Positions 1 through 44,656 of a stretch of DNA of 44,656 nt are shown piece by piece. Under the pieces are notes generated by a model. The model saw only the letters and a program-made list of their open reading frames with translations. It was not told the origin of the DNA and did not search any database. This DNA comes from Planctomycetota bacterium (lineage in GTDB: Bacteria; Planctomycetota; Phycisphaerae; Sedimentisphaerales; Anaerohalosphaeraceae). Position 1 is the stretch's first letter. Every line of letters begins with the position of its first letter. Location of the stretch: positions 1 to 44,656 of the forward strand of contig JAKPDO010000007.1 in the NCBI GenBank assembly GCA_029552545.1, given 5' to 3'. A program made the position numbers and the translations under genes.

Positions 1-1322
1 AGCTGGGCCAGGGCATGGCATAAATCCACAATCTGGAGGATATCGGCCTCGGTTTCGCCGGGAAAACCGACCATAAAATAGAGTTTGACGCTCTGAAAGC
101 CCGCCTCATAGGCGGCCTGAACACCGGCAAAAAGGTCGGCATCCGAAATGGGCTTGTTGATGACCTGCCGCAAGTGCTCGGAGGCGGCTTCGACGGCGAT
201 AGTCAGACCGCTTTTGCGAACGGACGTCATCAGCTTGGGCAGAAGCCGCAGCTGCTGCTGAACACGCAGACTGGGAATTGAAATGCCCACGTGAAGCGGG
301 CGAAAGTACGCCGTCAGCCGCTCGACAAGCTCCTCAAGCCAGGGGTATTCGCCGGTGGACAAACTCAAAAGCCCGATGGTGTCGTGGCCGGTGTTCCAGT
401 ACTGTTTTTGGGCCAGTTCAAGAATCCGCCCGACGGAACGATACCGCACAGGACGCCGGCAGAAACTGGCCTGGCAAAACCGGCACCGGCCCGGACAGCC
501 CCGCATAATCTCCAGCGTGATTCGGTCATGGACGGTCTGCACAAACGGCACGATGGGGGCTTCCGGTACCGGGGCATTTTCAAAATCATCGAGGGCGGCA
601 TCGTGAATGCGCAGGGGGATGTCCGGATGTTTGGCCTGCAGCGCAGCCGAATGCGTCCCGTCATACTCCCACTCATACAGAGAAGGCACATAGACAAACG
701 GCAGGGTGCGGGCCGCCTGAAGGAGAAACTCACTTTTGGAAAGCCCCTGCTGTTTGCCCTGCCGATACAGCTCCAGCAATTGAACCACGGCCTCTTCGCC
801 CTGGCCGAGCACAAACAAATCGACGAAAGGAGCGATCGGCTCGGCGCAGTTGGCGGCCTGACCGCCCGCAATGATAAGCGGGTCTTGCAGGCGGCGGTGT
901 TCCGAACGAACCGCCAGCCCCGCCAAATCCAGCAGATTGAGCAGGTTGGTATAACACAGCTCGTTGGTCAGACTGAAACCGATTATATCGAAACTGTCGG
1001 CGGTCAGCCGGGATTCGAGAGAAAACAGCGGGATGTGCTCGTTTCGCATCCGCTCTTCGGCATCCAGCCAGGGGGCAAAGATGCGCTCCGCCAGTGCCCA
1101 CGGCAGCCGATTGATGACCTCGTACAAAATCGCTAAACCGGTGTGGCTCATGGCGATTTCATAAATATCGGGAAAACACAGGCCCACCCGGACCTGGACG
1201 CAAGCCGGGTCTTTGCGGATTTGGTTGATTTCGCCGCCGATGTATCGGGCGGGTTTGCGCACAAACGGCAGGAGCCGTCGGCTGACTTGTTCCTTTACAG
1301 ATTGTACGGGCCGTTCTATCAT
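1..1322 (-). CDS. B12-binding-type radical SAM protein, TIGR03960-like (3' end outside window)
   Basis: The minus-strand frame is open from an ATG at 1322 to the left window edge, so 440 codons are visible and the C-terminus is missing. Early residues contain RYIGGEINQIRKD and FPDIYEIAMSHTG, the typical start of the TIGR03960 family. A radical SAM 4Fe-4S motif, C276-x3-C280-x2-C283 (GCPGRCRFC), sits mid-protein, and KLYFMVGFPGETEAD lies near the left edge. Family members have an N-terminal cobalamin-binding-like half and a catalytic radical SAM half; their substrate is not established. No Shine-Dalgarno precedes the ATG, and a TATAAT box lies only 11 bp upstream, so the mRNA may be nearly leaderless. 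The gene diverges from apbE. The antisense open frames across this region are shadows. Confidence 0.9.
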   Translation of the reverse strand, partial: MIERPVQSVKEQVSRRLLPFVRKPARYIGGEINQIRKDPACVQVRVGLCFPDIYEIAMSHTGLAILYEVINRLPWALAERIFAPWLDAEERMRNEHIPLFSLESRLTADSFDIIGFSLTNELCYTNLLNLLDLAGLAVRSEHRRLQDPLIIAGGQAANCAEPIAPFVDLFVLGQGEEAVVQLLELYRQGKQQGLSKSEFLLQAARTLPFVYVPSLYEWEYDGTHSAALQAKHPDIPLRIHDAALDDFENAPVPEAPIVPFVQTVHDRITLEIMRGCPGRCRFCQASFCRRPVRYRSVGRILELAQKQYWNTGHDTIGLLSLSTGEYPWLEELVERLTAYFRPLHVGISIPSLRVQQQLRLLPKLMTSVRKSGLTIAVEAASEHLRQVINKPISDADLFAGVQAAYEAGFQSVKLYFMVGFPGETEADILQIVDLCHALAQ

Positions 1323-1333
1323 AGCGGGCGGCT

Positions 1334-1339
1334 ATTATA
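1334..1339 (-). promoter_or_regulatory. -10 box (TATAAT) for the radical SAM gene
   Basis: A perfect TATAAT on the minus strand ends 11 bp before the ATG at 1322. No good -35 is visible at 16-18 bp spacing. The predicted transcript start falls within a few bases of the start codon, which fits the absence of a ribosome-binding site. Confidence 0.45.
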
Positions 1340-1375
1340 CACAATTTCGACCTTTTTTGAATCGATTTGCTGACA

Positions 1376-2404
1376 ATGAAAGTAAAATTAGACGTTCTTT
1401 TTGGACTCCTGCTGAGTGGGCTTTATATCGCAACGGCCGTGTGGGTGCACCGGCAATACAAGCCGCCTGCGGTTGAAAACAGCGGATTTCATCTGATGAT
1501 GGGGACAGTCGTGCAGGTGACGGCTGTGGCCGACAACCCGGCAGCCGCACGCAGGGCCATTCAGGCCGCATTTGACGTCCTCCAAAACGTCCAGAGGACG
1601 ATGAATGACCGCGACCCGAATTCTGAACTGTCCCAGATAAACCAAACAGCATTCGAACAGGAAGTGCAGGTCAGTCCGGACCTGTTTGCCGTGCTGTGTG
1701 CAGCCCGGCAGTACAGTCAGCTGACGAACGGGGCTTTTGACAGTACGGTCGGACCGCTCGTGGCCCTGTGGCGGCGGATGGAAACAACAGGAATCGAGCC
1801 GACGCCGGAAGAAATTCAAGAGGCCCGAAGACGGGTGGGGTATGAAAAAGTGATTTTGAATCCGACGCAGCAGACCGTGCGGTTTGAGGCGGAGGGAATG
1901 CGGCTGGATTTGGGCGGAATTGCCAAGGGCTATGCCGTGGATGCGGCCATCGGGGCGATGAAAGAGCTGGGAATCCGAGGCGGGATGGTCGATGTCGGGG
2001 GCAATATCCGCTGTTTTGGGACGCCTCCGCCGCCTGCCAAACACTGGACCATCGGCCTTCAAAACCCCAGAGCCGAGGCCCTCAGCGCCAAGATTCGGCT
2101 GGACGAGCTGGCCGTCGCCACCAGCGGGGATTATCGCCGATTCGTCGAGAAAGGCGGAAAGCGGTTCAGCCATATCCTCAATCCGGCTACCGGCGAGTCG
2201 GCCGCCGAGTTAATCAGCGTGACGATTCTGGCCCCCAGCGCGATGGAGGCCGACGCCTTATCCACCGCTGTGAGTGTGCTGGGCCGAGAGAAGGGACTGG
2301 CACTGATTGAATCCCTGCCGGAAGTGGAGGCGATTGTGATTGCCGCCGACAAACCCGAGGAGCTGATTTTCACCTCCGGCGCCGCCGCCTACCTGCTGAA
2401 ATAA
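1376..2404 (+). CDS. apbE: FAD:protein FMN transferase (ApbE family)
   Basis: This 342-aa enzyme attaches FMN from FAD to Thr/Ser of flavoproteins such as Nqr/Rnf subunits. An N-terminal hydrophobic segment (VLFGLLLSGLYIATAV) without a lipobox cysteine suggests a membrane anchor with a periplasmic catalytic domain. Family signatures are clear: GAFDSTVGPL, MRLDLGGIAKGYAVD, GGMVDVGGNIRCFG, ATSGDYRRF, HILNPATG and the metal-binding end ADALSTAVSVLG. ATG 1376 is preferred over TTG 1367. Neither has a good Shine-Dalgarno. The gene is divergent from the radical SAM gene, with only 53 bp between the two start codons. A hairpin overlaps the stop codon. No partner Nqr/Rnf genes are in the window. Confidence 0.95.
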   Translation: MKVKLDVLFGLLLSGLYIATAVWVHRQYKPPAVENSGFHLMMGTVVQVTAVADNPAAARRAIQAAFDVLQNVQRTMNDRDPNSELSQINQTAFEQEVQVSPDLFAVLCAARQYSQLTNGAFDSTVGPLVALWRRMETTGIEPTPEEIQEARRRVGYEKVILNPTQQTVRFEAEGMRLDLGGIAKGYAVDAAIGAMKELGIRGGMVDVGGNIRCFGTPPPPAKHWTIGLQNPRAEALSAKIRLDELAVATSGDYRRFVEKGGKRFSHILNPATGESAAELISVTILAPSAMEADALSTAVSVLGREKGLALIESLPEVEAIVIAADKPEELIFTSGAAAYLLK

Positions 2405-2440
2405 ATTCGGCTGTTCCGAATTTAAAAAATTTTTATTTTT
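2403..2440 (+). terminator. Intrinsic terminator at the apbE stop codon
   Basis: A perfect 8-bp inverted repeat, AAATTCGG (2403-2410) and CCGAATTT (2416-2423), has a 5-nt loop and overlaps the TAA of apbE. An A-then-T-rich tract follows. Confidence 0.6.
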
Positions 2441-2477
2441 CCTATCAATGACGGCCGGGGGTTGGGCGGACTTATTA

Positions 2478-2566
2478 TAAAAGGACTCCAAAATCAGTGC
2501 CTGCCACTCCTATACGCAGGCCTATAAAATCAGGGGCTGACGGGGTCGGAGCCCCTGATTTTTTTG
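2478..2566 (+). ncRNA. Candidate small RNA ending in a strong terminator
   Basis: Downstream of the apbE terminator lies a TATTAT-type -10 (about 2472-2477). Two successive hairpins follow: GCCTGC 2499-2504 with GCAGGC 2516-2521, then the 12-bp terminator stem at 2527-2561. No reading frame fits. The layout of isolated promoter-like box, hairpin and terminator suggests an RNA of roughly 85-90 nt, but no known family is recognised and the -35 is weak. Confidence 0.3.
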
Positions 2567-2567
2567 T
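2527..2567 (+). terminator. Strong rho-independent terminator
   Basis: Perfect 12-bp arms (2527-2538 and 2550-2561, core CAGGGGCT/AGCCCCTG) with an 11-nt loop run straight into a T tract on the plus strand. It lies 120 bp past apbE, which already has its own hairpin, so it may end a separate transcript. Confidence 0.8.
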
Positions 2568-2592
2568 CTCCAGGGGTACACTTCAAACAGAA

Positions 2593-2629
2593 AAAACGCC
2601 GGGGGGCGGTGGTCTTTCCCCGGCGTTTT
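2593..2629 (-). terminator. Terminator of the 31-aa membrane peptide gene
   Basis: Inverted repeat with 12-bp arms (2593-2604 and 2618-2629, core CGCCGGGG/CCCCGGCG). Read on the minus strand it is followed by six Ts, a better T tract than on the plus strand. It starts 35 bp after the TGA of the microprotein. Confidence 0.7.
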
Positions 2630-2663
2630 CGATTTAAATCCTTTCAAAAATTGGTTTTACGGT

Positions 2664-2759
2664 TCAGCACAACGCGATGTACGCGGCGGCCGCCAGAATC
2701 AGGATGCGCTTCTTGCCGGCAAAAAACGGGTGCCAAATCTTCTCATAAAACCTTGCCAT
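2664..2759 (-). CDS. 31-aa putative membrane microprotein
   Basis: A short frame reads MARFYEKIWHPFF, a basic GKKR turn, then a hydrophobic run ILILAAAAYIALC up to the TGA. This fits a single-pass peptide with an aromatic cytoplasmic end. Support is contextual: an AAGGGG Shine-Dalgarno-like sequence 7 nt upstream, a sigma70-like promoter (TTGTTT-N17-TATACT) about 70 bp upstream, and a minus-strand intrinsic terminator just downstream, so promoter, frame and terminator form one unit. No family is recognised. It could be a stress peptide or type I toxin-like peptide, but no antisense RNA is evident. Confidence 0.55.
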   Translation of the reverse strand: MARFYEKIWHPFFAGKKRILILAAAAYIALC

Positions 2760-2826
2760 TTTTGAACCCCTTCACAAGAGTCTTCATTCCCCCATGACCG
2801 AAGCCATGACTGTTTCTACAATGCTT

Positions 2827-2855
2827 AGTATACCCGAAAGGAGGGCGGAAAACAA
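2827..2855 (-). promoter_or_regulatory. sigma70-like promoter for the microprotein gene
   Basis: On the minus strand TTGTTT (2855-2850), a 17-bp spacer and TATACT (2832-2827). The predicted start near 2820 gives a leader of about 60 nt before the ATG at 2759. Confidence 0.45.
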
Positions 2856-2902
2856 CAAAAACGATGGCTATGTTTTGTATCTTCTTGATTACAATATATT
2901 TA

Positions 2903-2928
2903 CGAAAAAACAGGGCCGTGTTTTTTCG
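2903..2928 (-). terminator. Terminator of the PpiC lipoprotein gene
   Basis: Perfect 10-bp inverted repeat CGAAAAAACA/TGTTTTTTCG with a GGGCCG loop, 29 bp downstream of the TAA of the minus-strand peptidyl-prolyl isomerase gene. The T run is part of the stem, so it could work in both directions. Confidence 0.6.
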
Positions 2929-2956
2929 ATGGGTACTTTTCCATTTTCACCTGGGT

Positions 2957-4114
2957 TTATTGACTCCATCGCCGGTAGGCCTCATTGGCACAAAATTCGG
3001 CAAAACGCTCTAACTCGACAAAATCGGCCCTTTTAATCACCTTTTCAACTAACTCATTGTATTTTCGATTCTTATGCTGAAACTGAAGCTGGGATTCGAG
3101 GATATGCTGGACCTCATCGAACGATTTAGAGACCGGAGGCGTCAGAGAGACCAATTTTACAAGAAAGAGGCGGCCCTCTGCTTCGATCGGCCCTTTTACA
3201 TCATTTACCGACATAGTTTCGGCAATTTTCTCTATCTTGTCATAGGGTTCGGCCAGTGAATCCGTCCCCATCGTCACGGGTGCCCACAGCCCGCCTGCGG
3301 AGGCCAGCGGGTCGTGGGAGAACTGTTTGGCCAGCTCCCCGAAATCACCGCCCTGCCGAATTTTTTCAAGTATCTCCTGTGCGATGCGGCGGGCGGCCTG
3401 TTCGGGGGATTCGCCTTCCTGAATCTGTTCAGAGGTCAGTTTCGAAGGCACCAGCTCAATCAGCTGAAACTGGAGCCGTCCGGGGCGGGAAAACTGCTCG
3501 TTTTTGACCTGTTCATAATAATCCAGCAGTTCCCGGCGGGTGAATTTCTTTTCTTCCATCACCGTGGCGGAGATAAACGAATGGGTCATGATGAGTTTCT
3601 TGTTGTACTCCTGAAAGGAGCGCCAGTCCATTCCCATCCGTTTGAGTTCCTGTTCGGCCAGTGCGACATTGTTGTCGTAATCGGCGACGAAGCGTTCGAT
3701 TTCCTTCTTGACGGCGGCCTCCAGCTGTTCCTCGATGTTTTCGGGGGCGTTCTTGCGGGCCTCTTCATACAGGAGCAGGTCGGCGACCTTGGAACGGATG
3801 ACGCTTCGAAGGAGCGGCATGGCCTGGGCTTCATAGGCGGCCAGATTGCCGCGTTTGGCCAGCGGAGCGAGAGCTTCCTGAAGCTGGGGTCCGGAAAGAA
3901 TCTCCTCCGATGTAAGCGTATTGGAGCCGACTCGGATGGTCATTCCGCCGGTCGGAGCAGGCAGATTGTAGCGATTGGCCAGCGGGATATTAAGCATTTG
4001 CTCCTGCGTGAATTTTCCCTGCGGGATTTTGGAACTGCAGCCGAGCGCAAACAGAAACAGTCCTGCCGCATACAGCCCCATCAATCCCCTGCCTGTTCGA
4101 ACGGTTCGCTCCAT
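2957..4114 (-). CDS. PpiC/parvulin-type peptidyl-prolyl isomerase lipoprotein
   Basis: A 385-aa exported foldase-like lipoprotein. Starting at the ATG at 4114 (AGGAGA 7 nt upstream), the signal peptide ends in a lipobox, FALG-C26. The middle is an alpha-helical SurA/PrsA-like chaperone region rich in Glu/Lys. A rotamase domain lies at about residues 215-325, recognisable by QGGDFGELAKQFSHDPLASAGG. The C-terminal helix includes SFDEVQHILESQL. It probably assists folding of secreted or outer-membrane proteins. A longer frame to 4177 exists but puts 21 charged residues before the signal peptide. It is transcribed divergently from the GH127 gene. Confidence 0.85.
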   Translation of the reverse strand: MERTVRTGRGLMGLYAAGLFLFALGCSSKIPQGKFTQEQMLNIPLANRYNLPAPTGGMTIRVGSNTLTSEEILSGPQLQEALAPLAKRGNLAAYEAQAMPLLRSVIRSKVADLLLYEEARKNAPENIEEQLEAAVKKEIERFVADYDNNVALAEQELKRMGMDWRSFQEYNKKLIMTHSFISATVMEEKKFTRRELLDYYEQVKNEQFSRPGRLQFQLIELVPSKLTSEQIQEGESPEQAARRIAQEILEKIRQGGDFGELAKQFSHDPLASAGGLWAPVTMGTDSLAEPYDKIEKIAETMSVNDVKGPIEAEGRLFLVKLVSLTPPVSKSFDEVQHILESQLQFQHKNRKYNELVEKVIKRADFVELERFAEFCANEAYRRWSQ

Positions 4115-4278
4115 AAAACATCTCCTGAAATAATCCTTTTTCCGGCGGAGATTATAGCGGACGTGCCGGCCCTGCAAAAGAGAAAAACCCTTGTCCCGCT
4201 CGGCGATTGACCCAGGCGAGGGCGTCGGGTATCATCGGCCGAAAACGAAAATCCGAAATAAGTTTGCTGGAGGCCTCT

Positions 4279-6279
4279 ATGAAACGCCCGTGTCCGAATG
4301 GTTCCGTCTTTGCCGCCTTTGTGCTTTTCTTTGTATTCGGTCTGTCAAATCCGCTGCTGTGGGCGGGGGCGGATTATCCCTATCAGCCGGTGCCGTTTAC
4401 GCAGGTGCGGTTTACGGACCGATTCTGGCAGCCGCGGATCGAAACCAATCGGACGGTGACGATTCCGTTTGCCTTCGAGATGTGCGAAAAGACGCATCGC
4501 ATCGACAACTTTAAGATTGCCGGCAAACTGATGGAAGGCCGCTGGGAAGGAGAGTTCGGGTTTAACGACACCGACCCCTACAAAATCATTGAAGGGGCCT
4601 CGTACGGGCTGATGGTCAAGCCGGACCCGAAGATGGAGGCGTATCTGGATCAGTTAATCGGGTATATCGCCGCCGCTCAGGAGCCGGACGGGTATCTGTA
4701 CACGGCCTATACCGCGAACGCCCGCGAAGGCGGCAAACGCCAAATCACCTGCTGCTACGACAAGGAGCGCTGGGACAATCTGCCCGCCAGCCACGAGCTG
4801 TACAATGCCGGGCATATGTACGAAGCGGCTGTAGCGCATTATCTGGCCACCGGCAAGCGGAGCTTTCTGGATATTGCCGTCAAAAACGCCGACCTGATCT
4901 GTCAGACGTTTGGGCCGGGCCGGCACGAGGGTGTCCCCGGCCATCAGGAGATTGAAATCGGACTGGTGAAACTGTATCGGGTCACCGGCGAGGAAAAATA
5001 CCTCCGCCAGGCCCGGTGGTTTCTCAATCAGCGGGGACGAACCGGACACAAAGACGCCTATATGCAGTCGCATATCCCGGTGGTGGAGCAGACCGAGGCG
5101 GTCGGACATGCCGTGCGGGCCGGCTATATGTACAGCGGGATGGCGGACGTGGCGGCCCTGACCGGCGATGCGGACTTTATCCGGGCGATTCATGCCCTCT
5201 GGGACAACGTGGCAAACCGAAAGCTGTATGTGACCGGCGGCATCGGGGCCCGTCATCAGGGGGAGGCCTTCGGAAACGATTACGAACTGCCCAACGCCAG
5301 CGCCTACTGCGAGACCTGCGCCAACATCGCAAATGTCTATTGGAACCACCGGATGTTTCTGCTGGATGGCGAATCCAAATATATCGATGTGATGGAGCGG
5401 GCCCTGTACAACAGCGTCATTTCGGGCGTATCGCTGGACGGCAAGCGGTTCTTTTATCCCAATCCGCTGGAGTCGGCGGGCAATTACGAGCGAAGCGAAT
5501 GGTTCGGCTGTGCGTGCTGTCCCGGAAATATTACGCGGTTTCTGGCGTCTGTATCGGGCTATGCGTATGCCGTCCGCGGCAAGGCGGTGTATGTGAACCT
5601 GTTCGGCCAGTCGGAGGCCCGGCTCAAACCCGACGGCGGAACTGTGCGAATCCTGCAGGAGACGGATTTTCCGTGGGACGGCAAGGTACTCCTGCAGATT
5701 CTGCCGGAGTCGGACAATCTGCCAATGGTGCTCAAGCTCCGGATTCCGGACTGGGCGACGGATATCTTCTCTTCTTCGGCGCTGTACACGTTTACAAAAC
5801 CGCTGGAGCGGCCGGCAGCGCTGGCGGTTAACGGCCAGCCGATTGAGCCGGAAACAGAGAAGGGATATGCCGTCATCGACCGGGCCTGGAAGGCGGGCGA
5901 TACGGTGATGCTCGATTTGCCGATGCCGGTACGGCGGATTGTTTGTGATGAGCGGGTCAGGGACAACATCGGCAAGACGGCTTTTCAGCGCGGGCCGTTG
6001 GTGTACTGTCTGGAGTGGCCGGATGTCGAAGGCGGGCAGGTACTGAACGTGATGATTGAAAAGGATGCGCCGCTGGAGGCGGTGTACCGGGCGGACCTGC
6101 TGGGCGGGCTGGTTGTGCTGCGGGGGACGGCGGCGGAAGTCAGCCGAACGGAAGACGGGCAAACCCGCCGAACGCCGCGAAAGTTCGAGGCGATTCCGTA
6201 CTATGCCTGGGCGCATCGCGGCAAAGGACCGATGGCGGTGTGGATTCCTTATACGGAAACCGCTGTGGGGAGGAAATAA
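4279..6279 (+). CDS. GH127 beta-L-arabinofuranosidase-like glycoside hydrolase, secreted
   Basis: A 666-aa protein with an N-terminal signal peptide (FAAFVLFFVFGLSNPLLWAGA). GH127 enzymes (formerly DUF1680) release beta-L-arabinofuranose with a zinc-held cysteine nucleophile. The metal/catalytic set is intact: E329 in GEAFGNDYEL, E345-x-C347 in YCETC, and C413-C414 in GCACCPGN, matching E322, E338, C340, C417 and C418 of HypBA1. By alignment C413 is the nucleophile. Also present are HELYNAGH and an (alpha/alpha)6 barrel followed by beta domains. ATG 4279 has GGAGG 6 nt upstream; the longer frame from 4207 has no support. The TAA overlaps the next ATG by one base, so the two are translationally coupled. 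It likely acts on plant or algal arabinan side chains. Confidence 0.92.
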   Translation: MKRPCPNGSVFAAFVLFFVFGLSNPLLWAGADYPYQPVPFTQVRFTDRFWQPRIETNRTVTIPFAFEMCEKTHRIDNFKIAGKLMEGRWEGEFGFNDTDPYKIIEGASYGLMVKPDPKMEAYLDQLIGYIAAAQEPDGYLYTAYTANAREGGKRQITCCYDKERWDNLPASHELYNAGHMYEAAVAHYLATGKRSFLDIAVKNADLICQTFGPGRHEGVPGHQEIEIGLVKLYRVTGEEKYLRQARWFLNQRGRTGHKDAYMQSHIPVVEQTEAVGHAVRAGYMYSGMADVAALTGDADFIRAIHALWDNVANRKLYVTGGIGARHQGEAFGNDYELPNASAYCETCANIANVYWNHRMFLLDGESKYIDVMERALYNSVISGVSLDGKRFFYPNPLESAGNYERSEWFGCACCPGNITRFLASVSGYAYAVRGKAVYVNLFGQSEARLKPDGGTVRILQETDFPWDGKVLLQILPESDNLPMVLKLRIPDWATDIFSSSALYTFTKPLERPAALAVNGQPIEPETEKGYAVIDRAWKAGDTVMLDLPMPVRRIVCDERVRDNIGKTAFQRGPLVYCLEWPDVEGGQVLNVMIEKDAPLEAVYRADLLGGLVVLRGTAAEVSRTEDGQTRRTPRKFEAIPYYAWAHRGKGPMAVWIPYTETAVGRK

Positions 6280-6812
6280 TGGAGACGAACAAATCAGCCG
6301 GCTCCGAACCGTGGGAAGAAGTTTTTATGCCCCTGTTCGAAGAGCGGCAGCGTTTTGGAATTCTGCTGCAGGTGCCCCTATGGGCAGGAATTGCCGTTTT
6401 TGGAGGGGTCATTCTCTTCCTGCAGTTCAAGGGGGCCCTGTCAGGAGCTTTAAGCGGGCTCCTGTGGCTTTGCTGGGCATTAATGGCCGCAGTGGATGGG
6501 CTCCTTGCTTCGGGGGGAATGCTCACCCGCGTAAGAAAGGAGGGAATTGAGGTTGTATGCCTGCCGCTGACGTTATTGCGAAAGCGAATCGCCTGGGAGG
6601 AGATTGAGCGGCTGTATGCACGCACCTATTCGCCGATTTCCGAATACGGCGGCTGGGGGATTCGATATGGGCAAGCCGGCACGGCGTATAACATCCGCGG
6701 AAATCAGGGAATCCAGCTGGAACTGAAAAACGGCAAAAGGATTCTCATCGGCACGCAGCAGCCGCAGAAATTTCTGGAAGCCGTCCGCTCCGCCGCCCCG
6801 GGAAAAACCTGA
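6279..6812 (+). CDS. Two-TM protein with bacterial PH-like C-terminal domain
   Basis: A 177-aa protein starting at an ATG that overlaps the GH127 stop (TAATG) and using GGAGG just upstream. Residues of about 27-50 and 55-80 are two membrane helices (VPLWAGIAVFGGVILFL; SGLLWLCWALMAAVDGLL). The remainder resembles a small beta-rich PH-like sensor domain: KEGIEVVCLPL, RKRIAWEEIERLYAR, a GGWGIRYG turn and KNGKRILIGTQQP. Such proteins are common and uncharacterised. Coupling to a GH127 enzyme looks like neighbourhood rather than shared function. A paralogous design (zinc ribbon, two TM, PH-like) occurs at 22925-23578. Confidence 0.7.
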   Translation: METNKSAGSEPWEEVFMPLFEERQRFGILLQVPLWAGIAVFGGVILFLQFKGALSGALSGLLWLCWALMAAVDGLLASGGMLTRVRKEGIEVVCLPLTLLRKRIAWEEIERLYARTYSPISEYGGWGIRYGQAGTAYNIRGNQGIQLELKNGKRILIGTQQPQKFLEAVRSAAPGKT

Positions 6813-6827
6813 CGGCTCTCTTACGAC

Positions 6828-6869
6828 AGTCATCAGTTATCAGTTATCAGTCATCAGTTGTCAGTGATT
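6828..6869. repeat. Six tandem 7-bp repeats (AGTYATC)
   Basis: Units AGTCATC, AGTTATC, AGTTATC, AGTCATC, AGTTGTC and AGTGATT lie head to tail in the gap after the PH-like gene. The last two units have drifted. No coding frame uses it. It may be a slippage-prone microsatellite. Confidence 0.85.
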
Positions 6870-7029
6870 GGTCAGGAAGCGTAAAGAGCAGCCTGTCGGG
6901 GGTATAGAACGGAAATTTGCTTTTCACTCAAATTTTTGTGCAGGCGGATTTTCACGGGTTATTTTGTTGAGGGGGGCGGCTGGGGCGGGTAGAATGGGTG
7001 GTAAACTCTTCAGAAAGGAGTGTGAGCCG

Positions 7030-7794
7030 ATGGAAAAGAAATACAAACTGGCGGCCTCAGAGATTCAGTCCTTAGTACCCGATTTGGGGTTCGGCTTTGT
7101 TTCGGACAAGATTGCCGTGGACGGACACCGCGTGCAGTGCATGGTGCGGGAAGAACCTGATGAGGAGGCCGACAGCGGCTGGCGGTTTCTGGGAGGCGGA
7201 GAGACCGAGGAATATCTGGACGAACCGGAGCACATTTCGCTGCTGGATATCAATACAATTGCCAATTATGACCCGGAGATTATCCCCTTTCTGATGTATC
7301 CGCCGGGCACGCAGATTGAGCGAAACGCCTCCGGCCGGCTGGAAGTAACCAGCCTGGGCACGGAAGAGCCGGAAATCATCCTGCTGCCGCCGGTGGTCGC
7401 CGGCACGGTGCTGGTGCCGCAGTGCTGGCGGTTTGACATCAGCGGGCGGATGTTTCGGCGGATTGACGGCGGCAGTCTGGTGCTCTGGCGGCCGGGGTTG
7501 ACTATCTGGATGGATGTCTATACCGCCAACAATCAGTCGATTGAAGAGCGGGTCAACGGAATCCTTTCCATCAAGAGTGAAAAAGCGGCCGACCTGCAGC
7601 GGCGCGACGAAGAGGGCATGGTCAAACTGCGGTATTCGCTGACGGAAACCGTGGCCGACAAGGAACTGCACGGCGTCTATCTGTTCGGCTTTACCCCCGA
7701 GGAGGAACTGCATCTGGCGGTGTACTATACCTCGGAGGCGGACCGGAAAGAAATTGAGAAAATCTGGGAGACTCTGGGGGTCGTGAAAACGTAA
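7030..7794 (+). CDS. DUF2185 (Imm33-like) domain protein
   Basis: A 254-aa cytoplasmic protein. The N-terminal 100 residues match the DUF2185/immunity-protein type: CMVREEPDEEADSGWRFLGG, EYLDEPEHISLLDINTIANYDP, IIPFLMYPPGTQIER. That family is frequent among predicted immunity proteins of polymorphic toxin systems but is also widespread as an orphan. Residues 120-254 form a second alpha/beta region (VPQCWRFDISGRMFRR, LTIWMDVYTAN, GVYLFGFTPEEELHLAVYY) that I do not recognise. ATG 7030 has AAAGGAG 9 nt upstream; an upstream extension in frame is not supported. No toxin gene lies beside it, so a true immunity role is uncertain. Confidence 0.8.
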   Translation: MEKKYKLAASEIQSLVPDLGFGFVSDKIAVDGHRVQCMVREEPDEEADSGWRFLGGGETEEYLDEPEHISLLDINTIANYDPEIIPFLMYPPGTQIERNASGRLEVTSLGTEEPEIILLPPVVAGTVLVPQCWRFDISGRMFRRIDGGSLVLWRPGLTIWMDVYTANNQSIEERVNGILSIKSEKAADLQRRDEEGMVKLRYSLTETVADKELHGVYLFGFTPEEELHLAVYYTSEADRKEIEKIWETLGVVKT

Positions 7795-7800
7795 AAAAGA

Positions 7801-7898
7801 AATTTCCCCGCAAAGAGTCAAACCAAGAGGATGGGGCAAAAGAGACGAAATCCGTAAAGACAATCCTTGGTGTTTCTTTGTCCTCCCTGCGGGAAATT
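7801..7898. other. Nested inverted repeat, about 98 nt, upstream of the SLC1 transporter
   Basis: Outer arms AATTTCCC(C)GCA (7801-7812) and TGCGGGAAATT (7888-7898) enclose inner arms ACCAAGAGGAT (7822-7832) and ATCCTTGGT (7863-7871). Further partial pairing (CAAAG/CTTTG) lies between them, giving one long imperfect hairpin that fills most of the gap. There is no T tract after it. It could be a structured leader of the transporter mRNA, or a small MITE-like palindrome. Confidence 0.5.
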
Positions 7899-7932
7899 AA
7901 TTGGAAGATGATAAAAGGGTTTTGAGGAAAGG

Positions 7933-9246
7933 ATGCCTTCGAAATCGATTTTTTCAAGCGGAGTTTTTACCGGGATTTTGCTGGGCTCAGCGGTAATTGG
8001 AGGACTGCTGGGCTGGTTCGGCGGGCCGCGGGCGGAGGTGCTCAAGCCGCTGGGGGATGTGTTTTTGAATCTGCTGTACTGTGCGGCGGTGCCGCTGGTG
8101 TTTTTTTCACTCAGTTCGGCGGCGGCGGGCGCCGGTGAAACAAAACGGCTGGGATGGATGGCCGTCCTGATGCTGGTTGTGTTTGCCGGAACGGGGGTAA
8201 TCGCATCCTGTCTGATGATTGGGGCGGTCAAACTGTTCAATCCGGTCGGAGGACTGACTCTTTCGGCATCGGCCCCGACTGTAAGCGAGTCGGTCCGGCT
8301 GGGGCGGACGCTGGCTGAGATGCTGACGGTTCCCAATTTTTCAAATCTGTTTGAGCGGGAACATATGGCGGCTTTGATTGTGTTTTCGATTCTGACGGGG
8401 CTGGCGGCGCAGGCGGCGGGCACCAAAGGCCGGGCGTTTCGAGCATTCCTGAATTCCGGAGCGGCTGTAATGGGCCGGCTGATTCGCCTGATTATGGCTT
8501 ATGCACCAATTGGGCTGACAGCGTATTTTGCCTATCTGGTCGGGGTGTTCGGGCCTCAGCTGGCGGGCACGTACGGACGGGCGGTGTTGGTCTATTATCC
8601 GCTGGCGTTTTTGTATTTTGCGGTTGGTTTTTCGGTATACGCCTATTGGGCGGGCGGAAGAGAGGGGCTCGGGCGGTTCTGGAAGCACATCTGGCCCGCC
8701 TCGCTGACGGCACTGGGTACGGGCAGCAGTCTGGCGGCTCTGCCGGCCAATCTGGAGGCGGCCGGACGCATCGGCATCCCGGACGACATCCGCCGATTCG
8801 TGCTGCCGCTGGGGGCGACGATTCATATGGACGGCACGTGTCTGGCGGCGATTCTGAAGATTGCGATTTTGTTTGCCCTGTTCGGGCGGGAGTTTTCCGG
8901 GGCAGATGTGCTGGCTGGAGCAGTGGGTGCGGCCCTGCTGGCGGGGATGGTGATGAGCGGCATCCCGAGCGGCGGTTTTCTGGGGGAGATGATTCTTGTA
9001 TCGCTGTATGGGTTCGGACCGGAGGCCCTGCCGGTAATTGCCCTATTGGGTACGCTGGTGGACCCGCCGGCGACGATGGTCAATTCGAGCGGGGATACGG
9101 CGGCGGCGATGCTGATTGCCCGGCTGATGGAAGGCAAAAGCTGGCTGTCCGGAAGACCGCACAAACCGGATTCGCCTGAAGCAGATAAGCAGAACCTTCC
9201 TGAAGGCGCTTTCGAAGAAAAAACAAACGAAACCGCCGACCTGTAA
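7933..9246 (+). CDS. SLC1/DAACS family dicarboxylate or amino acid:cation symporter
   Basis: A 437-aa polytopic membrane protein with the glutamate transporter fold. Recognisable elements are the serine-containing hairpin HP1 (GTGSSLAALPANLEAA), the TM7 metal/substrate motif HMDGT (usually NMDGT), the HP2 motif GIPSGG, and the TM8 region DPPATMVNSSGD. The TM8 arginine that usually contacts acidic side chains is not in its normal DRxRT context, so the substrate may be a neutral amino acid such as Ser/Thr or a different carboxylate. The C-terminal 40 residues are polar. The start is close behind GAGGAAAGG. The gene converges with the DUF89 gene, with 5 bp between the ends. Confidence 0.88.
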   Translation: MPSKSIFSSGVFTGILLGSAVIGGLLGWFGGPRAEVLKPLGDVFLNLLYCAAVPLVFFSLSSAAAGAGETKRLGWMAVLMLVVFAGTGVIASCLMIGAVKLFNPVGGLTLSASAPTVSESVRLGRTLAEMLTVPNFSNLFEREHMAALIVFSILTGLAAQAAGTKGRAFRAFLNSGAAVMGRLIRLIMAYAPIGLTAYFAYLVGVFGPQLAGTYGRAVLVYYPLAFLYFAVGFSVYAYWAGGREGLGRFWKHIWPASLTALGTGSSLAALPANLEAAGRIGIPDDIRRFVLPLGATIHMDGTCLAAILKIAILFALFGREFSGADVLAGAVGAALLAGMVMSGIPSGGFLGEMILVSLYGFGPEALPVIALLGTLVDPPATMVNSSGDTAAAMLIARLMEGKSWLSGRPHKPDSPEADKQNLPEGAFEEKTNETADL

Positions 9247-9251
9247 TCCAG

Positions 9252-10106
9252 TCAGTCCGGTCGGGTGAGCATAAAGGTGCCGAGGGGTTTTTGGAGAAAC
9301 GCCGCCACGACGGGGCATTTGACCTGAAAGAGGAAGAACAGATTGGCGGATGTCTCGTTGAGCGTTTCAAAATTGCCCTGCCCTTTGGCGACAATCAAAT
9401 CGGCCTGCTCAAACAGGCGGCGAAATTCGCGGCTGCAATCCTCCGGAACCGTCCCGGGGGCGTCGGCGCCGCTGTCGATGACCCGAACCATTTCAGTCAG
9501 ACCCGCCTGAGCGGCCTCTTCTTTTGTTGCGTCATTGAGAATCGGCGAGCCCTTGACGACAAAGGTAATCTTCTCGAGCGGCATCTGTTCGAGCAGGAGC
9601 CGGTCGAAAACAATCTCACCGGCGTTGTCGCCCAGATAGAGAATCGAGCGGGCGGCGGCAATGGACTGTCGAAACAGCTCGAGCACCTGCTCATCGAGCG
9701 GCTGGTGAAGCGCCCGGTCGATGGTTTCTTCGACTGTCTGCATCTGCAGGGCGCCGTTGATGCCGTAGTCAATAATATTGCCTGCAATCGCCAGCAGAAC
9801 AGCAGACCGGAACGGGTCTTCGGAGGTTCGCACACGCTCCCGGAGGCCGGGCAGCCATTGAAGGGCCAGCTGATTGCAGCGGTGTTTGACCTCTTTGTAC
9901 GGGTCGGGATTTCCGCTGATTCGGCGAATCTGATGATGAATCTGCCGGCTGATAATCGGCGGAGGTGCATTCAGGTCGATGCCGGATAAAAGAGAATGAA
10001 CCTGACGGAGTATCTCCTGATGAACGGCCGGGTCGCCGGAGGCCATCCGAGCCGCCTCGAGGGCCTGCCGAAGGAAACAAGGAATGCATTCGGGCGCTGC
10101 TTTCAT
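9252..10106 (-). CDS. DUF89 family metal-dependent phosphatase (damage-control type)
   Basis: A 284-aa protein of the ARMT1/DUF89 family. These are Mn/Co-dependent phosphatases thought to remove harmful or misphosphorylated sugar-phosphates and related metabolites. The start shows the prokaryotic subfamily features MKAAPECIPCFLRQALEAAR with a C7-x2-C10 pair. The metal-site motif is LGD160-N161-AGE. AGNIIDYG, KGSPILNDAT, VIDSGADAPGT and an end DLIVAKGQGNFETL are also characteristic. It is last in a minus-strand run behind the serpin/DUF4139 genes, 90 bp from its upstream neighbour, so co-transcription is possible but not evident. Confidence 0.9.
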   Translation of the reverse strand: MKAAPECIPCFLRQALEAARMASGDPAVHQEILRQVHSLLSGIDLNAPPPIISRQIHHQIRRISGNPDPYKEVKHRCNQLALQWLPGLRERVRTSEDPFRSAVLLAIAGNIIDYGINGALQMQTVEETIDRALHQPLDEQVLELFRQSIAAARSILYLGDNAGEIVFDRLLLEQMPLEKITFVVKGSPILNDATKEEAAQAGLTEMVRVIDSGADAPGTVPEDCSREFRRLFEQADLIVAKGQGNFETLNETSANLFFLFQVKCPVVAAFLQKPLGTFMLTRPD

Positions 10107-10196
10107 TTCAGATTCCGCTGTTTTTCAGGAAAGCGGAGGATTATGCCCGAAGCCGTCCGAAAAGTCAAAAAAATCCTTCTTCGAAGGGAAAGGCAG

Positions 10197-10901
10197 TCAG
10201 CCGCCGAAGGGTTTTTTGAGAATGAGGAAAAGGACAATCAGCCCCGCCAGGACACCCCCTGCGACATACCAATAAGAGCGGGGCCATTCCTGCCAGTTTA
10301 GGGTAAACCCTTTGGAGCGAGATTGGGCCTGTTGGGCCAGCATCTGCTGACGGAGTTCCTCCTGCCGGCGCTGTTCTTCCTGTCGGCGGAGCTCCTCCTG
10401 AAGGCGTTTTTCCTCCTCAAGCCGCTTTTGTTCGGCCAGCTGCTGTTGGCGTATCTGTTCCAGCCGCTTTTGCTGGAACTCAAACTGTTCAGCACTGTAA
10501 GCAGGCAACTGATTCCAGTCCGGCTGGCGCCAGGTCTTCAGGAGCATCTGTTCCTGCCCGTTGAGAGCGGTTTTTTTGAAATTGAGAAACCCGAATCGCG
10601 GCCGCTGGATTTGTCCGCTGGGAAGCCGCTGGGGGGTCTGGTGATAATACCACACACAGGCCGTTTCACTGCTTTCTTTTTCGAGGGGCTCACCGAGCAG
10701 TTCCGTTACCTTTTCCGCGGTCATTCCAACCTGAAGCATCTGCCAGAAATGCCACACCTGGCGGCGTTCGATGAGCGGTTCATTCGGAAGCAATTCCGTC
10801 TTAAACGTCGGAGCGGGCTGATTGGGCTCCGCAGCAGACAGAACAGCCGCTTGGCAAAACAGAACAAGCCCCCACAGGACAAAAGCCCCCTTCACCTTCA
10901 C
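10197..10901 (-). CDS. Secreted BamE/SmpA-like domain protein with Gln/Arg coiled coil and C-terminal TM
   Basis: A 234-aa protein. The GTG at 10901 has AGGAGAG 6 nt upstream and opens a signal peptide (VKGAFVLWGLVLFCQAAVLSA), so it is preferred over the ATG at 10952 inside the preceding gene. Residues of about 45-90 resemble the short SmpA/OmlA fold (VGMTAEKVTELLGEP followed by an aromatic VWYYH strand). A highly charged Gln/Glu/Arg coiled coil of about 60 residues follows (QQKRLEQIRQQQ and similar), then a membrane helix (YVAGGVLAGLIVLFLIL) ending KKPFGG. It is probably an envelope-spanning scaffold. It lies 29 bp behind the DUF4139 gene, very likely in its operon. Confidence 0.7.
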   Translation of the reverse strand: MKVKGAFVLWGLVLFCQAAVLSAAEPNQPAPTFKTELLPNEPLIERRQVWHFWQMLQVGMTAEKVTELLGEPLEKESSETACVWYYHQTPQRLPSGQIQRPRFGFLNFKKTALNGQEQMLLKTWRQPDWNQLPAYSAEQFEFQQKRLEQIRQQQLAEQKRLEEEKRLQEELRRQEEQRRQEELRQQMLAQQAQSRSKGFTLNWQEWPRSYWYVAGGVLAGLIVLFLILKKPFGG

Positions 10902-10930
10902 AGAAAACTCTCCTTTCTCCCCCCTTCTGC

Positions 10931-12283
10931 TTACTGATTCTGTTTGGTCCAATCTTCCTGCCTTACGCCGTGATAGGTGGTCAGGACATATTCAATAGTC
11001 CGAGCCGACTGAGGCGGCATAGAAAGTGTGTATTTTACCGTATCCAAGTCGACTTTTTCAAAGGTTTTTTCGCTGTCTCCCCGGTTCTCCAGCGTCCAGT
11101 ATGGAGTGGCGAAGTTCCGCTTGATTTCCAGCCGAATCGGCAGCGGCCGGCTGTTTTTGACCTCGACAGCAACGGTTTGGATTTCGTCCCAGCCGCTGAT
11201 ATTCCCCCGGTCGTCAAAACGGTAATTGTCGGTCTTGAAATCCATCAACTTGGGTTTGACCAAAACATCTTCCGCGGGCCCCAGATTCAGCTCTACCTCC
11301 TGGCCGACCGGGATGTACTTGATTTCACAGCCGCCTTCATACGTCAGATGTCCCTCTCTGCTGACAGTTCGATAGACCTTTACCGACCCGCCCGGGATGG
11401 GGGTTTGGCCCAAATGATGCTCGGCATCGTTGAAAAAGTACAGATACCGGATGACAGACGGGCCGGACATTTCCTCTTCGAATTTGTAGAGATTGACGAC
11501 CGGCACGGCTTCGGCCTGAAAACTGGGCAGGCGTTTGGACCAGCCGTTCGGGATGGATTCCGTGCCCTCGATGGTATAAAGAAAGTACTCGCTGAGCCCT
11601 TCCTTTTGGATTTCCTTGGGCTTGGCGCTCGCAGCAATCTCGTCCATCGCCTTGACAGCGCCAAAGGCCAGCCGAGCCCGTTCCATCTGCACCTGCGGCG
11701 GCATTCCGGGCACTCCCTCCCCCGGCCTACCGTACGGCCAGGTCCGTCGGGCCAGGTCGGCGATTTCATCGAGCAGATGAACCTGCCCGACAATCAGCCG
11801 CACCTGGGCGTTTTCGTAATCTTCGCCGGACTGATTGAATACGCGGACGTATCCTTCCAGCCGCATCGTCTTTTCATCCTCGGACAGGATGCCCGCATAA
11901 AACGCCCGCCAGCTGAAACCGCTCGTCAGGTACGTAATCTCAAAGGGAATCCGCCCTGCCTGTCGGCTCTCGAGCGTCCAGATGCCAACGTTGACGGCAT
12001 TCGGCGGATACGACAGGTCGGTGATGTCCACCTGGTCGGCGGCCTTTTTGGGCACCAACATCAGGGACGTCGGGTCAATCAATGTGCCCGCCCAGGAAAA
12101 CTGGAGCTGGTTTGTGCCCTGGCGAAGGGTCAGCGGGCGGCTGTCGCGAACGAGCGTCAGGTCGGCGGATTCATAAATCGTAATCTGCACGGACTCAGAG
12201 GCGGGCAGCGTAACCAAATCCACTTTGGCCAAGGACACGGCGGCAAGGCCCGTCATCCAAAAAAGCACGGCATATCGTTTCAT
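10931..12283 (-). CDS. Secreted DUF4139 domain protein (paralogue 1)
   Basis: A 450-aa exported protein with a short signal peptide (VLFWMTGLAAVSLA) and RBS AAGGAG. The layout is that of DUF4139 proteins: an N-terminal beta region (LTLVRDSRPLTLRQGTNQLQFSW), a central FEITYLTSGFSWRAFYAG segment, and a C-terminal beta-rich half (VPVGQ-type turn, LPIRLEIKRNFATPYW). The biochemical role is not established; relatives are annotated mucoidy inhibitor MuiA-like. Its stop lies 29 bp before the BamE-like gene. The + strand frame of 862 codons spanning 10970-13558 is antisense shadow. Confidence 0.8.
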   Translation of the reverse strand: MKRYAVLFWMTGLAAVSLAKVDLVTLPASESVQITIYESADLTLVRDSRPLTLRQGTNQLQFSWAGTLIDPTSLMLVPKKAADQVDITDLSYPPNAVNVGIWTLESRQAGRIPFEITYLTSGFSWRAFYAGILSEDEKTMRLEGYVRVFNQSGEDYENAQVRLIVGQVHLLDEIADLARRTWPYGRPGEGVPGMPPQVQMERARLAFGAVKAMDEIAASAKPKEIQKEGLSEYFLYTIEGTESIPNGWSKRLPSFQAEAVPVVNLYKFEEEMSGPSVIRYLYFFNDAEHHLGQTPIPGGSVKVYRTVSREGHLTYEGGCEIKYIPVGQEVELNLGPAEDVLVKPKLMDFKTDNYRFDDRGNISGWDEIQTVAVEVKNSRPLPIRLEIKRNFATPYWTLENRGDSEKTFEKVDLDTVKYTLSMPPQSARTIEYVLTTYHGVRQEDWTKQNQ

Positions 12284-12334
12284 CGCAAACTCCTTGACAG
12301 AGGTCTATTCGGATTTCGACATTCGGATTTTTCA

Positions 12335-13480
12335 TCAGGGTCTTACATTTTTTCGCTGGTAGTGCATTTCCAGCTGGACGACGGCGGGTTTATCGCCGTT
12401 GCGGGCGGGCAGAGCAATTTCAAACTCGAGCGTCTCGGCGTCCTTGCGAACATACGGCAGAGAGCACGATTTCATTTCCCACTGGCCCGGAATCCGCTCG
12501 ATCAGGGTCAGCACGGCGGGGGAGTCCTTGAAGTTTTCAATTTTGGCCGTGAGGATTTCGTCCATATCAAAGAGGACGATTTGTTCCTTGCGGTTGCGGC
12601 GGATGTTGATTTGTTCTTCTTTCATTTTGCGCTGGGTGACGACGATGTCGCGGCTGTCTCCGATGTACAGTTCAGCCTTCTCGCCGACCGGCAGGAAGGA
12701 CAGGTTGTCCTCGCCCAGAAAGATGGTGCTGTCGTGCCCGTCATCCTGAAAGAGCCGCACCTTGCCGGGCCAAAGGGCCGCCTGACCCAGCCCTGCGGCC
12801 TTTTCATTCACCAGCCGATAGCGGACGGGGATGCCGATGTTCTGCCGCTCCAGCTGTTCGGGGTCCCAGGGCTGCAGGGCCGAATCCCACGTCCAGACTT
12901 TCTTGACAGGCAGGGCCCGGGTCTGCATCCAGAGCAGCTGACGGGTCTGGCCGTCGGCAAGGTCGCGTTCAAAGACGCTGTCGGCATCCAGCCGGATGCG
13001 GGCGCTGGCAAAGGGCTCGCCGGAGAAGTTGCGGACAATCAGATAGGCAGTCAGGTCCAGTTTGGTTTCATCCTTGTCCGCCACGGCCTTGTAAGCCGTC
13101 AGGCGGTCAATCTGCCCGAGCAGATAACTGATGCGGACGCGTTCGGCCCAGTCGCCGTCGGAGGCGATTTCCCACACGAGGGCCGCCTCGCCGGGCGGAA
13201 AGCTCACATTGAGAATCCGCACGCCGTCCGGATGGTCCAGCGGCGTCAGTCGGATGGAATCCGGGTCGATGGAGACGGACTGCCAGGCAAAATCGACCTG
13301 ATTGAGCCCCTTGCGGAGCGTCAGGATGCGTTCTTCTTCGATGAGGGTAAAGGTCGGATTGTCCATTCGGATATCCACGCTTTCCCGCTGGGGCAGGGCC
13401 GCCAGTTTCGTTCGGGCTTGCGCGGCAACAGTGCCGAACATCAGTCCTGCGGCTGCTGCAAACCAAATCGCCTGTTTCAT
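12335..13480 (-). CDS. Secreted DUF4139 domain protein (paralogue 2)
   Basis: A 381-aa exported protein, shorter paralogue of the next gene in the operon. The signal peptide is WFAAAAGLMFGTVAAQA; RBS AGGAG lies 9 nt before the ATG. Equivalent landmarks appear in the same order: TLIEEERILTLRKGLNQVDFAW, SIDPDSIRLTPLD, VRISYLLG, and a C-terminal FLPVGEKAELYIGDSRDI segment. It lies 21 bp after the serpin, so the pair is almost certainly co-transcribed. The short gap to paralogue 1 carries a duplicated ATTCGGATTT word. A tandem duplication followed by divergence is the simple explanation. Confidence 0.8.
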   Translation of the reverse strand: MKQAIWFAAAAGLMFGTVAAQARTKLAALPQRESVDIRMDNPTFTLIEEERILTLRKGLNQVDFAWQSVSIDPDSIRLTPLDHPDGVRILNVSFPPGEAALVWEIASDGDWAERVRISYLLGQIDRLTAYKAVADKDETKLDLTAYLIVRNFSGEPFASARIRLDADSVFERDLADGQTRQLLWMQTRALPVKKVWTWDSALQPWDPEQLERQNIGIPVRYRLVNEKAAGLGQAALWPGKVRLFQDDGHDSTIFLGEDNLSFLPVGEKAELYIGDSRDIVVTQRKMKEEQINIRRNRKEQIVLFDMDEILTAKIENFKDSPAVLTLIERIPGQWEMKSCSLPYVRKDAETLEFEIALPARNGDKPAVVQLEMHYQRKNVRP

Positions 13481-13501
13481 TGTCAGACTCCTGAATTGGG
13501 T

Positions 13502-14791
13502 TTATTTTTCTTTGGTTGGGTCCGCCACCCTGCCGACAAACAGCACGGTGCCGGTTGATTTGTCCTGAATGAGAAAGACAAAGGGCTTGTCGGCCCGAAA
13601 GACCGGCGGAGGGGCCTGTATTGAAACGAGTTTCATCACGGCTCCGGTGGCGGCGGCGGCCTCGGTGCCTTCCTCATCCACCTTGACAAACGCCTTGTGA
13701 AGAACGTTGGTCAGGAACAAATCCTTTCCGCCGGTGATGCCGGAAAAGTCCGCATCCGCAGAAAAAGCAGTCCCCAGACCGAGCAGCGCGAAAACGCCTT
13801 TCAGTTCTTCCTGCCACGTGAGGGTAAAACGAGGCAGATAGACTTCCACCTCCCGACGGTCCAGCCGGCTGAGCCATTCGGCAAGGGTGTCTGCGGTGAG
13901 GGCCTGTTCGAGCCGAATCAGGTCGGGGTCTTTGGGCAGGAGGATCACCATCCGCAGGTCGCCGCCTGTGTAGGGCAGCTCGAGGATTTGGCAAATATCA
14001 TTCTCCGCATAGCCGAAGTCGTCTTTGCGGGTCATCATCGGCACCTGGACTCGTCGGGTTTCAACCTGCGGTCCCTCTTCCCGAATTGTATAGGTTGATA
14101 CTGTAAACCAGTCCGGCCGGGTGACCTGCGGGTCGAAAGGCAGGACCCATTTGCCCTTAAAATAAACAGCATTGGTGACGACCAGTCGGGTGAGGGTGTC
14201 GAGTGTGCCTTCGGGGATCAGATTCTTGATGCGTTCCCGGGTCCGTTTTTCGACCCATTGATTGATGACTCGCGCGGCACCGGAGGGATTGGCCGCAAAA
14301 TCGACCCGCTCCAGATTGGCCGAATAGCAGTTCTGGACCTGTTTGAGAAACGGCTCGGCAAAGGCCGTCCTGCGGTCCATCCAGAGGGCATTGGCAATCG
14401 TCAGTTCATAATCGCCTTTTGCCGCCTGTTTTGTGAGCTGATTTTCCAGGCGGCCCATCGCTTCGTGAAACGATTCCTGCGGGAGCCAGAAATGCAAGAC
14501 ATCACAGAACTGCCTTTCGGTGTTGCCGCGGGCGCCGGCGAAAACAACAGCCATCGCGGAAGAGATGCTGTGGGGTGAATAAAAGACATTCTCGACAGGT
14601 TTTTGTGGCATAGGAAGCCCGGCCAGCGCCCGATACAACTCCACAGCGAAGGTTGTCTGGGCTTTTACGGCCTGCTGTATAGGGTCATTTCCTGCATCGG
14701 AAACGGGCTGGGCCGCCCAACCTATCGAAAAGCCGGCCAGAAGGGATAAAATACCCGACCGAACCCAAAACCTGCGAATCTCCATATTCAT
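13502..14791 (-). CDS. Secreted serpin (serine protease inhibitor)
   Basis: A 429-aa serpin with signal peptide (SGILSLLAGFSIGWAA). Family signatures are complete: NVFYSPHSISSAMAVVFAGARGNT, NALWMDRR, VVTNAVYFKGKW, LELPYTGGDLRMVILLP, and the C-terminal DKPFVFLIQDKSTGTVLFVGRVADP. The hinge EEGTEAAAAT (residues 373-382) has the small-residue pattern of inhibitory serpins, so it should trap proteases. Canonical counting gives P1 Val389-P1' Ser390, but the loop to the DKPF strand is about three residues longer than in alpha-1-antitrypsin, so P1 is uncertain. The ATG at 14791 follows GAGGG; ATG 14785 is an alternative. It is first gene of the serpin/DUF4139 operon. Confidence 0.95.
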   Translation of the reverse strand: MNMEIRRFWVRSGILSLLAGFSIGWAAQPVSDAGNDPIQQAVKAQTTFAVELYRALAGLPMPQKPVENVFYSPHSISSAMAVVFAGARGNTERQFCDVLHFWLPQESFHEAMGRLENQLTKQAAKGDYELTIANALWMDRRTAFAEPFLKQVQNCYSANLERVDFAANPSGAARVINQWVEKRTRERIKNLIPEGTLDTLTRLVVTNAVYFKGKWVLPFDPQVTRPDWFTVSTYTIREEGPQVETRRVQVPMMTRKDDFGYAENDICQILELPYTGGDLRMVILLPKDPDLIRLEQALTADTLAEWLSRLDRREVEVYLPRFTLTWQEELKGVFALLGLGTAFSADADFSGITGGKDLFLTNVLHKAFVKVDEEGTEAAAATGAVMKLVSIQAPPPVFRADKPFVFLIQDKSTGTVLFVGRVADPTKEK

Positions 14792-15016
14792 TATTCCCTC
14801 GCCTGAATTTCCATTTTTCCTTCCCGCCCTTCTTATTAGACACCAATGGAAACCGAGAGTTGACAAAAAAATGGTAAAAATATCTTTTCGTCTAAAGGTC
14901 GCCCGACGTAGAATTCTCTAAGGGTTCCTTAATAAAGAACTGACTTTAAGTTTTTGGGGTTCTCTGGAAAATATCATTTTTTGATGTTGCAGAATCGGAA
15001 AGCCGATAAAAAGAAT

Positions 15017-15457
15017 ATGAGGGATACTCTCTTTACAATCGGGTATGAAGGTCGGACTTTAGAGTCATTTCTTGCAACCCTAAAGGAACATTGTGTTGAC
15101 TCGCTGTTCGATGTTCGGGAATTGCCCCTGTCCCGGAAGAAAGGATTTTCCAAGAACGCCCTGGAAGAGTACTTAACTCGAAATGGAATACGGTACTTTC
15201 ATCTGCCGCAACTGGGTAGTTCTCGTGTGCTCAGGGCTCAACTAAAAAAAACTCAGGACTATTTATCCTTTTTTGCAGCTATGGAAAATACTCTGTCCGC
15301 CGCTGAGGAAACGATTGACCTGATTTACCGGCATCTCCACGAACATGTAAGCTGCCTGCTTTGTTTTGAAAAATCGGCGGATTTGTGTCATCGAAGTCTG
15401 GTTGCCAAAAAAATTCAGGAACGAAATCCGAACCGGGTAGGCATCTGCAATTTGTAA
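15017..15457 (+). CDS. DUF488 domain protein
   Basis: A 146-aa protein with the full DUF488 pattern: an N-terminal TIGYEGRTLESF, a DSLFDVRELPLSRKKGFSK segment, IRYFHLPQLG, and the closing motif LLCFEKSADLCHR that carries the conserved cysteine/His-Arg. DUF488 proteins are small and uncharacterised, and are often encoded next to DNA/RNA-related or defence genes. The start is chosen at the family-typical position; the Shine-Dalgarno is weak, and ATG 14984 is an alternative. Base composition is clearly more A+T-rich than the flanking genes. It is followed after 24 bp by its likely partner. Confidence 0.85.
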   Translation: MRDTLFTIGYEGRTLESFLATLKEHCVDSLFDVRELPLSRKKGFSKNALEEYLTRNGIRYFHLPQLGSSRVLRAQLKKTQDYLSFFAAMENTLSAAEETIDLIYRHLHEHVSCLLCFEKSADLCHRSLVAKKIQERNPNRVGICNL

Positions 15458-15481
15458 ACAATCGAAGAAGGAGCTGTTCTG

Positions 15482-16309
15482 ATGGGGCTGCTGAAGCAGA
15501 AGGTGCTGATTACCGTCAAAACTTATCCCGCATTATCGTCCACCTATGCCGAACTGGTGTGTACCGCCGGTCTTACAGAAGACGGCAGATGGATACGCAT
15601 TTATCCGATTCCATTCCGACGATTGAAAGATTATTACCAATTCAGAAAATACACGTGGATTGAACTTCCTTTGGTAAAAAACTGCAAGGACCCTCGCCCT
15701 GAAAGTTATCACCCCGCCAATTTACAGGAGATTCAAGTACTCGAACCTGTCGGAACAACCCATCAATGGCAAAAGAGAAAAGAGATTGTTTTTCGGGCCT
15801 CTATTTATTCCAATATGACCGCCCTCATTGAAAAAGCAAAAAAGAATGTGCTGTCTTTAGCCGTGTTCAAACCATCTAAAATTAAAGATTTTATCTGGAA
15901 GGAAGATGATAGAGAATGGGATGAAGCCAAATTCAGAAAGGCCGTCCAAATTTTTCAGCAAAAACCTCTTTTCACAGAGGAAGAATACAAAGATACTTTT
16001 CGTTTTGCCCCTAAACTTCCTTATAAATTCTTCTACCTTTTCGAGGACGAAGAGGGAAGAGAATCCAAGTTGATGGTGGAAGACTGGGAAGCAGGAGCCC
16101 TTTTCTGGAATTGCCTTAAAAAAGAGCGAGAAGAGCAAGCAGCTCTTCAGAAAGTCAAACAGAAATATCTGGACAGTTTTCAGAAGAACGACTTATACTT
16201 TTTTCTCGGAACAACACGGCAATGGCACCAGATAAGCCCTAACCCTTTTTTGATTGTCGGCGTATTTTATCCGCCCAAAAGTGCGCAATCTGAATCACTC
16301 TTCTCCTGA
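15482..16309 (+). CDS. Uncharacterised DUF488-partner protein
   Basis: A 275-aa soluble protein. It begins KVLITVKTYPALSSTYAELVCTAG, continues DGRWIRIYPIPFRRL and WIELPLVKNCKDPRPESYHP, and ends YFFLGTTRQWHQISPNPFLIVGVFYPP. Beta-rich ends around a charged helical centre could be paired OB-like barrels, and proteins of this type recur beside DUF488 genes. Both statements are from memory and unverified. RBS GAAGGAG lies 8 nt before the ATG, and the 24-bp gap from DUF488 indicates an operon. Codon use is A+T-rich like DUF488 and unlike the neighbours, suggesting joint transfer. No catalytic motif is recognised. Confidence 0.7.
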   Translation: MGLLKQKVLITVKTYPALSSTYAELVCTAGLTEDGRWIRIYPIPFRRLKDYYQFRKYTWIELPLVKNCKDPRPESYHPANLQEIQVLEPVGTTHQWQKRKEIVFRASIYSNMTALIEKAKKNVLSLAVFKPSKIKDFIWKEDDREWDEAKFRKAVQIFQQKPLFTEEEYKDTFRFAPKLPYKFFYLFEDEEGRESKLMVEDWEAGALFWNCLKKEREEQAALQKVKQKYLDSFQKNDLYFFLGTTRQWHQISPNPFLIVGVFYPPKSAQSESLFS

Positions 16310-16340
16310 TTTGCTATATCCCCACCCCGAAAAAATCTGT

Positions 16341-17699
16341 TCAAATTGGACGGCGGAATTTGCTGATGACAATCCGGTCAAAGCCGGAGCGGAAGGTCAG
16401 CTGCGGATTGAAAAAGAAACGCTCCACCGCGCTGAGTTTGGTTCGCGGCGGCGTATCTTCGGGCAAGGCCTGGAACAGCAGCACCGGAACAATCCGCATC
16501 AGCGTGCTGAACAAAAAGATGCTGTGCAGCTGGCTGTCGGTAAATGTCGGCAGCATCGGTCCGACCCAGCCGCCCAGCGTAGTCCCCAGAAAAATGAAAA
16601 CGGAGGAAAAGAAATTCAGATACGACAGACCGCTCAAGCGGCTTTGGTGAGGGAGTGAATTGATAGAATAATTGAAACTGGTGAGCGTCAGACCGCCCCA
16701 GGTCAAACCGGCCAGGACCTGCACAATCATCAGAATCCAATAATTCTGTGTGACAATCCAGACCAGCGGCAGGCCCATCACAACCGTACATTGCAGACGC
16801 ATCGGACGCACATAGCCGATGCGGTCGCAAATCCGCCCCCACAGCGGCATCGACAGCAGGGTAATCAGCGTCGGCATCTGGCTCAGACATGTATAGCGGA
16901 TATACGACAGCTTCATTTCATTGAGCATATAAATCGTGAAAAACGGGGCACTGAAGTTGGCCGCAAAATGGATGAGTGAATAGGCCAGCGCGAACTGGCC
17001 GAAGGCGCTGTGAAACATCTGCCGGCAGAAATCGGAGAACTGCCCGGGCCGCAGCGACTCGCTGCTGAGCGTGTGCGGTTCGTGGTGCCAGAAAAACAGG
17101 AAGGAACTGACCGTTCGGGAAAGTCCGCCGACAATCCAGATGCCCGCAAAAATCAGCAGGGTCTTGCCCCCGTTGGTGTCCAAAAGATACCCGGCAATCA
17201 CGGAGGCGGTTAACTGCGAAAGCGTCAGGAGCCGGTTGCGGTTCCCGAAATATTTGCCGCGCCGTCGGCGCGGAACAATATGCCCCATCCAGTCCGCCCA
17301 GATGCCCGCTCCGAATCCCATCGCCGCGGCACTGACGGCCATCACAGACATCGCTGACCAAACGGACACCGGACCGCGGAGAAAAATCACCAGGGCCAGC
17401 GGGAAGAAACTTAATCCGTGCAGGCACGTGCCCCAGAACAGAGCCGGTTTATAGTGGCGGGGATTGCGAATCCAAACCGGCACCCGCAGCTGAATCAGAC
17501 CGGTCATCAGAGCCGGCAAACCGGCTCCAATACCGATTTCAAATTTGGTCGCACCGAGGGCATTTAGAAAGGGGACATAAAAGGTCTGTTGAAGGCCGAT
17601 GGCTATCATAGCCAAAAGCCCTTCGAACACAGACAGACGCATCGTTTGCAGACGCTGTCTGCGGTCAATAATCTTTTCTTTCAGTGAAACTCTCGACAT
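16341..17699 (-). CDS. Major facilitator superfamily transporter
   Basis: A 452-aa polytopic membrane protein with about 12 predicted helices. It has an MFS-like start (LSVFEGLLAMIAIGLQQTFYVPFLNALGA) and the loop 2-3/8-9 type basic motifs HIVPRRRRGKYFGNRNR and PLWGRICDRIGYVRPMR. The R-rich loop resembles uncharacterised MFS proteins of planctomycetes and Bacteroidota rather than a named sugar or drug family, so no substrate can be given. The ATG at 17699 follows AAGGAAG. The longer frame to 17768 would place an extra hydrophobic stretch before a charged segment and lacks a good start. It converges with the DUF488-partner gene. Confidence 0.85.
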   Translation of the reverse strand: MSRVSLKEKIIDRRQRLQTMRLSVFEGLLAMIAIGLQQTFYVPFLNALGATKFEIGIGAGLPALMTGLIQLRVPVWIRNPRHYKPALFWGTCLHGLSFFPLALVIFLRGPVSVWSAMSVMAVSAAAMGFGAGIWADWMGHIVPRRRRGKYFGNRNRLLTLSQLTASVIAGYLLDTNGGKTLLIFAGIWIVGGLSRTVSSFLFFWHHEPHTLSSESLRPGQFSDFCRQMFHSAFGQFALAYSLIHFAANFSAPFFTIYMLNEMKLSYIRYTCLSQMPTLITLLSMPLWGRICDRIGYVRPMRLQCTVVMGLPLVWIVTQNYWILMIVQVLAGLTWGGLTLTSFNYSINSLPHQSRLSGLSYLNFFSSVFIFLGTTLGGWVGPMLPTFTDSQLHSIFLFSTLMRIVPVLLFQALPEDTPPRTKLSAVERFFFNPQLTFRSGFDRIVISKFRRPI

Positions 17700-17858
17700 A
17701 TCTTCCTTATTCGGCCAAAAAAGAAAGGGAAATTTATAGACGAAAAGGAACAGGAATACAAGAGACAAATCCTAATAGAAAATATTTGCTTCTTCGACTG
17801 AAAGATGTAAAATCCTATCGAGAATTGGGCATCTTAACCCCTTTTAAGGAGTTCTGCT

Positions 17859-18023
17859 ATGACAGTTTTGAAAATCATTCTTGCGATTATTCTTCCTCCG
17901 GTGGCCGCTTTTCTGCAGGTGGGTCTGGGAATGCACTTTTGGCTGAATATTGTTCTGACTATCCTTGGCGGCCTGCCGGGAATGATTCACGCCCTCTGGC
18001 TGGTTGCAGCAAAAAAACAATAA
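17859..18023 (+). CDS. YqaE/Pmp3 family small membrane protein
   Basis: A 54-aa protein, too short for routine calling. It reads MTVLKIILAIILPPVAAF followed by VGLGMHFWLNIVLTILGGLPGMIHALWLV and a basic KKQ end. That is the UPF0057/Pmp3 pattern: two membrane helices, a PP in the first, and G-x-P-G-x-x-HA in the second. Relatives affect membrane potential and cation tolerance under stress. AAGGAG lies 7 nt before the ATG. It stands alone between the MFS gene (opposite strand) and the PEP-CTERM gene. Confidence 0.9.
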   Translation: MTVLKIILAIILPPVAAFLQVGLGMHFWLNIVLTILGGLPGMIHALWLVAAKKQ

Positions 18024-18076
18024 AAAAGACCCTCATACTATACATTTTCAACACAGGGTATTTAGGCAGTTTTGGC

Positions 18077-18105
18077 TTGATTTTTCTGCCCCTCCGTGGT
18101 AGAAT
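18077..18105 (+). promoter_or_regulatory. sigma70-type promoter of the PEP-CTERM gene
   Basis: TTGATT, a 17-bp spacer and TAGAAT. Transcription would begin near 18112 and produce a leader of about 60 nt that contains the two competing hairpins at 18129-18163. Confidence 0.6.
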
Positions 18106-18128
18106 TCATTTGGATTGATGGGGGCAGG

Positions 18129-18163
18129 AGGAGTTAACGGATTCGCTAACTCCTATTAAGGAG
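18129..18163 (+). promoter_or_regulatory. Competing hairpins over the ribosome-binding site of the PEP-CTERM gene
   Basis: AGGAGTTA (18129-18136) can pair perfectly with TAACTCCT (18147-18154). The CTCCT of that second arm can instead pair with AGGAG (18159-18163), which is the Shine-Dalgarno of the GTG at 18172. The two pairings are mutually exclusive, so the first hairpin would free the ribosome-binding site and the second would hide it. Confidence 0.45.
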
Positions 18164-18171
18164 GGTCAATC

Positions 18172-18993
18172 GTGAAAACCAAGCCGCTTTTTCTTGCCGC
18201 AACTTCTCTTTTCTTCCTCTTTCAGTCCTGTCTTTTCGCTTCTTATGCAATTTGTAACGCCTACTCGGTTTACGGAAACCTGTCAGATTCCGACCTGAAA
18301 ACCAGCCATTCACTTACCAAACCAGCCCAGGCAGAGGTACTGGTCAGTGCCGGTCCTTCGGATCGTGCCTCCAGTTGGGCCCAGGCAACACTCGATGGAA
18401 AAGTTTATGGCTTCACGGAAGGGTTTGGCACCGCCGGCGTGGATATTTATGCCCACAGTTCCGCCGTCAGTTCCGCCGACTGGCTGGTCTGGTCGGATAC
18501 CGTCCCGCTCGGCACACCCGTACGAGTCTGGGTGGATCTGCTTTTCGTAGGATACCTGTCTTCCTATCACAGCCGGGCCGCCAGTTCCGCCTCTGTGCAG
18601 CTTTCGCTAAACGGACAATCCATCTACGCCGGTTCCGCCCGCTATCAAATCCCGACTGTCACGGCGGAGGGTTCATGGGTAGACTCCTGTGGCGCCAGGA
18701 TCGCTTATTACTGCAATGTGTATGCGCCGGGTTCGCTGTTTCTTCAGACGGCCGTCGGGCAGACAATCAACCTAACCCTGACGCTTCAAACATCGGTTGA
18801 ATGCCCCCAAATAACAATCGGCGGAGCCCGAACTGATTTTTCCTCGTCCGGCTCCTATACCTTTCTGGGTGTTTATTCCACCGGAACGCCGTCCAAACCT
18901 CTGAACGTCCAGATGATTCTCATTCCGGAACCGGCCTCGCTGTTCCTGCTGGCCTGCGGAGGATGTCTCCTGGGACGAAATTTCAGAAAGTAA
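18172..18993 (+). CDS. PEP-CTERM sorting domain protein
   Basis: A 273-aa secreted protein starting at GTG with AAGGAGG 6 nt upstream. The signal peptide (FLAATSLFFLFQSCLFASYA) is followed by a beta-rich body with many Ser/Ala/Tyr and no recognisable enzyme motif. Its C-terminal 23 residues are a canonical exosortase signal: PEP in ILIPEPASLFLL, a hydrophobic helix, then the basic end GRNFRK. Exosortase would cleave it and pass it to the envelope or matrix; no exosortase gene is in the window. The body could be a carbohydrate-binding or structural domain. Two pairs of cysteines may form disulfides. Confidence 0.9.
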   Translation: MKTKPLFLAATSLFFLFQSCLFASYAICNAYSVYGNLSDSDLKTSHSLTKPAQAEVLVSAGPSDRASSWAQATLDGKVYGFTEGFGTAGVDIYAHSSAVSSADWLVWSDTVPLGTPVRVWVDLLFVGYLSSYHSRAASSASVQLSLNGQSIYAGSARYQIPTVTAEGSWVDSCGARIAYYCNVYAPGSLFLQTAVGQTINLTLTLQTSVECPQITIGGARTDFSSSGSYTFLGVYSTGTPSKPLNVQMILIPEPASLFLLACGGCLLGRNFRK

Positions 18994-19005
18994 ACGTTTT
19001 TCCGC

Positions 19006-19034
19006 TTGCCCGGCGAAAAGAAACCCGCTACAAT
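19006..19034 (+). promoter_or_regulatory. Promoter of C4 small protein 1 (TTGCCC-N17-TACAAT)
   Basis: TTGCCC at 19006-19011, exactly 17 bp, TACAAT at 19029-19034. The start near 19041 gives a leader of about 40 nt. The architecture is nearly identical to the promoter of C4 small protein 2 at 22599-22627. Confidence 0.6.
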
Positions 19035-19081
19035 ACCCGAGCAAAACGCTGAAATAAGAAAAACCGAAAGGGGTCGGACCT

Positions 19082-19336
19082 ATGGCGGGCTGTCCAAAGA
19101 AGGACGTTTGTACACTGTTGACGGACAAAACTTTTCAGAAGATGCCGGGGCTGCTGCAGCGGTTTCGGCAGAACTTCTGTGATTCGGATTTTGCTCTGTG
19201 TGCACGGTATCAGGTAGCCGTCGAGTGCGGTGATGCCGCGGTTCCGGAACCAATGCTTCCAACACAAATTGACTGGGCACAGCAGCTCGTCCGGGAAAAC
19301 AAGACCGCCAAGACTCCTCCGAAGCAAAATTGCTGA
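19082..19336 (+). CDS. Four-cysteine small protein, paralogue 1 (84 aa)
   Basis: An 84-aa soluble protein with C4-x5-C10-x22-C33-x6-C40, followed by CARYQVA and a conserved VPEPMLPTQ-x2-WA block. The same spacing occurs in 22664-22912 and nearly so in 24618-24875. Four cysteines in two pairs suggest a zinc site or iron-sulfur cluster; this is inference, and no Pfam name is recalled. Similar short proteins with CARY and P-x-Q motifs occur in sediment bacteria (memory, unverified). It has its own promoter and an AAAGGGG Shine-Dalgarno. A fifth and sixth cysteine (C49 and the last residue) are specific to this copy. Confidence 0.75.
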   Translation: MAGCPKKDVCTLLTDKTFQKMPGLLQRFRQNFCDSDFALCARYQVAVECGDAAVPEPMLPTQIDWAQQLVRENKTAKTPPKQNC

Positions 19337-19606
19337 AAACAACCTCTTTTTAAGCAAAATCCGGATTTTCCTCCAAATCTTCCCCTTTCTGCGCCATTTC
19401 TTAATAGAGAGGGCCCTGCTTGACCGCAGGGGAAAAGGGCGATGTTGGTTTTTTGTTCTTACCCAAGCGTTTGGGGGAGCAGATGAGCAAACTTCGGCAG
19501 CTGCACCGGCCCGGCCGGCATCGACCAAAGCGGCTGCTATTATCGATTGGGCGGAGTTTGCAGCCTTTACACAAAGACGCAGACAAACCGATGTTTTGGA
19601 GAAAAA

Positions 19607-22570
19607 ATGAGAACGTATAAAAATATTCTAATGCTCCGCGGCCTTTTTCCACCGGCTATACTCCTTCTGTTCTTTTCCTTCCCTTTGCACGCGGCCACCG
19701 TGATGCTCGGCAGTTTCGAAGGAAGTATGGACGGTTGGACAGCCGACAGCAGTGTCTCAGTCTCTTATTCAACGCAGGGGGTTACCGCCGGAGCTTCTTC
19801 GCTGCGGGTCGCTTTCCCCAGCGGCTGGATCGGCATCCTGAAGAAAAACATGCTCCCGCAGCTGGACCTGCTGAAAACCATGACCTCCATCCAGGTGAAT
19901 GTAACCACACGAAACGACGCCGGTCAGATTCCCGGCTGGCTGGGGTTTTATTTTATTATCAACAGCGGCTCGACCGGCTGGCAGCAATTTAGTCTGGCGT
20001 ATCCCGGAGTCCCATCCAGCCCGAGAACCGATACCCTGACAGTCACAATCCCCCAGAGCATTCGTGATGCATTTCAGAACGGCACCGGAGGCTACGCGGA
20101 CTTTATTCTTATTGCCAATTCCAACAGCGGCGGCATCGCCTGGTTCGACAATATCAAGGCGACGGTTCCAGGGGCGGAGGCCGTAACGATTGATATCAGC
20201 GCCGATGTACCGATTCGCACGATCCCGATGACCCTGTACGGAGCCAACCTGCAGTCCTGGGACGGTGCACAGGCCGGGACGAATACGACCTTCAACAATT
20301 TAATGAAGGCGTCCGGACGAAAATATTTCCGCATTCCGGGCGGCTCCTGGGGCAACGGCCATCTCTGGAGCGACATAGAAGGTCCCAACGGCACCGCCGC
20401 CTGGAAGGTCAGTTATAACGAATACCTGAATCTGATGGCGGCGCTCAGCCAGCCGGGCGAACCCATTCCTCCGACGCTTCAGCCAATCGTGAACTTTCCC
20501 GGCTGGTGGTATGACACCCTTCAGGACGATACCCCCTACGACGAAGAAAATCAGAACTACCAGATTGCCCATCAGAACGCCGTCAATGCGGCGGCTGCGT
20601 GGGTTCAGGACCAGACCTCCCGGCCTGTATGCGCCCAATACTGGGAAATCGGCAACGAAATCGGCGGCCCCTGGGAAGTCGGGTGGTTCGAAGGCATCAG
20701 CGGAACGTATTACGGCGACCGATTTGCGGATTTCTATCTGGCAATGAAGGCCGTCAATCCCTCCATTAAAATCGGCGCCTGCGCCGAACCCAAACACGAA
20801 CTTCAGCCCTGGGGCTGGTATGTGGGCTACTGGACCTACGATACGCTTGTCGCCGCCGCCGCCAAGAACGCGGTTCCCGATTTTCTGATTATTCATGCGT
20901 ATCCCGCTTCGGGTCAGCCCGCATCATACAATCCGACGCTCTTAAGTACAGATATCGACAACATCGGACTCTTTACCTCCAGTCTGAACAGCATTGTTCA
21001 GAACGCTCTCGGGGCACAATATGTGGGTCAGATTCGCTATGGAATGACGGAATGGGATGCCGGCGGACATGACAGCTACGACCGCGTGAGCTGTTATGTC
21101 AACGCCCTGTTTCATGCTCAATATATTTTGGAAATGGCCGAGCATAACTGGGACCTGTCCAATCCCTGGATTCCGGAGTACGGTGCCAATTTCCGGGTCT
21201 ATCCGGTTTGGTATGTCAATCCGATGCTGATCCATCATTTCGGACGGCAGATGGTTCAGGCCTCCAGCTCCAATACCCCCCTGGTTCGGGCATATGCGGC
21301 CAAGGATGACCAGGGGAATCTGACAATCTTTGTCTTTAACAATTCCCCCAACTCGGACATCACGGCAAATATCCAGATTACTGGTTTTTCCGCCGGCCAA
21401 AGCGGTCAGCAATGGCTGCTGGAGCCGGACGGGGCCGTTATCTCCGGCGGCATTAACATCCAGGATAAAGACGACATCCGCATCAACGGCGTCCTCCATC
21501 CGGACCCCCTGGCGGCTCCTTTTTACGCACCGCAGGCATTTCGTTCGGGAAATACCTTCCAGATTACGCTGCCGGCAAGCTGCATGATGCTGATGAAAAT
21601 TCCCCCTCCCAACAGTGACACGACTCCCCCGGCCGCTCCAACCGGTCTGACGGCTGTTTTAAACGGCATCAATATCCGGCTGGACTGGAACGACAACACC
21701 GAACCGGACCTGCGTGGCTACCATATTTACCGCTCAACAACCGCCGGCAGCGGGTACCGCCGACTGAACGCCGCCGTTCTGACCGAGTCCGGCTACCTCG
21801 ATACCGACGTTGTCTCCGGCCAAACCTATTTCTACGTGGTTCGGGCCGTGGATACCCTCTGGAACGAGTCCGATGTTTCCAATCAGGCCTCCGCCACTGT
21901 TCCCAAGACGGCGCTGGGAACCATTCTCTATGAACGATGGGATGGGATTGCCGGTTCCTCGGTCTCCTCGCTGACGTCGAACCCTGCTTATCCGAACAAC
22001 CCGTCCTTTGCAGGTCGGCTTACCGCCCTCGAAGGTCCAAGCAACATTGGAGAGAACTACGGCACCCGCATTCGCGGCTATCTGTATCCGCCCGACACCG
22101 GCACCTATACCTTCTGGATTGCCGGGGATGACAACTGCCAGCTGCGGCTGAGCACAGACGGCAATCCGGCCAATGCCTCTCTGATTGCATCAGTCCCCGG
22201 CTGGACAGACCCCAGACAATGGAACAAGTATTCTTCTCAGCAGTCCAGTCCGCGAACACTGACGGCCGGCCAAAAATACTACATCGAGGTCCTGCACAAG
22301 GAATACACCGGCGGCGATCACGTGGCCGTCGCCTGGAGCGGACCGGACTTCTCGCAGGAAGTCATCGCCGGAAACTACCTGTCGCCGTGGCTAAGCGGCC
22401 TGTACGGCGACTTTAACAGCAGCGGGTCCGTCTCCATCGAAGACCTCATGCTCCTGGCGGAAGTCTGGGTGTCAAACAATTGCGTTCTGACTTCGGCAAT
22501 CGACCAAAACGGCGACTGTACTGTCAATCTGACGGAGTTTGCTGAGCTGGCCCGCCGCTGGGGACTGTAA
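19607..22570 (+). CDS. Secreted multidomain alpha-L-arabinofuranosidase-like glycoside hydrolase with FN3, PA14 and dockerin-like end
   Basis: A 987-aa exported enzyme. The signal peptide (ILLLFFSFPLHA) precedes a beta-sandwich carbohydrate-binding-like region (SFEGSMDGWTADSS, residues 30-190). A clan-A TIM barrel resembling GH51 follows: GANLQSWDG, FRIPGGSWGNG, acid/base candidate E351 in YWEIGNEIGG, nucleophile candidate E482 in YGMTEWDAGG. A beta domain comes next, then fibronectin type III (PPAAPTGLTAVL to QASATV), a PA14-like domain (ILYERWDGIAG, YLYPPDTGTYTFWIAGDD, YYIEVLHKE) and a dockerin type I-like pair (GDFNSSGSVSIEDLMLLAEVW; DQNGDCTVNLTEFAELARRWGL). ATG 19607 follows GGAGA. Substrate is probably arabinoxylan or arabinan, complementing the GH127 enzyme. 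Confidence 0.88.
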   Translation: MRTYKNILMLRGLFPPAILLLFFSFPLHAATVMLGSFEGSMDGWTADSSVSVSYSTQGVTAGASSLRVAFPSGWIGILKKNMLPQLDLLKTMTSIQVNVTTRNDAGQIPGWLGFYFIINSGSTGWQQFSLAYPGVPSSPRTDTLTVTIPQSIRDAFQNGTGGYADFILIANSNSGGIAWFDNIKATVPGAEAVTIDISADVPIRTIPMTLYGANLQSWDGAQAGTNTTFNNLMKASGRKYFRIPGGSWGNGHLWSDIEGPNGTAAWKVSYNEYLNLMAALSQPGEPIPPTLQPIVNFPGWWYDTLQDDTPYDEENQNYQIAHQNAVNAAAAWVQDQTSRPVCAQYWEIGNEIGGPWEVGWFEGISGTYYGDRFADFYLAMKAVNPSIKIGACAEPKHELQPWGWYVGYWTYDTLVAAAAKNAVPDFLIIHAYPASGQPASYNPTLLSTDIDNIGLFTSSLNSIVQNALGAQYVGQIRYGMTEWDAGGHDSYDRVSCYVNALFHAQYILEMAEHNWDLSNPWIPEYGANFRVYPVWYVNPMLIHHFGRQMVQASSSNTPLVRAYAAKDDQGNLTIFVFNNSPNSDITANIQITGFSAGQSGQQWLLEPDGAVISGGINIQDKDDIRINGVLHPDPLAAPFYAPQAFRSGNTFQITLPASCMMLMKIPPPNSDTTPPAAPTGLTAVLNGINIRLDWNDNTEPDLRGYHIYRSTTAGSGYRRLNAAVLTESGYLDTDVVSGQTYFYVVRAVDTLWNESDVSNQASATVPKTALGTILYERWDGIAGSSVSSLTSNPAYPNNPSFAGRLTALEGPSNIGENYGTRIRGYLYPPDTGTYTFWIAGDDNCQLRLSTDGNPANASLIASVPGWTDPRQWNKYSSQQSSPRTLTAGQKYYIEVLHKEYTGGDHVAVAWSGPDFSQEVIAGNYLSPWLSGLYGDFNSSGSVSIEDLMLLAEVWVSNNCVLTSAIDQNGDCTVNLTEFAELARRWGL

Positions 22571-22598
22571 AAAAAGACCGAAAAAGCAAAATCTCTGT

Positions 22599-22627
22599 TT
22601 GCCTGTTCCTCCGTTGTCCGATACAAT
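22599..22627 (+). promoter_or_regulatory. Promoter of C4 small protein 2 (TTGCCT-N17-TACAAT)
   Basis: TTGCCT at 22599-22604, 17 bp, TACAAT at 22622-22627. It lies just after the glycoside hydrolase stop codon, so the small gene has its own promoter rather than being read through. Confidence 0.6.
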
Positions 22628-22663
22628 TTGCACGAATGTGAACTTTTGCCGAGGAAACGGGCT

Positions 22664-22912
22664 ATGGAAACCTGCAAATACCTTCAGGGCTGTGCATTTT
22701 TCAACGACCCCTCCGTCCAGCGGTTTCAGACGCTTTTTGACCAGCTGAAGGCCGACTACTGCCACGGGAACTTTGCCGACTGCGCTCGCTATCAGGTCGC
22801 CAGCCGCATCGGGCGGGAACATGTGCCGACGTCGATGCTGCCGACCCAGCTGCAGTGGGCGGAGATGATTCTGCGGCGGCACTCGGAGGAATCCGGCGGT
22901 TCGGGGGCGTAA
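22664..22912 (+). CDS. Four-cysteine small protein, paralogue 2 (82 aa)
   Basis: An 82-aa protein with exactly the spacing of paralogue 1: C4-x5-C10-x22-C33-x6-C40. The sequence runs CKYLQGCAFFND, then ADYCHGNFADCARYQVA, then VPTSMLPTQLQWAEMIL. Outside the cysteines and the CARYQVA and P-x-x-MLPTQ-x2-WA blocks it differs widely from paralogue 1, so the duplication is old and the conserved parts are under selection. RBS GAGGA lies 8 nt before the ATG. It converges on the zinc-ribbon gene with 12 bp between the ends. A metal-binding role is inferred from the cysteines only. Confidence 0.75.
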   Translation: METCKYLQGCAFFNDPSVQRFQTLFDQLKADYCHGNFADCARYQVASRIGREHVPTSMLPTQLQWAEMILRRHSEESGGSGA

Positions 22913-22924
22913 ATCCGCTGAGGG

Positions 22925-23578
22925 CTACAATTTGGCCGCCTCGACGGCAATCAAGGCCGCAAGATATACCTGACTCTTCAAGTCAATCAAAGTGCCGAAA
23001 CAAAATTCCTCCTGCCCATTCCGAATGCAGATACCCTGAATCGGAACGTCGTCTCGACGGAAATTCGAATCTTTCAACATAATGAACGAGTCCCGGCTGT
23101 ACGAAAAAGTTCGCGTGCGGCCCAGCGGCCCGATGCCGACAAAAACCGTTCCCTGACCGTTTTCCAATGTGATGACCACTTTGCCGAATAAGCCGAACAG
23201 AATCATCGCAATCAGCATAATCGTGCCCAGCAGAAACGGAATCCCAAAGAGCATCCGTCCCCAATCGATCGGGTCCTGCATCAGCGGCTGAATATACAGA
23301 CCCCACATCGACAGACCCGACCAGAAGAACACAAAAGGAATCAGAACCCAGACAACCGGCCAGATGCGTCGATAAACAATCACCTTTTGGCCGAAATCCT
23401 CTTCAATCCGAATATGCCTGGGACATTCCATTTCCGAAAAATCCGACACCGGACAAGCGCGTTCGAGAAGCAAAAAAGAAAACGAAGAGCCGCACACTCT
23501 GCACAGAGCAATATCCTTCGAGACATTGATATCCTCTGTCGCAATGCGGGAGCGGCAATTCGGGCAGATTCGTTCCAT
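22925..23578 (-). CDS. Zinc-ribbon, two-TM, PH-like domain membrane protein
   Basis: A 217-aa protein. Residues 1-40 carry a zinc ribbon, CPNC and CRVC about 20 residues apart. A linker leads to two membrane helices (VVWVLIPFVFFWSGLSMWGL; GIPFLLGTIMLIAMILFGLFG) and a C-terminal beta-rich PH-like domain (KVVITLENGQGTVFVGIGPLGRTRTFSY, QGICIRNGQEEFCFGTLID). The ATG at 23578 puts the zinc ribbon at the very start and has AAGGG upstream; in-frame upstream starts are weaker. The same TM plus PH-like plan, without zinc ribbon, occurs at 6279-6812. Function unknown. Confidence 0.75.
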   Translation of the reverse strand: MERICPNCRSRIATEDINVSKDIALCRVCGSSFSFLLLERACPVSDFSEMECPRHIRIEEDFGQKVIVYRRIWPVVWVLIPFVFFWSGLSMWGLYIQPLMQDPIDWGRMLFGIPFLLGTIMLIAMILFGLFGKVVITLENGQGTVFVGIGPLGRTRTFSYSRDSFIMLKDSNFRRDDVPIQGICIRNGQEEFCFGTLIDLKSQVYLAALIAVEAAKL

Positions 23579-23656
23579 CGGGTTTCCCTTCTGATTATTG
23601 CCTTCCATGATACCGGCCTTCCGATTCCCCTGCAAGAAAAGAACCGGCTTGGGGCC

Positions 23657-24406
23657 TTACTTTGTCAGCGGAAGCTGCGGATGAAACCAGACAAAATAGG
23701 CCGGGCGGGCATTCAGACGCGACAGAACAAATCGGAGGCGTGCAAGGCCCTCCGGCATCTGCCGGCGCCGGCCGTACGGGCCGAGAAACCGTTCCACTGC
23801 TTTTTCCAGCGGCTCTCGGGCGAAAGAAGGCAAAGCGCGGATTTGCGCAGCCGCCTCGGCGGCGTCCGTCCAGAGGTCCTCCGGAATGCCCGCCTGAACC
23901 AGCTGGTCGGCCAGAAGCCGGGCCTGGGGGCGCGGCGGGATGTCTATCTTTCGCATCCCCGCCCGTTCAAAAAAGCGGCCCATCGAGCCCATCACGGACA
24001 CGGTCTCTATAACCGGAACATTTAAAAGAGGCATTGTTTCCCGCACCAGCCGGGCCGCCAGCCCCAACCCGCGAAAACGCGGGTCTATAATAACTCGGCT
24101 GATTCGCCGCACACACTGGTTGAGTCGCTCCAAACGCAGCCGTTTATCCGGAATCGAGAAAAAGTCCCCCGCCGCCTGCCGACGGGACGCACAGTTCAGC
24201 AGCGGCATCGCATAGGTAATAATCCCTATGGGATAAGTAATGAAAGCAGAACCCATTAGGGTTTTATGACAGAGTTTCCACGCCGCCGCATACGGCTGTC
24301 GGCCCAAAGACCGATAATGCATTGCGGACATCTTTCGTACATCATCCGCGGAAGCAGCCGTAATCGAAAAATCTTCCAAAATTCGATTTTTTTCATAATA
24401 ATCCAT
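23657..24406 (-). CDS. GNAT-type acetyltransferase domain protein (COG2401 C-terminal type)
   Basis: A 249-aa protein whose core RVIIDPRFRGLGLAARLVRETMPLLNVPVIETVSVMG, FFERAGMRKIDIP is a GNAT acetyl-CoA-binding motif (R-x-x-G-x-G/A) plus the downstream strand/helix. It matches, as I recall it, the acetyltransferase half of COG2401 proteins, where an ABC ATPase and a GNAT domain are fused. Here the ATPase is a separate gene at 24958-25611 on the same strand, with the C4 small gene 3 inserted between on the other strand. The N-terminal 80 residues (MHYRSLGRQPYAAAWKLCHK) are also typical of that fusion. GGAGG lies 10 nt before the ATG. The acceptor substrate is unknown. Confidence 0.75.
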   Translation of the reverse strand: MDYYEKNRILEDFSITAASADDVRKMSAMHYRSLGRQPYAAAWKLCHKTLMGSAFITYPIGIITYAMPLLNCASRRQAAGDFFSIPDKRLRLERLNQCVRRISRVIIDPRFRGLGLAARLVRETMPLLNVPVIETVSVMGSMGRFFERAGMRKIDIPPRPQARLLADQLVQAGIPEDLWTDAAEAAAQIRALPSFAREPLEKAVERFLGPYGRRRQMPEGLARLRFVLSRLNARPAYFVWFHPQLPLTK

Positions 24407-24498
24407 CTTTTATAGCCCTCCAAAAATATTTGCAGGAATTTTCAGAAAAAATAATCTCATTCTTTCAATCAGACGATAAGAAGATGTACTGACGGCAA

Positions 24499-24518
24499 CA
24501 TAGGTACTATTACCTATG
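24499..24518. promoter_or_regulatory. Perfect 8-bp palindrome between divergent GNAT and C4 small gene 3
   Basis: CATAGGTA (24499-24506), loop CTAT, TACCTATG (24511-24518). It lies 92 bp upstream of the GNAT start and 100 bp upstream of small gene 3, so it is placed to act as an operator for one or both. A TACTAT -10-like word overlaps it. No -35 is convincing. Confidence 0.4.
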
Positions 24519-24617
24519 GCAAAAACAGAATAATTCGGTGAGACCACGTGCCAATAAATGTCGACATCCGCAAAAGAACGGATGAAGGCATCGGGAAAAA
24601 AGAAGGAAGCGACTCAT

Positions 24618-24875
24618 ATGCAAAAAACCTGCACACTAATCGAACAGTGCCAGTTTTTGATTCAGAACGAAGAAAATATGCCCAAGCTGAGAAACCTGTT
24701 CCGGGAACGCTACTGTTTAGGGTCATTTGATCAATGTGCCCGCTATCAAGTCGCCATGGCCCTCGGCATTCGGACTGTACCGGAATATATGCTGCCGACT
24801 CAAAATGAATGGGCCTGTCAAATCATTCAGGAATTCAAATCTGAAAAAGAAGCCCCGATAAGCCAAACCTCCTGA
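24618..24875 (+). CDS. Four-cysteine small protein, paralogue 3 (85 aa)
   Basis: An 85-aa protein with C5-x5-C11-x21-C33-x6-C40. It shares CARYQVA and VPEYMLPTQNEWACQII with the other two copies. The first cysteine pair is shifted by one residue. AAGGAAG lies 8 nt before the ATG; earlier in-frame starts are not supported. Unlike copies 1 and 2 it has no TTGCC-N17-TACAAT promoter, but an 8-bp palindrome sits 100 bp upstream. It interrupts the ABC-ATPase/GNAT pair on the opposite strand and ends at a strong double hairpin. Confidence 0.75.
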   Translation: MQKTCTLIEQCQFLIQNEENMPKLRNLFRERYCLGSFDQCARYQVAMALGIRTVPEYMLPTQNEWACQIIQEFKSEKEAPISQTS

Positions 24876-24915
24876 TTTGTTTTCCGGTCAAGATTTCAGC
24901 CCTCGCCTGCGTATC

Positions 24916-24973
24916 GCCGCCTGGCTGACCTTCGGGTCGTCAGGCGGCATACCTTTTTCAAAAAGGTTTTTTT
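24916..24973 (+). terminator. Double-hairpin terminator, UUCG-capped
   Basis: Arms GCCGCCTG (24916-24923) and CAGGCGGC (24941-24948) enclose GACC-TTCG-GGTC. A second hairpin, ACCTTTTT/AAAAAGGT (24951-24958, 24960-24967), and a T run follow. The T-rich part overlaps the last codons of the converging ABC-ATPase gene, whose KKPF end is encoded by it. The element may stop transcripts from both sides. Confidence 0.75.
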
Positions 24974-25611
24974 AAACGGAAATTCAGCACTTCCACGTGA
25001 GCAGCCGCATCCAGTCGGAGCCAGATATCGGGTGCAAAGTAAGGGGCCAATTCATCCCGTGCAGATGCAGCGAACAGCGTTTGTCGGCGCTGCCGAATGA
25101 GATGCGCCGTCTGGAGAGCCAGCATTGCAGCACCGGGAAGGTCCAGGGCGGTACCGAATTCATCGGCAAACAGCCACGGCCTCCCGGCTAAAACGGCACG
25201 AAGGAGACGATACCGAAACTGCTGGCCGGTGCTCAGATGCGCCGGAGCCCGCAAAAGTGCAAAGACATCTCCTAACCCCACCCGAGACAGAAGACCAACC
25301 GCCTCTTCCAGCGGTCCCCCTACACAATCAATCACACTGCGGTCGGATTCAAGGACAATATCTTCCAGCCAAAGCCGCGACTCGGCAGGCGTCTGCTGAT
25401 AGAATTGACGCAGTAGCAGGGTTTTGCCGATTCCGGACGGGCCTGTGAGCAGACAAATCTGCCCCGCAGCCGCCTCGATAACAATCGGGACCGATTCGGA
25501 ATGCTCCTTCAAATCCAGACGGTCCAACCCAAAGCATCGCATCAGTTCCTCTGTCCGCGGACTCCGTCGAGCGAATTGCGGAGCTTTTGTTGTTCCCGTC
25601 AGCCGCATCAT
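24958..25611 (-). CDS. ABC-type ATPase, stand-alone relative of COG2401
   Basis: A 217-aa soluble ATPase. Walker A GPSGIGKT (57-64), signature LSTGQ (125-129) and Walker B with catalytic acid WLFADE (145-150) are complete. The stretches VIDCVG, EEAVGLLSRVGLGDVFALLRAPAHLSTGQQFRYRLLRAVL and FADEFGTALD are those of the COG2401 ATPase half rather than of transport ABC proteins, and no membrane partner is nearby. It overlaps the HTH gene by 4 bp (ATGA), so the two are translationally coupled. The GNAT half lies 552 bp further on the same strand. The likely role is regulatory or nucleic-acid-linked, but this is not established. Confidence 0.8.
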   Translation of the reverse strand: MMRLTGTTKAPQFARRSPRTEELMRCFGLDRLDLKEHSESVPIVIEAAAGQICLLTGPSGIGKTLLLRQFYQQTPAESRLWLEDIVLESDRSVIDCVGGPLEEAVGLLSRVGLGDVFALLRAPAHLSTGQQFRYRLLRAVLAGRPWLFADEFGTALDLPGAAMLALQTAHLIRQRRQTLFAASARDELAPYFAPDIWLRLDAAAHVEVLNFRLKKPF

Positions 25612-26090
25612 CGCCGCCCTTCCGCTGCAGCAGTCAAACTGAAATTGCTGAAGACCTTTTGCCGGTCAATGAAAGCCGTCATTGTCTCCAGATGGCGGTT
25701 CAGGGCATAAAGAGAAATGCGATGGAACCGCGCCAGCCAACGGCGGCTTTTCTTCCGGACAAAATAGTGACGGGCGATACTCATCTGCAGCGGGGTCAAC
25801 TCGCTGCGGCATCGCAGACAAATCTGATACTCCGGGGAAAAAAGACCCTCCACGAGCGAGCGAATCCGCCTGGCCACCGTGGAAGGATTTTGTCCGAGGA
25901 CGGCGGCAATTTTACGGATGGACATCCCCTGCTCATAGACCATTTCCAGCAGGAGCCGTTCGGGTTTGTCAAGCCACTCGAGCCGCCGGCAGATTTGTTC
26001 GGCCGCATCCCGAACAGCTTCCCTGTTCCCCCGAAACCCGACCGGCAAATCGGCCCAATTCTGCAAAGCTCCCGCTCGTAAGCAGCCCAT
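25608..26090 (-). CDS. Sigma-70 region 4-like HTH protein
   Basis: A 160-aa protein. Residues of about 45-95 form a sigma-region-4/LuxR-like helix-turn-helix: KPERLLLEMVYEQGMSIRKIAAVLGQNPSTVARRIRSLVEGL. A Cys pair (CLRC) and a second helical segment with RRWLARFHRISLYALNRHLE follow. No sigma region 2 is present, so it is a small DNA-binding regulator rather than a full sigma factor. The ATG at 26090 has AAAGGAG 5 nt upstream; a TTG at 26114 is less likely. It is first in the operon with the ABC ATPase and has a good promoter at 26140-26167. Confidence 0.7.
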   Translation of the reverse strand: MGCLRAGALQNWADLPVGFRGNREAVRDAAEQICRRLEWLDKPERLLLEMVYEQGMSIRKIAAVLGQNPSTVARRIRSLVEGLFSPEYQICLRCRSELTPLQMSIARHYFVRKKSRRWLARFHRISLYALNRHLETMTAFIDRQKVFSNFSLTAAAEGRR

Positions 26091-26139
26091 TTGTTCTCCT
26101 TTCTGCCGCCTCAAATCCTCAACTTTTTACACATCGGAT

Positions 26140-26167
26140 ATTGTATTATATTTATTAAAACTGTCAA
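26140..26167 (-). promoter_or_regulatory. sigma70 promoter of the HTH/ABC-ATPase operon
   Basis: On the minus strand a consensus TTGACA (26167-26162), a 16-bp A+T-rich spacer and TACAAT (26145-26140). The leader to ATG 26090 is about 40 nt. Confidence 0.65.
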
Positions 26168-26242
26168 GAAATATGTTTGATATTTATCTAACATTTTTTT
26201 CAAAATACAAATGCCGGACCCTCGCCTATTCAAAAAAGCTGA

Positions 26243-26518
26243 TTAATCGACCTTCAAAACCGAATTCAGCGTCCCGTAGGGATTAAAGGTATAAGCCCCG
26301 TTGTCTTTGTCTTCCATCCAGTTGCCGTCCACAAGGAACTTATACTCATAGTACCCGGCTGCCAGGGGGATTGTCAGGGTGTATTCGCCGTTTTTCTGTT
26401 TGGTCATCGTTTGCGGTTTCCACTGATTGAATGAGCCGGCCAACGCCACCTTCTGCACCTTGCCGGTCGGTTTGTAAACGAAACAAAACTCGCCTTTTTT
26501 CTTTCCTGATTTAACCAT
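26243..26518 (-). CDS. Stand-alone CBM48/AMPK-beta-like glycogen-binding domain protein
   Basis: A 91-aa protein that is essentially one early-set domain: EFCFVYKPTGKVQKVALAGSFNQWKPQTM, GEYTLTIPLAAGYYEYKFLVDGNWMED, ending NPYGTLNSVLKVD. The W in SFNQW, the GYYEYKF strand and the final asparagine/valine pattern are AMPK-beta/CBM48 hallmarks for binding alpha-glucan. AAGGGAG precedes the chosen ATG 26518; ATG 26536 is possible. It is cytoplasmic, with no catalytic domain, so it may tether a partner to glycogen or starch granules. Confidence 0.9.
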   Translation of the reverse strand: MVKSGKKKGEFCFVYKPTGKVQKVALAGSFNQWKPQTMTKQKNGEYTLTIPLAAGYYEYKFLVDGNWMEDKDNGAYTFNPYGTLNSVLKVD

Positions 26519-27021
26519 ATCAGACACTCCCTTCATCTGTTGACTGGTTTTCGCTCCCTGCTTTGGCGGTGTTTGAAAAAAAACAACCCCGCCTTTTTCA
26601 TCATAGTTTCCGCAGATACAAAGGCAAGGAGAAATTCCCTTTTCGTTTTTCTGCGCTTTCTACTTCAGAACAGTCCCAAATGTTCACCGTTTTTATCCAA
26701 AACCCTCCTGTTTGTTCTATAAAGCAGCATTTTTTGCTAAAAATTTAACAGGAAACCAGTGAGAAATCCCCGTTAAAAACCAAAGAACCTCCACAGAATC
26801 CGAAAACGAAAATTCCCTTTTTTCTCCAAACGTATCCAGAAACCGGATTTATATAAGTGTTTGTTAATACAAGAGATAGAGGCATATAGAGCTCCAAAAG
26901 GTCTTTTGTCTGACTCCAAAGCACAAAAAAGACGCAGAAAAAAAGAAAAAATCAGAAAAAGAAGAAACAAAAAAGACGATTATTTATCAATATTTAATGA
27001 AGAATTCATCACCCTCCTCCG

Positions 27022-27059
27022 AAGCCAGATTTCGCTCTCGAGCGGATCTGGCTTTTGTT
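27022..27059 (+). terminator. Plus-strand intrinsic terminator without an upstream gene
   Basis: Arms AAGCCAGAT (27022-27030) and ATCTGGCTT (27046-27054), with CGCT/AGCG pairing inside, followed by a T-rich run only on the plus strand. The nearest plus-strand coding region upstream is small gene 3, more than 2 kb away and already terminated. Confidence 0.7.
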
Positions 27060-27164
27060 TTTGAGTGTCTCCTTTCTCAAAAAAGGGAAAATTTTTTGTT
27101 CCCGCGCTTGACAAATCTCCCGCCGGACGGTTCAGTAAACTCCGGCAGTAACGGTGGAGGGTGC

Positions 27165-27196
27165 GGCCCATAGCGCCAGGAGAGGAGCTGTGGGCC
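27165..27196 (+). other. Stable stem in the leader of the histidine kinase gene
   Basis: GGCCCATAGC (27165-27174) pairs with GCTGTGGGCC (27187-27196), 10 bp with one G-U, over a purine-rich GGAGAGGA loop. It lies 128 bp before the kinase ATG and has no T tract. CCGGA/TCCGG flanks it on the 5' side. The region could be a structured leader or small RNA; no known family is recognised. Confidence 0.4.
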
Positions 27197-27323
27197 GGCT
27201 CTTTGCGCCAATCCCCTCTCTTCTCCCCGGTCAGGTCAAATTCTTTGAACATAGACAAGTTGCGTCTTGCAGTTTCTCCCAAAAACAGATATAAAAAATA
27301 AGAGAAATTCCCGGAGTTTGCTG

Positions 27324-29336
27324 ATGATAGAACCGGAAGAATCCGAAAACCTTCAGAAAGCGTCTCTCCCCATTCTCTCGAACAACTGTCCCTATTTTGA
27401 CGCTTCTTCCGGCTGTTCGGTTCAAAAAATCATAGAGGAGCTGGCTCGTACCCGCCTTCAGGCCGAAGAAAATGAGCAGAAATTCCGGGCTCTTTTTGAA
27501 AACGCTTCGGACGGGATTATGCTGCTGGACTGCCGGACCCGCCGCTTCCTGATGCCCAATCAGCAGATGTGCCGGATGCTCGGCTGTACCGCCGAAGAAA
27601 TTGAGCAGCTGACCCTCTTGGATATTCTTCCGCCGAATGTCCATGAATCGGCTCTTGGACACTTTGAACAGCTGGCCGCAGGCCGTCCGCAACAGGTTTC
27701 CGCCCAATCCATCCGGCGCAAAGACGGGCAGATTTTCTACGCAGATATCTCCGCCGCCCTGTTTTGGCTGAACGGCGCCCCCTACGCCGTCGGGATTTTT
27801 CGGGACGTAACAGAAAAAAAGCGGCATCAGGAAGAACAGGCCCGACGCCAGCAGGAGCTGGATGCCGTCTTTCAGGCGGTCCCGGTGGGCATCAGCCATG
27901 TGAAAAACCGCATCTTCCTCCGTGTCAATCAAATCTTCTGCAACCTCATCGGATATTCGGCGGAAGAATTAATCGGACGAGATACTTCCTGCCTGTACCG
28001 TTCGAAAGAGGAATTTGACCTATGGGGGCGGTCGCTGTATTCGCGTCTTCAGGCGGCGGGAGAAGTGATGGACGAATTGACCTTTCGACACAAAGACGGC
28101 CATCTGCTTTCCGTGCTGCTGCGAGGGGTTTATCTGGACCCGCAGGACCGCTCCAAAGGAGAACTCTTCGCCCTGACGGACATCACGGACCGCAAACAAG
28201 CTGAACGGGCCCTGCAGTTTACGCAGTTCGCTGTGGACCATTTGACCACGCCGATGTATTGGCTGGATTCCAATCTTCGACTCATCCGGGTAAATGAGGC
28301 CGCCTGCCGCACCCTCGGCTACACGGAGGAAGAACTGCTGCAAATGTCGATTCTGGACATTGACCCGGTTTACTCGAAAGACAAAGCGGCACAAGTGTGG
28401 GCTACAATGAAGCAAACAGGTTCCCTGCGTCTGGAAAGCATGCACAAAACCAAAGACGGACGGGTCTTTCCGGTCGAAATCGTCAGCAGTTATCTGAATT
28501 ATGAAGGGCAGGAATACCACTGTGCCTTTGCGCAGGATATTTCCGAGCGAAAGGCCGCCGAAAACGCCCGGGAAAAACTGCTGCGGGAACTTCGAACCAA
28601 AAACGAAGAACTGGAAAGTGTTGTTTTCGTGGCTTCTCATGATTTGCGCGGGCCGCTGGTGAACATTGAGGGCTTTGCCGGTGAGATTCGGCGGGCACTG
28701 GAAGAAATGAAAACCCTTTTGGAGAAGGCGGGGCTGCCGCCGGAAACAAACGAACGGCTTCAGGAGCTTCTCCAGAAAGATATCGGCGAATCCCTGCACT
28801 TTATCTCGGCCGGCACGGCCAAAATGGATTCCCTGCTGAGCGGTCTGCTTCGGCTTTCCCGGGTCGGGACCGCCACGATTCGGATTGAACGGATTCGGAT
28901 GAACTCCCTTCTTCAACTGGTCCTGGGGGCCATGCGGTATGAGATTCGCCGGCTGGGGGCCCAGATTCATCTGGACACCCTTCCGGATTGTCTGGGGGAT
29001 GCTGTTCAAGTCAACCAGGTCTTCAGCAATCTGATAGACAATGCCCTGAAATACCGCCGTCCGGAAGAACCTGTCCGGATTTGGATTACCGGACAAATTC
29101 AGGGGGATGAAGTTATTTATACAATCCAGGATAATGGAATAGGCATTGCCAAAGAACACCACGAGAAGATTTTTGAAATCTTTCATCGCCTCAATCCGGA
29201 CGGCCCGCAAAAAGGCGAAGGGCTCGGATTGACAATTGTGCGTCGGATTCTGGACCGGCTGGATGGGCGAATCTGGGTGGAATCTGAACTGGGGGCGGGG
29301 GCTTCTTTTTTTGTGTCTCTTCCTGCGGTCCGATAA
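27324..29336 (+). CDS. Soluble three-PAS sensor histidine kinase
   Basis: A 670-aa cytoplasmic kinase. PAS1 (FRALFENASDGIMLLD, about 50-170), PAS2 (LDAVFQAVPVGISHVKNR, about 180-295), PAS3 (TQFAVDHLTTPMYWLD, about 300-415). The HisKA phospho-acceptor is H439 in ASHDLRGPL. The HATPase has N box NLIDNALKYR, G1 DNGIGIA, F box FEIFHRL and G2 GEGLGLTIV. There are no membrane segments and no receiver domain, so the signal is intracellular or diffusible. No response regulator lies next to it, which makes it an orphan in this window. ATG 27324 has GGAG 9 nt upstream. A 130-nt leader contains a strong stem. Confidence 0.92.
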   Translation: MIEPEESENLQKASLPILSNNCPYFDASSGCSVQKIIEELARTRLQAEENEQKFRALFENASDGIMLLDCRTRRFLMPNQQMCRMLGCTAEEIEQLTLLDILPPNVHESALGHFEQLAAGRPQQVSAQSIRRKDGQIFYADISAALFWLNGAPYAVGIFRDVTEKKRHQEEQARRQQELDAVFQAVPVGISHVKNRIFLRVNQIFCNLIGYSAEELIGRDTSCLYRSKEEFDLWGRSLYSRLQAAGEVMDELTFRHKDGHLLSVLLRGVYLDPQDRSKGELFALTDITDRKQAERALQFTQFAVDHLTTPMYWLDSNLRLIRVNEAACRTLGYTEEELLQMSILDIDPVYSKDKAAQVWATMKQTGSLRLESMHKTKDGRVFPVEIVSSYLNYEGQEYHCAFAQDISERKAAENAREKLLRELRTKNEELESVVFVASHDLRGPLVNIEGFAGEIRRALEEMKTLLEKAGLPPETNERLQELLQKDIGESLHFISAGTAKMDSLLSGLLRLSRVGTATIRIERIRMNSLLQLVLGAMRYEIRRLGAQIHLDTLPDCLGDAVQVNQVFSNLIDNALKYRRPEEPVRIWITGQIQGDEVIYTIQDNGIGIAKEHHEKIFEIFHRLNPDGPQKGEGLGLTIVRRILDRLDGRIWVESELGAGASFFVSLPAVR

Positions 29337-29596
29337 TCTCCCTCGTTGGGGAAGGTTAGCTGTTTTCAATATTAAAAAAAGGGAAAAATCAGCAAAAAAG
29401 CGACGATTTCTCTTATGTTTTCAGGCCTGACAGCCGACATAAGGAAAAGCGGAGAATATGCGCAAATAAGGCAAAAATTTTTTTCAAAAAACGCCGCGGG
29501 CTTCCAACATTTTGTATAGTTTGTTTGAGAAGTCTTCGGTAAAATGGCAAGGTAAACAATCTGCGCCCAGCCGAAGCAGTAACGGGGAGAAGAATT

Positions 29597-29929
29597 ATGA
29601 AACCTATCCCAATTTTCATTTTGGCTGTCGCAGGGATCGCACTGATAGGCAGCGGATGCGGAACGTCGGATTTCCGCGCCCAATGGGCTCAAGACCGCTG
29701 CGAGCGGGTTCTGGCTCAGGCGCGTCTGGAGGCCGTACAGGAACTGATGGCCGCCGGACAAACCGAACAGGCCCAGCAAGTCCTCTCACGCTATCTTCCG
29801 GAAGCGGCCCTTCCCATCAGCAGCACACCTCTGATGGCCGCAGAGGATGACGGGAAAGAGGAGGTCCCCTCCCAATACGCCCGTCTGAACCTCGAAAGCG
29901 AACTGGAAGCGCAAAATCAGACCTGGTAA
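29597..29929 (+). CDS. Small putative lipoprotein
   Basis: A 110-aa protein with a signal peptide (IFILAVAGIALIGSGC). The lipobox is imperfect (IGSG-C), so lipidation is probable but not certain. The mature part is helical and charged (ARLEAVQELMAAGQTEQAQQVLSRYL), then a low-complexity acidic tail. No family is recognised. GGGAGAAG lies 4-10 nt before the ATG. It is monocistronic, with about 200 bp to the next gene. Confidence 0.7.
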   Translation: MKPIPIFILAVAGIALIGSGCGTSDFRAQWAQDRCERVLAQARLEAVQELMAAGQTEQAQQVLSRYLPEAALPISSTPLMAAEDDGKEEVPSQYARLNLESELEAQNQTW

Positions 29930-30134
29930 TGGTCTGATGGAGCAGGCGACCCTTACGGCGCACAAAACGGTTTAAGCAAACCGGTGCAGGATTTCCCGGC
30001 AGAAGGGGAATCCTTAATTTTTTGCGCTCCATCGAAATCCATTCCGAAACCGGAAATCCCCTTTTCAAACGAGCGGTCTTATGGTTCATTATCTGAATGA
30101 AGGAATGAACTTCGGATGATGGAAAGGAACGGGA

Positions 30135-30539
30135 ATGAGCGGGAGCAAATTCTTTTTTGGGGTATTGAGCGCGCTTTTGCTGGCCGCGGGCTGCGAAATG
30201 GTCGGGCAGCCCAAGAAACTGACCGCCGGTCCGCAAGTGGCCCACTGTGTCTTTTTTACGCTGCACAATAACTCCATTTACGCCAAACAGCAGCTGGTCC
30301 GGGATGCTTATGCCTGGCTTCGCAGCCACGAGGGGGTGGTGTATTTCGCGGCGGGCGAGCGGGCGGTCCAGATGCAGCGTCCGGTGAATGATATGGCCTT
30401 TGATGTGAGCGTGCTGATTGTCTTTGACAGCATCGCCGCATACGACGCCTACCAAACCTCCAAAAAGCACCTCGAATTCATCCAGCGGAACGAGGCCAAC
30501 TGGAAACAGGTCCGGGTGTTTGATTCCCTGATTCAGTAA
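30135..30539 (+). CDS. Dabb (stress-responsive A/B barrel) domain lipoprotein
   Basis: A 134-aa protein. The signal peptide ends in a clear lipobox, LAAG-C20. The mature domain starts VAHCVFFTLHNNS and ends YDAYQTSKKHLEFIQRNEANWKQVRVFDSLIQ, which is the Dabb dimeric alpha/beta-barrel fold (H-V-x-F strand, D-x-Y-x-x-H-x-x-F helix). Other Dabb proteins include stress proteins and a plant cyclase. An anchored version is common in planctomycetes and has no known substrate. AAAGGAACGGG precedes the ATG. Confidence 0.85.
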   Translation: MSGSKFFFGVLSALLLAAGCEMVGQPKKLTAGPQVAHCVFFTLHNNSIYAKQQLVRDAYAWLRSHEGVVYFAAGERAVQMQRPVNDMAFDVSVLIVFDSIAAYDAYQTSKKHLEFIQRNEANWKQVRVFDSLIQ

Positions 30540-30623
30540 GCAGCTTCCTCCGGAAGCGGAAGGACTTGCTTTCGGGGACGATGAATGCTATGCTGAATAT
30601 AGTTTTTTTGAGGAGGACAGGAG

Positions 30624-32171
30624 ATGAAAAGTCGATATTTTGGGGTGGGGTTTTTCCTTTTGGTGGTGTCTGCACTCGTTTCCGCAACGGCGCTGGATGA
30701 TTACGTCGCAATGCCGGATGCGGCGTATTCCTGGGCCCAGGTCGGCAGCGGCCAGTTTGACTTGAACACTTTAACTACGGCTTATACACTACGCCTGAAC
30801 TCTCAGCAGTGGCGCAGCAGCTTGGAGGTCGAATCGGGCCAGGTGGTCTGGCAGCACTGGGTGACCGTAATTATCCCTTCCCCCCTTCTGGGCCCAACGA
30901 AAACCACAGGTTTAATCCTCATCAGCGGCGGCAGCACGAATGACCCCGCCCCGGCCGCAGACAGCCGGCTGCGACAGCTTTCGGCGGGGACCCGCTCGAT
31001 TGTTGTGGAACTGACGGCGGTGCCCAACCAGCCGATTCATTTTCTGGATGAGCCGTTTTCCCGCAGCGAGGATGAGATTATCGCCTATACGTGGGACAAA
31101 TTTCTCGACGGCGGCGACAATTTCTGGCCCGCCCAGCTGCCGATGGTCAAGTCGGTCAAGGCCTGTATGGATGCCGTGCAGGCCTTTGCCGCCTCGCAGG
31201 GCAAGACCGTGAACGGGTTCGTGCTGACCGGCGGGTCCAAACGCGGCTGGACGGCCTGGCTGACGGCGGCGGTGGACAGCCGGGTAAAGGCCGCTGCCCC
31301 CATCGTCATCGACCTGCTGAATATGGAGCACTCCTTTGCTCACCACTGGTCCTGCTATGGATTCTGGGCGGATGCGCTGGCCCCGTATGAACAGATGGGG
31401 ATTTTCGAGCGGTTTGATGCTCCCCGCACAAACGAGCTGCTGGAGATTGTGGACCCGTATCGCTACCGCAGCCGTCTGACCCTGCCCAAATACATTATCA
31501 CCGCCTCCGGCGATGATTTTTTTGTGAGCGATTCCTCCCAGTTTTATATCCACCAGCTGTCCGGGGAAACGTTTCTTCGGATTGTGCCGAACACCAACCA
31601 CTATCTGGACGGGGCTATGGAGACGGTTTTCGGAGGAATGGTGCCCTACTACGATGCCTTTCTGAACGGGGCAGCCCGGCCTGCTTTCAGCTGGACCCTG
31701 GAGGCGGACGGAACCATCCGCATTCAGACGGTCACCGCCCCCCGCTATGTGAAACTGTGGCAACTCACCAATCCCACAAGTCGGGATTTTCGGCTCCTGA
31801 CCACCGGCTCCAACTGGACTTCGACGGTTCTGACTAACCAGGGAGGCGGGGTGTACATCGGGCAGGTGCCCGTGCCGCCGCAGGGCTGGACGGCCTTTTT
31901 TGCGGAATTAACGTTCCCGGGACGCAATCTGGGGGGGACGGTCTTCGATTATGTCTTCACCACCGAAATGATGGTTCTGCCGGAGGTGCGGCCGTTTGAG
32001 GCCGACTTCAGCCGAGACCGAAGGACCGACCTGTCGGATTTGGTCATCTTCAGCGAATACTGGCTGACAGGCAATCCGTATCGGGATATGTACCCGCGTC
32101 GCGGCGGGGACGGACTGGTGAACCTGAACGACCTGGCCCTGTTCGGGCTCCACTGGCTTGAGGCCTTCTGA
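30624..32171 (+). CDS. PhoPQ-activated pathogenicity-related (PqaA-like) esterase-fold protein with dockerin-like end
   Basis: A 515-aa secreted protein. The signal peptide (VGFFLLVVSALVSATA) precedes the PF10142-type alpha/beta hydrolase: LDDYVAMPDAAYSW at the start, LILISGGS, LTGGS205KRGWTAWLTAAVD with the predicted nucleophile S205, ITASGDDFF and NTNHYLDG supplying acid and His. Residues 445-515 are two dockerin type I-like repeats (DFSRDRRTDLSDLVIFSEYWL; GDGLVNLNDLALFGLHWLEAF) of the sort that end many planctomycete secreted enzymes. GGAGGA lies 8 nt before the ATG. The enzymatic activity of the family is unproven. The shared C-terminal module links it to the glycoside hydrolase at 19607. 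Confidence 0.92.
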   Translation: MKSRYFGVGFFLLVVSALVSATALDDYVAMPDAAYSWAQVGSGQFDLNTLTTAYTLRLNSQQWRSSLEVESGQVVWQHWVTVIIPSPLLGPTKTTGLILISGGSTNDPAPAADSRLRQLSAGTRSIVVELTAVPNQPIHFLDEPFSRSEDEIIAYTWDKFLDGGDNFWPAQLPMVKSVKACMDAVQAFAASQGKTVNGFVLTGGSKRGWTAWLTAAVDSRVKAAAPIVIDLLNMEHSFAHHWSCYGFWADALAPYEQMGIFERFDAPRTNELLEIVDPYRYRSRLTLPKYIITASGDDFFVSDSSQFYIHQLSGETFLRIVPNTNHYLDGAMETVFGGMVPYYDAFLNGAARPAFSWTLEADGTIRIQTVTAPRYVKLWQLTNPTSRDFRLLTTGSNWTSTVLTNQGGGVYIGQVPVPPQGWTAFFAELTFPGRNLGGTVFDYVFTTEMMVLPEVRPFEADFSRDRRTDLSDLVIFSEYWLTGNPYRDMYPRRGGDGLVNLNDLALFGLHWLEAF

Positions 32172-32261
32172 CCGGCCGTTTGACGGAATGCCGCGTAAAA
32201 TAGTTGCACAAACGTTTCGTCCGGGGTATTTTTGTCTTTTTCAAACGACAAGGACTCGTCT

Positions 32262-33326
32262 ATGGCGAAAAAAACCCGCAGACGTTCGGAAAAGGCCGGC
32301 TTGCCCCCCGGGACGCTCGTACATACCGGAGAGCGGCCGCCGGAAGCAACCGTTATCACTGTCTTTGAATACGGGCCGGATTTCTATGAGGAGCGAAAGC
32401 CGGTTCGCCTGGAGGAGTGCTTTAAGCCCCAGCCCCTGCAGACCGTTCGCTGGATAAACATCGACGGGCTGGCGGATATCAGCGTCATTGAAGGCATCGG
32501 ACGTCAGTTCGGGGTTCACCCCCTGATTTTGGAGGATATTTTAAGCACCGGCCAGCGTCCCAAATGCGATGACAGCACGTCCCATCTGTTCGTCGTGTTT
32601 CGGATGCTGCAATATATAGATGCCACCGAGGCGATTCAGTCGGAACAGGTGAGCATCCTGCTGGGGCCCGGTTATGTCGTCTCTTTTCAGGAAAGTGTGG
32701 GGGATGTTTTTGACCCGATTCGGGAGCAAATTCGTACCGGACGGGGACGCGTGCGGAACACCAAGGCGGATTATCTGGTCTATCGGCTGATGGACGCCGT
32801 CGTGGACGGGTATTTTCTGATTCTGGAAAAACTGGGCGAGCGGGTCGAGGCCCTCGAGCAGGAAGTGATAAAAGAACCGTCGGAGGAGACGCTCAACCGG
32901 ATTTATGCACTGAAACGAGAACTGATTTATCTGCGCAAATCGGTCTGGCCGCTTCGGGGGGTCATCAGCCAGATTGAAAAAACCGCCAGCCCACTGATTA
33001 CGGATACGACGGAACCGTATTTTCGCGACGTCTATGACCATACGATTCAGGTGATGGATTCGGTGGATACCTTCCGCGATACGGTGTCGGGGCTTCTGGA
33101 TATTTACCTGACCAGCATCAGCAATCGGCTGAATGCGATTATGAAAGTGCTGACGATTATCACCACGATTTTCATTCCCTTATCTTTTATTGCCAGCATT
33201 TACGGGATGAATTTTCGGTATATGCCGGAACTGGAATGGCGCTGGGGGTATCCAACCGTGCTGGGGGCGATGGGGACAATCTTTTTAGGAATGCTGTATT
33301 TCTTTAAGAAGAACAAATGGCTGTAG
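32262..33326 (+). CDS. corA: CorA family Mg2+/Co2+ channel
   Basis: A 354-aa protein with a large cytoplasmic N-terminal domain (WINIDGLADISVIEGIGRQFGVHPLILEDIL), the long helix region (YLVYRLMDAVVDGYFLILEKLGERVEALE), and two C-terminal helices. The first helix ends in the pore motif YGMNF (G315-M316-N317); the channel end is FFKKNKWL. All family hallmarks are present, so it should form a pentameric magnesium channel. The ATG at 32262 is preferred over TTG 32232 (AAGGA 8 nt upstream). It is followed after 19 bp by UPF0316, likely the same operon. Confidence 0.95.
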   Translation: MAKKTRRRSEKAGLPPGTLVHTGERPPEATVITVFEYGPDFYEERKPVRLEECFKPQPLQTVRWINIDGLADISVIEGIGRQFGVHPLILEDILSTGQRPKCDDSTSHLFVVFRMLQYIDATEAIQSEQVSILLGPGYVVSFQESVGDVFDPIREQIRTGRGRVRNTKADYLVYRLMDAVVDGYFLILEKLGERVEALEQEVIKEPSEETLNRIYALKRELIYLRKSVWPLRGVISQIEKTASPLITDTTEPYFRDVYDHTIQVMDSVDTFRDTVSGLLDIYLTSISNRLNAIMKVLTIITTIFIPLSFIASIYGMNFRYMPELEWRWGYPTVLGAMGTIFLGMLYFFKKNKWL

Positions 33327-33345
33327 CCGCTCACGAAGAACCGAA

Positions 33346-33945
33346 ATGGCTGAAAGCTGGATGAATTCTTTTTGGTTTTCCTGGGTTGTACTTCCGTTTC
33401 TGATTTTCATTGCCCGCATTGCGGATGTGACGATTGGAACGATTCGTCTGATTTTTGTCGCGCGCGGGATGAAGGTACTGGCGCCGCTGGCTGGCTTTTT
33501 TGAAGTGCTGATCTGGCTGGTAGTCATCAGCCAGATTATGCAGCATCTGGCCAATCCGCTCTGCTATATTGCCTATGCCGCCGGATTTGCGGCTGGCAAC
33601 TATATCGGGATGATGCTTGTGGACCGGCTGTCGCTGGGCAAGGTGATTATTCGAATTATTACACAGAAAGATGCCGGTCCGCTGGTGGAGTCTCTGAAGG
33701 AACACCAGTTTGGCGTGACCGTCCTTGACGGCCGGGGTGTTCAGGGGAAGGTGCAGGTGATTTTTACAGTGGTCAAGCGGGCTCACATCGAGGATGTGCA
33801 GCGGCTGATTCGTCAGTTCAATCCGCAGGCCTTCTATTCGATTGAAGAGGTCGGGGATGTGGAAAAGGGGGTTTTCCCGGCAGAAAAGACCCGATGGAAA
33901 GCGGAATGGCTGCGGGCACTGATGCCGTTTCGGAAAGGGAAATAA
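33346..33945 (+). CDS. UPF0316 membrane protein (DUF5698 plus DUF2179)
   Basis: A 199-aa protein. Three membrane helices form the DUF5698 part, including FLIFIARIADVTIGTIRLIFVARG. The soluble DUF2179 domain follows (IRIITQKDAGPLVESLKEHQFGVTVLDGRGVQGKVQVIFTVVKR). Conserved family residues are present and the length is typical. DUF2179 resembles small ligand-binding domains; the ligand is unknown. The start at 33346 has a weak RBS, and ATG 33361 is an alternative. Nineteen bp behind corA suggests co-transcription. Two or three hairpins follow. Confidence 0.88.
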   Translation: MAESWMNSFWFSWVVLPFLIFIARIADVTIGTIRLIFVARGMKVLAPLAGFFEVLIWLVVISQIMQHLANPLCYIAYAAGFAAGNYIGMMLVDRLSLGKVIIRIITQKDAGPLVESLKEHQFGVTVLDGRGVQGKVQVIFTVVKRAHIEDVQRLIRQFNPQAFYSIEEVGDVEKGVFPAEKTRWKAEWLRALMPFRKGK

Positions 33946-33967
33946 AGACCCACAGGGTCTTGTAAAA

Positions 33968-34027
33968 AGGGCCGCAAGGGGGTCGCCCTGCGGCCTGTGT
34001 GTAAACGGGGGTCTATCGACCCCTTTT
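33968..34027 (+). terminator. Two hairpins after UPF0316, the second ending in TTTT
   Basis: GGCCGCA-A-GGG (33970-33980) pairs with CCCTGCGGCC (33986-33995), one bulged A. GGGGTC (34008-34013), loop TATC, GACCCC (34018-34023) then TTTT. A small GACCC-ACA-GGGTC hairpin lies just upstream at about 33948. Together they should end the corA transcript. Confidence 0.6.
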
Positions 34028-34160
34028 AGGGTACGAATCAGTGTATAAAATGGGCAATCCCTTTACAAGCAAGGAAACGTTAAAATAGAGAAGATATTGA
34101 GATTTTGCCCCATCCGGCCGGATTTTATCGGAAATCCCCCAAAAAATTTTTTTCAAAGAA

Positions 34161-34925
34161 TCAAGCACGCATGTAGAGGCCGCCGTTGACGGCAATGTAT
34201 TCACCGGTAATAAAGTCCGCCTCACGGCTGGCCAGAAAGAGCATCACTTTGGCGACATCTTCGGCGGTGCCGTTGCGTCCGAGGGGGGTTTCCTGGGCGA
34301 CCTTCTGTCTGCGTTCGGGCGTGGAGAACCGCTCGTGGAAGCGGGTTTCAATCAGGCCCGGCACAACGGTATTGACACGGATGCCGTAGGGGGCGAATTC
34401 GCGGGCCATCGCAATGGTCATCATATGCACCGCGGATTTGGCGGCGGCGTAGATGCCGGAGCCGCCTCCCCCGCCGTGATGCCCCGCCACCGAACCGACA
34501 TTCACGATGCAGCCGCTCGATTGCTTCAAATGCTGCAGGGCAAACCGCGTCGCCAGAAAGACGCTGCGGCAGTTGGTTGCAAAGACATCCTCATAAAACT
34601 CCAGTGTCATCTCTTCGATGGATTCTCGGGCCAGCATCGTGCCGGCATTGTTAATCAGGATATCCAGTCCCCCGGCCGCAGAAACAAAATCGCGGACAAG
34701 CCGCTCGACCTGCTTTTCGTCCCGCATATCTGCGCAGAGCAGACAGCCGTCGGAAACGGCTTTCACCTGCCGGAGCGTCTCCTCGCCGCCGGAACGGGTT
34801 TGAAAATAGTGAACGCCGACAAAACAGCCCTGGCGGGCAAAGGCCACTGCAGCGGCCTGACCGATACCGCTGCTGGACCCTGTCACCAAAACGCGCTTGC
34901 CTCGCAGGTCTTCGTAAACAGCCAT
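34161..34925 (-). CDS. SDR family oxidoreductase
   Basis: A 254-aa NAD(P)-dependent dehydrogenase with a Rossmann start GKRVLVTGSSSGIG (residues 9-22), the ILINNAGT motif, catalytic Ser in VNVGSVAGHH, and the Y-x-x-x-K pair in IYAAAKSAVH. It ends GRNGTAEDVAKVMLFLASREADFITGEYIAVNGG, the common 3-oxoacyl-reductase/glucose-dehydrogenase-like tail. The substrate cannot be read from the sequence. GAGGAAGGG lies before ATG 34925. A longer frame starts in the phosphomannomutase stop (TAATG) at 34958, but the RBS favours 34925. The two genes are probably co-transcribed. Confidence 0.9.
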   Translation of the reverse strand: MAVYEDLRGKRVLVTGSSSGIGQAAAVAFARQGCFVGVHYFQTRSGGEETLRQVKAVSDGCLLCADMRDEKQVERLVRDFVSAAGGLDILINNAGTMLARESIEEMTLEFYEDVFATNCRSVFLATRFALQHLKQSSGCIVNVGSVAGHHGGGGGSGIYAAAKSAVHMMTIAMAREFAPYGIRVNTVVPGLIETRFHERFSTPERRQKVAQETPLGRNGTAEDVAKVMLFLASREADFITGEYIAVNGGLYMRA

Positions 34926-34957
34926 ACCCTTCCTCAGCGGTGCAGTCCCGTTTCGCA

Positions 34958-36337
34958 TTAATGAGCGACCGGCTGGCCCAGAAATTCCTTCAGTTCCGCC
35001 AGTTTTTCCGCGAGCAGTTCGGGCGTCTTGGCCTCGACATTCAGCCGCAGGAGCGGTTCCGTATTGCTCGGGCGGACGTTGAACCACCAGTCCTTAAACT
35101 GCACGGTGATGCCGTCGAGGTCATCGACCTGTCCCTGGCTGTATTTGCGGGCCAGCTCCTTCATTACGGCTTCTTTGTTTTCCACCTCAAAGTTCATCTC
35201 GCCGCTGGAGGCATACCGGCGAAGCGGGGCAATCAGTTCACTCATTGACTTGGTGGAGGTGCCGAGAATATTGAGCAGATGCACCAGCGTAATCATGCCG
35301 GAGTCGGCATAGAAATTGTCGCGGTAATAGAAATGCCCGCTCAGTTCGCCGCCGAAGCAGGCGTGGCTGTCGCGGAGGGTCTTCTTCATAAAGGCATGGC
35401 CGACCCGTTCGCGCCGCGGGGTGCCGCCGTGTTTGATAATCTCTTCAGGCACAACATGGCTGCTGCGGAGGTCATAGACGATTGCCGAGCCGGGGTTTTT
35501 GGCCAGGAAATACGGCACCATCAGGGCCGTCAGCAGGTCGCAGCCGATGGTGCGGCCCTGCTCATCGACAACCATCAGCCGGTCGGCGTCGCCGTCGAAG
35601 CAAACCCCGACATCCGCCTGCTTGTCCCGAACGACCTGACGCAGCTGGTTCAGGTTGGCTTCCACGAGCGGGTTGGGGTCGTGGACGAAGGTGCCGTCGT
35701 GTTTGAGGTTGATGCCGATCAGTTCGAGATTGTCCACATCGCCGAAGATGGCGGGCACCATCTTGCCGGCCATTCCGTTGGAGGCATCCACAACCACCCG
35801 AAGAAACCGGCGGCTGGGCTCCAGAAACTTCAGCACGTGATGCTTGTACTCGCGGGTCAGGTCGCACCGCTCCACCGAACCGTCGGGCCGTCCGAGGGTA
35901 TGCAGCAGGGCCGTAGCAATATGCTTAATATCCTTCAGGCCTGTATCGGCCCCGATGGGTTTGGCCTGCTGGCCGGAAATCTTAAAGCCGTTGTACTTGG
36001 CCGGATTGTGCGAGGCGGTCACCTGGACGCCGCCGCAGGTGCCCAGATGATTGATGGCAAAATACATCTGCGGGGTGTCAATCATCCCGATGTCAATGAC
36101 ATTCGTGCGGGCGGCATTCATCCCTTCAATCAGGGCCTTAGCCAGGGCCGGGCTGTGCGTGCGCATATCATAGCCGACGCAGATGCTCTGGGCGTTGGCC
36201 AGACCCCGTTCATATCCCCGCAGCATCGAGCGAAGGAACTGGGCCGTGGCATGCCCGATTTTCCAGGCGGCTTCCTCATCCAGCTGATCCGGATAGATTC
36301 CGCGAATGTCATAAGCCTTAAAAATGGCAGGATTCAT
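34958..36337 (-). CDS. Phosphomannomutase/phosphoglucomutase
   Basis: A 459-aa alpha-D-phosphohexomutase that interconverts Man-6-P/Man-1-P and Glc-6-P/Glc-1-P for nucleotide sugar synthesis. The phospho-serine is S109 in TASHNP. The Mg loop is D248-G-D-A-D-R253. The sugar-binding GGELSGHFY and phosphate-binding RPSNTEPLLRL are intact. N-terminal FKAYDIRG is typical of the AlgC/ManB group. GGGAGA precedes the ATG at 36337. A G+C-rich hairpin lies in the leader. It precedes the SDR gene. Confidence 0.95.
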   Translation of the reverse strand: MNPAIFKAYDIRGIYPDQLDEEAAWKIGHATAQFLRSMLRGYERGLANAQSICVGYDMRTHSPALAKALIEGMNAARTNVIDIGMIDTPQMYFAINHLGTCGGVQVTASHNPAKYNGFKISGQQAKPIGADTGLKDIKHIATALLHTLGRPDGSVERCDLTREYKHHVLKFLEPSRRFLRVVVDASNGMAGKMVPAIFGDVDNLELIGINLKHDGTFVHDPNPLVEANLNQLRQVVRDKQADVGVCFDGDADRLMVVDEQGRTIGCDLLTALMVPYFLAKNPGSAIVYDLRSSHVVPEEIIKHGGTPRRERVGHAFMKKTLRDSHACFGGELSGHFYYRDNFYADSGMITLVHLLNILGTSTKSMSELIAPLRRYASSGEMNFEVENKEAVMKELARKYSQGQVDDLDGITVQFKDWWFNVRPSNTEPLLRLNVEAKTPELLAEKLAELKEFLGQPVAH

Positions 36338-36373
36338 TCGACATCTCCCAAAACGTAAGGATTTCCACCGAGA

Positions 36374-36393
36374 CCCGCCTTCGAACAGGCGGG
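36374..36393 (-). other. Leader hairpin of the phosphomannomutase gene
   Basis: CCCGCCT (36374-36380) and AGGCGGG (36387-36393) with a 6-nt loop, 37 bp upstream of the ATG at 36337 on the minus strand. No T tract. Function unclear. Confidence 0.35.
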
Positions 36394-36539
36394 ACGTTCC
36401 ATCATAAGCGTATCTTATGCCCTTCAGAAGCCCCTGTCAACAGACAAATTCGAGCGGTTTTTTCCCTTATCCTGATGAAAAGACTCTTGGTAAAATGATA
36501 TTGAAGCCGCTCGCTGAAAAAAAAGAAAGGAGGCCTTTT

Positions 36540-37873
36540 ATGAGTGTCAAACTTCCGTCGGTTTGGTTTCGAAAACGGCTGAAAAGCGAACTGCCCATCC
36601 TGGAGGCGGAAGGTCTGCTGTCTGCCGAACAAGCGGCGGCCGTGCGTCAGCGCTATCGACTGGATGCGCTGGCATCCGAAAGCACCGGAGCCCTGCTGAC
36701 CACGATTTACTTCATCGGGGCTACGCTGGTCGGCATCGGCATTATCAGTTTTGTGGCGGCACACTGGACCTATCTGAGCCGTGAACTGAAACTGACGCTG
36801 ATTTTAGGGGTGATGCTGGCCGCTCACATCAGCGGATTCCTGCTCTGGAAGGTGAGCGGGCGCTGGCCCAAACTGGGTCATACCCTCGTACTGCTGGGGA
36901 CGCTGATTTTCGGGGCCAACATCGGCCTTGTTGCCCAGATTTTTCACGTGCAGAGCAACTTTTACAACGGTTTTGCGGCCTGGACGCTCGGTGCCGTCGC
37001 CGTCGCCTGGGCGGTCAGGAGCGTTCCCAATGCCGTGCTGGGGCTGATTACAGCCGCCGTTTTTGGATTTGGAAATCTGGATTCTCCTTTGTTCATCTGG
37101 TTTGCTCCGGCGGTCCTGATTCTCTTTGTTCCGCTGGTTTATTATCTCCGGTCGCAATGGGTGCTGTGGGGCACACTTCTGGTGAGCGGTTTTTTCTGGC
37201 CGATGTCAGTCCAAAACGCTTTCGAAGACGGCTTTTCCGAATACAGGTTCGCCGCGGCGGCCTCCCTGCTGGGGTTGGCGTTTTTCTGCTGGGGTCTGGC
37301 GGGCTGGAGAAGTCCACAAGGACGGTTTGTGTCTGTGCCCTGCTGGATTGTCGGGCTTTTCTGGAGCATCCTGACGGTCTTCTTGGCTTCGTTTATTCAA
37401 TACGCCCAAGATATGGCAACGGAAGTTATTGAAATGAATGAATCGACCGGTCAGTTTCCCCTGCTGATTCTCGCCGGCGTGCTGGCCGCCGGGGCTGTCG
37501 GACTTGCGGTGTATTCCGGGCCTGTTCTGAAAAACCGGCTGTCGGTGATTTTTCTGGTGCTGTCGGGGGCGGCCTTTGCCGCAACGGCCCTGCTGCCGCA
37601 AACGAGCACCTTTGATATTGTGCTGATTGCCGCCAACGTGATTTTTCTCCTGATGACGGGGGCCTTTTTTACGGCAGTCTGGTGCTGGAGGACCGTCGGG
37701 TCTTTTGGGCCTCAGTACTGCTGGCGGCCGGGTATATCCTGGCCCGCACGCTCGAGTATGAAACCGGACTGATGCTAAAGGCCGCGGTCTTTGTCGGCTG
37801 CGGCATTGGGCTGATTGCGGCCGGTGTACTGTTCGAACGCTATCTACGAAAGAGGAGGTCCGCTCATGGCTAA
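36540..37873 (+). CDS. DUF2157 membrane protein, interrupted by a frameshift near the C-terminus
   Basis: The ATG at 36540 follows a consensus AAAGGAGG. The N-terminal cytoplasmic part (LKSELPILEAEGLLSAEQAAAVRQRY) and about ten membrane helices are those of DUF2157 proteins. Reading frame 1 ends at 37772 after a non-membrane tail. A -1 shift at a six-T run (37665-37670) continues as YGSLVLEDRRVFWASVLLAAGYILA and two further helices to TAA 37871-37873. That end overlaps the ATG of the GDYXXLXY gene, as normal coupling would require. The intact product would be about 444 aa. It is either a sequencing or assembly indel, a real mutation, or slippage. Confidence 0.8.
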
Positions 37874-38396
37874 ACAAACCGTTTTCTTTGCGCTGGCGGT
37901 CGGGTTTCAGCTGGCTATCCTGGCCGCTGTCCCCGCCCGGCAAATTCATGCCCGGCTGACCGGGACGCTGATTACCATTCGTACAGCACCGGTCGATCCG
38001 TATGATTTCTTAAGCGGCTACCATGTCGTGCTGCGCTATGAGATTTCACAGGTTTCCAAAGAGCAATGGGCCGCTGTATCTTCTCCACAGAATCCCGCTG
38101 CAACGGTGTATGCCGTGCTGAAAAAAGGGCCGGAAGACATCTGGTCGCTCGAATCGCTGTCGCGAACGCTTCCGAAAAATCTTTCTCCGGAGCAAATTGC
38201 CGTGAAAGGAAGAATTCACCGGGATCAAATCCTCTACGGCATCGAACACTTTTTCATTCCGGAAGAGGGCCGAAATGAATTGGAGACAGCCCTGAGAAAC
38301 AATCGTGAACGGGCGCTGGCTCAGATTCGTGTGGACAAGTACGGAAACGCCGCCCTGATTCGTCTGATTGTGCAAGGCAAAACGTACGAATATTGA
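37866..38396 (+). CDS. GDYXXLXY domain protein
   Basis: A 176-aa membrane-anchored protein with one N-terminal helix (TVFFALAVGFQLAILAAV). The family motif appears as DPYDFLSGYHVVLRYEIS, where the first residues of G-D-Y-x-x-L-x-Y are S-G-Y. The C-terminal part (NELETALRNN and VDKYGNAALIRLIVQG) is also typical. GDYXXLXY proteins are regularly encoded with DUF2157/DUF4401 proteins; their function is unknown. The start overlaps the frame-shifted end of the DUF2157 gene by 8 bp, with AGAGGAGG upstream. Confidence 0.88.
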   Translation: MAKQTVFFALAVGFQLAILAAVPARQIHARLTGTLITIRTAPVDPYDFLSGYHVVLRYEISQVSKEQWAAVSSPQNPAATVYAVLKKGPEDIWSLESLSRTLPKNLSPEQIAVKGRIHRDQILYGIEHFFIPEEGRNELETALRNNRERALAQIRVDKYGNAALIRLIVQGKTYEY

Positions 38397-38408
38397 GCCG
38401 TTCCGGCG

Positions 38409-38993
38409 TTATTGTGCGGGGGTCTTCAGTTCGGCCACCAGCCGGCGTGTGGAAGGACTTTGGGCGGACTGGGCCTGCTTGAACGACGGGGCTGCATCCG
38501 GATAAAGGGTCTTGAAGAGCTCGTTGTTGCGGACGATTTCCTTGAGGGCATCGGATTTTTCCCGCGCCTGCCGGAAAAAGGCGGCGGCCTTCAGTCCCCA
38601 CGCCCCGCCCAGCAGCCCCGCCAACGCCAGGCCCAAATCCAGCAGACCATCCGCCATCGACCACGGTTTCAGCTCGGCGGCGGAGCTGTCGGCTTGCGCC
38701 CGGACGGCCGCGGGCCCTGCGGCAGCCAGAATCTCCTGCGCCGTCAGCACAGACCCCATTTCCTTCGGCAGGCCGTAATCGGCTGCAAAGGCACAGCTCT
38801 GCTGACAGGACAAAGCCGTCAGGTCCTGCAGCAGAGCAGAGGTCTGTTCCGAGACGGCCTGTTCGGCGGCCAGCTGGGCCGTCCGCAGGTGAAGCCAGGC
38901 GTTTTGTTTTTGGGCCTGCGTAGCCGGACGGCGGAACCCCTCACAGCCGCACAACAAAACCAACAGAATGAAAAGCCCACTGTACTTGTTCAT
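38409..38993 (-). CDS. Putative lipoprotein of the capsid cassette
   Basis: A 194-aa protein with a short signal peptide and lipobox (LLVLLCG-C). A helical Gln/Ala-rich region (HLRTAQLAAEQAVSEQTSALLQ) is followed by a second hydrophobic segment (LLDLGLALAGLLGGAWGL), then a charged helix. The combination of lipid anchor and internal membrane helix, last in the cassette, resembles spanin- or lysis-type accessory proteins, but there is no sequence match that I recognise. AAGGAGG lies 6 nt before the ATG. It converges with the GDYXXLXY gene. Confidence 0.6.
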   Translation of the reverse strand: MNKYSGLFILLVLLCGCEGFRRPATQAQKQNAWLHLRTAQLAAEQAVSEQTSALLQDLTALSCQQSCAFAADYGLPKEMGSVLTAQEILAAAGPAAVRAQADSSAAELKPWSMADGLLDLGLALAGLLGGAWGLKAAAFFRQAREKSDALKEIVRNNELFKTLYPDAAPSFKQAQSAQSPSTRRLVAELKTPAQ

Positions 38994-39066
38994 GTTTGCC
39001 TCCTTTTTTTCTTGATTTTCCCTGTCTTTTTTTCTATTCTGTTAAACAGATTCAAAGGATTCATCG

Positions 39067-39267
39067 ATGAGAACCGGAACACTGATTCTTTTAACGGTGC
39101 TGTTTGCCCTCGTCGGCATTGCCCTGATTGGAGGGGGAATCGGGTATCTGATTTGGGATGCCAAAAAGCAGAAGAAGGCGGCCCAGCGAAAAGCCAGGTT
39201 CCAATCGCCCGCCGGTTTTGCAGCTCCTTCCCAGCCGACCCAGGGACACGGCCCCGCCTCAAAATGA
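39067..39267 (+). CDS. 66-aa single-pass membrane protein
   Basis: It reads MRTGTLILLTVLFALVGIALIGGGIGYLIWDA, a Lys/Arg-rich stop-transfer stretch, then a Pro/Ser/Gln tail. AAGGATTC precedes the ATG. It lies on the plus strand inside an otherwise minus-strand cassette and overlaps the end of the holin-like gene by 9 bp tail to tail. Function unknown; it may be spurious, but the TM plus basic flank is realistic. Confidence 0.45.
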   Translation: MRTGTLILLTVLFALVGIALIGGGIGYLIWDAKKQKKAAQRKARFQSPAGFAAPSQPTQGHGPASK

Positions 39268-39516
39268 AGGGGATGACTTTGAGGCCTCGACGGCCCGCAG
39301 GCGGTATTCCTGCGAAAGGGTCTTTTCCTGCAGGGCCTCGAGCCGGCCTGTAAACCGCTCCTGATTGTTCAGCAGCAGTTTGACATCATAGGCCACGCGG
39401 TCCAGCTGCCGCTGGAGATTGACCCAGGTGCCGACAATCAGCCCCGCCAGCGTCAGGAGCTGAATCAGGACGGACAGATTGATTTTTCGATCCAGGTGCC
39501 AGTGCTGTGTTTCCAT
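39259..39516 (-). CDS. Phage-type small membrane protein (holin-like) with coiled coil
   Basis: An 85-aa protein, METQHWHLDRKINLSVLIQLLTLAGLIVGTWV, then LQRQLDRVAYDVKLLLNNQERFTGRLEALQEKT. The start x-HWHLDRKI followed by one helix and a coiled coil is common in phage-encoded membrane proteins positioned near lysis or head genes. It may be a holin or a capsid-linked membrane tether. AGGAAGG precedes ATG 39516. It lies 22 bp downstream of the preceding gene in the cassette. Confidence 0.65.
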   Translation of the reverse strand: METQHWHLDRKINLSVLIQLLTLAGLIVGTWVNLQRQLDRVAYDVKLLLNNQERFTGRLEALQEKTLSQEYRLRAVEASKSSPSF

Positions 39517-39538
39517 CGGTGCATTCCTTCCTGACTGA

Positions 39539-40201
39539 TTATTTTCGGGACATTTTCGGGGACAGAGGTGCCAGCGTTTTTTCGACAATCGTGCCGTCTT
39601 CCGAAAGAAACCGCAAAAGCGTTCGGCGTCGGATCTGCTCGGCGGCCTGCTCATAATGCTGCTGCTTGCTTCGATAGAGCGCCTCGGTCTCTTTGTTCTG
39701 AATCAGCGAGGCAAAGACCATCGCCAGAACCATCCGAACGGACAGGATGCGCAAAGGTTCTGTGCTGAGCAAATCCTCGAGTCGAAAGGCCGCATCGGGC
39801 CGGTCGGGAGCAATCTGAAGGGCCTCCATCAGCAGACGAGCGGCTTCGGCGGACTGAGCATCGAAGGTGCCGATGCGGTAAAACAGCGAGGTGCCGGTCC
39901 CAACAGGAATCGGCTCGCTTTCCGGATCGGCCCGTAAGACCGAAAGGGTCAGCTGCGAGGCACTATCCACACGAACAATCTCGTAAATCCCGTCGAGATT
40001 GCCGACGCCGTCCGACAGATAAATCAGATGCCCCGCACGCACTTGTTTGGCGGGGAAATTTTCGCCAGTTGCCAGGAACACGGTGCCGGAGACCTGCCCG
40101 TTCTGGCCGCGGGCGAGCGTCTGGCCGGCAAACGACGTGCCCTTGAAAATCATCGGTTCATAGCAAAGTAAGTCTGCATCGGTGGAGAAGGCAATTTTCA
40201 T
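39539..40201 (-). CDS. Capsid-cassette protein of unknown function (220 aa)
   Basis: The N-terminal 115 residues are beta-rich (GTSFAGQTLARGQNGQVSGTVFLAT, HLIYLSDGVGNLDGIYEIVRVDS, GTSLFYRIGTF). The C-terminal half is helical (AEAARLLMEALQIAP, EDLLSTEPLRILSVRMVLAMVFASLIQNKE). Position directly after the major capsid gene suggests a head-decoration, stopper or connector role, but no family is recognised. A 14-bp terminator-like hairpin separates it from the capsid gene. Confidence 0.6.
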   Translation of the reverse strand: MKIAFSTDADLLCYEPMIFKGTSFAGQTLARGQNGQVSGTVFLATGENFPAKQVRAGHLIYLSDGVGNLDGIYEIVRVDSASQLTLSVLRADPESEPIPVGTGTSLFYRIGTFDAQSAEAARLLMEALQIAPDRPDAAFRLEDLLSTEPLRILSVRMVLAMVFASLIQNKETEALYRSKQQHYEQAAEQIRRRTLLRFLSEDGTIVEKTLAPLSPKMSRK

Positions 40202-40256
40202 AAGACTGCTCCATCTTTCTTCTTTTCGGATTTCGAAATCAGGATTTCAGAAAAGA

Positions 40257-40312
40257 GGCGGATTCTGCGGACCTCCTGCTGCCGTTCGGGGTGCCCTGCC
40301 GCAGAACCCGCC
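40257..40312 (-). terminator. 14-bp hairpin directly after the major capsid gene
   Basis: GGCGGATTCTGCGG (40257-40270) and CCGCAGAACCCGCC (40299-40312), one G-U, 28-nt loop. On the minus strand it is followed by TCTTTTC. It is placed to reduce expression of downstream cassette genes relative to capsid. Confidence 0.65.
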
Positions 40313-40318
40313 CGATTT

Positions 40319-41473
40319 TTACTGACAGGTCAGCCCGCGAATCAGACCGTGGGCGGCCTCGTTCTTCAGTTCGAGGGTGTACTCGCCGATGAGCTGGCCG
40401 CATTCATAATCGCCGCGGCTGGCCAGCGGTTTGTAATGGAAACTCCGTCCGGCCAGAGGCAAAACGCTGATGCGGCTGGAATCCAGCAGCAGAACGGCAT
40501 CCTGGGGTACCCATCGGGTCGTCACAATCCGGCACAGGCCGAAATCGCTCTCATAGAAACTCACCTGATCGCGGTAGGCGGTATCCGCCGGCCCGAAGGA
40601 GCGCAGCCCCGTCAGAAAGCCGTTGATTCGGCGCTTCTGAAAGCCGTTGACGACAATCAAATCAACGGTTGAGGAACTGCTTTCCCAGATTTTGCGCAGA
40701 ACATAATTGATTTTCGGTTCATCCAGGTCATTGCCCTGCGGAAAGCCCTGCGTACCGACGGAATAGACGTGGGTTTGGAGGTGCTGAATGATGCCGCGCA
40801 GGGTCCGGCGGACGGTTTGGCTGCCCTGCGGCGAGGAGATGAGCTGACCGCCGTTGATGACGGTGTTTTCGAGGTCGCGCAGCAGTTCCCGGAGCCGCAT
40901 CTGCTTTTGATAATCCATCTCATCGGCCAGGCCGATGGGACTGGCGGCCAGGTCCGTGCCGCTGACCTCGACGGACTGGGTAAAAATCTGCGTCCAGTTG
41001 CTCTGACGCTGCCGGCAGGTAAAACGGGCCTGGGGACGTTCATCCCCTTCGAGGGCGGCATTGCCGAGAATATTCACCGTCTGCCCGTTTGCCAGAGCCG
41101 AGCGCGTCGTGCCGGCATATCCGCGGATAACAGTGAGCGTATTGCCGGACACCTGCGTAACGAGCATCAGTTCCTGTTTGCCTTCAACCTGAATCTGATC
41201 GCCCGCTCGAAACCGCCCGCCGTCGCTCACATCAAACTGCGTTTCGTTCACTGGGTCCAACAGCGACGAATCGCTGATGGAATCTTTGTTGGGCAGCAAG
41301 GCATCCTCGAGCCACTCGTGGCGGGTGCTGGAGGCGCTGCGGGACGGGTCGCCGAGGGCGTCCAGCAGCGGCGTTTCATAGGGGGAAATGATACCAACCA
41401 AATCCGATACATCCTCCGCCAATTCAGGCAGAGCGGGGCCGGCGCTGTAGGTTGCTTTTCCGGTAAACGGCAT
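40319..41473 (-). CDS. Phage major capsid protein (DUF5309/SU10-like)
   Basis: A 384-aa protein. It starts MPFTGKATYSAGPALPELAEDVSDLVGIISPYETPLLDALG and has HEWLEDAL, a beta insertion (VSGNTLTVIRGYAGTT), FTQSVEVSGT, a long helix (ADEMDYQKQMRLRELLRDLENTVING), a DLIVVNGFQKRRINGF segment and an end with YECGQLIGEYTLELKNE. This is the layout of DUF5309/SU10-type HK97-fold major capsid proteins. No N-terminal protease-cleaved scaffold region is present. AAGGAGTTTG precedes ATG 41473. It is preceded by a coiled-coil scaffold candidate and the portal gene. Confidence 0.85.
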   Translation of the reverse strand: MPFTGKATYSAGPALPELAEDVSDLVGIISPYETPLLDALGDPSRSASSTRHEWLEDALLPNKDSISDSSLLDPVNETQFDVSDGGRFRAGDQIQVEGKQELMLVTQVSGNTLTVIRGYAGTTRSALANGQTVNILGNAALEGDERPQARFTCRQRQSNWTQIFTQSVEVSGTDLAASPIGLADEMDYQKQMRLRELLRDLENTVINGGQLISSPQGSQTVRRTLRGIIQHLQTHVYSVGTQGFPQGNDLDEPKINYVLRKIWESSSSTVDLIVVNGFQKRRINGFLTGLRSFGPADTAYRDQVSFYESDFGLCRIVTTRWVPQDAVLLLDSSRISVLPLAGRSFHYKPLASRGDYECGQLIGEYTLELKNEAAHGLIRGLTCQ

Positions 41474-41499
41474 AATCAAACTCCTTTCTTTGAATCAAT

Positions 41500-41520
41500 G
41501 AATTTCGAATCTCGAAATTC
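41500..41520. repeat. Palindrome GAATTTCGA-atc-TCGAAATTC before the capsid gene
   Basis: Perfect 9-bp arms with a 3-nt centre, in the gap between scaffold-like and capsid genes. A related perfect palindrome, GATTTCGAAATC, lies after the capsid gene at 40229-40240. Confidence 0.6.
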
Positions 41521-41568
41521 GAAACCAAAACGATTTATTCGTGACTTCATACGGCTGATTTCAGCATT

Positions 41569-42066
41569 TCAGGTGAATTGTCTCCGGATGCGCAGATACT
41601 CCTGCACATCGTTGAGCCGTCCGGTGCGTTCGGCCCTGCCGGCGGCCTGCTGAAGGGCGGCTGTGCGGTCGGGCAGGACGCGCTGTCCGGCGGAACGTTT
41701 CGGTCGTGCCGCATTGTCCGCCTCAAACAGCCAGCTTTTTTCACGCCGGAGCCGCTCCAGCAGAGTCGGCACATCGGCTTTGTCATTTTCTGCCAGCTGC
41801 TGACGAATCAGCAGACAGACGGTCTCGCCGTCGATTGCACCGGCGGCCCGGGCGGCCTGAACGAGCTGCTGCTCCGTCTGAATCCGGTCCAGCGTTTTGC
41901 GGAGAGTCTGATTCTCTGCATCCAGCCGGTTGCATTCGGCCTTGATTTGAGCCAGTTCCTTTTCGGCGGCCTGGGCCTGCCGGCGAATCAGGACGGCCTC
42001 CGGTATCGCTTCCGCACCGGAGGGGGTTGTCTGTTCCTGTCGGGGTTCATCGTTTGTGTGTGTCAT
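41569..42066 (-). CDS. Scaffold-like coiled-coil protein
   Basis: A 165-aa hydrophilic protein with a long N-terminal coiled coil (AQAAEKELAQIKAECNRLDAENQTLRKTLDR), then IDGETVCLLIRQQLAEN, VPTLLERLRREKSWLF and a basic C-terminus (LNDVQEYLRIRRQF). Position between portal and major capsid, length and an acidic/Gln-rich coiled coil with basic tail are what scaffolding proteins of tailed phages look like. Assignment rests on context. GAAAGGAG precedes the ATG at 42066. Confidence 0.65.
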   Translation of the reverse strand: MTHTNDEPRQEQTTPSGAEAIPEAVLIRRQAQAAEKELAQIKAECNRLDAENQTLRKTLDRIQTEQQLVQAARAAGAIDGETVCLLIRQQLAENDKADVPTLLERLRREKSWLFEADNAARPKRSAGQRVLPDRTAALQQAAGRAERTGRLNDVQEYLRIRRQFT

Positions 42067-42115
42067 AAACTCGCTCCTTTCCGATCAGGATTTCCTTGTT
42101 TTGTCTGCTGCGAAA

Positions 42116-43684
42116 TTATTCCGCCGTCGGCTCGAAGTCCGTCGGTTCGTATCCCAATTCTTTAAGGATGTCAGCTGCGGGCACGCCGAGGTCTTTTTTG
42201 AGCTGGGCTTCTTTGAGCTGTTCGGCGGGCTCTTCGGGCAGCGGATTGGGAAAGCGCACATCCAGCTGCCGCTCTTCGGGCGAGGTCGGAAAGACGCCGG
42301 CACGGTCGAAGATATCCAGAATGATTTCGGCCATCCGCCGAAGCCCCTGCCCGTAGGTGTACTGCTTGCGGCTGTTGCGGGTGAGCATCCCCATAAAGGT
42401 CATCTTCAGGGCCACGCCGGAGGTCAGATGGCCGATTTTGTTTTTGAGCACACCGGCCACGACGGGGGTTACGCCGCTGATTTTGTCCATCGCATCGCGG
42501 ATGTCGAGGATGTGGAGGTTTTCGCTGGGGCAGTTGTCGTCGCCGCCGAATTCCTGAATGGAGGCGTTCTCGTTGTCCGTACACCACATTCGGCCGGGCG
42601 AGACGGGTTTTTCGCCGACGCCCTCGATGCCCTTGGCCAGATACATCCGAAAGGCCTGCATCGTAAGCCGATTGGCCCGGTCGGACAGGCGTGTGTTCAG
42701 TTCATTCTGCAGGCCGATGAGCTGCTCAACGTCGCTGATGCCCTCGTAGGCATAGGGCTGTGAAAGATTCTGAATGTGCACGACAGGGATGTAGCCGAGC
42801 GGATTAGGGCCTTCGGCGACGCACTGAAAATCTTCATAGCGCTGGAAGCAGCGAGGGCCGATGATTTCCGTGACGGCGGTCTTGCGGCGGCCGGCAGGAA
42901 TCGAACGCCTTCGGAAAAACCGCTCCAGAAGCGCCGGCGGCTGCTCCGGTTCGTTTCGCTCCTGAAGAAAATGCTGAATGTAATAACGGATAGTTCGGCA
43001 GTCGTCTTCTTCCAGGACCGGCAGGGCTCGGGGGGCTTCGACCAGGTCCAGGGCAATCTCGGAAGCGAAGGTGCGGATGCGCGGAAGGGATACGGATGCA
43101 TCGGGAGTCTGAACGGAACGGCCGGGGGTGGCGGCCTGAAGACGTGTGTTCAGCCGAGCGCCGGGACGAATGATGCAGTCGACAAACCCATAGACCGCCC
43201 CGAGCACCGCCAGGTCCTGGAAGAATGCAGGGCCCCCGTTGGCCTCGAACACAGCTTCAAGAAGCGTCTGAATGGCTCTGCGACGAGAAGCATTGGGGGC
43301 CCTGCTGACGAATGAAACGCCTTTGCCGAAGAGAAAATCCACCATCGCACTGATGCGCCAGGCGATGTCATTTTCAATCACAACCTCCTTACGGCGGATA
43401 TCGCGAACGACCTTGCCGGCGTCGATGCCGTCGGGAGTATCATAGAGCCGTCCGGTAATTCGCGGAGGCAAGCCCATTTCCTGCGCCTGAATGTAGGGAC
43501 GGGCGGATTCGGCACAGCGGCCGTCGGCGTCTTCAAACGAAACCGGACCGATGAAACGGTTCTGATAATATTCCCACAGGCGATGAAAGCGGGCAAACCA
43601 AGTCGGCCAGTGGAATTGAATCAGCCAGTCGAGAAAGGACTCCTTTAGTGAAGAATCCTGAAAAATCCTTAAGTCAAACGCCAT
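42116..43684 (-). CDS. Phage portal protein
   Basis: A 522-aa portal candidate. Markers are RPYIQAQEMGLPPRITG, DIAWRISAMVDFLFGKGVSF, the conserved segment IPVVHIQNLSQPYAYEGISDVEQLIGLQNELNTRLSDRANRLTMQAF and a C-terminal LTSGVALKMTFMGMLTRNSRKQYTYGQGLRRMAEIILD, all typical of SPP1-Gp6-like portals. An acidic end with EEPAEQLKEAQ follows. The ATG at 43684 has GGAGG 6 nt upstream. It is the first gene of the cassette. A terminase, which normally precedes the portal, is absent; the next gene is divergent cheW. Confidence 0.88.
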   Translation of the reverse strand: MAFDLRIFQDSSLKESFLDWLIQFHWPTWFARFHRLWEYYQNRFIGPVSFEDADGRCAESARPYIQAQEMGLPPRITGRLYDTPDGIDAGKVVRDIRRKEVVIENDIAWRISAMVDFLFGKGVSFVSRAPNASRRRAIQTLLEAVFEANGGPAFFQDLAVLGAVYGFVDCIIRPGARLNTRLQAATPGRSVQTPDASVSLPRIRTFASEIALDLVEAPRALPVLEEDDCRTIRYYIQHFLQERNEPEQPPALLERFFRRRSIPAGRRKTAVTEIIGPRCFQRYEDFQCVAEGPNPLGYIPVVHIQNLSQPYAYEGISDVEQLIGLQNELNTRLSDRANRLTMQAFRMYLAKGIEGVGEKPVSPGRMWCTDNENASIQEFGGDDNCPSENLHILDIRDAMDKISGVTPVVAGVLKNKIGHLTSGVALKMTFMGMLTRNSRKQYTYGQGLRRMAEIILDIFDRAGVFPTSPEERQLDVRFPNPLPEEPAEQLKEAQLKKDLGVPAADILKELGYEPTDFEPTAE

Positions 43685-43990
43685 CGGTCGCCTCCGTTTT
43701 GCTTGTTCTGTTCTTTTTTGTCTCTCTACCCTTGGCGCACTGTTGCACAAATGAAGCGAAAATTGGGGATGAAACGGACGGCAGGACCTCCGGTAAGTCC
43801 GAAAAAAATAAATGATTTATCAAAAAAAGATTAATTCTGAAAAAACGTCTTCCCCTGTTGCAGTTTTGAACTGTATTTTTAAAAAAGATGCATTTTTTTC
43901 TTAAGTCCAAATCTAATAATCCCGAATCCCATCTCAGAATAATTCCCGATATTTAGGGAAAAACAAACCCAAGTATTTAGGAGCTGAAGA
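43685..43990. other. Intergenic region between portal and cheW
   Basis: A 306-bp divergent region. The portal side is mixed in base composition and contains GGAC/GTCC pairing at 43770-43795. From about 43800 to 43960 it is strongly A+T-rich and holds CAGTT-TTG-AACTG near 43862. No clear -35/-10 pair or sigma28 motif is visible, and no gene is seen. Confidence 0.5.
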
Positions 43991-44500
43991 ATGGCTGTCT
44001 CAGCAACATCCTCATCTGTTATAAGTTCACCCTCCGAAAAAAACCCCGCCTCGGAAGGCAAATACTTAACATTTGCCATCGGGAATGAAGAGTTTGGGAT
44101 AGAAATCCTGCAAATCCGCGAGATCATCGGCTATGTACCTGTTACGCCGGTGCCAAAATCACCTGTTTATCTGAAGGGTATATTGAACCTGCGCGGTCAG
44201 GTCATTCCGGTTATCGACCTTCGCCTGAAATTCGGAATGCCTGAGAAGGAGATTACAGACCAGACCTGTATTGTCATCATTGAAACGCAGACAGCAGAAG
44301 GGGCAACTCTGACCGGCCTGATAGTAGACCGGGTTTCAGAGGTCTTAGAGATTGAGGCCGAACAAATTGAGCCGGCACCATCCCTCGGCAGCACCATCGA
44401 TACCTCCTTCCTCCGTGGGATTGCCAAAACAAACGATTCGGTCAAACTGCTGCTTGAAATCGATTCTGTTGTTCAGCAGAGTGCTGAGGAATCGATATAG
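43991..44500 (+). CDS. cheW: Chemotaxis coupling protein CheW
   Basis: A 169-aa protein with the complete CheW core: KYLTFAIGNEEFGIEILQIREIIGYVPVTPVP, YLKGILNLRGQVIPVIDLRLKFGM, CIVIIE, LIVDRVSEVLEIEAEQIEPAP. The N-terminal 25 residues are a Ser-rich extension. It links receptors to CheA. TAGGAG lies 8 nt before the ATG. Twenty-seven bp downstream starts a methyl-accepting chemotaxis protein, so this is the start of a chemotaxis operon. Confidence 0.95.
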   Translation: MAVSATSSSVISSPSEKNPASEGKYLTFAIGNEEFGIEILQIREIIGYVPVTPVPKSPVYLKGILNLRGQVIPVIDLRLKFGMPEKEITDQTCIVIIETQTAEGATLTGLIVDRVSEVLEIEAEQIEPAPSLGSTIDTSFLRGIAKTNDSVKLLLEIDSVVQQSAEESI

Positions 44501-44527
44501 TTCCCTTTTTTTCTGAGGAGTCTGCGA

Positions 44528-44656
44528 ATGGTTAAGAACATGAAACTGTCCACGAAACTGTTTTTGGGATTCGGCTGTCTGGTTGTGATTACCGCCCTGC
44601 TGGGGCTGATCAGCTGGCGGGGAATGGCCAGGGTCAAGGTCCTCTCTGACCTGACC
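44528..44656 (+). CDS. Methyl-accepting chemotaxis protein (5' part only)
   Basis: The first 43 codons are visible. MVKNMKLSTKLFLGFGCLVVITALLGLISW is the characteristic start of a membrane-bound MCP (KLSTKLxLGFG then a first TM helix), continuing to the right edge. GAGGAG lies 7-12 nt before the ATG. It follows cheW after 27 bp. Confidence 0.85.
   Translation, partial: MVKNMKLSTKLFLGFGCLVVITALLGLISWRGMARVKVLSDLT

Follow-up and report, generated by a model that had tools for sequence, protein, structure and literature searches.

A phage-type head cassette in a Phycisphaerae genome, probably the head-building part of a predicted, domesticated DNA-packaging system

The presence of a compact set of virion-head genes in a planctomycete genome raises the question of whether they belong to a phage, to a protein shell, or to a domesticated particle that moves host DNA. 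The window, i.e., the whole stretch of DNA that was analysed, comprises 44,656 nucleotides (positions 1-44,656 of contig JAKPDO010000007.1, assembly GCA_029552545.1) of a Planctomycetota bacterium in the Anaerohalosphaeraceae. The first-pass annotation had read its six head genes as a domesticated capsid system, either GTA-like or a protein compartment, rather than a fresh prophage. In our assessment, the cassette probably encodes the head-building components of a predicted DNA-packaging system, phage-derived and likely ancient, which is likely inherited mostly vertically and likely acts as a gene transfer agent (GTA); no such system of the Phycisphaerae was found in the literature searched. 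The cassette itself is real, and all six genes lie on the minus strand, at positions 38409-43684:

42116..43684, minus strand: portal protein, 522 amino acids (PF05133, E 4e-13; phrog_64, E 8e-19)
41569..42066, minus strand: scaffold-like coiled coil, 165 amino acids (PF06810, E 5e-4, below the curated cut-off)
40319..41479, minus strand: major capsid protein (MCP) of the SU10/DUF5309 type (PF17236 SU10_MCP, E 3e-81; phrog_1328)
39539..40201, minus strand: putative head-to-tail adaptor or neck protein, 220 amino acids (predicted fold)
39259..39516, minus strand: one-helix membrane protein with coiled coil, spanin/holin-like, 85 amino acids (hydrophobic segment)
38409..38993, minus strand: lipoprotein, 194 amino acids (lipobox-like motif)

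The MCP probably starts at the ATG at 41473, and the membrane protein at the ATG at 39516, which gives its 85 residues. The solved relatives of the MCP are 9ny2, 9in6 and the SU10 head protein 7z45, and structure modeling of the 220-residue protein, a check that had been suggested earlier, indeed predicted a neck or adaptor fold. The 165-residue coiled coil is present as described, but its likeness to scaffolds is weak; its family occurs at 71 of 81 clustered loci, and that of the lipoprotein at 34 of them. The hydrophobic 19-residue segment is found in all 42 members of the membrane-protein family, of which one relative has weak phrog lysis matches (E 0.02 and 0.09), and the lipobox-like motif in 31 of 35 lipoprotein family members. 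When related genomes were searched for gene order, also as suggested, named relatives showed the cassette in identical order, and it is therefore not a chance arrangement. The flanks are likewise as first described, with GDYXXLXY/DUF2157 genes at one end of the cassette and cheW at the opposite end, and so is the base composition, the cassette bins (GC 0.52-0.59) falling inside the range of the remaining window. A terminator belonging to the cassette, in contrast, did not hold up, as nine terminator-like sites were counted against 8.3 expected in shuffled sequences.

The lack of a terminase had been a main argument of the first-pass annotation, which saw only a divergent chemotaxis operon on the upstream side of the portal. 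This argument is an artefact of the contig end, which lies inside a chemoreceptor gene:

44510..44656, plus strand: chemoreceptor gene truncated at the contig end after its first 49 codons (tblastn with the G030 receptor)

In this search, receptor residues 1-49 were matched at the end of the window's contig, and residues 474-665 at the end of another contig of the same genome, C23, which thus ends in a 3' portion of a receptor gene of this type and also carries a complete large terminase gene. The absence of terminase is therefore true of the window's contig only. Synteny in three congeners places the terminase beyond the chemotaxis genes, some 10-14 kb upstream of the portal, with host-type genes separating the two, and not contiguous with the head genes as in an intact prophage. 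The Walker A Lys-Thr, the Walker B Asp-Glu and the three nuclease aspartates are unchanged in all 17 terminase sequences compared. A small terminase was not found in the window's genome, nor were genes for an endolysin, a tail tube or a head protease recognised.

A second piece of the system, overlooked at first, was located in the window at 23657-26114; its relatives adjoin the small and large terminase genes in related genera. It consists of homologues of three terminase-side module proteins:

25608..26114, minus strand: sigma-70-region-4-like helix-turn-helix regulator, 168 amino acids
24958..25611, minus strand: ABC-type ATPase, 217 amino acids
23657..24406, minus strand: GNAT-like protein, 249 amino acids

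By BLASTP, the regulator is 39% identical over 99 residues to a G014 module protein (E 3e-21), with a match to TIGR02937 at E 1e-7 that lies below the cut-off, and the ATPase is 36% identical over 212 residues to a G014 protein (E 1e-44). The GNAT-like protein was retrieved by profile search of its own genome at E 1.6e-70, and its BLASTP identity was 41% over 236 residues.

The distribution of the system was then determined in 397 Phycisphaerae genomes, the MCP being counted at E<=0.001 and the terminase at E<=1e-30. The MCP was found in 172 (about four in ten) and the terminase in 195; 162 genomes had both, 10 the MCP only, 33 the terminase only, and 192 neither, corresponding to an odds ratio of 94 that is not corrected for relatedness of the genomes. 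Most carriers had one match each (153 of 172 for the MCP, 172 of 195 for the terminase). Outside the class, the system also extends to further families of the phylum, whose terminase is more divergent. Head and terminase genes lie apart in other genomes as well: among 117 genomes listed with positions of both genes, 41 had them on one contig, with a median gap of 32 kb (range 1 kb to 3.1 Mb). Complete scattering is not the general pattern, since the visible gaps are mostly 5-100 kb (31/41); the gap is at least 100 kb in 8/41, and where the parts are over 100 kb apart, complete self-packaging is likely excluded.

Phylogeny was examined in 30 genomes, picked for full-length genes. The MCP tree shared 16 of 27 splits with the rpoB tree and the terminase tree 17 of 27, whereas trees with shuffled labels shared a mean of 0.2 and a maximum of 4; distance correlations were 0.70-0.77. 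The MCP and terminase trees had only 13 of 27 splits in common, and families f1 and f4 were not recovered by the latter. Overall, both trees largely follow the host tree, and it is therefore likely that an ancient virus was tamed. The proposed estimation of dN/dS for portal and capsid genes gave low values in congeners, indicative of purifying selection: 0.06-0.12 for the MCP and 0.08-0.16 for the portal (three congener pairs), compared with 0.10-0.17 for the terminase, and higher values for the scaffold-like protein (0.23-0.41) and the membrane protein (0.21-0.48).

In a comparison with 50,697 phage records, the best-ranked record was 32% identical for the MCP, 24% for the terminase and 26% for the GNAT protein. 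Phage relatives are thus distant, except for two phage contigs with a lone MCP that is 61-62% identical to that of the window and was probably captured. Phage SU10 and the N4-like podoviruses share the MCP family PF17236 and an adaptor-like fold, but they are free phages, and even the best-ranked phage MCP is no closer than the above 32%. In Rhizobium phage RHph_N1_10, the annotated order is ParB, ABC ATPase, GNAT-like protein, terminase, portal and MCP, all contiguous in this 116-kb phage, unlike the planctomycete genes, which are split over two or three chromosomal places; the ancestor therefore probably had a single operon that was split later. Taken together, the class-wide spread, the rpoB-like trees, the low dN/dS and the distance of the phage relatives lend good support to the original view that the cassette is domesticated and GTA-like, and no fresh prophage.

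A domesticated head and packaging motor could also serve another use, such as the protected packaging or export of DNA, or antiphage action as a decoy or weapon. No adsorption device was recognised in the window's genus, yet its portal, MCP and terminase are under purifying selection, and the lone MCP on two phage contigs is what one might expect if this protein matters in conflict. In relatives, however, 24 of 25 long cassettes contain a hub-type tail protein together with its neighbour, which speaks for delivery into cells across much of the lineage, and we consider another use unlikely. The earlier statement that there is no tail is partly borne out: no hub-type tail gene was found in the window's genome, although these relatives have one.

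It is less probable still that the separated head and terminase genes are remnants of a prophage lineage that repeatedly infected and decayed. Every part is indeed phage-like, the head-terminase distance is often within tens of kb, an XRE repressor is kept at 10 of 37 terminase loci (the one that was scanned has a Peptidase S24 domain), and some genomes also hold prophage-type terminases. Nonetheless, the single MCP match in most carriers, the largely rpoB-congruent trees with dN/dS well below 1, and the host-type genes that separate terminase and portal in three congeners all speak against recurrent infection, as does the contrast between the 32% of the best-ranked phage record and the at least 72% identity in all 120 database proteins among the matches listed. 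Encapsulins are HK97-fold shells without portal and terminase, and although the capsid protein is better conserved than the terminase, an encapsulin-like compartment is very improbable, because portal, scaffold-like and neck-like proteins, all encoded beside the capsid gene, and the intact-motif terminase, which joins it in 162 of the 172 MCP-bearing genomes, belong to DNA-filled heads; the compartment option of the first-pass annotation is accordingly not supported.

We therefore return to the GTA-like packaging system, for which the gene content suggests putative packaging of host DNA and its transfer from cell to cell. Upon some signal, a few cells would assemble MCP on the scaffold and portal, the terminase would load host DNA into the heads by a headful mechanism, and the neck protein would seal the filled head. 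The ABC-ATPase/GNAT pair may chemically modify the DNA ahead of packaging; for GNAT-ABC-ATPase systems of phages, published work has predicted a role in DNA modification. Lysis of the envelope would be aided by the membrane protein and the lipoprotein. The DNA would be injected by those relatives that have the hub and fibre module, and the window's genus would release heads without a hub. More specifically, but only tentatively, we envisage a planctomycete GTA that arose independently, predates the class, is common to several branches of the phylum, is split over two or three places, has its own DNA-marking ATPase/acetyltransferase and, in the window's genus, releases tailless, hub-free, DNA-filled heads.

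Demonstrated GTAs are few, and most are alphaproteobacterial. If true, the planctomycete system would be among the oldest and widest, as about four in ten of the genomes sampled from an entire class carry it, and would provide hardly cultured bacteria with a built-in route of gene exchange. The named genes (MCP, terminase, ATPase/GNAT pair) make direct testing possible, the hub-bearing and hub-less versions offer a natural contrast for what the tail is needed for, and the phages that have probably taken up a capsid gene point to exchange or conflict with domesticated particles. As defined in the introduction of PMC9662315, GTAs have caudoviricete-derived structural proteins, an endogenised genome often in several loci, and mostly vertical inheritance with host co-diversification; they package mostly random host DNA, cannot fully package their own genes, and deliver to other cells. 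In the system studied here, caudoviricete origin is seen in PF17236, PF05133, phrog_2 and the predicted neck and hub folds; the head and ATPase/GNAT genes are endogenised in the window and the terminase on C23; and descent is likely mostly vertical and co-diversifying with the hosts, with some discordance in the terminase tree.

The RcGTA family (Rhodogtaviriformidae) is similarly caudoviricete-derived and mostly vertical, according to PMC9662315, but its MCP is of the PF05065 group, PMC8346489 mentioning putative GTAs of that family, whereas the planctomycete MCP had no PF05065 match at E<=1 and belongs to PF17236, so that RcGTA-like membership was rejected. The Faecalibacterium FpGTA, as described in PMC12946183, is podovirus-like, with two operons separated by about 125 kb in a single genome, although it belongs to another phylum and its packaging was deduced from sequenced protected DNA, while that of the planctomycete system is predicted from genes. 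Finally, the Brachyspira BhGTA has, according to PMC9662315, a terminase gene that is present in single copy and lies outside the delineated structural cluster; this likeness is one of gene layout, and BhGTA is a spirochete system, unlike the planctomycete one, which spans a whole class plus other families of its phylum.

The genes surveyed here support a DNA-packaging system, with packaging as the predicted function, that is old, mostly vertically inherited, split and under selection. All six genes of the head cassette were found at 38409-43684 in the order noted in the first-pass annotation, with GC content not distinct from the rest of the window, as that annotation had stated; its portal and capsid identities were borne out by strong matches, while the scaffold match was weak. 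The window is the complete contig C43 of a 3.09 Mb genome (G000; 58 contigs, 99.97% complete). That annotation had no terminase in view, but the genome does have one, lying divergent from dnaA (G000:C23:221697-223193) on a contig, C23, that stops 8.7 kb beyond it. Three congeners have the terminase on the same contig as the head cassette, and the terminase-to-portal interval (10.4, 9.9 and 14.4 kb) holds chemotaxis genes. Since residues 1-49 of the chemoreceptor of congener G030 are found at the end of C43 and residues 474-665 at the end of C23, it is most likely that the G000 assembly broke inside the chemoreceptor gene, between these two contigs.

The conserved large terminase was recovered by a specific protein search in 28 of the 39 family genomes; with phrog_2, a profile for terminases in general, 36 of them gave matches, counting prophage-type genes and weak ones. 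Seven residues were invariant in all 17 aligned terminases, namely K92 and T93 of Walker A, D179 and E180 of Walker B, and the nuclease residues D329, D384 and D477; the remaining Walker A positions were not constant in this alignment. The location beside or near dnaA was seen in the window's genus, and dnaA was not found in the terminase stretches of the other genera compared. Positions of both the terminase and the major capsid protein (MCP) genes were listed for 117 genomes, in 41 of which they occupied one contig. The gap in these 41 ranged from 1.1 kb (genome G118) to 3.1 Mb (G379, a partial terminase match), with a median of 32 kb; it was under 5 kb in two, 5-100 kb in 31 and at least 100 kb in eight, including G014 (166 kb), G096 (0.69 Mb), G056 (0.98 Mb) and G334 (1.1 Mb). 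Thus, the two genes stand apart, yet are loosely linked more often than scattered.

Among the named capsid loci (80 kept out of 84), 79 were titled as planctomycetes (Planctomycetota, Phycisphaerae, Phycisphaerales, Sedimentisphaerales etc.) and one as Vicinamibacteraceae, and a protein 85% identical to the window's capsid was named Anaerohalosphaeraceae; from these names we infer that the class sampled in the genome searches is Phycisphaerae. Of the 39 family genomes, 25 had the MCP at an identity of at least 69%, and one more had it at 28%. The MCP was further found in 172 of 397 class genomes (E<=0.001, a few being fragments), and in 53 of 392 genomes sampled phylum-wide, 24 of them outside the class. 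The terminase was found in 195 of the 397 class genomes (E<=1e-30). Of all 397, 162 had both genes, 10 only the MCP, 33 only the terminase and 192 neither (Fisher p 2e-63, a statistic that ignores the relatedness of genomes). There was one match per genome in 153 of 172 cases for the MCP and 172 of 195 for the terminase, several of the remainder being split or fragmentary. Outside the class, a terminase profile (E<=1e-20) matched, mainly over the nuclease part, 18 of 22 MCP-bearing genomes (the two weakest of the 24 omitted) versus none of eight MCP-less ones. In two genomes of different families, the MCP gene was in two parts about 11 kb apart (G003:C103:3492-4463 and 15339-15536; G195:C1:1409068-1409259 and 1420820-1421812), which may represent an insertion inside the gene, decay or a removable element.

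FastTree phylogenies were built for 30 genomes, picked because their MCP and terminase genes were full-length. Compared with the genes of the window's genome (29 comparisons each), identity was 57-85% for the MCP, 38-70% for the terminase and 65-91% for rpoB. The rpoB tree shared 16 of 27 splits with the MCP tree and 17 of 27 with the terminase tree, and the latter two shared 13 of 27; shuffled labels gave a mean of 0.2 common splits and a maximum of 4. All seven families with at least two members were recovered in the MCP tree; families f1 and f4 were not recovered in the terminase tree. Over three congener pairs, dN/dS was 0.08-0.16 for the portal, 0.06-0.12 for the MCP and 0.10-0.17 for the terminase. 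The other cassette genes gave 0.14-0.19 (neck), 0.11-0.26 (lipoprotein), 0.23-0.41 (scaffold) and 0.21-0.48 (membrane protein), and the comparison genes 0.02-0.07 (phosphomannomutase), 0.03-0.10 (DnaA) and 0.23-0.28 (DUF2157 gene).

The best-ranked phage matches among 50,697 records were 32% identical for the MCP and 24% for the terminase, and of the terminase relatives on viral contigs, among 80 listed of 253, none exceeded 35% identity, with only part of the protein aligned. A first MCP scan of IMG/VR returned 13 loci at 27-29%, and a profile scan ten, seven of them at 32-36%. The IMG/VR locus L301 (71%) carries the full cassette flanked by bacterial-type genes. Two apparent phage contigs hold a lone capsid gene resembling the window's (L296:5970-7124, 62% identical; L297:7023-8183, 61%) amid phage replication, recombination or terminase genes, with no portal or neck gene found adjoining it within the stretch seen. 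Because L297 is nested in family f16 (support 0.998) and L296 in the order (0.966), it is more likely that phages captured the gene from bacteria than that it passed the other way.

Upstream of the terminase in other genera lies a recurring gene set, counted over 37 clustered terminase loci, some clipped by contig ends; example members were matched to Pfam and PHROG:
Small-terminase-like gene, 15 of 37 loci
ParB-like gene, 12 of 37 loci
ABC-type ATPase and/or GNAT protein (a single cluster), 18 of 37 loci
Sigma-like HTH gene, 15 of 37 loci
XRE repressor, on the other strand, 10 of 37 loci

Of the 39 family genomes, 29 gave a match to a GNAT profile; the G000 match falls inside the window (23666-24385), where the ATPase and sigma-like genes adjoin it. 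Small-terminase matches at E<=0.01 occurred in 20 of the 39 genomes of the family, with none in G000. In Rhizobium phage RHph_N1_10, ParB, ABC ATPase, GNAT-like gene, terminase, portal and capsid are contiguous, a single run that suggests the ancestral order. For phage GNAT proteins coupled with an ABC ATPase, one report predicts that a DNA base receives an acyl modification of an uncharacterised type (PMC7824862); the window pair may belong to the same family. Two small ORFs, 22628-22912 (+) and 24558-24875 (+), flank the window's GNAT gene and resemble each other by eye. Genome G026, of the same genus and 98% complete, has the GNAT gene and lacks both the MCP and the specific terminase, probably through loss.

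Of six published criteria for gene transfer agents (GTAs), the three assessed from sequence apply to this system. The terminase of the Brachyspira GTA lies outside the main cluster (PMC9662315) and the Faecalibacterium GTA comprises two operons (PMC12946183); both are thus split, as here, and splitting is not unique to the planctomycete system. As far as the literature was searched, the host phylum, capsid family, class-wide depth, ATPase/GNAT partner and hub-less form are new.

Two further observations concern the cassette itself. Antisense to it, between the membrane protein and lipoprotein genes, lies a 66-aa membrane-protein-like ORF (39067-39267, +), similar in congeners (46-91%). Long cassettes at 10 of 81 loci contain, on the opposite strand, a radical SAM gene resembling spore photoproduct lyase (e.g., L035:18777-19883, L042:17434-18531 and L051:19376-20545).
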